From Oscillospiraceae bacterium (GTDB taxonomy: Bacteria; Bacillota; Clostridia; UBA1381; UBA9506): a stretch of DNA of 35,119 nucleotides. The notes beneath the pieces are model-generated. The model saw only the letters and a program-made list of their open reading frames with translations, was not told where the DNA came from and searched no databases. How positions within the stretch are numbered: position 1 is the stretch's first letter; every line of letters begins with the position of its first letter. Shown here piece after piece: positions 1-35,119 of the stretch. The stretch spans positions 1 to 35,119 of the forward strand of contig SVJJ01000014.1 of the NCBI GenBank assembly GCA_015069045.1. Reading direction: 5' to 3'. The translations under genes were made by a program, and so were the position numbers.

Positions 1-897
1 ATACAAGGTGTTGAAATCGAAGATGAAGCTGATTTTAAAACCTTTTTAGAAGAAAATCGTTCTGCATGGGATTATGTGGACGAGGAACTTATGCGAGCAA
101 AGTCCGGTGAAACAAATGTTAAATTTTATGTCACAGCTGATAGTGCTGGACGAGAAATCTTAGGGGAGGCAGAACGCACACTGGCTATCTTACGCGAACT
201 GGATACAGATAAGCAGTTTGGTAGTTTGCGCCTTAGTCTTTCTGATGTTGATGAAGAGGATTGGGCCAATAATTGGAAACAATATTTTAAGCCATTAACC
301 GTTGGAAAAAAGATTTTAATTTTGCCTGAGTGGGAAACATTAGAAACACCTACAGACCGAACGGTATTTGTTATTAATCCCGGTATGAGCTTTGGTACAG
401 GGTCTCACCATACGACAAGACTTTGTTTAGAGGCACTGGAATCATGTATATCTCCTGGTATGGAAGTTTTGGATTTAGGTTGCGGCAGTGGTATTTTATC
501 ATCTGTTGCGCTACTTTTGGGCGCTAAATCGGCTACGGCAGTGGATATTGACCCTAACGCGGCACGCATTGCAAGGGAAAATGCCCGCCGTAACGGCATT
601 GCAGACGAGCAATATCGAATTTTTGCCGGTAACATATTGACAGATGAAGCATTAGTTCGTGCTATTTCCGACCGTCACTACGATTTAATTTTGGCCAACA
701 TTGTGGCAGATGTTATTATTGCGTTAGCCCCTATGATTCCCTCTCTTTTAAAAGAAAAAGGTCAATACATAACCTCCGGTATTATTACCGAACGGGGAGA
801 TGAGGTGTTAGCGGCCTATCAGATAGAGCCACTACGATTATGCAAACAAAACCAAAGCGGTGATTGGTTGGCTTTCCATTATCAAAAGATGAAGTGA
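1..897 (+). CDS. prmA: Ribosomal protein L11 methyltransferase, 5'-truncated by window edge
   Basis: PrmA is a cytoplasmic SAM-dependent enzyme that methylates ribosomal protein L11. The reading frame is open from base 1, and the residues before the first in-frame GTG (position 76) fit the N-terminal PrmA domain, so the start lies outside the window. Visible landmarks are the NPGMSFGTGSHHTT segment, SAM-binding motif I (VLDLGCGSG) and the LILANIVADVI substrate/catalytic loop, in family order. The gene stops with TGA at 895-897. It is followed by the tRNA-Val promoter with no clear terminator of its own. Identification is firm; only the missing N-terminus is uncertain. Confidence 0.95.
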   Translation: MQGVEIEDEADFKTFLEENRSAWDYVDEELMRAKSGETNVKFYVTADSAGREILGEAERTLAILRELDTDKQFGSLRLSLSDVDEEDWANNWKQYFKPLTVGKKILILPEWETLETPTDRTVFVINPGMSFGTGSHHTTRLCLEALESCISPGMEVLDLGCGSGILSSVALLLGAKSATAVDIDPNAARIARENARRNGIADEQYRIFAGNILTDEALVRAISDRHYDLILANIVADVIIALAPMIPSLLKEKGQYITSGIITERGDEVLAAYQIEPLRLCKQNQSGDWLAFHYQKMK

Positions 898-927
898 TAT
901 TTGTAACCGTAAAATTTACTAAAAAAC

Positions 928-956
928 TTGCACATTATCATTTTTTTTGATATAAT
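928..956 (+). promoter_or_regulatory. Sigma-A type promoter of tRNA-Val
   Basis: TTGCAC (928-933), a 17-bp spacer and TATAAT (951-956) lie 28 nt before the mature tRNA 5' end. The -10 is perfect and the -35 matches 4 of 6. Confidence 0.7.
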
Positions 957-984
957 GATTTATGCTGAGCGTAGCTCAGCGTTT

Positions 985-1061
<77 letters not shown>

Positions 1062-1062
1062 G

Positions 1063-1100
1063 GTCGGAGTAAAGTTTCCTTTGCTCCGACTTATTTTTTT
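1063..1100 (+). terminator. Rho-independent terminator of tRNA-Val
   Basis: A 12-bp stem (1063-1074 with 1079-1090, one G-T wobble) closes a TTTC tetraloop and is followed at once by TTATTTTTTT. It starts 2 nt after the CCA end. Confidence 0.9.
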
Positions 1101-1178
1101 ACTTCTCCTTATTTCACCAAAGGCACACTAGTATACCTGTGGTTTTCTTAGAATTTCCCTCTATTTTTTGACCATGAG

Positions 1179-1223
1179 AATCCTTCAATGTTTGGTTATA
1201 CATCGAAGGATTTTTGTGTTTTT
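1179..1223 (+). terminator. Terminator-like hairpin with no assigned gene
   Basis: The arms AATCCTTCAATG (1179-1190) and CATCGAAGGATT (1201-1212) pair with one wobble around a 10-nt loop and run into TTTTGTGTTTTT. No gene on the plus strand ends just before it, because the tRNA already has its own terminator. It may be a second barrier, or the end of a short unannotated transcript. I see no convincing promoter for one between 1101 and 1178. Confidence 0.55.
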
Positions 1224-1265
1224 CATGATAAAAATGACATATTTGTAAACAAAGGGATACAGCCT

Positions 1266-1294
1266 TTGACAAGTGTAGTTATTTGCTTTATAAT
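1266..1294 (+). promoter_or_regulatory. Perfect consensus sigma-A promoter
   Basis: TTGACA (1266-1271), a 17-bp spacer and TATAAT (1289-1294). The inferred start is near 1301, giving a short leader to the AAGGAGG site at 1312-1318 and the ATG at 1326. This predicts strong constitutive transcription of the small membrane protein gene. Confidence 0.85.
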
Positions 1295-1325
1295 ATAAAT
1301 ATAATGTCTGTAAGGAGGCGGCCGT

Positions 1326-1979
1326 ATGGCAGACCATAAATATAAGCCTAGTGAAGTGCCCAAAGGCGAGCGGTGGCAATATTTTCTAGATTATTATAAA
1401 ACACCCGTCATAGTTGGGGTTGTTGGGATTTTTTTGCTGATTTCTTTTTTAAAGTCTACGGTCCTAGCACCGGAGCCGGATGTGTCCATCTTAGCTTCTA
1501 CTTCGGAATTTGTTCATTATGATAAGTGGACATCTGTTCAGGAATCCATATCTGCCTTGCCCCTTGATTATGATGAAGATGGAGAAACCTTAGTTGAAAT
1601 TGAATATGTACAATTGGATGCTGATGCAAAACCGGAGGAAATAGAAGTACACAGGTCCAACCAAGCTAAGTTGATTGCCCTTTTAGAATCGGCCCATTGT
1701 GCCTTGCAAATTTTGGATGAAGAAATGTTTGCATATTTTTATGAACAAGGCTTAGTTGCTACCTATGGAGAATTGCCGGATGCTATGGGCAGGGAAGCTG
1801 ACGAGGTTATTAAAATCCCCCTTTCCGAAATTAATGCCTTTAGCTCGGTTCCGGAGTTGCCGGAGGGTTTGTATATGACGCTGCGTCCCCGAGATGCAAT
1901 GCACATGGGAGATAATAAAAAGAAACAAGCCAAATATGATCATCAGTTAGATACCTTAATGGCTTTGCTGATACCTTGA
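1326..1979 (+). CDS. Single-pass membrane protein of unknown function
   Basis: A 217-residue protein I cannot assign to a named family. It has a charged cytoplasmic N-terminus (about residues 1-24, with the sequence GERWQYFLDYY), one hydrophobic helix (about 26-46), then an acidic, presumably extracytoplasmic domain rich in Asp and Glu. No lipobox or catalytic motif is visible. The start is set by AAGGAGG at 1312-1318, 7 nt before the ATG, and by the perfect promoter just upstream. It is a one-gene transcription unit closed by its own terminator (1984-2031). A short N-terminus, one helix and an acidic outer domain suggest an envelope-associated protein, but that is inference only. Confidence 0.8.
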   Translation: MADHKYKPSEVPKGERWQYFLDYYKTPVIVGVVGIFLLISFLKSTVLAPEPDVSILASTSEFVHYDKWTSVQESISALPLDYDEDGETLVEIEYVQLDADAKPEEIEVHRSNQAKLIALLESAHCALQILDEEMFAYFYEQGLVATYGELPDAMGREADEVIKIPLSEINAFSSVPELPEGLYMTLRPRDAMHMGDNKKKQAKYDHQLDTLMALLIP

Positions 1980-1983
1980 AATA

Positions 1984-2031
1984 AAAAACAAGAGGATTGA
2001 TTTTTTTGTTGTGGCCTCTTGTTTTTGTTTT
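1984..2031 (+). terminator. Rho-independent terminator
   Basis: A perfect 12-bp stem (1984-1995 with 2015-2026) closes a 19-nt loop, and its T-rich 3' arm leads into TGTTTT. It separates the membrane protein gene from the ABC transporter pair. Any separate promoter for the transporter must lie within or close to it. Confidence 0.75.
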
Positions 2032-2061
2032 GCAATATATCATGAAAAAAGGAGTGCCTAT

Positions 2062-3783
2062 ATGATAAAAAAACTTGCACCTTATCTAAAGGGGTATGGA
2101 AAATATGCCTTACTGGCACCGATAACCATTATTATTGAGGTTCTTTTGGAAATAAGAATTCCTTTATACATGTCTAAAATTGTTGATGTAGGTATTAAAA
2201 ATGGGGATATTGGTTACATTGCTTGTTTAGGGGGATTGATGGTGCTGATGGCACTTTTATCTCTGCTTTTTGGTGCGTTATCAGCATTTTTTGCGGCCCG
2301 CGGTGGTATGGGCTTTGGTAAAAATATTCGACAGGCAGTTTTTCACAAAATTCAGGAATTTTCCTTTGCTAATACCGATAAGTTCAGTACCGCATCCCTT
2401 ATTACTCGTTTAACAACAGATGTAACGAATACACAACATACCTTTATGATGCTGATTCGTATGTTCGTTCGATCTCCTATTATGTTAGTCAGTGCCACCA
2501 TTATGGCAGCCAGCATTAATAAAGGCTTGGCAGTTGTTTTTTTGATTGCCGTTCCGGTGCTGGGAACAGCATTAGCCATTATTATGTGTATGGCCTTTCC
2601 GCGTTTTCGAAAAATGTTAACCTGTTATGACAACATGAATGGTTCTGTACAGGAAAATTTAATTGCAATTCGTGTGGTGAAGGCCTTTGTACGTCAGGAT
2701 TATGAAAATAAAAAATTTGCTGATGATGCAGAGGCTTTGCGTATGGCACAATTGAGGGCTGAGAAAGTCTTGATTTGTAATATGCCTATCATGCAGCTGG
2801 TCATTTATGGCTGTATTATAGCAGTTTTGTGGTTTGGGGGCAACATGGTTATTTCCGGCACCATGGATAATGGTCAGCTCATTAGCTTTATCAGTTACGT
2901 GACACAAATTCTTATGTCCCTCATGATGATTTCAATGGTTTTTGTTAACTTTGTTATGACCCGTGCCTCTGTGTCCAGAATTATAGCCGTTTTAGATGAG
3001 GTATTGGATATTGTGGATGTGGATGCAGAAACCCAGGTGACAGAAGGATCTGTGGAGTTTCGTAATGTATCTTTTTCCTATGCAAAGGATAGGGATAACT
3101 TGAATTTAGAAAACATTAATTTAACCATTGCACCCGGTGAAATGGTGGGTATTATAGGCAGTACCGGTTCAGCTAAAACAAGTCTTGTTCAATTAATTCC
3201 TCGGTTGTATGATGCAACTTTGGGTCAAGTGTTTGTAGGTGGCCATGATGTGCGCTCTTATTCCCTGACAAATCTGCGGAATGCCGTGGGGATGGTTTTG
3301 CAAAAAAATGTTCTTTTTTCAGGTACTATTTTGGATAATTTGCGTTGGGGCGACGAAGGCGCCACCAAAGAGGAAATTGTAGAAGCTTGCAAAGCAGCAC
3401 AGGCTCATGAATTTATTATGTCCTTCCCTGATGGATACGAAACGGAATTAGGGCAGGGTGGTGTGAATGTGTCCGGTGGACAAAAGCAACGGCTTTGTAT
3501 TGCACGGGCTCTGTTGAAAAAACCTAAAATTATTATTTTAGATGATAGTACCAGCGCTGTGGATACAGCCACAGATGCTAAAATTCGTTCAGCGCTTCGA
3601 GAAAAGCTGGTCGGTACTACTACCATTATTATTGCGCAGCGTGTATCTTCTGTTTTAGATGCAGATAAAATTGTGGTTATGGATGATGGGCATATTAATG
3701 ATGTTGGAACCCATGAGGAACTGTTAGCCAATAATGAGATATATCGAGAGATATATGAATCTCAGCAAAAGGGGGTGGCGTAA
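2062..3783 (+). CDS. Heterodimeric ABC exporter, subunit with degenerate ATP-site motifs
   Basis: A 573-residue half-transporter with an N-terminal six-helix exporter domain (about 15-305) and a C-terminal ATPase (about 330-570). Walker A is GSTGSAKT (366-373), with Ala at the usual Gly. The signature is VSGGQ (470-474). Walker B ends ILDD, so the catalytic Glu is Asp495. The switch residue is Gln526 (IIIAQR) where His is usual. This is the pattern of the degenerate-site subunit of heterodimers such as TM287/288, BmrCD and LmrCD. The chosen start has AAAAGGAG 7 nt upstream; the open frame extends back to 2011 but that part lies inside the preceding terminator. Its stop overlaps the next gene by 1 bp (TAATG). 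The substrate is unknown; multidrug or lipid efflux is a guess. Confidence 0.88.
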   Translation: MIKKLAPYLKGYGKYALLAPITIIIEVLLEIRIPLYMSKIVDVGIKNGDIGYIACLGGLMVLMALLSLLFGALSAFFAARGGMGFGKNIRQAVFHKIQEFSFANTDKFSTASLITRLTTDVTNTQHTFMMLIRMFVRSPIMLVSATIMAASINKGLAVVFLIAVPVLGTALAIIMCMAFPRFRKMLTCYDNMNGSVQENLIAIRVVKAFVRQDYENKKFADDAEALRMAQLRAEKVLICNMPIMQLVIYGCIIAVLWFGGNMVISGTMDNGQLISFISYVTQILMSLMMISMVFVNFVMTRASVSRIIAVLDEVLDIVDVDAETQVTEGSVEFRNVSFSYAKDRDNLNLENINLTIAPGEMVGIIGSTGSAKTSLVQLIPRLYDATLGQVFVGGHDVRSYSLTNLRNAVGMVLQKNVLFSGTILDNLRWGDEGATKEEIVEACKAAQAHEFIMSFPDGYETELGQGGVNVSGGQKQRLCIARALLKKPKIIILDDSTSAVDTATDAKIRSALREKLVGTTTIIIAQRVSSVLDADKIVVMDDGHINDVGTHEELLANNEIYREIYESQQKGVA

Positions 3784-5675
3784 TGCCCAAACATCCGGGA
3801 CCAATTCGAAAACCAGGAGATGCGAAAAAAACGTTGCTGAGAATTTTAAGTTACATGGGCGTTTATCGTTGGCAACTTATTTTGGTGGTTTTTTGTATCA
3901 TTATCAGCTCAGGTGCGGGCGTTGCCGGTACTTATTTTTTAAAGCCGGTTATCAACGACTATCTTCTCCCCTTCATAGGGCAAAAGGATGTAGATTTGTC
4001 CGGTTTCATCAGTATCCTGTGCCTTATGGGAGCCATTTATTTAGCGGGTGCTTTTTCTACTTATTTATATAACCGATTAATGCTGAATATTGCCACCCGT
4101 ACACTTAAAAAAGTGCGAACGGATTTATTTTCAGCCATGCAAACCTTGCCCATTAAGTTTTTTGATACCCATCCCCATGGTGACTTGATGAGTCGTTTTA
4201 CCAATGATACAGATACACTGCGAGAAATGGTTGGTATGGGAATTCCCCAATTTATTTCATCGACCTTAAGTGTTACCGGTGTGTTCATTATGATGGTAGT
4301 TCTGAGCCCGGCACTCACCATTTTAGTCTTGGCTATGTTGGTCATTATGCTGTTTGTTGTTAAAATAATAGGTGGTAAGAGTGGCTATTTCTTTAAAAAG
4401 CAACAACAGGAATTGGGACGGGTTAATGGCTATATTGAGGAAATGATAGAAGGGCAAAAGGTGGTTAAGGTCTTTTCCCGTGAAACGGAAATTAAAGACG
4501 AATTTGATGAGTTAAACAATGCACTTTGTGAAGCGGCCACCAATGCCCACGCCTTTGCCAATGTTTTGATGCCTATTATGGGGAATCTATCCTATTTGCA
4601 TTATGCATTAACGGCGGTTGTGGGTGGTATTTTATCTATTATGGGTTGGTCGGATATTGGTACTTTAGGTGCTTTTTTACAATACACTCGGTCCTTTTCG
4701 CAACCGATTACCCAAATTTCTCAGCAGTTTAACAGCATTTTAAGTGCCTTGGCCGGTGCAGAACGAATTTTTTCTCTAATAGATGAAATGCCGGAAAAGG
4801 ATGAAGGCATTGTGACTTTGGTTCGCGCCACATATGACCCTCAGGGTGTGCTAAAGGAAACAGATGCCCAAGGTGCTACTTGTTGGGCATGGAAACGGCC
4901 ATTGCCGGATGGCAACTTTACTTATACTGAGGTTAAGGGTGATGTACGATTCGAGCATGTGACTTTTGGGTATGAGGAAAATAAAACGGTTTTAAAGGAT
5001 ATAAGTTTATATGCCAAACCCGGTCAAAAAATTGCCTTTGTTGGTTCTACAGGTGCGGGTAAAACGACCATTACCAATTTAATCAATCGGTTTTATGATA
5101 TTCAGGAGGGTACCATTACCTATGATGGTATTCCCATTACAGACATTAAGAAACCGGATCTTCGGCGCTCTTTATCCATGGTGCTGCAGGATGCACATTT
5201 ATTTACGGGAACTGTGCGGGACAATATTCGTTACGGGCGATTAAACGCCACGGATGAGGAGGTTGAAGAAGCCGCAAAACTTGCTAATGCACATACATTT
5301 ATTCGACATTTGCCTCAGGGATATGATACTATTTTGACCGGTGATGGAGGTAATCTTTCCCAGGGACAAAGGCAGCTTTTATCCATTGCGCGTGCTGCTG
5401 TAGCTGACCCGCCGGTGTTAATTTTAGATGAGGCTACAAGTTCTATTGATACACGTACAGAGGCTTTAATTGAAAAAGGTATGGATAAGCTAATGGCGGG
5501 ACGTACGGTATTTGTTATTGCCCATCGTCTTTCCACGGTTCGCAATTCCAACGCCATTATGGTTTTGCAAAACGGAGAGATTATTGAGCGGGGCGACCAT
5601 AATAGTCTCTTAGAGGAGAAGGGCAAATACTATCAATTATATACCGGGTCTTTTGATATGGACTTAGATGAATAG
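3783..5675 (+). CDS. Heterodimeric ABC exporter, catalytically intact subunit
   Basis: A 630-residue half-transporter that should pair with the upstream subunit. The membrane domain spans about 25-330 and the ATPase about 385-620. Walker A is GSTGAGKT (421-428). Walker B LILDE carries the catalytic Glu550, and the switch is His581 (VIAHRLS). Its signature is LSQGQ (525-529), the variant that completes the degenerate site with the partner. An extra segment of roughly 45 residues (about 343-385, containing CWAW) sits between the two domains, as in other members of this subfamily. The start codon overlaps the previous stop (TAATG) and GGGGGTGG lies just upstream, so translation is coupled. The two-gene operon ends at the palindromic terminator at about 5692. 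Confidence 0.88.
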   Translation: MPKHPGPIRKPGDAKKTLLRILSYMGVYRWQLILVVFCIIISSGAGVAGTYFLKPVINDYLLPFIGQKDVDLSGFISILCLMGAIYLAGAFSTYLYNRLMLNIATRTLKKVRTDLFSAMQTLPIKFFDTHPHGDLMSRFTNDTDTLREMVGMGIPQFISSTLSVTGVFIMMVVLSPALTILVLAMLVIMLFVVKIIGGKSGYFFKKQQQELGRVNGYIEEMIEGQKVVKVFSRETEIKDEFDELNNALCEAATNAHAFANVLMPIMGNLSYLHYALTAVVGGILSIMGWSDIGTLGAFLQYTRSFSQPITQISQQFNSILSALAGAERIFSLIDEMPEKDEGIVTLVRATYDPQGVLKETDAQGATCWAWKRPLPDGNFTYTEVKGDVRFEHVTFGYEENKTVLKDISLYAKPGQKIAFVGSTGAGKTTITNLINRFYDIQEGTITYDGIPITDIKKPDLRRSLSMVLQDAHLFTGTVRDNIRYGRLNATDEEVEEAAKLANAHTFIRHLPQGYDTILTGDGGNLSQGQRQLLSIARAAVADPPVLILDEATSSIDTRTEALIEKGMDKLMAGRTVFVIAHRLSTVRNSNAIMVLQNGEIIERGDHNSLLEEKGKYYQLYTGSFDMDLDE

Positions 5676-5691
5676 AAAACAGATGAACAAT

Positions 5692-5734
5692 AAAAATAAA
5701 TCCCCATGCAATATTGCATGGGGATTTATTTTTT
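5692..5734. terminator. Perfect palindromic bidirectional terminator
   Basis: Positions 5692-5733 form an uninterrupted inverted repeat, 21 bp per arm and centred at 5712.5, with a GC-rich core (CCCCATGC/GCATGGGG) and T-runs on both strands. It lies between the convergent ABC transporter operon (plus) and hydrogenase operon (minus) and should end both. Confidence 0.92.
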
Positions 5735-5742
5735 CACTTGGT

Positions 5743-7485
5743 TTAATATTTAGGTCTTTCGTGATAGTGTGTATGGAGCAGGGTATGGGACTTATGTCCG
5801 CAAGGCTCTCCCAGATATTCCTCATACAACTTTTTAACGTAGGGATTTTCATGGGACTTCCGCAAGGACAGCGATTTGTCCTCTGCATAAATTGCCTTGG
5901 CACGCTCGGCTTTTAAATCAATCTCAGCCATAACCTTTGCAGGTTGTATTGGTTGACCACCACCGGTAACACAACCACCGGGGCAAGCCATGATTTCAAT
6001 AAAATGATAGTTGGCCTTGCCTTCTTTGACTGCATTCAACAGTTTTCGAGCATTACCAAGACCATTTGCAACAGCCACATTAATATCCATACCTGCAACG
6101 TTAACGGTTGCTTCTTTAATACCTTCGGTACCACGAACAGCATGATATTCAATATCTTCCAGCGATTTTCCGGTTAGAATATCTGCTACTGTTCGCAATG
6201 CTGCTTCCATAACACCGCCAGTTGCACCAAAGATAACACCGGCACCTGTAGCCTCCTCGCCAAAGGGAGTATCAAACACAGCATCGGCAAGTTCACTAAA
6301 TTCAATACCGGCTTCTTTAATCATTTTGGCCAGCTCACGAGTGGTAATAACGGCATCAACATCGGGGTAACCTGTGCTAGACAACTCTTCACGTTGTGCC
6401 TCAAATTTCTTAGCTGTACAAGGCATAACCGAAACCACATAAATATCTTTTGGGTCAATGCCTGCTTTTTCTGCATAGTAGGATTTGAGCACGGCACCAT
6501 ACATCTCATGAGGAGATTTGGCAGTAGATAGATTATCCAGAAATTCAGGGAAATTGTGCTCGCAGAATTTAACCCAACCGGGGCTGCAAGAAGTAATCAA
6601 AGGCAATTTGCCGCCTTCTTTGATTCGATTTAATAACTCTGTGCCTTCTTCCATAATAGTTAAGTCAGCAGCAAAATCGGTATCAAACACCTTGTCAAAC
6701 CCTAACAGCTTTAAAGCAGCTGCCATTTTGCCTGTAACCGGTGTGCCGATAGGCATGCCAAACTCTTCACCCAAAGCAGCACGAACAGCCGGTGCTGTTT
6801 GCACAACAACATGCTTGGTTTCATCAGCTAAGGCATTCCAAACAGGGGTTAAGCCGTCTTTTTCACGTAATGCGCCAACGGGGCAGTGAACAATACACTG
6901 ACCACACATAGTGCAATCGGTTTCGTTTAAGGACTTTTCAAAAGAACAACCGATTTTGGTATCAAAACCTCTTTCGATGGCTTCAATAACGCCAACGGTT
7001 TGTACCTTTTGACAAACAGCTACGCAACGACGGCAGAGAATACATTTGTTGTTGTCACGAACAATAGAGGGAGAAAAGTCATCCACAGTATTCTGTGACA
7101 TGACACCCTCGTAGGGAATTTCGGTTATGTTCAACTCATCAGCCAACTTCTGTAATTCACAGTTTCTGTTGCGTACGCAAGTTAGACATTTCTTCTCGTG
7201 ATTAGAGAGCATGAGTTCTAAAACAGCCTTTCTGGCCTTTCTCACACGGGGTGTTGAGGTAAATACCTCCATACCTTCGCTAACGGGATAAACACAAGCA
7301 GTTGCTAAGGCTCTGGCACCTTTAATTTCTACCAAGCACATTCTGCATGCGCCAATTTCATTAATATCTTTTAGGTAGCAAAGCGTAGGAATATCAATTC
7401 CGGCTTGACGGGCTGCCTGCAGAACGGTATAATCCTGAGGCACCGAAATGCTTTGACCATTAATTGTAAGTGTAACCATTTCCAT
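5743..7485 (-). CDS. hydA: NADH-dependent [FeFe] hydrogenase catalytic subunit (HydA type)
   Basis: A 580-residue cytoplasmic H2-forming or H2-uptake subunit. From the N-terminus: a [2Fe-2S] domain (Cys36, 47, 50, 64), a His-ligated [4Fe-4S] cluster (His96, Cys100, 103, 109), and a two-[4Fe-4S] ferredoxin domain (Cys148/151/154/158 and Cys191/194/197/201). Then comes the H-cluster domain with L1 TSCSPGW (Cys300), L2 MPCTAKKFE (Cys356) and L3 MACPGGCVTGGGQP (Cys501, Cys505). The small-subunit-like tail ends in a His-rich stretch. It is the last gene of the operon, 21 bp after hydB, with AAAGGAGG before the ATG. With HydB and HydC it should form a soluble complex linking H2 to NADH and reduced ferredoxin. 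Bifurcation is inferred from family and gene set. Confidence 0.96.
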   Translation of the reverse strand: MEMVTLTINGQSISVPQDYTVLQAARQAGIDIPTLCYLKDINEIGACRMCLVEIKGARALATACVYPVSEGMEVFTSTPRVRKARKAVLELMLSNHEKKCLTCVRNRNCELQKLADELNITEIPYEGVMSQNTVDDFSPSIVRDNNKCILCRRCVAVCQKVQTVGVIEAIERGFDTKIGCSFEKSLNETDCTMCGQCIVHCPVGALREKDGLTPVWNALADETKHVVVQTAPAVRAALGEEFGMPIGTPVTGKMAAALKLLGFDKVFDTDFAADLTIMEEGTELLNRIKEGGKLPLITSCSPGWVKFCEHNFPEFLDNLSTAKSPHEMYGAVLKSYYAEKAGIDPKDIYVVSVMPCTAKKFEAQREELSSTGYPDVDAVITTRELAKMIKEAGIEFSELADAVFDTPFGEEATGAGVIFGATGGVMEAALRTVADILTGKSLEDIEYHAVRGTEGIKEATVNVAGMDINVAVANGLGNARKLLNAVKEGKANYHFIEIMACPGGCVTGGGQPIQPAKVMAEIDLKAERAKAIYAEDKSLSLRKSHENPYVKKLYEEYLGEPCGHKSHTLLHTHYHERPKY

Positions 7486-7506
7486 TGTACAAGCTTCCTC
7501 CTTTCG

Positions 7507-9303
7507 TTATTTCACCACGATGGCGTTAAATCGGCATTTTTCGACACAAGCGCCGCACTTAATACATTTTTCGGGGTCGATACGGAAGGGACTCTTTATC
7601 TCACCGTAGATGGCATTAGCCGGACACTGTTTAGCACACAGGCTACAACCCTTACATTTATCTTCCACAATGACATAGCTGAGTAATGCTTTACATACAC
7701 CAGCTGGACATTTCTTGTCAATGACGTGTGCCTCATACTCATCACGGAAATAACGCAAAGTTGACAAAACAGGGTTCGGTGCTGTTTGTCCCAATCCGCA
7801 CAAAGCAGTTTCCTTAATGTTATAGGCTAATGCTTCCAGCCTGTCCAAATCCTCTAATGTACCTTTGCCTTGTGTAATTTTCTCTAAAATTTCCAGCATG
7901 CGTTTAGTACCAATACGACAAGGGGTACATTTACCGCAAGATTCATCAACAGTGAACTCTAAGAAGAACTTAGCGATGTCAACCATACAGTTATCCTCAT
8001 CCATAACAATCAGACCGCCGGAGCCCATCATGGATCCGATTTGAATCAGGGAGTCATAATCGATGGGAACATCCATTAAGGATGCAGGGATACATCCGCC
8101 GGAAGGACCACCGGTTTGTGCTGCTTTAAATTTTTTACCTCCGGGAATACCACCGCCGATTTCCTCGACAATCTCCCGAAGTGTTGTACCCATAGCAACT
8201 TCTACTAAACCGGTGTTATTAATTTTGCCACCCAGGGCAAATACTTTCGTACCTTTGCTCTTTTCAGTACCAATAGAGTTAAACCATTCAGAACCATTTA
8301 AGATAATCTGAGGAATATTGGCATAGGTTTCTACATTGTTAAGCAATGTGGGTTTTTCCCATAAACCTTTAACAGCCGGGAATGGAGGACGAGGTCTCGG
8401 CTCGCCACGCATGCCTTCAATAGAAGTCATCAACGCAGTTTCTTCACCGCAAACGAAGGCACCGGCGCCCAATCGGATTTCCAAATCAAAAGAGAAGTCA
8501 GTTCCAAAAATATTCTGACCTAAAAGTCCATATTCACGAGCTTGTTCAATAGCTATTTGCAAACGTTTAACAGCAATGGGATATTCAGCTCGAATATATA
8601 TGTAGCCTTGTTCTGCATTGATAGCATAAGCAGCAATGGCCATAGCTTCAATTACGGCATGAGGGTCACCCTCTAATACGCTTCTGTCCATAAATGCACC
8701 CGGGTCACCCTCATCGGCATTACAGCAGACATATTTGCCGATAACGTTAGGAGATTTAGCTGCCAGCATCCATTTAATGCCGGTGGGAAAACCGCCGCCG
8801 CCACGGCCACGAAGACCGGAGGCCTTGATTTCCTCAATTACACCTTCAGGTGTCATTTCTGTCAGGACTTTACCTAAAGCTCTGTAGCCATCTAAAGCGA
8901 TGTATTCATCAATATTTTCCGGATCAATTACACCACAGTTACGCAAGGCGATTCTGTTTTGCTTTTTATAAAAATCTACCTCATTTAAGGATTTAATGTT
9001 TTCATCCTGAACAGTTTCGTCATATAAAAGGCGTTTTACAATACGGCCCTTTAGCAAATGCTCAGAAACAATTTCTTCAACATCCTCAGGTTTAACCATG
9101 CTATAGAAGGAACCTTCCGGGTATACAATAACAACCGGGCCTAATGCACACAAACCGAAACAACCGGTCTGTACAACTTTAACCTCTTTTTCAAGACCCT
9201 TTGCCGCCAACTGCGTTTCAAATGCTTCTAAAATTTTCTGGCTGCCGGATGATGTACAACCTGTACCGCCGCAGACCAGAACCGTTGATCTTGCAAAATC
9301 CAT
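7507..9303 (-). CDS. hydB: NuoF-like flavoprotein subunit of the hydrogenase complex (HydB type)
   Basis: A 598-residue NADH-binding FMN subunit. It starts with a thioredoxin-like [2Fe-2S] domain (Cys11, 16, 48, 52). The Nqo1/NuoF core follows: the GRGGGGFPTG nucleotide loop (about 166-175), NADEGDPGAF (195-204), an SLBB region, and the N3-type [4Fe-4S] cluster ESCGKCTPC (Cys456, 459, 462) with Cys502. The C-terminus adds two [4Fe-4S] ferredoxin clusters (Cys550/553/556/560 and Cys580/583/586/590), as in HydB rather than plain NuoF. The start has AAAGGAGG 9 nt upstream. It is 16 bp downstream of the small ferredoxin-like gene and 21 bp before hydA, clearly co-transcribed. It should pass electrons between NADH and HydA/ferredoxin. 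Confidence 0.96.
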   Translation of the reverse strand: MDFARSTVLVCGGTGCTSSGSQKILEAFETQLAAKGLEKEVKVVQTGCFGLCALGPVVIVYPEGSFYSMVKPEDVEEIVSEHLLKGRIVKRLLYDETVQDENIKSLNEVDFYKKQNRIALRNCGVIDPENIDEYIALDGYRALGKVLTEMTPEGVIEEIKASGLRGRGGGGFPTGIKWMLAAKSPNVIGKYVCCNADEGDPGAFMDRSVLEGDPHAVIEAMAIAAYAINAEQGYIYIRAEYPIAVKRLQIAIEQAREYGLLGQNIFGTDFSFDLEIRLGAGAFVCGEETALMTSIEGMRGEPRPRPPFPAVKGLWEKPTLLNNVETYANIPQIILNGSEWFNSIGTEKSKGTKVFALGGKINNTGLVEVAMGTTLREIVEEIGGGIPGGKKFKAAQTGGPSGGCIPASLMDVPIDYDSLIQIGSMMGSGGLIVMDEDNCMVDIAKFFLEFTVDESCGKCTPCRIGTKRMLEILEKITQGKGTLEDLDRLEALAYNIKETALCGLGQTAPNPVLSTLRYFRDEYEAHVIDKKCPAGVCKALLSYVIVEDKCKGCSLCAKQCPANAIYGEIKSPFRIDPEKCIKCGACVEKCRFNAIVVK

Positions 9304-9319
9304 GTTCCGTTATCCTCCT

Positions 9320-9694
9320 TTATTCTTGTGCTGCGCCAATGGTGTATTCCTTGCAGACGCGACCATTTACAATGTGCTCGCTAACAACCTGTAAAGCCTT
9401 TTCAGGTGTCATTTTAATGTAGGTAACCTTTTCTTGGTTGGGCACTAAAACTTCAATAATAGGCTCAAACTTGCACATGCCGATACAACCTGTTTGTGCC
9501 ACGGTTACATGAGATAAGTTGCGTTTGCCTACCTCCTCAACCAAGGCATTTAAAACGGGACGTGCACCAGCAGCAATACCGCAGGTTGCCATGCCAACCA
9601 CAATACGGATGGTTTGATTATCGTCTTCCGTGCGGATGCCTACTTGATTTTTCATTTTGTTTTTTATAGCTTCAAGCTCTGCTAAACTTTTCAT
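9320..9694 (-). CDS. Thioredoxin-like [2Fe-2S] ferredoxin domain protein
   Basis: A 124-residue protein resembling the N-terminal domain of HydB and the HydC fold. The recognisable motifs are MATCGIAAGA and TGCIGMC. Only three of the four usual cluster Cys are in their normal places, because the first motif has one Cys instead of two. The Cys in GRVCKEY near the C-terminus is a possible fourth ligand. GGAG lies 7 nt before the ATG. The gene sits between the ATPase and hydB in the hydrogenase operon. A free-standing copy of this domain is common in clostridial hydrogenase operons of this type. A role as accessory electron carrier or assembly partner is inference. Confidence 0.88.
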   Translation of the reverse strand: MKSLAELEAIKNKMKNQVGIRTEDDNQTIRIVVGMATCGIAAGARPVLNALVEEVGKRNLSHVTVAQTGCIGMCKFEPIIEVLVPNQEKVTYIKMTPEKALQVVSEHIVNGRVCKEYTIGAAQE

Positions 9695-9772
9695 ATCAAT
9701 TCTCCATTCTTAAGATTAATACTATGTATCTAGTGATTTGTTTCATCTGTGCAGTAACCATTATATTTTTGA

Positions 9773-10324
9773 TTAAGGTTGTTGAATTTCAGCCAGCCCT
9801 TCGGTAATGTAATCAGAGAGCCATACAATAACCTCCGGCTGGGAAAGTTCTACGTCGCCTAAAATCTGTCGTATCTCCCGGGTATCTAATAAAAACTTCC
9901 TGCCATCAACTGTATGACGGTACACAAAATCTATAGTAGCATTGCCCGAAAGAACGGTTGTAATGGTTTGTGCCATATCGCCCAAAGGCTGACGATCAAT
10001 ATGATTATACACAAACTCAGCACGAACGGTGGTTCCTTTGCCTTTTTCTGACTCAATGGAAAAATTACCACCGGTTGTTTCTGCTGCTGCTTTAAAAAGC
10101 GATAAACCCATGCCAACTTTGCGAGTGGTACGAGTGGTACGGAAAGGGTCTGTAACGGAACGTAGGAAATCCGGATCCATCCCGCAACCATTGTCAGCAA
10201 TTTCAACTGAAAGTTTATTTTGCTGCTTGTCCTCTAAAAGGGTTAAGGTAATCAAATCGGCGCCAGCACGCACGGAATTATTAACAATGTCCAAAATGTG
10301 GAGTGAAATTTCTAACATAGGCAT
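9773..10324 (-). CDS. GHKL-type ATP-binding protein in hydrogenase operon
   Basis: A 183-residue protein with a histidine-kinase-like ATPase fold but no dimerisation/phosphoacceptor domain and no sensor. The N box is HILDIVNNSVRAGA, the G1 box DNGCGMD and the G2 box VGMGLSLF. After about residue 110 comes a short domain I cannot name. The ATG follows the hydC stop with no gap, so the two are translationally coupled, and 78 bp separate it from the next gene. ATPases of this kind recur between hydC-like and hydB-like genes in Clostridia. Their role (serine kinase, maturation or regulation) is not established to my knowledge. No response regulator gene is nearby. Confidence 0.85.
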   Translation of the reverse strand: MPMLEISLHILDIVNNSVRAGADLITLTLLEDKQQNKLSVEIADNGCGMDPDFLRSVTDPFRTTRTTRKVGMGLSLFKAAAETTGGNFSIESEKGKGTTVRAEFVYNHIDRQPLGDMAQTITTVLSGNATIDFVYRHTVDGRKFLLDTREIRQILGDVELSQPEVIVWLSDYITEGLAEIQQP

Positions 10325-10822
10325 TTAATCGTTGTACTTAGCCAGAATGCCTTCCACATCATCAACTGTCAGTTTGCCGTAAACATCATCATTTACAGTG
10401 AGGACAGGGGCCAAACCGCAAGCACCGATACAACGAGTTGCATCAATAGAGTACTTGCCGTCAGGCGTGCATTCACCTTCAGAGATACCTAATTTTTCTT
10501 TAATTTTGTTTAAAATATCGCCGGAACCCTTAACATAGCAAGCTGTACCGAGGCAAACACCAATTTTATACTTGCCTTTGGGTTGGGTTGTAAATTGGGT
10601 GTAGAAGGTAACAACACCATAAATTTCAGCCATGGTAACATCTAAATTTTTTGAGATGATGGCTTGCACCTCAATGGGCAGATAACCATAAATTTCCTGC
10701 GCTTCGTGGAGCACAGGGATTAATGCGCCATCTGTACCCTTGTAGCGGCCGATGACCTCCATCAGCTTTGCTTCTTGTTCCTTGGTGCCGTTAAAGGCGA
10801 CCGTTTGCTGTTGATTCAACAA
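10325..10822 (-). CDS. hydC: NuoE-like [2Fe-2S] subunit of the hydrogenase complex (HydC type)
   Basis: A 165-residue first gene of the operon. It has a helical N-terminus and a thioredoxin-like [2Fe-2S] domain with GTACYVKG (Cys-x4-Cys, whose first Cys is in GVCLGTAC) and ATRCIGACG (Cys-x3-Cys). The length matches NuoE/HydC. It carries electrons within the HydABC complex. The start appears to be TTG: GGGGG ends 6 nt before TTG at 10822-10820, and a second TTG follows directly. No ATG is available near this ribosome site. The leader carries a promoter, a perfect Rex box and a hairpin upstream (10854-10970). Confidence 0.94.
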   Translation of the reverse strand: MLNQQQTVAFNGTKEQEAKLMEVIGRYKGTDGALIPVLHEAQEIYGYLPIEVQAIISKNLDVTMAEIYGVVTFYTQFTTQPKGKYKIGVCLGTACYVKGSGDILNKIKEKLGISEGECTPDGKYSIDATRCIGACGLAPVLTVNDDVYGKLTVDDVEGILAKYND

Positions 10823-10853
10823 AAATTACCCCCTTATCTTATTAGTGCGGTTA

Positions 10854-10893
10854 TATAAAACCGCCGTATTGATAATGCATTTATCGGTTTATA
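10854..10893 (-). promoter_or_regulatory. Hairpin in the hydC leader
   Basis: TATAAAACCG (10854-10863) pairs with CGGTTTATA (10885-10893), with one bulged A. An inner stem, GATAA/TTATC, sits around TGCAT, though the two pairings compete at the edge. There is no T-run on the minus strand, so it is not a terminator. It lies in the predicted mRNA leader between the Rex box and the ribosome site and may affect mRNA stability or start-site access. Confidence 0.4.
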
Positions 10894-10901
10894 AAACAAC
10901 T

Positions 10902-10919
10902 TTGTTAATTCTTTAACAA
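10902..10919. promoter_or_regulatory. Rex repressor operator of the hydrogenase operon
   Basis: TTGTTAATTCTTTAACAA is a perfect 7-4-7 palindrome and matches the clostridial Rex motif TTGTTAA-N4-TTAACAA exactly. It lies between the hydrogenase promoter (10942-10970) and hydC, at about +16 to +33 of the inferred transcript, so bound Rex would act as a roadblock. Rex senses NADH/NAD+ and controls NADH-reoxidising fermentation genes, which fits an NADH-linked hydrogenase. The match is seen in the sequence; the regulator is inferred. Confidence 0.85.
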
Positions 10920-10941
10920 TAGGCATTCTATAACCTCATTA

Positions 10942-10970
10942 ATTATAACACTGTTTTCTTTAAAAGTCTA
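10942..10970 (-). promoter_or_regulatory. Promoter of the hydrogenase operon
   Basis: On the minus strand, TATAAT (10947-10942) lies 17 bp from TAGACT (10970-10965), a 4 of 6 match to TTGACA. Its position just upstream of the Rex box supports the call. Confidence 0.6.
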
Positions 10971-11179
10971 TATAATTTGCTAAAAATTTAAAAATTTTAG
11001 TTGTTTTTCATAAAAATTATATGGGAATATACTTACATATAAATAAATTTAGAATCTTCTACAAATAAGACTTTTTTTTACAGAGAAAATGTGGTATACT
11101 TATACATAGTTACAGGTACATGCAATTTGTTTATTATATATGCAATTTTTTTGCGATTATGATTGGTGGGAGTGGTATT

Positions 11180-12073
11180 TTGCTGGGGATTATCAATTTA
11201 AATAAGCCAACAGGAAAAACCTCTCACGACATGGTATCAATGGTGCGGCGGGCGTTAGGTATTCGCCGTGTGGGTCATGCAGGTACATTAGATCCGGAAG
11301 CCTCCGGCGTTTTGCCAATTTTGGTAGGGAAGGCCACGGCCTTATCGGATTTATTAATTGAAAAAACGAAAGTATACACAGCTACAGTGCGGTTAGGTAT
11401 TGCGACAGATACCTATGATATAACAGGGGTTGTGAGGGAACAACATAATTTTCGTCCTACTCCGGAACAAATCATGGCGGTTGCCCAGGAGTTTGTTGGT
11501 GATATCAGCCAGCTGCCTCCCATGTATTCTGCCATTAAGGTGAATGGAAAAAAATTGTATGAGTTGGCACGCAAGGGCGAGGTCATAGACCGCAAACCCC
11601 GCCAAGTCCACATTTATCGATTAGAGTGTTCTAATTTTGTTGATGATGGCTTTACAATGACGGTAGAATGTTCCAAAGGGACCTATATCCGCTCTCTTTG
11701 TCATGATATTGGAAAAGCATTAGGGACATGTGCTTGCATGGCATCCTTGGTGCGCAATCAAAGCGGGCCTTTTTACTTAACTGATGCTGTCACCATTGAG
11801 GAATTGCAAGAAGCGGTGGAAACAGGGCAGGTGGAGAAACTAATTTTGCCACCTGAAACAGTACTTGCATCCTATCCTGCTGTTTCGGTTTCTTCTGCTT
11901 ATGGAAACAAAATTCGAAACGGATTGCGTTTTCGGGTTGGCCAACTGGGCCTTGAACATGCCAAAGAGGGAGATGTCTTCAGGCTTTACGAGAATGATGT
12001 ACTGTTGTGTTTAGTTAAAGTCGTCGTCAGTGATAAAGGGTTAGTTTTGGCCATAGATAAAAGCTTTTATTAG
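11180..12073 (+). CDS. truB: tRNA pseudouridine(55) synthase
   Basis: TruB makes pseudouridine 55 in the T loop of tRNAs. The N-terminus GIINLNKPTGKTSHD is characteristic, and the catalytic Asp is in GHAGTLDPEASG (Asp38 from the chosen start). YSAIKVNGKKLYELAR and CSKGTYIRSLCHDIG follow, then a PUA-like C-terminal domain (about 225-297). I choose TTG at 11180 because GGTGGGAGTGG lies at 11166-11176 and TruB proteins start just before G-I/L-N-x-N-K-P. ATG at 11120 would add 20 hydrophobic residues, has no ribosome site, and sits only about 13 nt after the start expected from the -10 TATACT at 11095-11100. The gap from hydC (about 357 bp) holds only the regulatory sites already listed. ribF follows, a common neighbour pair. 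Confidence 0.93.
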   Translation: MLGIINLNKPTGKTSHDMVSMVRRALGIRRVGHAGTLDPEASGVLPILVGKATALSDLLIEKTKVYTATVRLGIATDTYDITGVVREQHNFRPTPEQIMAVAQEFVGDISQLPPMYSAIKVNGKKLYELARKGEVIDRKPRQVHIYRLECSNFVDDGFTMTVECSKGTYIRSLCHDIGKALGTCACMASLVRNQSGPFYLTDAVTIEELQEAVETGQVEKLILPPETVLASYPAVSVSSAYGNKIRNGLRFRVGQLGLEHAKEGDVFRLYENDVLLCLVKVVVSDKGLVLAIDKSFY

Positions 12074-12194
12074 TCCTTTTTAAGGTAGGGTGTGGTTAAT
12101 ATCCCAAATAAGGGCATAATTTTTTACTGGCCCTTTGCAGGAGTTGACTTTATCATATTAATACACAAAAATATTATAAGGGGAGGTCATTTTC

Positions 12195-13106
12195 ATGAAC
12201 ACAGTATGGTATGATTACAGCAAGGTAGAAACTCGGCAAGGTACAGCGGTAGTCGTGGGCAATTTTGACGGGTTGCATAAGGGCCATATGAAGCTCTTGA
12301 CATCGTTAATGAATTTATCTCAGGACAATGGTTTGCAATCAGTGGTGTACACCTTTGATAAACACCCTATCAATGCCATTAAAGGGGACAATACTTTAAA
12401 GTTGATTGCAGATAATGATTATAAACAGGAACTGTTGTCAAGTTGCCATTTGGATACACTTTTTTTTGATAATTTTGATGCGGTGCGCGACCTTTCTCCT
12501 GAGGAGTTTGTGCGGGATATTTTAGTGGAAAAATTTAATATGAAAGTAGCTGTGGTTGGTTTTCATAATCACTATGGCAAGGATTCCGAAGGCGATGTAA
12601 AAATGCTCAGAGAGCTGGGACAAAAGTATGGCTTTTTGGTGCATATGATCAAGCCTTTATATTTTGGTGATTTTCTGTGCTCCAGCACAAAGATTCGCGC
12701 CTTAATTGAAAATGGCGATGTTGAAAAAGCTACTGAATTGCTGGGACGTGCTTTTAAAATAAAAAATACGATCGTTCAGGATAAAATGCTGGGCAGAACC
12801 TTAGGTTATCCCACGGCCAATATGATTCCGGCACCCGGTCAATTAATTCCCAAATTTGGTGTTTACGGCACAACAACCTATGTGGATGGTGTTGCGTATA
12901 AATCTATAACCAATGTTGGTGATAGTCCAACAGTGGGTGATGGCGCAGTGCGGATTGAAACTTATATTATTGGTTTTGATCAGGATGTTTACAATGAAAA
13001 GCTAGAAGTGGAATTTTTATTTAAAATTCGTGACCAAAGGGCCTTTACGAATCTGGATGAACTAAAAGCACAGCTGGCAGAGGATGAAAAGGCTCGCCTG
13101 GCCTGA
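12195..13106 (+). CDS. ribF: Bifunctional riboflavin kinase/FAD synthetase
   Basis: A 303-residue enzyme that phosphorylates riboflavin to FMN and adenylylates FMN to FAD. The N-terminal FAD synthetase (about 1-185) has the nucleotidyltransferase signature GNFDGLHKGH and the SSTKIRALIENGD segment. The C-terminal kinase (about 185-303) has GRTLGYPTANM, SITNVGDSPT and the final RIETYI. The length is normal for the family. AGGGGAGG precedes the ATG. It lies 121 bp after truB; that gap shows a weak AAGGGC/GCCCTT hairpin (12110-12135) and no convincing promoter, so the two may be co-transcribed. It supplies FMN/FAD for enzymes such as HydB, though nothing in the sequence links their regulation. 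Confidence 0.95.
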   Translation: MNTVWYDYSKVETRQGTAVVVGNFDGLHKGHMKLLTSLMNLSQDNGLQSVVYTFDKHPINAIKGDNTLKLIADNDYKQELLSSCHLDTLFFDNFDAVRDLSPEEFVRDILVEKFNMKVAVVGFHNHYGKDSEGDVKMLRELGQKYGFLVHMIKPLYFGDFLCSSTKIRALIENGDVEKATELLGRAFKIKNTIVQDKMLGRTLGYPTANMIPAPGQLIPKFGVYGTTTYVDGVAYKSITNVGDSPTVGDGAVRIETYIIGFDQDVYNEKLEVEFLFKIRDQRAFTNLDELKAQLAEDEKARLA

Positions 13107-13129
13107 TTGCTACCTGTTGCGGATTGATT

Positions 13130-13170
13130 AAAACCGGCTTTCCGTCAATGTAATGGAAGCCGGTTTTATC
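13130..13170 (+). terminator. Rho-independent terminator after ribF
   Basis: An 11-bp stem, AAAACCGGCTT (13130-13140) with AAGCCGGTTTT (13157-13167), closes a 16-nt loop and ends in the T-rich 3' arm. It begins 23 bp after the ribF stop. Confidence 0.85.
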
Positions 13171-13196
13171 TTTCTAAATATTTTTATAAAAAATGC

Positions 13197-13225
13197 TTGA
13201 TTTTTCCTGATTTATGTGCTATACT
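13197..13225 (+). promoter_or_regulatory. Promoter of tRNA-Arg
   Basis: TTGATT (13197-13202), a 17-bp spacer and TATACT (13220-13225) lie 47 bp before the tRNA. Confidence 0.65.
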
Positions 13226-13271
13226 ATCCATGTTGCGATGATTTAGAGCCTCGCATAATATAGTTAAAATT

Positions 13272-13348
13272 GCGCCCGTAGCTCAGCTGGATAGAGTGCC
13301 TGGCTACGAACCAGTAGGTCGGGAGTTCGAATCTCTCCGGGCGCGCCA
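13272..13348 (+). tRNA. tRNA-Arg (anticodon ACG)
   Basis: A 77-nt cloverleaf with acceptor stem GCGCCCG/CGGGCGC, D arm GCTC/GAGT, anticodon loop CTACGAA (anticodon ACG, whose A34 is normally edited to inosine) closed by CTGG/CCAG, T loop TTCGAAT, discriminator G and encoded CCA. Confidence 0.96.
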
Positions 13349-13351
13349 TAG

Positions 13352-13394
13352 AAACCGAATGATTTAGATGAAAATCTAGGTCATTCGGTTTTTT
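13352..13394 (+). terminator. Rho-independent terminator of tRNA-Arg
   Basis: A long stem, 13352-13369 with 13374-13391, has 16 Watson-Crick pairs and two G-T pairs, is closed by a GAAA tetraloop and ends in TTTTTT. It starts 4 nt after the CCA end. Confidence 0.92.
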
Positions 13395-13426
13395 ATATAA
13401 TTTAAAAAATAATTTATTTAAATCTA

Positions 13427-13455
13427 TTGAAATATGTTTTAAAAAGTGATATAAT
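13427..13455 (+). promoter_or_regulatory. Promoter of the thiamine operon
   Basis: TTGAAA (13427-13432), a 17-bp spacer and TATAAT (13450-13455). The inferred start near 13462 lies just upstream of the TPP aptamer. Confidence 0.85.
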
Positions 13456-13474
13456 GATTTCCAAACTTAATAAA

Positions 13475-13570
13475 CGGGAGCTTGTGTTACAGGCTGAGAG
13501 GAAGGTATAACCTTCGACCGAGAACCTGATTTGGATAATGCCAACGTAGGGATGCCTGAACGCAAGCTTT
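13475..13570 (+). ncRNA. TPP riboswitch (THI element)
   Basis: The conserved core is complete: GCTGAGAGG (13493-13501), an A/T-rich P3 hairpin (GAAGGTATAACCTTC), GAGAACCTGAT (13520-13530), GGATAATGCC (13533-13542) and CGTAGGGATG (13545-13554). P1 forms between AGCTTGTG (13479-13486) and CGCAAGCT (13561-13568) with one wobble. It lies between the thi promoter and a terminator (13591-13620), so TPP binding should favour early termination. The aptamer call is near certain; an OFF switch acting on transcription is inferred from the layout. Confidence 0.96.
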
Positions 13571-13590
13571 AGGAAAACGTAAGTAATTGT

Positions 13591-13620
13591 AGGAGTTACC
13601 AAATCGGTAGCTCCTTTTTT
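13591..13620 (+). terminator. Expression-platform terminator of the TPP riboswitch
   Basis: GGAGTTACC (13592-13600) pairs with GGTAGCTCC (13606-13614), with one wobble, an outer A-T pair and TTTTTT at the end. It lies 21 nt after the aptamer and 27 nt before the thiS start. Confidence 0.9.
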
Positions 13621-13646
13621 GTTGCAATTTTATGGAGGTGCATAAT

Positions 13647-13841
13647 GTGGTAAGGATTAACGGAGAAAATTTAGATGTAGCAGGCAAGACAGTGTCAGAC
13701 TATCTTAATTCTGCAGGCTATGACTTAATGCGTGTTGCCGTGGAACTGAACGACGATATAGTTCATAAAGCGCAGTATGCTGATACAATTTTTAAGGAAG
13801 GCGACTGCGTTGAAATAGTAAGTTTTGTGGGAGGAGGTTAA
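13647..13841 (+). CDS. thiS: Sulfur carrier protein ThiS
   Basis: A 64-residue ubiquitin-like protein that carries sulfur, as a C-terminal thiocarboxylate, to the thiazole synthase ThiG. It starts VRINGENLDVAGKTV and ends in the required EIVSFVGGG, so the Gly-Gly tail is intact. The GTG start at 13647 is chosen because GGAGG (13634-13638) is 8 nt upstream and the length matches the family. An upstream in-frame ATG at 13632 overlaps that ribosome site and would add five residues foreign to ThiS. First gene of the riboswitch-controlled operon; thiF starts 1 bp after its stop. Confidence 0.93.
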   Translation: MVRINGENLDVAGKTVSDYLNSAGYDLMRVAVELNDDIVHKAQYADTIFKEGDCVEIVSFVGGG

Positions 13842-13842
13842 T

Positions 13843-14478
13843 ATGATACCTGAAAAAAATGAATGGATGAAAGCACTTGAAGAAAGACACGGAAAAGAAT
13901 TGCAAAACAAAATTTCAATGACAACTGTTGCTATTTGCGGTCTCGGTGGCCTTGGCTCTAACATAGCCACCTCTCTTGCCCGGGCAGGCATAGGAAAACT
14001 CATACTGATAGATTTTGACAATGTAGATATAACAAATCTTCACCGTCAGCAGTATAAAGTAAATCAGATAGGAATGAGCAAGACAGAAGCCTTGCAGAAC
14101 AACCTCAAAGAAATAAACCCATATCTTAAAACAGAGATACATACAGTTTGCATTGACGAAAACAACATAAAAGATTTGCTTTCAAATGCTGATATTATCT
14201 GTGAAGCCTTTGATAATGCAGAGTGTAAGGCGATGCTTGCAAACTATGTTTTGGAAAAATTGCCTGACAAGTACATTGTTGCATCATCGGGAATGGCGGG
14301 TCTCGGTAGTGCTAACACAATAAAGACAAGAAAAGTTTCAAAACGATTTTATCTTTGCGGTGATGAAGTAAGCGATGTAAAAGACGGAATCGGACTTGTG
14401 GCATCAAGAGTTACCGTTTGTGCTTCTCATCAGGCACATATGGTGCTCAGAATCATATCAGAAAATTTTGAAGAATAA
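13843..14478 (+). CDS. thiF: ThiS adenylyltransferase ThiF (short clostridial form)
   Basis: A 211-residue E1-like enzyme that adenylylates the ThiS C-terminus before sulfur transfer. It has the Rossmann motif GLGGLGSN (about 33-40), the [18 protein letters not shown]-site segment with its conserved Asp and Arg, and [18 protein letters not shown] near the end. It is shorter than E. coli ThiF and lacks the usual pair of CxxC zinc motifs, as in many Firmicutes. I cannot say which Cys, if any, takes part in sulfur transfer. GGAGGAGG, inside the thiS 3' end, lies just before the ATG at 13843. An earlier in-frame start at 13825 would place six residues over that site. Confidence 0.92.
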
Positions 14479-14492
14479 GGAAGGTTTATATT

Positions 14493-15263
14493 ATGAATAA
14501 TGACAAGCTTATAATCGGCGGACACGAATTTAATTCCCGTTTCATTTTAGGATCGGGAAAATACTCGATGAAACTAATTGAGGCGGCGATAAAAGATGCA
14601 GGAGCGGAAATTATTACTCTTGCGGTAAGACGAGCGAATACCAAGGAACAGGAAAATATACTTGATTATATACCAAAGGGGGTTACTCTTCTTCCCAACA
14701 CAAGTGGAGCAAGAAATGCAGATGAAGCAGTAAGAATTGCTCGTCTTGCCCGTGAGCTTGGATGCGGTAATTTTGTAAAGATTGAAATTATACGTGACTC
14801 AAAGTATCTTCTTCCCGATAACGAAGAAACAATCAGGGCAACAGAAATCCTTGCAAATGACGGATTCGTTGTCATGCCGTATATGTATCCTGACTTAAAT
14901 GTTGCACGTGATTTAGTTAATGCCGGCGCCGCAAGTGTTATGCCTCTTGCATCTCCTATCGGTTCTAACAAAGGACTTGCAACAAAAGAGTTTATTCAAA
15001 TTCTTATTGATGAAATTGATTTGCCGATTATTGTTGATGCAGGCATTGGTAAACCATCGCAGGCTTGTGAAGCAATGGAAATGGGTGCTGCTGCGATTAT
15101 GGCAAATACAGCACTTGCCACAGCAGGAGATTTACCACTTATGGCATCAGCATTCCGTCAGGCAATTGAAGCCGGAAGAAAAGCATATCTTGCAGGCCTT
15201 GGCAGAGTTCTGACTCGTGGTGCATCCGCATCCGATCCTCTTACGGGATTTTTGCGTGATTAA
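14493..15263 (+). CDS. thiG: Thiazole synthase
   Basis: A 256-residue TIM-barrel enzyme that condenses deoxyxylulose 5-phosphate, ThiS thiocarboxylate and dehydroglycine into the thiazole phosphate. Visible are GSGKYS near the N-terminus, the Schiff-base lysine in FVKIEII (Lys96), [23 protein letters not shown] and [10 protein letters not shown]. The length is typical. A ribosome site, AAGGAAGG, lies upstream. The start is 14 bp after thiF, and thiH follows in 12 bp. Leucine is coded mostly by CTT here, unlike truB and ribF just upstream, which use TTA/TTG. Confidence 0.96.
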
Positions 15264-15275
15264 GGGGGCGTGAAA

Positions 15276-16529
15276 ATGGAAAATCAATTTTTTGTAGATT
15301 CGGAGCATTTATCACCCGAAGCACTTGCAAGAAAGCATCGGCTCGAAACGGACCCTTCCTCACGAAAAAATCACATGGAATATTTGCCGGGGATGGAGAA
15401 AATAGAATCCGATGTATGCAGAAATGTAATGGAGCAGATAAATTCTTTTGATTACTCAAAATATACTGCAAAGGATGTAAAGGCAGCATTAGAGCATGAA
15501 ACCTGCAGCGTTGAAGATTTTAAGGCACTTTTATCACCTGCCGCAGAACCGTTTTTGGAACAGATGGCACAAAGAGCAAGACTTGAAACAAGCAAACACT
15601 TCGGTAACACAGTTTATCTCTTTACTCCTCTTTACATAGCCAATTACTGCGAAAACTACTGTGTGTATTGCGGTTTTAACTGCTATAACCATATTAACCG
15701 TATGAAGCTCTCTATGGAGCAGATTGAAAAGGAGATGAAGGTTATTGCAGACAGCGGTATGGAAGAAATTCTGATACTTACAGGCGAAAGCAGAAGTCAA
15801 AGCGATATAAATTATATCGGCGAGGCTTGTAAGCTGGCAAGAAAGTATTTCCGTATGGTAGGTCTTGAAATCTATCCCGTAAATACCGATGAATATAAAT
15901 ATCTTCACGAATGCGGCGCTGACTATGTAACAGTTTTTCAGGAAACTTATGATACAGACAAATATGAACAGCTTCACTTGCTCGGTCATAAGCGTGTGTG
16001 GCCATATCGCTTTGATGCACAGGAACGAGCTTTAATGGGCGGTATGCGTGGTGTAGCATTTTCTGCACTGTTAGGTCTTTCTGATTTCAGAAAGGATGCT
16101 TTGGCGAGTGCGCTTCATGTGTACTACCTGCAAAGAAAATATCCTCATGCAGAAATGTCGCTCTCTTGTCCCAGACTCAGACCGATTATCAATAACGATA
16201 AAATTAACCCCTTGGATGTACACGAAAAACAGCTTTGTCAGATAATCTGTGCATACCGTATCTTCTTACCCTTTGTCGGTATAACAGTATCCTCCCGTGA
16301 AAGTGCGGAATTTAGAAACGGTATTGTGAAGATTGCCGCGACAAAGGTATCGGCAGGTGTTTCTACGGGTATAGGAGACCACGAAAGCAAATACACAGGA
16401 CAGGAAACAGAAGAAATACAAGGCGATGAACAATTTGAAATAGACGATAACAGAAGTCTTGATAAGATGTATAAAGACATTGAAGATGAAGGCTTACAGC
16501 CTGTTCTGAATGATTATTTATATGTGTAA
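15276..16529 (+). CDS. thiH: 2-iminoacetate synthase (tyrosine lyase) ThiH
   Basis: A 417-residue radical SAM enzyme that cleaves tyrosine to p-cresol and dehydroglycine, the glycine-imine donor for ThiG. The [4Fe-4S]/SAM motif is CENYCVYC (Cys125, 129, 132), preceded by the FTPLYIANYC segment typical of ThiH. Downstream are ILILTGESRS and the GDHESKYTGQETEE C-terminal region. The ATG at 15276 is favoured because AAGGGGG ends 7 nt upstream; a GTG two codons earlier is too close to that site. Having ThiH rather than the oxidase ThiO fits an anaerobe. Confidence 0.95.
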   Translation: MENQFFVDSEHLSPEALARKHRLETDPSSRKNHMEYLPGMEKIESDVCRNVMEQINSFDYSKYTAKDVKAALEHETCSVEDFKALLSPAAEPFLEQMAQRARLETSKHFGNTVYLFTPLYIANYCENYCVYCGFNCYNHINRMKLSMEQIEKEMKVIADSGMEEILILTGESRSQSDINYIGEACKLARKYFRMVGLEIYPVNTDEYKYLHECGADYVTVFQETYDTDKYEQLHLLGHKRVWPYRFDAQERALMGGMRGVAFSALLGLSDFRKDALASALHVYYLQRKYPHAEMSLSCPRLRPIINNDKINPLDVHEKQLCQIICAYRIFLPFVGITVSSRESAEFRNGIVKIAATKVSAGVSTGIGDHESKYTGQETEEIQGDEQFEIDDNRSLDKMYKDIEDEGLQPVLNDYLYV

Positions 16530-16540
16530 GGAGAAAGAAA

Positions 16541-17176
16541 ATGAAAAAATTTGATACTACGTTATATTTCATAACCGACTCTACCGGATTTGAGGAAGCA
16601 GAGTTCTTACGCCGTGTAGAAGAAGCGTTAAAGGGCGGTGCTACCATCCTTCAGCTCCGTGAAAAGAATAAATCCACAAGTGAGTATATTGCGATTGCCG
16701 AAAAGGTTCATACACTTACAAAAAAATACAATGTTCCTCTTATTATTGATGACAGAGTTGATGTTGCACTTGCGATTGATGCAGAGGGAGTTCACGTAGG
16801 AGCAAGTGATATGCCCGTAAGCCTCGCAAGAAAACTGATGGGCGAAGATAAAATTGTGGGTGCTACGGCAAAAACTGTTCCCTGGGCAAAAGATGCTTAT
16901 GAGCAAGGGGCAGATTACCTTGGTGTAGGTGCAATTTATCCAACTACAACAAAAGTTAAAACAGTTCTTACATCCACAGATACTTTGAATGACATTTGCA
17001 AAACAGTACCAATCCCCGTAAATGCCATTGGAGGACTGAACAAAGGAAACATTGATGTATTAAAGGGTATTCCAATTGCAGGAATTTGTGTAGTATCCGC
17101 AATTATGAAGGCAGAAAGCCCAAGACAAGCAACATATGAGCTTATACAAAGAGCGAAGGAGCTTGAGATATGTTAA
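16541..17176 (+). CDS. thiE: Thiamine-phosphate synthase
   Basis: A 211-residue TIM-barrel enzyme that joins HMP-pyrophosphate to thiazole phosphate to give thiamine phosphate. Family landmarks are ILQLREKN, PLIIDDRVDVALAIDAEGVHVG, LGVGAIYPTTTK (pyrophosphate loop) and INAIGGLN-type NAIGGLNKGN. The length is normal. TAAGGAGAAAG precedes the ATG. Its last 7 bp overlap the start of the HAD-ThiD gene (ATGTTAA), indicating coupled translation. Confidence 0.95.
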   Translation: MKKFDTTLYFITDSTGFEEAEFLRRVEEALKGGATILQLREKNKSTSEYIAIAEKVHTLTKKYNVPLIIDDRVDVALAIDAEGVHVGASDMPVSLARKLMGEDKIVGATAKTVPWAKDAYEQGADYLGVGAIYPTTTKVKTVLTSTDTLNDICKTVPIPVNAIGGLNKGNIDVLKGIPIAGICVVSAIMKAESPRQATYELIQRAKELEIC

Positions 17177-18603
17177 AAGGAGCAATATTTGACCTTGACG
17201 GAACACTTCTTGATTCTATGTTTATATGGGATACTTTCGGAGAGGACTATTTAAGAAAACTTGGAAAAGAACCAAAAGAAAACCTTGCTGAAACCTTCAA
17301 GATATTTACTCTTGAACAAGCGGCTGTTTATTATCGTGAACATTACGATGTTACACATTCTATCAGCGAAATTGTTGATGATATAAATAATATGGTGGCT
17401 GAGATTTATCGAACAAAGGTAACCTTAAAATCAGATGTAAAAGATTTTCTGAAAAGGTTACATGCAAGCGGTGTAAAAATGTGTGTTGCGACCGTGACGG
17501 ACAGACCGATTGTAGAAGATGTATTAAAACGATTAGGTGTACTTGAATACTTTTCTGCAATCTTCACATGTAGCGAGGTGGGATACGACAAAACCACACC
17601 TCATATATACCGCAAAGCACTCGAATATCTTGGTACAGAAAAGAATGAAACGGTAGTTTTTGAAGATGCGTTTCATGCTTTACAAACTGCTATAAGTGAT
17701 GGTTTTAAGGTTGCGGCAGTTTATGATAAACACGAATTAAGGCAAAAGGAAATAAAAGAAATTTCGGATTATTACATAACGGACTTCGGTAGCTTTTGTT
17801 TTAAAACCAAAATGAAAACAGCACTCACCATTGCAGGAAGTGATTCAAGTGGCGGTGCAGGTATTCAGGCAGATATTAAAACAATGACCATGAATGGTGT
17901 TTATGCTATGAGTGCGATTACCGCATTAACAGCGCAGAATACAACCGGTGTAAGAGCAATTTTAGAATCGACTCCTGAATTTTTGAAACAGCAAATTGAC
18001 GCAGTATTTGAGGATATTTACCCAGATAGTGTCAAAATTGGTATGGTATCTTCAAGTGAGCTTGTAAAAGTAATTGCCGACAGATTAAAATTCTATAATG
18101 CCAAAAACATCGTAGTGGATCCCGTAATGGTCGCAACAAGCGGCTCAACGCTTATGAAAAATGACGCAGTGAAAATACTCTGTGAAGAACTTCTTCCCAT
18201 CGCAACACTCATTACCCCGAACATTCCTGAAGCTGAAGTGTTATCAGATCTGTCAATTAAAAGTAAGGATGATATGCTGACTGCTGCAAAATTTTTAAGT
18301 GATACATACGGATGTGCAGTTCTCTTAAAAGGCGGTCATAGCATCAATGATGCAAATGATCTTCTTTATACAAATGGCGAATATCAATGGTTCGAAGGCA
18401 AACGAATAGATAACCCGAATACACACGGCACGGGATGTACACTATCTTCTGCCATTGCATCAAACCTTGCAAAAGGTCATAGCCTTGCAGAGTCAGTAAA
18501 AAAAGCAAAAGAATATATTTCAGATGCTCTCTTGGATGGCCTTGACTTAGGAAAAGCCTCAGGCCCGCTTAATCATGCTTTTGCAATAAGTAGTGGCATC
18601 TAA
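17170..18603 (+). CDS. thiD: HAD-family phosphatase fused to HMP-phosphate kinase ThiD
   Basis: A 477-residue two-domain protein. Residues 1-213 are a HAD hydrolase of the beta-phosphoglucomutase-like type: FDLDGTLLDS (motif I, nucleophile Asp8), VTDRP (motif II) and VFEDAFHALQTA (acidic motif). Residues 215-477 are ThiD, which phosphorylates HMP and HMP-phosphate: IAGSDSSGGAGIQAD, DPVMVATSG and the anion-hole motif THGTGCTLSS. The frame is continuous, and no ribosome site precedes the internal Met215, so it is a real fusion. The start overlaps thiE by 7 bp. The HAD part may dephosphorylate thiamine phosphate or an HMP intermediate; this is inferred from the fusion and from the plant TenA-HAD enzyme TH2, a thiamine phosphate phosphatase. 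Last gene of the operon. Confidence 0.92.
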   Translation: MLKGAIFDLDGTLLDSMFIWDTFGEDYLRKLGKEPKENLAETFKIFTLEQAAVYYREHYDVTHSISEIVDDINNMVAEIYRTKVTLKSDVKDFLKRLHASGVKMCVATVTDRPIVEDVLKRLGVLEYFSAIFTCSEVGYDKTTPHIYRKALEYLGTEKNETVVFEDAFHALQTAISDGFKVAAVYDKHELRQKEIKEISDYYITDFGSFCFKTKMKTALTIAGSDSSGGAGIQADIKTMTMNGVYAMSAITALTAQNTTGVRAILESTPEFLKQQIDAVFEDIYPDSVKIGMVSSSELVKVIADRLKFYNAKNIVVDPVMVATSGSTLMKNDAVKILCEELLPIATLITPNIPEAEVLSDLSIKSKDDMLTAAKFLSDTYGCAVLLKGGHSINDANDLLYTNGEYQWFEGKRIDNPNTHGTGCTLSSAIASNLAKGHSLAESVKKAKEYISDALLDGLDLGKASGPLNHAFAISSGI

Positions 18604-18868
18604 ACCGATCGGCTATTTTTGTGCTCTTATCCTTTCGCTTTTCTCTCTTCACTCGTCACTAAAAAATGTTGTTTCCAGATAAAAGAGAATAGAGAAGAGA
18701 AAATGTAAAAATCAGTTGTCTGCGGCACTACTTATTTTTCTCTGTTAATATTTATGACATAGGGGTCTTTATTATTTTGTTTAAATGGATAAAAGCGGGG
18801 CATTCTAAGTAAAAAGACACTACAAAGCCGATTAGAAAAGTTGTACACACTGTGTGGGGAGGGAAGAA

Positions 18869-20236
18869 ATGAGTATTATCAACGACGATTTTATGTTAAC
18901 CAATGAGATTGGGAAAATACTTTTTCATACCTATGCAAGGGATTTGCCTATTATAGATTATCATTGTCATCTCAATCCTGAGATGATTGCCAAGGATTAC
19001 AGATTTCAAAATGCCTATGATTTATTTTTAAGCGGTGATCATTATAAATGGAGGCAAATGCGAAATTTTGGTATAGAGGAGGATTACATTACCGGCAACA
19101 GAGAACCCTATGAAAAATGGCTTTACTTTGCCAGGGTCATGCCTTATTTAATTGGCAACCCTTTGTACCACTGGACAGCCTTGGAGTTAAAACGCTATTT
19201 TGATATTAATGAGACCTTAACGGAGGAATCGGCAAAGCGGATTTGGGATGCTTGTAACGAAAGGTTGCAAGCAGCGGAATATAGCGCACAGTCACTCATT
19301 GCAAAATCTCATGTAGAAACCATTTGTACCACCGATGACCCTGCGGATGACTTGCAATACCATCGAAAGCTCCGGACATCACCTTTTAGTGTTAAGGTTT
19401 TACCTACTTTCCGACCTGATAGGGTCATCAATATTGATGCACCCTCCTTTCTTGCATATATACAGCGAAACAATATCACAAGCTACAGGAGGCTTCTTAC
19501 CTGGATTAAGGATAGGATTGGCTTTTTTCATGAAAACGGTTGTCGACTTTCAGACCAAGGTTTAGATAGGGTGCCTTATCGTTTAGGGAATGCAGAAGCC
19601 ATTTTTAATAAAAAACTTGCAGGTGACCACATAACGACAGAAGAAGTGGATATTTATAAAACTGCGGTGATTATATACTGCGCAAAGGAATATGCTGTAC
19701 GCAATTGGACTATGCAGTTTCACATGGGTGCTCTGCGGAATAATAATAAAATCATGCTAAAAGAATTGGGTCCAGATACGGGTTTTGATAGCATTAATGA
19801 CCTTTGTATTGCAGAAAATTTATCTGCCGTTTTAGGCGATTTAGATGCTGAAAATCAATTGCCTAAAACCATTTTATACACCTTACATCCTAAGGATAAT
19901 TATGTTCTTGGAACCATGATTGGCAACTTTCAAAGAGGTCCTTTGAAAAGCAAGGTTCAATTTGGCTCCGGTTGGTGGTTTAATGATAATCAAGAGGGCA
20001 TGGAGGCGCAAATGAAGTCCTTAGCCAATGTTGGGGTACTTGGCGCTTTTGTTGGCATGCTGACCGATTCCAGAAGCTTTGTGTCCTACCCGAGGCATGA
20101 GTATTTTAGAAGAATTTTATGCAATATGTTAGGTGAATGGGTAGAAAAGGGGTATTATCCTAAAGATATGAAGTATCTTGGCAAAATTGTTCAGGATATT
20201 TCCTATTACAATGCCAAAGCATATTTCGGTTTTTAA
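18869..20236 (+). CDS. uxaC: Glucuronate (uronate) isomerase
   Basis: A 455-residue amidohydrolase-fold enzyme converting D-glucuronate to D-fructuronate (and galacturonate to tagaturonate). It starts with the metal-binding IIDYHCHLNPEMIA, then AYDLFLSGDHYKWRQMR, all hallmark UxaC segments. The C-terminal half has GGW-like WWFNDNQEGMEAQ and the DSRSFVSYPRHEYFRR stretch. The length is close to the usual 460-470. The ATG at 18869 follows GGGGAGGG by about 6 nt; the longer frame from GTG 18854 would overlap that site. It is a single gene. The 265-bp space upstream is A/T-rich, with no clear promoter or terminator. No uxuA/uxuB partner is in view. Confidence 0.94.
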   Translation: MSIINDDFMLTNEIGKILFHTYARDLPIIDYHCHLNPEMIAKDYRFQNAYDLFLSGDHYKWRQMRNFGIEEDYITGNREPYEKWLYFARVMPYLIGNPLYHWTALELKRYFDINETLTEESAKRIWDACNERLQAAEYSAQSLIAKSHVETICTTDDPADDLQYHRKLRTSPFSVKVLPTFRPDRVINIDAPSFLAYIQRNNITSYRRLLTWIKDRIGFFHENGCRLSDQGLDRVPYRLGNAEAIFNKKLAGDHITTEEVDIYKTAVIIYCAKEYAVRNWTMQFHMGALRNNNKIMLKELGPDTGFDSINDLCIAENLSAVLGDLDAENQLPKTILYTLHPKDNYVLGTMIGNFQRGPLKSKVQFGSGWWFNDNQEGMEAQMKSLANVGVLGAFVGMLTDSRSFVSYPRHEYFRRILCNMLGEWVEKGYYPKDMKYLGKIVQDISYYNAKAYFGF

Positions 20237-20270
20237 TGATATCCTTCTTGTTTGCTATAGACAAAACCAG

Positions 20271-20319
20271 AAAAAAGTAATATGCCCTCAAAAGCTTTTA
20301 CTGTTTGGGGGCATATTAC
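20271..20319 (-). terminator. Terminator of the RlmN-family gene, possibly shared with uxaC
   Basis: A 16-bp stem (20277-20292 with 20304-20319, one wobble) closes an 11-nt loop. The T-run (TTTTTT, 20276-20271) is on the minus strand, so it is a proper terminator for the minus-strand gene. On the plus strand no T-run follows, so any effect on uxaC would be weaker. Confidence 0.85.
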
Positions 20320-20414
20320 GTATAGACATATTTAATTGTTCCTCCGGGATACAAACTATGAGGAAGCAAGAACTATCTGCCTTTTTGCAGAAGGGGCATA
20401 TCCATCCCCATGCC

Positions 20415-21437
20415 TTACATTGTGTTGTTGTAATCCGAGCGGAGCTGCCCGCATGCGGCATTCATTTTGTCCCCGAATTTCCGCCTGACCGTTACATTTA
20501 TATTGTGTTTTTTTAAAATATCAAAAAATTTCGAAATACGTTCTTTGTCGCTTGGTTCATAGTGTGTTGAATGGGTTTTATTGTAGGGAATAAGATTTAC
20601 ATAACAGTTTATACCCTTTAACAGTTCTGCAAGTTCTAAGGCACAATCGTCGCTATCATTTACATTTTTTATCATGATATAGGCAAAGGTAACCTTTTTG
20701 TTGCTGTTTTGCGTATAGATTCTTGCGGCATTTACAAGTCCTTTTATAGGGTATTTTTTATTAATTGGCATTAATTTGCTGCGCAATTCGTCGTTGGGGG
20801 CGTGTAAACTAACAGCAAGGCTGTTTAAGGTTTCCCGTTTGGCATATTCCAACATTTTAGGTGTAATACCGCTGGTGGAAATAGTAACATGTCTGGTAGC
20901 AATTCCGATACCCAAGGGGTCGGTTATGATATCAATAAAATCCATCACATGCTCATAGTTGTCAAAGGGTTCGCCTATACCCATTAAAACTACATGAGAT
21001 ACGGGCAATTGAAGAATATCCATAATATATAAAAGTTGTCCAACCATTTCGTGGGTTTCTACATTACGAACTTTTTTTAATTTACCGCTTTCGCAGAAAA
21101 TGCAGTTCATGTTGCATCCCACTTGGGTTGACACACATAGGCCATTACCGTAATCGTGTTTCATTAACACGGTTTCAATGGTATGCCCATCAGCAAGGCG
21201 AAATAAGTATTTGCATGCGTCCTGGCCGTTGACTTCTGTTATGAGCTCTATCTGTTGTTGCGTAAAATCCTTTTGCAGCTTTGATTTTATGGGCAACGAA
21301 AGGGACTTAATATCCATGAATGAAGTGATTTTTTCTCTGTAAAGCGCCTTAAAAACAATTTTAGCCTTGGCAGGGTTTTCGCCAAAGGATTTAAAATAGT
21401 TTTCAAGCATTGCTATGGTTTGTCCATATATGTTCAT
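20415..21437 (-). CDS. RlmN/Cfr-family radical SAM 23S rRNA methyltransferase
   Basis: A 340-residue protein with the family architecture for methylating adenosine 2503 of 23S rRNA (and tRNA in some RlmN). The radical SAM motif is CNMNCIFC (Cys108, 112, 115). Cys101 (LCVSTQVGC) and Cys329 (AACGQL) fit the two further catalytic Cys. MGIGEPFDNY, STSGITPKML and SLHAPNDELRSKLMPIN follow. After the cluster it reads ESGKLKKVRNV, unlike the CASTIGG stretch I recall for the main clostridial RlmN, so it may be a second paralogue. The ATG at 21437 has GAGGAAG a few nt upstream; the longer frame from 21455 would cover that site. It faces away from its sugar-metabolism neighbours. RlmN and Cfr cannot be told apart by eye. 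Confidence 0.85.
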   Translation of the reverse strand: MNIYGQTIAMLENYFKSFGENPAKAKIVFKALYREKITSFMDIKSLSLPIKSKLQKDFTQQQIELITEVNGQDACKYLFRLADGHTIETVLMKHDYGNGLCVSTQVGCNMNCIFCESGKLKKVRNVETHEMVGQLLYIMDILQLPVSHVVLMGIGEPFDNYEHVMDFIDIITDPLGIGIATRHVTISTSGITPKMLEYAKRETLNSLAVSLHAPNDELRSKLMPINKKYPIKGLVNAARIYTQNSNKKVTFAYIMIKNVNDSDDCALELAELLKGINCYVNLIPYNKTHSTHYEPSDKERISKFFDILKKHNINVTVRRKFGDKMNAACGQLRSDYNNTM

Positions 21438-21730
21438 TTTCTTCCTCTTCACCATTTTTTAGTCTGATACATTTTATTATACCTTAAAAATTTCTTACTG
21501 TAAAGTAGACCTAGCAAAATATATATCCCGTAATCGTGTGTATCTATTTCTACGGTATTTTTTCATAGAGTTTGCAGAAACCCGAAATTTTGATAATGTT
21601 TTCATAATATAAGATAAGAAAAAAAATATGTTATATGATAGGATGTAAATAGGAAAAAGCGGGAAATGGTTGACAAAAAGTTGATGAGGCTATGTTTTTT
21701 TCAGATTAAAACAGGGCCGAATTTTGCATT

Positions 21731-21760
21731 TTGTCAAGACGCCCGATAGCTATGTATATT
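21731..21760 (+). promoter_or_regulatory. Possible promoter of the mannosidase gene cluster
   Basis: TTGTCA (21731-21736), an 18-bp spacer and TATATT (21755-21760), ending 41 bp before the ATG. Both boxes match 5 of 6. No operator or cre site is convincing. Confidence 0.5.
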
Positions 21761-21801
21761 TTGTATATTCATTACCATATTTAAATTTATGGAGGGGAAA
21801 A

Positions 21802-24465
21802 ATGTATAAGGATTTAGACATTTTTTATTTTTCTGCAACCCATTGGGACAGAGAATGGTATCAGTCATTCCAGGGGTTCCGTTATCGCCTTGTGGATTTG
21901 GTGGATCATCTCATTGAATTGCTTGACAAGGACCAGGATTACAAGACCTTTCACTTTGATGGCCAAACAATTGTTTTAGAGGATTATACGGAGATAAGAC
22001 CTGAGATGGCCGAAAAGCTTAAACAATACATTGCTGAAGGTCGCATTATCGTTGGTCCTTGGTATGTTATGCCTGATGAATACACTGTTTCGGGCGAAAG
22101 TTTAATTCGAAACCTTATGCTTGGTCATGAAATTGCCCAACAATGGGGTGGAGAATCATGGAAGTATGGATATATATGTGATATTTTTGGTCACATTGCC
22201 CAGATGCCTCAAATTTTTAATGGCTTTGATATTCGCTATAGCACCCTTGGCAGAGGCACAACAGAGAGTGATCCTACATATTTTAACTGGCAATCGCCGG
22301 ACGGCAGCTATGTGAAAAACTTTAAACTATGTCCCGAAGAAGGTTATGGTGAGTTCCGCTCGGCATATAGCATGGAAAAGGATAAAACCGTACATAATCC
22401 TGTTATTGTTGAAAATATTAAGGCAAAGGTAGATGCTGAAATTAAAAGAGCAGGGGATATTCCCATTGTTGTTTTGATGGATGGCATTGATCACGCCGAA
22501 GCAGCTGTTGACACGACGGATTACATTAAAGAAATAGCAAAGCAATATCCGGGTGCAAGGGTTCATCATATAAACCTTTGCGAGCAAGGAAAACTTTTAG
22601 AAAAGTATGAGTTGCCTACCATTGAAGGGGAACTTTGCAAAACCGTACAGTTTAATCATGGGTATTTACAACTTTTGACCAATACCCTTTCCAGTTATTA
22701 TACCCTTAAAAAAGAAAATGACGAATGTCAGACAATTATGGAAAAATGGTTTGAGCCCATGGGCGTATTTGCTGATTTTGAAGGCAAAAAGGTTGACGAA
22801 AACTATGCAAAGCTTGCCTATAAAACACTGATTATGAACCATCCCCATGATTCTATTTGCGGTTGCTCCATTGATAGAGTGCCTCAGGATATGGAATATC
22901 GCTTTGCCCAGGTTAAAGAAATTTATACCACTGTTTCCAATCCCTATATTGACTCTTTTGCACGAGATAATGCAAAACAAGATGAGCCCTTTGTCAATAT
23001 TCTTACTTTCTTTAATCCCCTTCCCTTTGCCGTGACAAAAACGGTTACGGTTGATGTTGATTTTGAACCCGAATATCCTAAAAGACGAAGTGAAGGTTTT
23101 GGTTATGAGTCAATTAATTCCTTCAGAATTTATGATGAAGGCGGTCGGGAGATTCCCTATGAAATTATTGATATCAAGCGGAATTTAATGAAGCCCAGAT
23201 ATGCTCGTTTTTGGAAGGCGGTTGATGTACATACGGTGTCTCTTACCATCACAATGCCTCCCTGCGGAACAAGCGAATACCTTATTAAACCGGCGGAAAC
23301 TGCATCGGTTCGGTATCTTAGCAAAATAACATCAGGTCAGAATTTCATGGAAAACAAATTTATTAAGGTTACAATTTTACCTAACGGGTCCATTGAAATT
23401 TTTGATAAAAAGACAAACAAGACATATTCACAACTTGGCAATCTTGTTGATGATGGGGAAATTGGTGATGGCTGGAACCATTGCAATCCCACTTGCGATA
23501 GTGCCGTTTCAACGATTAATGGCAGCAGCAAGATTGAAAAAATTGAAAATGGTCCATCAAGATGTGTGTTTAAGGTAACCAGAAAGTTGGAAGTGCCTGC
23601 AAATCTTGTTATAGATAAGTTTGGAAAACGGCGTAGTGAAGAGCAGGTAGAGCTTGTGTTCGTAACGAAAATAGGCCTTAGCGAAGAGGCGCGCTATGTT
23701 GATGTTGAGCTTTTCTTTGATAATGTCGCTAAAGATCACAGATTGCGCTACATGATGTCTACGGGCATTGATGAAAAGACTTATTTTGCCGGTCAGGCAT
23801 TTTGCTGTGTAAACAGAAATGTGGGTGTTAATTTAGATACTCAGGACTGGAAAGAGCATGACCAGTATGAAAAATCTACGAACGGTATTTTAGGTAAAAG
23901 AGACAATCGGGGTAATGGTATCGCTTTTGTTTCGGCTTATGGTTTACACGAATGTGCTGCATTTGATGATGCAGAAGGCACCTTAGCTGTTACTTTATTA
24001 CGTTCCTTTAAAAACACCGTTAGGACAAGCGGAGAAACAAAATGCCAGCTTAATGTGCCGTTGCAGTACAAATTTGCTTTGGTTCCTGTTGACAGCACAG
24101 TTGCATATGGTGACTTGCTTAAGTTGCAGGATATTATGGCAACGGGTGTAAGAACAGTGCTTTCAAAGGTTGATAAAGATTGTGTTGCCAATAAGCCACA
24201 CAGTTTCATGCGGGTAGATGGAAAAAATATTGCCACATCAGTGATTAAAAGAGCTGCTGATGGCAGTGGCGATATTATTGTTCGCGTGTTTAACACATCT
24301 GATAAAAAATCTCAGGCAACTGTGGAGCTGGCTTGTGATATTAAAAAGGCGCAGCTTGTGAACCTGAATGAAGAATTTATTTCCAATGTTAATCCCGAAG
24401 GAAATCAGGTTGCAGTGGATGTTGGTCCGTGGAAAATTGTTACCCTTAAAATCAGCAAAAATTAG
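21802..24465 (+). CDS. Glycoside hydrolase family 38 alpha-mannosidase
   Basis: An 887-residue enzyme expected to release alpha-linked mannose. The N-terminal catalytic domain starts with the zinc-binding THWDREW (His14, Asp16). The nucleophile is Asp127 in GYICDIFGHIAQMPQIF, and MNHPHDSICGCSIDRV supplies the later His zinc ligand. A middle three-helix region and the beta-sandwich C-terminal half (about 420-887) follow, as in GH38. No signal peptide is present, so it acts in the cytoplasm on imported oligosaccharides. The ATG is set by GGAGGGG (791-797 of block 21) 6 nt upstream; the frame extends back to 21724 without a ribosome site. It is followed after 23 bp by the ceramidase-like gene. 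Confidence 0.92.
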   Translation: MYKDLDIFYFSATHWDREWYQSFQGFRYRLVDLVDHLIELLDKDQDYKTFHFDGQTIVLEDYTEIRPEMAEKLKQYIAEGRIIVGPWYVMPDEYTVSGESLIRNLMLGHEIAQQWGGESWKYGYICDIFGHIAQMPQIFNGFDIRYSTLGRGTTESDPTYFNWQSPDGSYVKNFKLCPEEGYGEFRSAYSMEKDKTVHNPVIVENIKAKVDAEIKRAGDIPIVVLMDGIDHAEAAVDTTDYIKEIAKQYPGARVHHINLCEQGKLLEKYELPTIEGELCKTVQFNHGYLQLLTNTLSSYYTLKKENDECQTIMEKWFEPMGVFADFEGKKVDENYAKLAYKTLIMNHPHDSICGCSIDRVPQDMEYRFAQVKEIYTTVSNPYIDSFARDNAKQDEPFVNILTFFNPLPFAVTKTVTVDVDFEPEYPKRRSEGFGYESINSFRIYDEGGREIPYEIIDIKRNLMKPRYARFWKAVDVHTVSLTITMPPCGTSEYLIKPAETASVRYLSKITSGQNFMENKFIKVTILPNGSIEIFDKKTNKTYSQLGNLVDDGEIGDGWNHCNPTCDSAVSTINGSSKIEKIENGPSRCVFKVTRKLEVPANLVIDKFGKRRSEEQVELVFVTKIGLSEEARYVDVELFFDNVAKDHRLRYMMSTGIDEKTYFAGQAFCCVNRNVGVNLDTQDWKEHDQYEKSTNGILGKRDNRGNGIAFVSAYGLHECAAFDDAEGTLAVTLLRSFKNTVRTSGETKCQLNVPLQYKFALVPVDSTVAYGDLLKLQDIMATGVRTVLSKVDKDCVANKPHSFMRVDGKNIATSVIKRAADGSGDIIVRVFNTSDKKSQATVELACDIKKAQLVNLNEEFISNVNPEGNQVAVDVGPWKIVTLKISKN

Positions 24466-24488
24466 TCGAATGATTAGGAGTGATACTT

Positions 24489-25839
24489 ATGGAATTTTAT
24501 GCAGGTGTTGCAAAGGAAAAAATTACGCCTGAACTTGGCACACTACTGTTTGGTTATCCTACCATTAGAAAGGCTGAGCATGTGCATGATGACCTTTATG
24601 CAACAGCAATAGCATTTAAACAAAATAATGAAACATTTGTCATTATAAGTTGTGATACGAGTGTGATAACGAAAGAATTATATGACAAGATTAGTTCGAA
24701 ACTAAGTGCGGAGACAGATGTGCTGTCTCAAAATGTTTTCTGCTGTGCCACTCATACACATTCTGCACCTTGCCCCGGAACATATGTTGGTTGGGGGGGA
24801 GGCTGATACGGCCTACATGGAGGAAATGCTGGTAGGCAAAAGTGTGGAAGCGGTTAAAAAAGCGCTGGCTAATTTAAAACCGGCAGTTTTAGGTGTTGCT
24901 AATACAGAGTGCTACGCCTGTGTTAATCGCCGGCAAATTGAAAACGGTGTGGCGATTCTGGGGCAAAAACCTGAGGGACCTTTTGATCCTACTATGACTG
25001 CTTTGCTATTTAAAACAGTTGATGGTGAAAATATAGCAACGATTATCCATTATGCAGGTCATGGAACCGTTTGCGGCTCCGGTACTGAAGGCGGAAAAAA
25101 TCTCTCCATTACCCGGGACTGGCCTACTTATATGTATGATGCAGTTGAGGAATTAACGGGGGCACCTTGCCTATACATTAATGGTGCCGAAGGGGATATT
25201 GGACCAAGATTGTCAAATGGATTAACAACGGCAGACGAATCCTACCTGGAGGAGGTAGGAAGTGTTGCTGCAAAGGATGCAGTACGAGCAGTAGAATCGA
25301 TAAAGGAATTTACAGGTCCCAAACTGCGGGTATATAGAGACAGTATTTTCCTGCCTATGATAGAACCACCCCTTTATGAGGATATTATCAAGGAGATGGA
25401 GACGGTTACTGCAGTCATTGATGAGATTAATCAATTAGAGGTTGTTGGGTCGGAGGAGGCCGGCGTAAGGGCATGTAACGAGCTTCGCCTTGCAAAACTT
25501 AATGCTATGAAAGAGGTTTATGATAAGGGTGAAACCTTTGATAAAGGAGTAGAGTTACCGCAAACCATCGTTGCCCTTAACGACTTGGCAATGGTACCGT
25601 TTCCCTTTGAGCCCTTTAATCTTCTGGCACAAAATTTGAGAAAAGAATCACCTTTTGCAGAAACTTTGCTGTTTGGAATGACTAATGGTAGTGAGGGCTA
25701 TCTTCCCACTGAGGATGAGTTGCCCTATGGCGGTTACGAAGTTGATTCCTTCCGTTCAAGGCAGCTTCCAGGCTTTGTAGATTGGGTTGATAAGGAAATT
25801 GTTAAGGAAAACGTTAGAATTTTAAACAAAATGCTCTGA
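24489..25839 (+). pseudogene. Neutral/alkaline ceramidase-like hydrolase, frameshifted in a 7-G run
   Basis: Two overlapping frames encode one protein of about 449 residues. The first runs from ATG 24489 (AGGAG 8 nt upstream) to TGA at 24804-24806. The second continues to 25839 from about 24793. Both sides fit the N-terminal domain of neutral/alkaline non-lysosomal ceramidases: AGVAKEKITPELG, the catalytic-type CATHTHSAP, HYAGHGTV, ITRDWPTYM and NGAEGDIGPR. The break is in TTGGGGGGGA (24793-24799). Removing one G restores GWGEADTAYMEE. A sequencing error, slippage-based on/off switching and true decay are all possible; the rest of the frame is intact, which argues against old decay. It probably cleaves an amide or lipid-linked glycan; the true substrate is unknown. 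Confidence 0.8.
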
Positions 25840-25876
25840 TAATTTATTAATTAATTATACAAGGAGATGGATTTAT

Positions 25877-26548
25877 ATGAAACGATCAGAAATTAACGCA
25901 ATCATGAAAGAGGCATTGGGGCTATTTAAGGAATACAAAATTTCACTACCGGACTTTGTCCTTTGGACCCCGGACGAATGGAAAAATAAAGGGGAAGAAG
26001 TACAGGAGATTAAGGATAACATGTTAGGCTGGGATATCACCGATTTTGGTAATGGTGATTATAACAAGGTTGGATTGTTTTTAATCACCTTAAGAAATGG
26101 TAATCAGAAGAATCCGGAGAAATATCCAAAGCCCTATGCCGAAAAGCTTATGATTGTTAAGGAAAATCAGGTTACACCAATGCACTACCATTGGAACAAA
26201 ATTGAGGATATTATCAATGTGGGTGGTGGAAATTTAGTCATTAAACTCTATAATTCTACAAAAGATAATATGCTTGATGACAGCGATGTTGTTGTTAGCA
26301 TTGATGCAGTTAAACATACCTTTCCTGCCGGAACGGAGATTGTATTAAAACCTGGCCAAAGTGTTACACTAACACAGGGACTTTTTCATAGATTCTGGGG
26401 CGAGGCAGGTAAGGGAACTGTTATTGTTCGTGAAGTATCTATGTGTAATGACGATGCCAATGATAATTGTTTCTACGATAAAGCAGGTCGTTTCCCGGAA
26501 ATAGAAGAAGACGAAAAACCAATGCATTTGTTATGCAATGAGTATTAA
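25877..26548 (+). CDS. D-lyxose/D-mannose ketol-isomerase (cupin type)
   Basis: A 223-residue cupin enzyme of the D-lyxose isomerase family, which interconverts D-lyxose and D-xylulose and also D-mannose and D-fructose. The metal ligands are visible as TPMHYHWNKIEDI (His103, His105, Glu110) and FHRFWGE (His171). The length is typical. AAGGAG precedes the ATG. It lies 37 bp after the ceramidase-like gene and is the third gene of the mannosidase operon. Mannose freed by the GH38 enzyme could be turned into fructose here; that pathway link is inference from position. No sugar kinase or transporter gene is in view. Confidence 0.9.
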   Translation: MKRSEINAIMKEALGLFKEYKISLPDFVLWTPDEWKNKGEEVQEIKDNMLGWDITDFGNGDYNKVGLFLITLRNGNQKNPEKYPKPYAEKLMIVKENQVTPMHYHWNKIEDIINVGGGNLVIKLYNSTKDNMLDDSDVVVSIDAVKHTFPAGTEIVLKPGQSVTLTQGLFHRFWGEAGKGTVIVREVSMCNDDANDNCFYDKAGRFPEIEEDEKPMHLLCNEY

Positions 26549-26665
26549 AAATCATTGAAACCATTGTATTCTCCCATTTACAACGCGTATCCGTAAAAGT
26601 GTATTAGAGATAGATATTTCAATTGCGGTGCGCGATAGAGAATACGATTAAGAGAAGAGCCTGAT

Positions 26666-26685
26666 AAGTGGTAGGACCACTTTTT
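26666..26685 (+). terminator. Weak hairpin after the isomerase gene
   Basis: AAGTGGT (26666-26672) and ACCACTT (26676-26682) form a 7-bp stem with a 3-nt loop, followed by TTT. It may help end the mannosidase operon. Confidence 0.4.
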
Positions 26686-26736
26686 GAGGAATTCGACATT
26701 GGTTTTGTATACCGTTTATTGAATTTAAAAAAACAA

Positions 26737-26790
26737 AAAACCCACATAAACGCTCCGATCGCGAGCCTTTATGTGGGTTTTATATTTGGT
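26737..26790. terminator. Strong hairpin/terminator before the remnant gene
   Basis: A perfect 14-bp stem, AAAACCCACATAAA (26737-26750) with TTTATGTGGGTTTT (26768-26781), has a small inner GCTC/GAGC stem. It is T-rich on the plus side and preceded by an A-run that gives T's on the minus strand. The following open frame begins inside its 3' arm. It closely resembles the hairpin at 29157-29203. Confidence 0.8.
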
Positions 26791-29020
26791 AAATAACCGT
26801 TACGTTTATAAATGCACCACCTACAGAGAGGCCACCAACACAGAAACTAAAGAAGTTTCGAAGTCTTGGATAAGAAGAAGTTTTGAACAGCTTTTTGATG
26901 CTCAGGGCGGACAAAAACAGGTGTCAGTTCAGGGCGTTGCTATGGACGGAGAACCCTATATTGTTTCTGTTGGTAAAAGAGCTGTCAGAAAAGTTATTTC
27001 TGACCCTAATTTAAGTGCAGAAAAACTGGCGGTTTTAGAGAGTATTGAAAATGTCATTGCTAATGCTGAGTATGTTGGAAGTGGTAAATATGTACCGAAA
27101 GAGGGCGTAAAACCCAAAAATGTTACACGGTATGACTATTTTGAAACGCCGGCATCAATTAACGGACAAGACTATATCGTTGCGTTTGATGTTGAAGTTT
27201 TTCCACAAGGAAATAACAATTATCGAACCCATAAAGTTATAAATGAAATGGACCTAACACCAATTTCGGGTACCGACGATGCTCCAGTAGCCTCCGCAGC
27301 CGAAATGGCATTAAGTCCATCTATTAATAGTATACCACAAAATGCGGAAAATAGCAACAAAAATTTTGTGGAAAGCAAAGAAAAGGGACAAGCGCAGGCT
27401 TTTGGTGAGGCACAGCGGGTCTTCGAGGATGCCGACTCCTACGGCGTGGGGGACGATTTGAGGCAAGAGAAGGTAAGGGACTCTGAACGGGACATCGTCA
27501 ATCGGATGGGGGAAAATCTTAAGAGAAAGATTGTTTGGTACGACCCTGCTACAGAGCCGGAAAATGCAGACGCAGACGGTTATTACGTTAACGGAGAGAT
27601 ACGCATTAATGAATATGCCAAAGACCCTGCAGCCGTGGTTTTCGGGCATGAGGTGTTTCACTCTTTGCCGGAGGCAGACAAGATTGCCCTGATTGACCTT
27701 TTTAAAGAACATGTTAATCAGAATTCTGCAGCGTTTCAATCGTACAAAACGAGTCTTGACAATAAATATAAGGCACGGTACGCCAAAGAAGGCAGAAACT
27801 TTACCGAGGATGACTTTTGGGAAGAGTTTGCCGCCAAAAACATGGGCACATTCTTTGGCGATGAAAGCTTTGTCAATAAGCTTGCGCGAGAAAACAGCGG
27901 GTTTGCTCAGCGGATTTTAAATGCCATTCGTGACTTTTTTGATAAGGTTGGCGGTTTCTTCTCTCCTAAAAGCTACACAGGCAGGGTCAGCGAGGCTACA
28001 GAGGTCGGCGGTTTTTCGGATGCCACACTGCGCAAAGCGGAGAGGATGCTGGAGAAGGCGCTGAATCAGCAGATGAAGAGTCCTTCGTATGCGGAGAAGG
28101 CGGAGGCAAAGTTTTCGTATATAGGGAAAACAAAGTCGGGTATTAGAAAATATAAATCTGATTTTCCTGTAGATATGCCGATGGATGATAGAATTGGACT
28201 GTTTAAAAAGAGAATCAGTACGATTTTTAACTTGGGCGTTGTAGAACTTCAAACAGATACTAAAAAAATAAAAGTGCTCGGCGATAAATTTACATTCAAA
28301 AAAAACATGTTTGGGGATGAGGTTTCTACTCCATTAGAAGCTTCCGCCAGGATTAATTCTTTATATGATTTGTCAGATATTCTATCGCATTCTAAATATG
28401 TCGGGAAAGAGATAGAACCAAGTTATGCCGATTCAAATGTTGCGCCTAAGAACGATGCGCATAAAGGTGTAAAATATTGGTACAAGTTTAAAAATACCAT
28501 CTACTTTGATGGCATTAAATATGACGTTACTTTTTCTATTCGAGATAAGGGAAAAGAACAGTACGAGTATTTTATTGACTTTAAAACAAAAGAGGATGGC
28601 TCAAATCAACCATACAGTCAAAAAGACCTCCGGCTAGCATTAGATGAGCCATCCTCTTCTTACAGTATACCCAATTTCCATGAAAAAGTCAATACAAAAT
28701 CTTCAACTAATCGCGAATCTTCCGGCAAACCCTTATACAATCTAACTGATGGCGACTTAGAGCGCTCTGCTTTTTATGACAATCTTCAAGAGGCGGAAAC
28801 GGTAGAGGATGCGGTTAAGCGGATGGTGGATGACAATATTGACCTTTTCACCTATGAACCGATTACCAATGAAGAAACAATGGTTAAGGCCGTGCAGGAG
28901 GTTATGGCAGAGCCGGGCAGAGAGGCGCTGCGCTTTTTGGGGCTGACGCAAGGTGTTTTATGTGCCAGTGCCAGCGTGCATGTGAATCAGCTAGTGAAGC
29001 AGGCAGGAAAAAGTGAATAG
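26771..29020 (+). pseudogene. Fragment of a giant phage/ICE polyvalent protein with HExxH peptidase and LPD3-like domains
   Basis: The open frame of 749 codons starts inside a terminator hairpin with no ribosome site, so it is probably 5'-truncated. Order: an LPD3-like segment (about 45-160), a polar linker, and a zinc-peptidase domain with HEVFH (293-297) and a likely third ligand in DDFWEEFAAK (about 347-356). A second LPD3-like beta domain follows (about 455-640, with KYWYKFKNTIYFDGIKYDV). The C-terminal stub (about 650-749, FTYEPITNEET) looks like the start of a further domain that is cut off. The stretch at about 28125-28690 is more A/T-rich than its flanks. Such modular proteins occur in prophages and conjugative elements and often carry toxins. 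The domain names come from memory of pattern and need a profile search. Confidence 0.6.
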
Positions 29021-29032
29021 TTATAGATGAAG

Positions 29033-29060
29033 AAAGCTCCGGCAAATGCCGGGCTTTTTA
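29033..29060 (+). terminator. Rho-independent terminator after the remnant gene
   Basis: AAAGCTCCGGC (29033-29043) pairs with GCCGGGCTTT (from 29048) with one bulged T and an AAAT loop, then T's. It starts 12 nt after the stop. Confidence 0.85.
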
Positions 29061-29156
29061 TTACATAGGAAGAAATATTTTTTACTACACAATTTTTACA
29101 CATTATTTGTAGTATTTTATAGCTTTTTATGGTGTTTTGCTGTACTTTTAAAACAT

Positions 29157-29206
29157 AAAAACCCGCATAAACACTGGATTTCTCAGTGAATATGCGGGTT
29201 TTTTGG
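29157..29206 (+). terminator. Second strong hairpin/terminator, look-alike of 26737-26781
   Basis: A 13-bp stem, AAAAACCCGCATA (29157-29169) with TATGCGGGTTTTT (29191-29203), has an inner CACTG/CAGTG stem (29172-29176 with 29184-29188) and a T-run. Its outer arms differ from those of the upstream hairpin mainly by A to G in CCCRCATAAAC. Confidence 0.8.
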
Positions 29207-29296
29207 TTTGTAAGAACGATATGATTTTACTGCCACATCAATTTTTGCTTGATTTCAAGCGGTTTTGAAGGTTTTACCCTTATCAATTCCAAAGGC

Positions 29297-29377
29297 AGAA
29301 TAAATCTCTTTTACAAGATTTATTCTACCATAAAACTATATTTTTTACAAGGCCTTTTTGAAAATTTCTTGTAAAAA
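29297..29377. repeat. Cluster of inverted repeats next to the recombinase 3' end
   Basis: There are two perfect inverted repeats. AGAATAAATCT (29297-29307) pairs with AGATTTATTCT (29316-29326). TTTTTACAAG (29342-29351) pairs with CTTGTAAAAA (29368-29377). The motif TTTTACAAG occurs twice direct (29309-29317, 29343-29351) and once inverted (29368-29376). No proper T-run follows on the minus strand, so these are not simple terminators of the recombinase operon. The rest of 29207-29386 holds no gene I can see. The cluster could be recombinase-binding or attachment-site DNA; this is inference. Confidence 0.45.
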
Positions 29378-29386
29378 GACTTGCCG

Positions 29387-30991
29387 TTATTCTGGCAGGT
29401 CGACCTCATAAGGTATGTCGCCGATGAACCATATGACCATCTTTTTCTTTGACACGACCTCGTATCTTTCGATGATGCTTCGAATGAGAGGCGTATCAAT
29501 CTCACATACCTTATCTTCCATACCATCGATGGCTTTGAAGATAAGCTTCAGCTTAGATGACTCGGTTGATTTCATCTTTCTCTCCATCTCATATTCCTTA
29601 TTCTCTTGACGCAGTCTTTGCGATTCTATCTTCACTTCCAGACATATTCTGTCAAGCTCGTCTGGTGATATTTCGCCGTTGGCACTTTGGTATATGGCTT
29701 CACGCACTCTGTCGCTCATCAGATTAAGCTTTTCCATATTGGCACTTATCTTTGGCTGTTCGGTATCCCCGAGCAGAGAGGCGATTGAGCTTTTTAATAT
29801 GTCCTTTACTCTTTTTCTGCTTGTATATATCGTATTGATGGCTTTGAGCGTAACCTCATTCATAAAGTTGTTGTTGATGGAAGGAGAATTCTGACAGCAA
29901 TCTTGTCCGTTCTGAATTCTGTTCAGGCACCGCCACACATATTTCTTATCACCGCTACGGGTTTTCCATTCTGTTCGTCTGTACTTGGCTCCGCACTCAC
30001 CACAGAAGATTAAGTCGTTGTATGGAAACTTGCCGCTGTATTTTCCGTAGCTTTGTTTTTTATCAAACTTTTTGATGCAACTACGGCGACTCAATTCTTC
30101 TTGCACACTGTCGAACAATTCCCGTTCTATGATTGGCGGATGATGGTCTTTGATAAGCCACTGCTGAATCTGTCCTGTATTCTTTACCTTTTTCTTTGAG
30201 ATTGGATCAACAGTGAAGGTCTTTGAGGTCAGGACATCACCTACATACTTTTCGTTCTTAAGTATTCTTTCCACTGATCCTGGCGACCATCTTTCTTTAC
30301 CTCTCGGAGAGGGGATTTCTCTTTCGGCAAGTGCATTTACAATTTGTTCTATGCTCATACCTTTTATGAAGCAGTCGAAGATGAACCTGACATTGATTGC
30401 TTTACCAATTTCCACTGTTATGTTTCTTTCTGCATCCTGACTGAAACCGTATACGCCGTTAAAGTTATAGCAACACTTGCCCTCACGGTATCTGTAGCTT
30501 CTGCCCATCTTTATGTTTTCGCTCATTGACTCACTTTCAGCCTGAGCAAATATGGTGTGCAGAGCAATGAACATCTCGGTTGTATAGTTAAGGGTATTGA
30601 TTCCTTCTTTTTCGAATAGCACCCCAACTCCCAAATCCTTAAGCTCTCTGATGCATTGTAAGCTTTCGGCGGTATTTCTGCCGAATCTTGATACGGATTT
30701 TGTTACTACGAGGTCTAACTTACCCTTTCTGCAATCGTTCATCATTCTCTGAAACCCAGGTCGGTTATATATGGATGTTCCGCTGATACCTTCATCGCCA
30801 TATATATCTACATATTTCCAGCCTGCCGTTTCTTTAATCATTTTGGTATAGTGTTCAACCTGAGTCTCAAAGCTTTTTGCCTGTTGTTCTGCCTCGGTAC
30901 TGACTCTCGCATAAGCACCGACATTCAGCACTCGCTTTGCACCATGCCCTAAATATGATTTGGTTGCAGGTATTTCAATTACATTTGCCAT
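29387..30991 (-). CDS. Large serine recombinase (third gene of triplet)
   Basis: A 534-residue site-specific recombinase. The N-terminal resolvase domain (about 20-165) has the catalytic Ser31 in YARVSTEAEQQ, plus GDEGISGT and SVSRFGRN with the active-site Arg residues. The recombinase domain (about 185-300) and a zinc ribbon (CGECGAKY and the paired Cys in CLNRIQNGQDCC) follow. A coiled-coil C-terminus comes next. It starts 2 bp after the 287-codon gene; AAGGAG lies 12 nt upstream inside that gene's end. It should cut and rejoin the element ends together with its two neighbours. Its stop lies about 10 bp from the inverted-repeat cluster. Confidence 0.92.
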   Translation of the reverse strand: MANVIEIPATKSYLGHGAKRVLNVGAYARVSTEAEQQAKSFETQVEHYTKMIKETAGWKYVDIYGDEGISGTSIYNRPGFQRMMNDCRKGKLDLVVTKSVSRFGRNTAESLQCIRELKDLGVGVLFEKEGINTLNYTTEMFIALHTIFAQAESESMSENIKMGRSYRYREGKCCYNFNGVYGFSQDAERNITVEIGKAINVRFIFDCFIKGMSIEQIVNALAEREIPSPRGKERWSPGSVERILKNEKYVGDVLTSKTFTVDPISKKKVKNTGQIQQWLIKDHHPPIIERELFDSVQEELSRRSCIKKFDKKQSYGKYSGKFPYNDLIFCGECGAKYRRTEWKTRSGDKKYVWRCLNRIQNGQDCCQNSPSINNNFMNEVTLKAINTIYTSRKRVKDILKSSIASLLGDTEQPKISANMEKLNLMSDRVREAIYQSANGEISPDELDRICLEVKIESQRLRQENKEYEMERKMKSTESSKLKLIFKAIDGMEDKVCEIDTPLIRSIIERYEVVSKKKMVIWFIGDIPYEVDLPE

Positions 30992-30993
30992 CC

Positions 30994-31857
30994 TTAATTC
31001 ACACTCCTTGTTATTAGTTTCCCATTAGTTAGCAGTATCGAAAGCTCATCCTGACCGCCTACATAGAATTTTGATATAATTTTCTGCATAAGCGGAAGAT
31101 GGGGTTCTGCGAGTATCCCATACTTGCAAAGCTCCTTTTTTATTCTTTCGGTAACTGCACTCATATCTGTTTTGATGCTGTTTCGGAATTTGATTTTTGC
31201 AAGCTCATATATGTCTGCAAGCACTTCATCCTTATCATATTCCGTCAGCATTTTTATGTAGATATCGTTTGCCATATCGTCTGTCTGCTCGCTATCTGCA
31301 ATTGCGGTTATAACAGGTTCATCTGCAAGGCTTAAATCGTCTGCCACCATGTTAAGCAATTCCGTTATGAGATTTACAAGACGATTCTCTTTAACAGATT
31401 TCGCCGGGCATACAGAATTGGTACATTTATATGCCACAGACTTATTTTCGCCGTAGCATTGATTCTGCCTTTTTATCGGTGAACTGCATATCGGGCATTC
31501 CGAATGAGTCCGAAGGAAGTTATCAAGCTCTGTCTTTTCAGGCGGTTTATTTATGTTTTTTGCAAGCCTTGTCTTGTTCGCCTTGTTATAGAGCTTTTCT
31601 TCTATGATTTGCGGATAACCGTTTCTGCCGATATATTTATCGTTTTCAATTATCCGCTTTACCATATTTTTATTCCATTTGTCAGAATCAATGTTGTATC
31701 TGATTCCGCTTAAGGTAAATCTTTCAGCAATCTGGCTGTAGGATTTTCCTGCCGCATACAGTGTAAAGGCTGCCTTTACAAGCTCTGCCTCAGTTTCTTC
31801 AACACACAATTTGCCGTCAGCTATTTTGTAGCCGAATGCAAGGTAACGGTTTGCCAT
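30994..31857 (-). CDS. Recombinase-like protein lacking the catalytic resolvase domain (middle gene of triplet)
   Basis: A 287-residue protein that starts directly in the DNA-binding recombinase domain (MANRYLAFGYKI, then IAERFTLSGIRYN and VKRIIENDKYIGRNGYP). A zinc ribbon follows (CPICSSP and YKCTNSVCPAKS), then a helical C-terminus. The catalytic Ser domain of 150 or so residues is absent. AAGGAGG 9 nt upstream of the ATG, and a zero-gap junction with the preceding gene, show that it is a designed gene start, not the tail of a broken gene. It may be a non-catalytic DNA-binding partner or directionality factor for the two full-length enzymes; this is inference. Confidence 0.88.
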   Translation of the reverse strand: MANRYLAFGYKIADGKLCVEETEAELVKAAFTLYAAGKSYSQIAERFTLSGIRYNIDSDKWNKNMVKRIIENDKYIGRNGYPQIIEEKLYNKANKTRLAKNINKPPEKTELDNFLRTHSECPICSSPIKRQNQCYGENKSVAYKCTNSVCPAKSVKENRLVNLITELLNMVADDLSLADEPVITAIADSEQTDDMANDIYIKMLTEYDKDEVLADIYELAKIKFRNSIKTDMSAVTERIKKELCKYGILAEPHLPLMQKIISKFYVGGQDELSILLTNGKLITRSVN

Positions 31858-33399
31858 TTATAACACCTCCTTTTTGCTAACCTCAAGCCCCATTCCGTTT
31901 ATGACGATAAAGGTTATTATTTCATTATCTGCTTCAATTCTGCTTACAAGAGTCTTGAAGCTTTCAGCATCGAATTTGCCTATTGCACAAGCCGATTCCA
32001 TTTCTCTTATGATTTTTCTGGTCTTTGAGATAATGTCATCATAACGGTTGTTGTGCAATATGGCATTTTTCTTTTTGCGAAGCTCCATTGTTTGTTTATC
32101 AAAGCGGTTAAGCTCCTGAATATAGAAAGCAGGTTCTATCAGCTCCTGACTCTTTAGTCTTCGGAGTGATAAGACCTGCTCTGTATTCTGTGCTATTTGC
32201 ATATTGATATCAGCGATTTTATCTTGCTCTGCCTTGTTTACCCGCATAGCCTCCACCTGTGTTAAGAATGGGAGGAGGATATGCTCATAATTTGCTTTCA
32301 GCTTATTATACATTTGAACAAATGCCTTTTTAAGCATTTCTTCGCTTATAGGATTAGCCTGACATTTGTCTGTTCCCTTATCGTGAGTTCTGCATGCCCA
32401 TGTGTCTGTACCGTTTTTATGTCGGTAAGTGGAACCACAGTGCCTGCAATATATTTTCTTTGCGAATATACTTGTAGTTTCACTGCTTTCCTTGGCATGC
32501 TTTTCACGCCTTGTCTGCATAAGTTCGGCTGCTTTGTCAAAGTCTTCTGCACTTACTATAGGGATATTGGCATCCTCTGCATAATACATTGGCAGCTCGC
32601 CTGTGTTCTTCTTTTTCTTATATGGAAATCCTGTTTTAAAGGATTTCTGGAACAGGGCATCGCCTTTGTACCTTGGGTTATTTATGATATAGCTGACACT
32701 TTGCGGTGTCCAATGCACCATGCCGTACTTATTGGGGATTTTATCTCTCATAAGTCCATCGGCAATTTTGCTTGTACCGCTTCCTGATAGGTATTCGGCA
32801 AATATCCGTCTGATAACCTCGGCTTGTTCCTCGTTGACCTCGAATTCTGTGCCGTTTAATGTATAACCGATTGGAGGATTGCTTTGTACATATGTACCCA
32901 GCTTCATTCTCTGGCGGTTTGCCATTCTGCCGTTTTCAGCAGTAGAGATTGATTCCTGTTCAGCCATTGCTGCTTTTACTGATATCATTGTAAAGTCAGC
33001 AGGTTTTCCCGAATCAAGACCTTCCTCTTCAAATATCACGGTAACTCCAATATCCTTGAGGTGCTTCACGGTTCTTAAGCACTCTGAAACATTTCGACCG
33101 AAGCGTGAGACCGATTTTGTAATGATGATGTCCATAAGTCCATCCTCGGCATCTCTTATCATTCGGTTGAATTCACTGCGTTTATCCTCTCTTGTGCCGG
33201 TTACACCTTCATCGGCATATATGTCTACATATTCCCATTCGGGTGTTTTCTGTATCAAGCTTGTAAAGTGTTGAACCTGATTATGGAAGGAGTATTGCTG
33301 TTCGTCTGAAGCAGAGCTTACTCTGGCATAAGCGGATACTCGCTTTATATCAGGTTCGTCTTTTGTATGATTTCCTTGGATAACAATTACTTCTGACAT
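31858..33399 (-). CDS. Large serine recombinase (first gene of triplet)
   Basis: A 513-residue recombinase. The catalytic Ser28 is in AYARVSSASDEQQ, with YADEGVTGTREDKR, SVSRFGRNVSE and FEEEGLDSG in the resolvase domain. The recombinase domain (about 180-290) with NPPIGYTLNG and a zinc ribbon (YCRHCGSTYRHK, WACRTHDKGTDKC) follow, then a long coiled coil with LRRLKSQEL. The ATG at 33399 is chosen because GGAAAGGAG lies 10 nt upstream; the longer frame from 33480 adds 27 residues with no family match. Its stop touches the next start. It is similar in layout to the third gene but clearly a different sequence. Confidence 0.92.
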   Translation of the reverse strand: MSEVIVIQGNHTKDEPDIKRVSAYARVSSASDEQQYSFHNQVQHFTSLIQKTPEWEYVDIYADEGVTGTREDKRSEFNRMIRDAEDGLMDIIITKSVSRFGRNVSECLRTVKHLKDIGVTVIFEEEGLDSGKPADFTMISVKAAMAEQESISTAENGRMANRQRMKLGTYVQSNPPIGYTLNGTEFEVNEEQAEVIRRIFAEYLSGSGTSKIADGLMRDKIPNKYGMVHWTPQSVSYIINNPRYKGDALFQKSFKTGFPYKKKKNTGELPMYYAEDANIPIVSAEDFDKAAELMQTRREKHAKESSETTSIFAKKIYCRHCGSTYRHKNGTDTWACRTHDKGTDKCQANPISEEMLKKAFVQMYNKLKANYEHILLPFLTQVEAMRVNKAEQDKIADINMQIAQNTEQVLSLRRLKSQELIEPAFYIQELNRFDKQTMELRKKKNAILHNNRYDDIISKTRKIIREMESACAIGKFDAESFKTLVSRIEADNEIITFIVINGMGLEVSKKEVL

Positions 33400-33491
33400 C
33401 AGCCTCACACTCCTTTCCATAATTTTTTCAAGACAACAATACCACAAATAACTTAATATATCCAGACAAATATCTAACAAAGACTAAAAGA

Positions 33492-33647
33492 TTATGCTGA
33501 ATTTTCTATTAAAGTCTCGCTTAATGCATCAAAAGCTTTATCCATAAGCTTGTCTGCTTCCTCATCGCTTATAAGGTTTGCTTTTAATAGGTTTAAAATC
33601 ATAGCCTTGGCAATAGCCTTTTCTATTTCTATATTCATAGATTTCAT
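33492..33647 (-). CDS. Small 51-residue SHOCT-like protein upstream of the recombinases
   Basis: The frame runs from ATG 33647 to TAA 33494-33492 and encodes a Lys/Glu-rich helical peptide starting MKSMNIEIEKAIAKAMI, with LLKANLISDEEADKL in the middle. The latter resembles a SHOCT-type short C-terminal helix pair (L-x2-G/N-L-I-x-D-E-E). It has 51 codons without interruption, and an AAAGGGATG stretch upstream serves as a modest ribosome site. It sits about 90 bp before the first recombinase, same strand, so it is likely co-transcribed. A small regulator or assembly factor of recombination is possible; no function is known to me. Confidence 0.6.
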   Translation of the reverse strand: MKSMNIEIEKAIAKAMILNLLKANLISDEEADKLMDKAFDALSETLIENSA

Positions 33648-33652
33648 CTACA

Positions 33653-33766
33653 TCATCCCTTTCTAATTATATTAACACCGTCTTCCGCTACAGTTCCTGA
33701 CCTCCTGCCTTGCTTGACACCGACATCGTGTTTGCATCTCTTGGTGCGCTCATATCGTGGCGTCAC
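33653..33766 (-). CDS. Possible 37-residue basic peptide or gene remnant
   Basis: A frame open from a TAG at 33799-33797 down to TGA at 33655-33653. A GTG at 33766 preceded by GGGGAA gives 37 residues, TPRYERTKRCKHDVGV first, rich in Arg and Lys. The stop lies 5 nt before the 51-residue ORF start, so coupling is possible. The DNA is markedly more GC-rich than its surroundings, which suggests either real coding or a leftover of a longer gene. Confidence 0.35.
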   Translation of the reverse strand: MTPRYERTKRCKHDVGVKQGRRSGTVAEDGVNIIRKG

Positions 33767-33826
33767 TTCCCCGAGAATGTATCCCTTGCGGTACGGCTAT
33801 TTAGTTTTCAAGGTTCAAATCCCTGA

Positions 33827-33855
33827 TTGACATTTGATTGTCTATCGGGTATAAT
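33827..33855 (+). promoter_or_regulatory. Perfect consensus promoter of the zinc-ribbon protein gene
   Basis: TTGACA (33827-33832), a 17-bp spacer and TATAAT (33850-33855). A near-direct repeat TGATTGA/TGATTGT with an 11-bp period overlaps the -35 region (33824-33841). The leader is about 85 nt long. Confidence 0.88.
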
Positions 33856-33897
33856 GTTTGTAATGAGTGTAACACAGGAAAAATTTCAAATCAATAC

Positions 33898-33916
33898 TTC
33901 CCAAGTACCTTGGGGA
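33898..33916. promoter_or_regulatory. Palindrome in the leader, possible operator
   Basis: CCCAAG (33900-33905) and CTTGGG (33909-33914) are separated by TAC and extended by two weaker pairs. It lies between the promoter and the ATG at 33948, where a repressor could act. Confidence 0.4.
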
Positions 33917-33947
33917 ATTGGTCAAATTACTATCGGGGAGAGAATTT

Positions 33948-35045
33948 ATGTTAGAAAAACGCAGATTAGAGGATAAAAAGGACGATTACGCAAGCTTTAG
34001 TGCAGAGTTTTATGGTAATAAAGTGATTTTAGGAAAAAACAGTTTACCTCTAGGTCAATTGGCAACCGATTTTCTGGAATTAGAGGATGAACAACTTTCA
34101 AAACTCAGAGAGGTAACACTTTTATTACTTGATGCTACACAGAAAATATATAAGCCTTTAGATAAAATTGAGAACGAAGAAGATTTCCGAAACGGGTTAG
34201 ATTCCTTTTTGCCTATTTTTAAATTATTCTTGGATGAACTCGACAAACTACCGCTATTTAGAGAACTTGAAATAAATCAGAAGCAGGTAATCAAGGCTTT
34301 CGTTGAAACATATAACGATAACAACATCAAAAAGCTGAATTGGAATCAGGAATTCTTAGGAAATTTTCTTTCGGACATTCTGGCTTACCATGATGAAATT
34401 CATATTTTCAGGCTCTATGCCGATACATTGCTTGATGACTATGTGAAATATGCAAAAAAGCGTACCCCCACAGAGTACGCAAAAGCCATTCATAAATTTT
34501 CAAAAGATAAGGATATGCAAGCAAAACTTCAATCAATGTTGCATCCTGAAATATATGACAATGTATTCAAAATAGAGCAACCTGTTAATATTGACTACAT
34601 TACCAGACCTAACCCAAGCAATAAGAAACAATATATCGTTACAGAAAGAACAGTCTATAGAAGCTTAGGAGGATTTTTGAAAGCAGAATTATATCGAGCA
34701 CTTGTAGCAGGCAACGCACCAAGAATATGTGATAATTGCGGTAGATACTTTTTGATAATAGGTCAGGAAAAAACTCTTTACTGTAATCGAGTTGCACCGA
34801 ACGATCCAAAGGGAAGGTTATGCCGTAAGGTAGGTGCTCACATCAAGGCTCAAAAACTGCATGATGTTGCATATGAGAAGGCCTACAGTAGAGCGTATGA
34901 CAGATTAAAGCACCGTAAGCGTGCAGGAACTATTGATACGAAAACCTGGAATAAGTTGGTCGTTGAAATTCAGGATATTCGTGATGATGCAAGAGCCGGC
35001 AAAATTTCTGATGCCGAGGCTGTTGAAAAATTAAACAAATATTAA
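33948..35045 (+). CDS. DUF6076-like protein with C-terminal zinc ribbon, unknown function
   Basis: A 365-residue protein. The first 240 residues or so are helical and acidic with no motif I know. About 255-310 forms a treble-clef/zinc-ribbon-like block: ICDNCGRYFLI, then LYCNR and GRLCRKVGA, Cys-x2-Cys with two later Cys. The tail is Lys/Arg-rich with YEKAYSRAYDRLKHRKR, which could bind nucleic acid. It recalls DUF6076 proteins common in accessory DNA of Clostridia; that match is from memory. The ATG at 33948 has GGGGAG 7 nt upstream; the longer frame from 33918 does not. It diverges from the recombinase genes and is probably cargo or a regulator of the element. Confidence 0.7.
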   Translation: MLEKRRLEDKKDDYASFSAEFYGNKVILGKNSLPLGQLATDFLELEDEQLSKLREVTLLLLDATQKIYKPLDKIENEEDFRNGLDSFLPIFKLFLDELDKLPLFRELEINQKQVIKAFVETYNDNNIKKLNWNQEFLGNFLSDILAYHDEIHIFRLYADTLLDDYVKYAKKRTPTEYAKAIHKFSKDKDMQAKLQSMLHPEIYDNVFKIEQPVNIDYITRPNPSNKKQYIVTERTVYRSLGGFLKAELYRALVAGNAPRICDNCGRYFLIIGQEKTLYCNRVAPNDPKGRLCRKVGAHIKAQKLHDVAYEKAYSRAYDRLKHRKRAGTIDTKTWNKLVVEIQDIRDDARAGKISDAEAVEKLNKY

Positions 35046-35054
35046 ACAAAATGA

Positions 35055-35081
35055 GGTTAAGCATAAAAAGTATGCTTAACC
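35055..35081 (+). other. Perfect 11-bp hairpin after the zinc-ribbon gene
   Basis: GGTTAAGCATA (35055-35065) pairs with TATGCTTAACC (35071-35081) around AAAAG. No T-run follows, so it is not a standard terminator. Confidence 0.6.
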
Positions 35082-35089
35082 AAAATGTA

Positions 35090-35117
35090 AGAGGATAGGC
35101 GGTTTTGCCTATCCTCT
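35090..35117 (+). terminator. Probable terminator at the window edge
   Basis: AGAGGATAGGC (35090-35100) pairs perfectly with GCCTATCCTCT (35107-35117), loop GGTTTT. Any T-run would lie beyond the last base. Confidence 0.6.
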
Positions 35118-35119
35118 CG

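Follow-up and report, generated by a model that had tools for sequence, protein, structure and literature searches.

A widespread serine recombinase module in which two complete enzymes flank a gene without a catalytic domain

In an Oscillospiraceae bacterium, two complete large serine recombinases (SR1 and SR3) flank a gene, M, whose product has DNA-binding and helical parts and no catalytic domain. Surveys of related genomes bear out what a sequence-only reading of this DNA had proposed: M is a real, conserved, noncatalytic member of a three-gene recombinase module. The same full/empty/full layout is repeated in dozens of unrelated contigs and thus exceeds what chance would produce; SR1-M-SR3 is a widespread module, not a relic. 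On balance, we favor the interpretation that it integrates and excises a small element, with SR1 and SR3 as the catalytic pair and M as a noncatalytic third subunit. The window (the whole stretch of DNA analyzed, 35,119 nucleotides long) contains the following features:

29151-29209, no strand: host terminator-like hairpin abutting the element end; 26-nt arms, 85% complementary; fold energy in the lowest 0.1% of the window
29209-29386, no strand: SR3-side element end; about 175 bp of conserved noncoding DNA with the crossover near TGTA at 29209-29212; 72-79% identity to four relatives
29387-30991, minus strand: SR3, the last recombinase, closest to the element end; 534 aa, ATG at 30991; PF00239, PF07508, and PF13408, catalytic Ser31
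30994-31857, minus strand: M, the middle gene; 287 aa, ATG at 31857, stop at 30994; recombinase domain, zinc ribbon, and coiled-coil region, no catalytic domain
31858-33399, minus strand: SR1, the first recombinase of the module; 513 aa, ATG at 33399, stop at 31858; PF00239, PF07508, and PF13408, catalytic Ser28
33492-33647, minus strand: small SHOCT-like ORF, a candidate recombination directionality factor; 51 aa, recognized by an iterated profile
33918-35045, plus strand: DUF6076 gene, either cargo or an element gene (PF19553, E 3e-38), divergent from the recombinases

Two complete enzymes and an empty middle protein

How closely are the three genes tied together? Their coordinates are as the sequence-only reading had given them: consecutive genes at 29387-33399 of the minus strand, transcribed in the order SR1, M, SR3, with a gap of 0 bp between SR1 and M and of 2 bp between M and SR3. 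The ATG of M stands immediately after AGGAGGTG and the SR1 stop codon TAA. At this junction, AAAAAGGAGGTGTTATAAATGG, the ribosome site that had been ascribed to M was indeed found, inside the 3' end of SR1. Near-zero gaps and ribosome sites are kept across loci; the three reading frames are tightly coupled, which goes less far than the fixed ratio that the sequence-only reading took the gaps to imply. A search with Rfam found no RNA family at the recombinase module.

Both flanking proteins contain the Resolvase (PF00239), Recombinase (PF07508), and Zn_ribbon (PF13408) domains of Pfam. Ser28 of SR1 and Ser31 of SR3 are the serines of the RVS motif, and in alignments of 14 sequences for each enzyme the catalytic serine, the arginines, and the surrounding Asp, Lys, and Arg positions are invariant. 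Judged by domains and catalytic Ser/Arg residues, SR1 and SR3 are large serine recombinases, and the claim of two complete enzymes with these serines in place is upheld. Their best NCBIfam matches, CcrB and CcrA, are far below threshold (139 and 133 bits, where the CcrB cut-off is 900), and neither protein reached the NCBIfam cut-offs for CcrA, CcrB, or CcrC.

In M, Pfam recognizes PF07508 alone (residues 21-81), together with a zinc-binding C4 motif below cut-off, and no Resolvase domain. An AlphaFold2 model built with 36 homologues had a mean pLDDT of 88 and a pTM of 0.52, the latter indicating that the arrangement of the domains is uncertain. The best matches of this model in the PDB were the large serine integrases of SPbeta, Bxb1, phiC31, and A118. 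Residues 3-280 of M correspond to about 168-535 of the SPbeta integrase (Z 13-14 in model structure comparison), which puts the start of M at the boundary behind the catalytic domain with its long helix. Alignment with the SPbeta integrase (Z 14.1) covered 260 residues (5-279 of the model) at an overall rmsd of 20 A, a high value such as domain movement would be expected to give. As modeled, M spans the entire C-terminal half of a large serine integrase (i.e., recombinase domain, zinc ribbon, and coiled coil). This bears out the sequence-only description of M as a protein with DNA-binding, zinc-ribbon, and helical parts and no catalytic domain.

The middle gene is empty in every homologue surveyed

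Is the middle gene always catalytically empty? We approached this question from both M and SR3, in surveys that share some genomes and are therefore not fully independent. The set collected from the M side comprised 78 homologues: 67 loci on genome contigs, nearly all from Clostridia and related gut or anaerobic Bacillota, one IMG/VR contig, and ten phage or plasmid records. None of the 78 contained a resolvase domain detectable with a profile built in this analysis. A fused catalytic domain would have shown, because one of the two search patterns was independent of the N-terminus. A recombinase was recognized on both sides of the M homologue in 64 of the 78 cases. From the SR3 side, 391 genomes of the class were searched and 60 high-scoring loci taken. 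Catalytically empty middle genes lay upstream of SR3 in 48 of them (0/48 catalytic) and fell into a long class of about 270-340 aa and a short one of 137-182 aa; another four were SR1-SR3 pairs without a middle gene, and the remaining eight were truncated or had no partner. Retention of the catalytic domain among middle homologues, named in the sequence-only reading as the observation that would speak against it, was encountered in neither set.

The short form reaches into phages and plasmids. In the Streptococcus prophages Javan105, Javan191, and Javan630, two recombinases of ~520 aa enclose a short middle (annotated at about 138-140 aa), as they do in the Terrisporobacter phage TPDSL_ph1 and the Gardnerella phage vB_Gva_AB1. 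A Streptococcus suis phage record and Enterococcus plasmids have SR3 and the short middle, with the first gene truncated, and short middles of 137-182 aa also occur in many other Clostridia. Temperate phages carry SR1-middle-SR3 as an integration module. The short middle has neither zinc ribbon nor coiled coil, so the functional core shared by both forms must be the recombinase domain. Over its full length it matches phrog_7701, a 137-aa family labeled "DNA invertase" in PHROGs; members found here cannot be invertases on their own, since the catalytic domain is absent.

The three genes have diverged together

A tree of the recombinase domains of 43 triplets, drawn from only 117 columns and weak in its deep order, resolved the proteins by position, with support of 100/91 for the middle clade, 100/92 for the last, and 98/90 for the first. 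The sole exception was the first gene of a plasmid (L023), which fell outside the first clade. All three genes repeat the division into long and short systems, and the short middles nest beside two long ones (L024 and L025). As regards a possible origin of M by recent duplication of SR1 or SR3, M groups apart from both in this same tree, with its few columns and midpoint rooting, and nearer to single recombinases. Pairwise distance matrices of SR1, M, and SR3 are correlated at r 0.92-0.96, a level reached in 0 of 999 permutations.

The dN/dS of M is mostly 0.05-0.25 (e.g., 0.054 for the pair L058/L059) and stays under 1 for nearly every pair compared; a single value exceeds 1, from a pair with almost no synonymous change. 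By these ratios, M is mostly under purifying selection. Its reading frames are intact and its zinc cysteines conserved at about 20-30% identity.

The four SR1-SR3 pairs without M (L221, L226, L227, and L228) show that M is not universally required, and we counted their existence against the interpretation of M as a subunit. In a longer tree of the enzymes they are basal in both the first and the last clade. Because they branch first in both, the two-enzyme pair is probably older and M a later addition; alternatively, M was lost in early lineages instead of gained later. These four pairs alone bear on the choice between gain and loss.

The module sits at one end of a small element

What does the module move? 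When the window is compared with another copy from this genome (C4) and with three further loci, similarity 3' of SR3 breaks at window positions 29209-29212. The opposite end of the element, TATCAAAATATGATAC, is present in C4, L059, and C17; it lies near 2020 in L127 and near 976 in L059. Elements C4 and L059 are 7.0 and 7.7 kb long and carry a gene for an InlB-repeat secreted protein, a DUF6076 gene, the SHOCT-like ORF, and the triplet. The contig of the window ends just past its DUF6076 gene, in sequence repeated in C17, and the SR3-side end is the only one mapped here. There are exactly three DUF6076 genes in the genome, each adjoining a recombinase module: two stand beside triplets, whereas the third, in C17, has a single 554-aa recombinase as its neighbor within an element that is otherwise similar, which implies that triplet and single enzyme can fill the same place.

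The element in the window lies between genes, beside a terminator hairpin. A terminator-like hairpin is found on the host side of the SR3 end in all five loci compared, where it ranks among the lowest 0.05-0.73% of window fold energies and the lowest 0.1-3.2% of intergenic stretches; at the other element end, a hairpin is found in two of three loci. Two relatives have both of their ends mapped, and in them the ends share TA alone; direct repeats longer than this were not found at element ends. The circular form is predicted to carry the junction ...CGCTCGTATCAAAATATGATAC.... Joining the flanks of the C4 copy did not recover an empty target site, and a search with the host flank of the window across the order gave no clean result; we counted the lack of an unoccupied site, too, against the subunit interpretation.

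Just upstream of SR1, an iterated profile detected the small SHOCT-like ORF in 86 of 110 loci but never on the opposite strand; three of the four SR1-SR3 pairs without M have it. Relatives of the ORF match PF20612 (SHOCT_2) at 1e-20 to 1e-22; the 51-aa ORF of the window has no SHOCT match in Pfam, yet it is one of the seeds of the shared profile. By position and conservation, the SHOCT-like protein is a better candidate directionality factor than M, and the earlier suggestion that M sets direction has become less likely now that this ORF proves to be conserved even where M is missing.

What might the middle protein do?

As we envisage it, two diverged, catalytically competent large serine recombinases, SR1 and SR3, would cut and rejoin DNA as a pair. 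M, which may derive from the C-terminal half of a large serine recombinase, would use its recombinase and zinc-ribbon domains to bind DNA, putatively at the att sites, and probably contacts the coiled coils of SR1 and/or SR3 with its own. M cannot supply a cutting half-site, because it has neither an active site nor the helix that dimerizes catalytic domains. It may instead help to assemble or regulate the synaptic complex, presumably as part of one complex of the three proteins, and perhaps acts from an accessory site within the conserved 175-bp element end. A role for the coiled coil cannot be general, given that the short middle lacks it. A broader proposal, which we put forward tentatively, is of an ancient and widespread three-subunit serine integrase with two catalytic recombinases and an obligatory noncatalytic DNA-binding subunit, probably with a SHOCT-like direction factor, distributed over phages, plasmids, and small elements mainly of Bacillota and dividing target choice and synapsis among its subunits.

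Could M instead be a recombination directionality factor, made with the enzymes and using its coiled coil to turn them from integration to excision? M does possess the zinc-ribbon/coiled-coil region, through which known directionality factors exert their effect on serine integrases; complexes of integrases with such factors were among the PDB titles in the structure search with M, and M belongs to the same string of genes as SR1 and SR3. These factors are normally controlled separately from integrases, however, whereas M is tightly coupled to them; moreover, the short middle has no coiled coil, and upstream there is a distinct SHOCT-like gene, conserved also where a pair has no M. We regard this role as unlikely. 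An equally unlikely role is that of an autoregulator that binds DNA to control the recombinase operon, or the maintenance of the element, and works outside the synapse. In its domain content and in its model, M is a DNA-binding protein that stands alone, and the tightly coupled first-middle-last order would suit feedback control, but M sits inside the enzyme operon rather than apart as a separate regulator, and its divergence is strongly correlated with that of both enzymes.

Less probable still is a dominant-negative inhibitor that keeps related elements from recombining or superinfecting. Without a catalytic domain, a DNA-binding half would be expected to compete for att half-sites, and this genome holds two triplet elements and a sister element with a single recombinase; against this, M is encoded between the very enzymes it would inhibit, and temperate phages retain the middle within their integration module. 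Finally, we considered whether M is the remnant of a third recombinase, decaying and hitchhiking with its neighbors, as the loss of one domain, and of more in the short form, might suggest. Its intact frames and conserved cysteines speak against decay, as do dN/dS values well below 1 in almost all pairs compared and a domain loss common to one clade across phages, plasmids, and Clostridia. On the selection ratios and clade structure we rejected this explanation, which is largely refuted and very improbable.

Relation to known serine recombinase systems

Serine-integrase triplets are already known from streptococcal integrative and conjugative elements (ICEs), where three adjacent same-strand genes, with proteins that cluster by position (E/M/I), have been described as an integration module (PMC4701971). 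The module described here resembles them in its adjacent same-strand genes and positional clades. All integrases in that study, triplets included, were stated to have an N-terminal Resolvase domain (PMC4701971), whereas the middles examined here never do, including those of prophages Javan105, 191, and 630; for the ICEs themselves, the comparison relies on the paper's statement. The ICE triplets target sites inside genes (mutT, traG, and hsdM; PMC4701971), in contrast to the intergenic, hairpin-adjacent position of the element in the window. Direct repeats of 2-8 bp mark the insertions of ICE triplets, for comparison with the shared TA described above. The gin element of Bacillus cereus likewise has three serine recombinase genes on one small nonphage element, but its girC is distant from the girA-girB operon, unlike the adjacent genes of the window, and gerE rearrangement requires GirC and GirX (PMC5595907).

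With the integrases of Bxb1, phiC31, SPbeta, and A118, SR1 and SR3 share the full domain order and catalytic residues, while the M model matches their C-terminal half. One enzyme does everything in those systems; here, two enzymes and a noncatalytic protein are encoded together. CcrA and CcrB of SCCmec are similar in being two diverged large serine recombinases in one operon, and we know of no empty middle gene in Ccr systems. Nor did we find an empty middle described in open full-text papers, a body of literature that mostly leaves out subscription journals; as far as open full text shows, the catalytically empty middle is new.

In textbooks, serine integrases work as single proteins, and genome-engineering tools are built on them. 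An empty relative conserved between two enzymes would show that integrase machines are separable into cutting and noncutting subunits, and a module split in this way would offer a natural separation of DNA recognition from catalysis. A noncutting subunit may also explain why we came across no triplet that had been put to the test as a working system, and the SR1-SR3 pairs without M provide a natural comparison for its role.

Resolvase-domain-only proteins near the triplet

Many of the surveyed loci encode, ~250-700 bp upstream of SR1 (the first gene of the serine-recombinase triplet), a 120-170 aa resolvase-fold protein (PF00239) without a DNA-binding domain. These loci are L061-L063, L065, L067, L070, L071, L074, L076, L081, L083, L091-L093, L095, L100, L103, L104, L116, and L117. 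Its catalytic Ser is substituted (e.g., WIYCRID where YxRVS is expected), and it consists of the catalytic domain alone and is probably a dead relative—the mirror image of M, the middle protein, which lacks that domain. In three loci, the interval separating the middle gene from the last one contains an additional ORF that has a resolvase domain only and lacks the catalytic Ser motif.

L061:3743-4126, small resolvase-fold protein upstream of SR1
L085:6834-7379, extra resolvase-domain-only ORF
L094:6840-7403, extra resolvase-domain-only ORF
L101:6701-7213, extra resolvase-domain-only ORF

Variants of the triplet and sister elements

How does recombinase content vary among related elements? Within the window's genome (G000), sister small elements differ in this respect: those in the window and in C4, the second triplet copy, have the triplet, and C17 (L137:5668-10282) has just one serine recombinase, of 554 aa. 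Each lies beside a DUF6076 gene, and there are stretches in common with the window at 98-99% identity. In C4 (L127:5569-6387), a deletion has created an in-frame fusion between the SHOCT-like ORF and what is left of SR1, its zinc-ribbon end; M and SR3, the last gene, are still intact. The 27-kb contig JAGAUW010000027.1 bears one triplet at each end (L056 and L058), in opposite orientations. On Enterococcus and Ligilactobacillus plasmids (L234:3503-8264 and L233), the first gene is truncated, the short middle and last genes are intact, and genes for a nucleotidyltransferase and for a methyltransferase adjoin them; in L234, ant(6)-Ia is also adjacent.

The SR3-side end and its surroundings

Immediately beyond the element boundary, flanked by two similar hairpins, lies an ORF of 749 aa that combines an LPD3 domain with an HEVFH metallopeptidase-like motif; its relatives occupy different chromosomal positions in another genome (G013). 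In this element family, a host terminator-like hairpin adjoins the SR3-side end in 5 of 5 loci.

Window 26771-29020, 749-aa LPD3 ORF
Window 29151-29209, terminator-like hairpin at the SR3-side end
L127 9030, SR3-side end with adjoining hairpin
L059 8640, same
L058 about 8099, same
L056 about 3264, same

Because the hairpin is present in 5/5 loci, these data suggest that the element family inserts next to intrinsic terminators.
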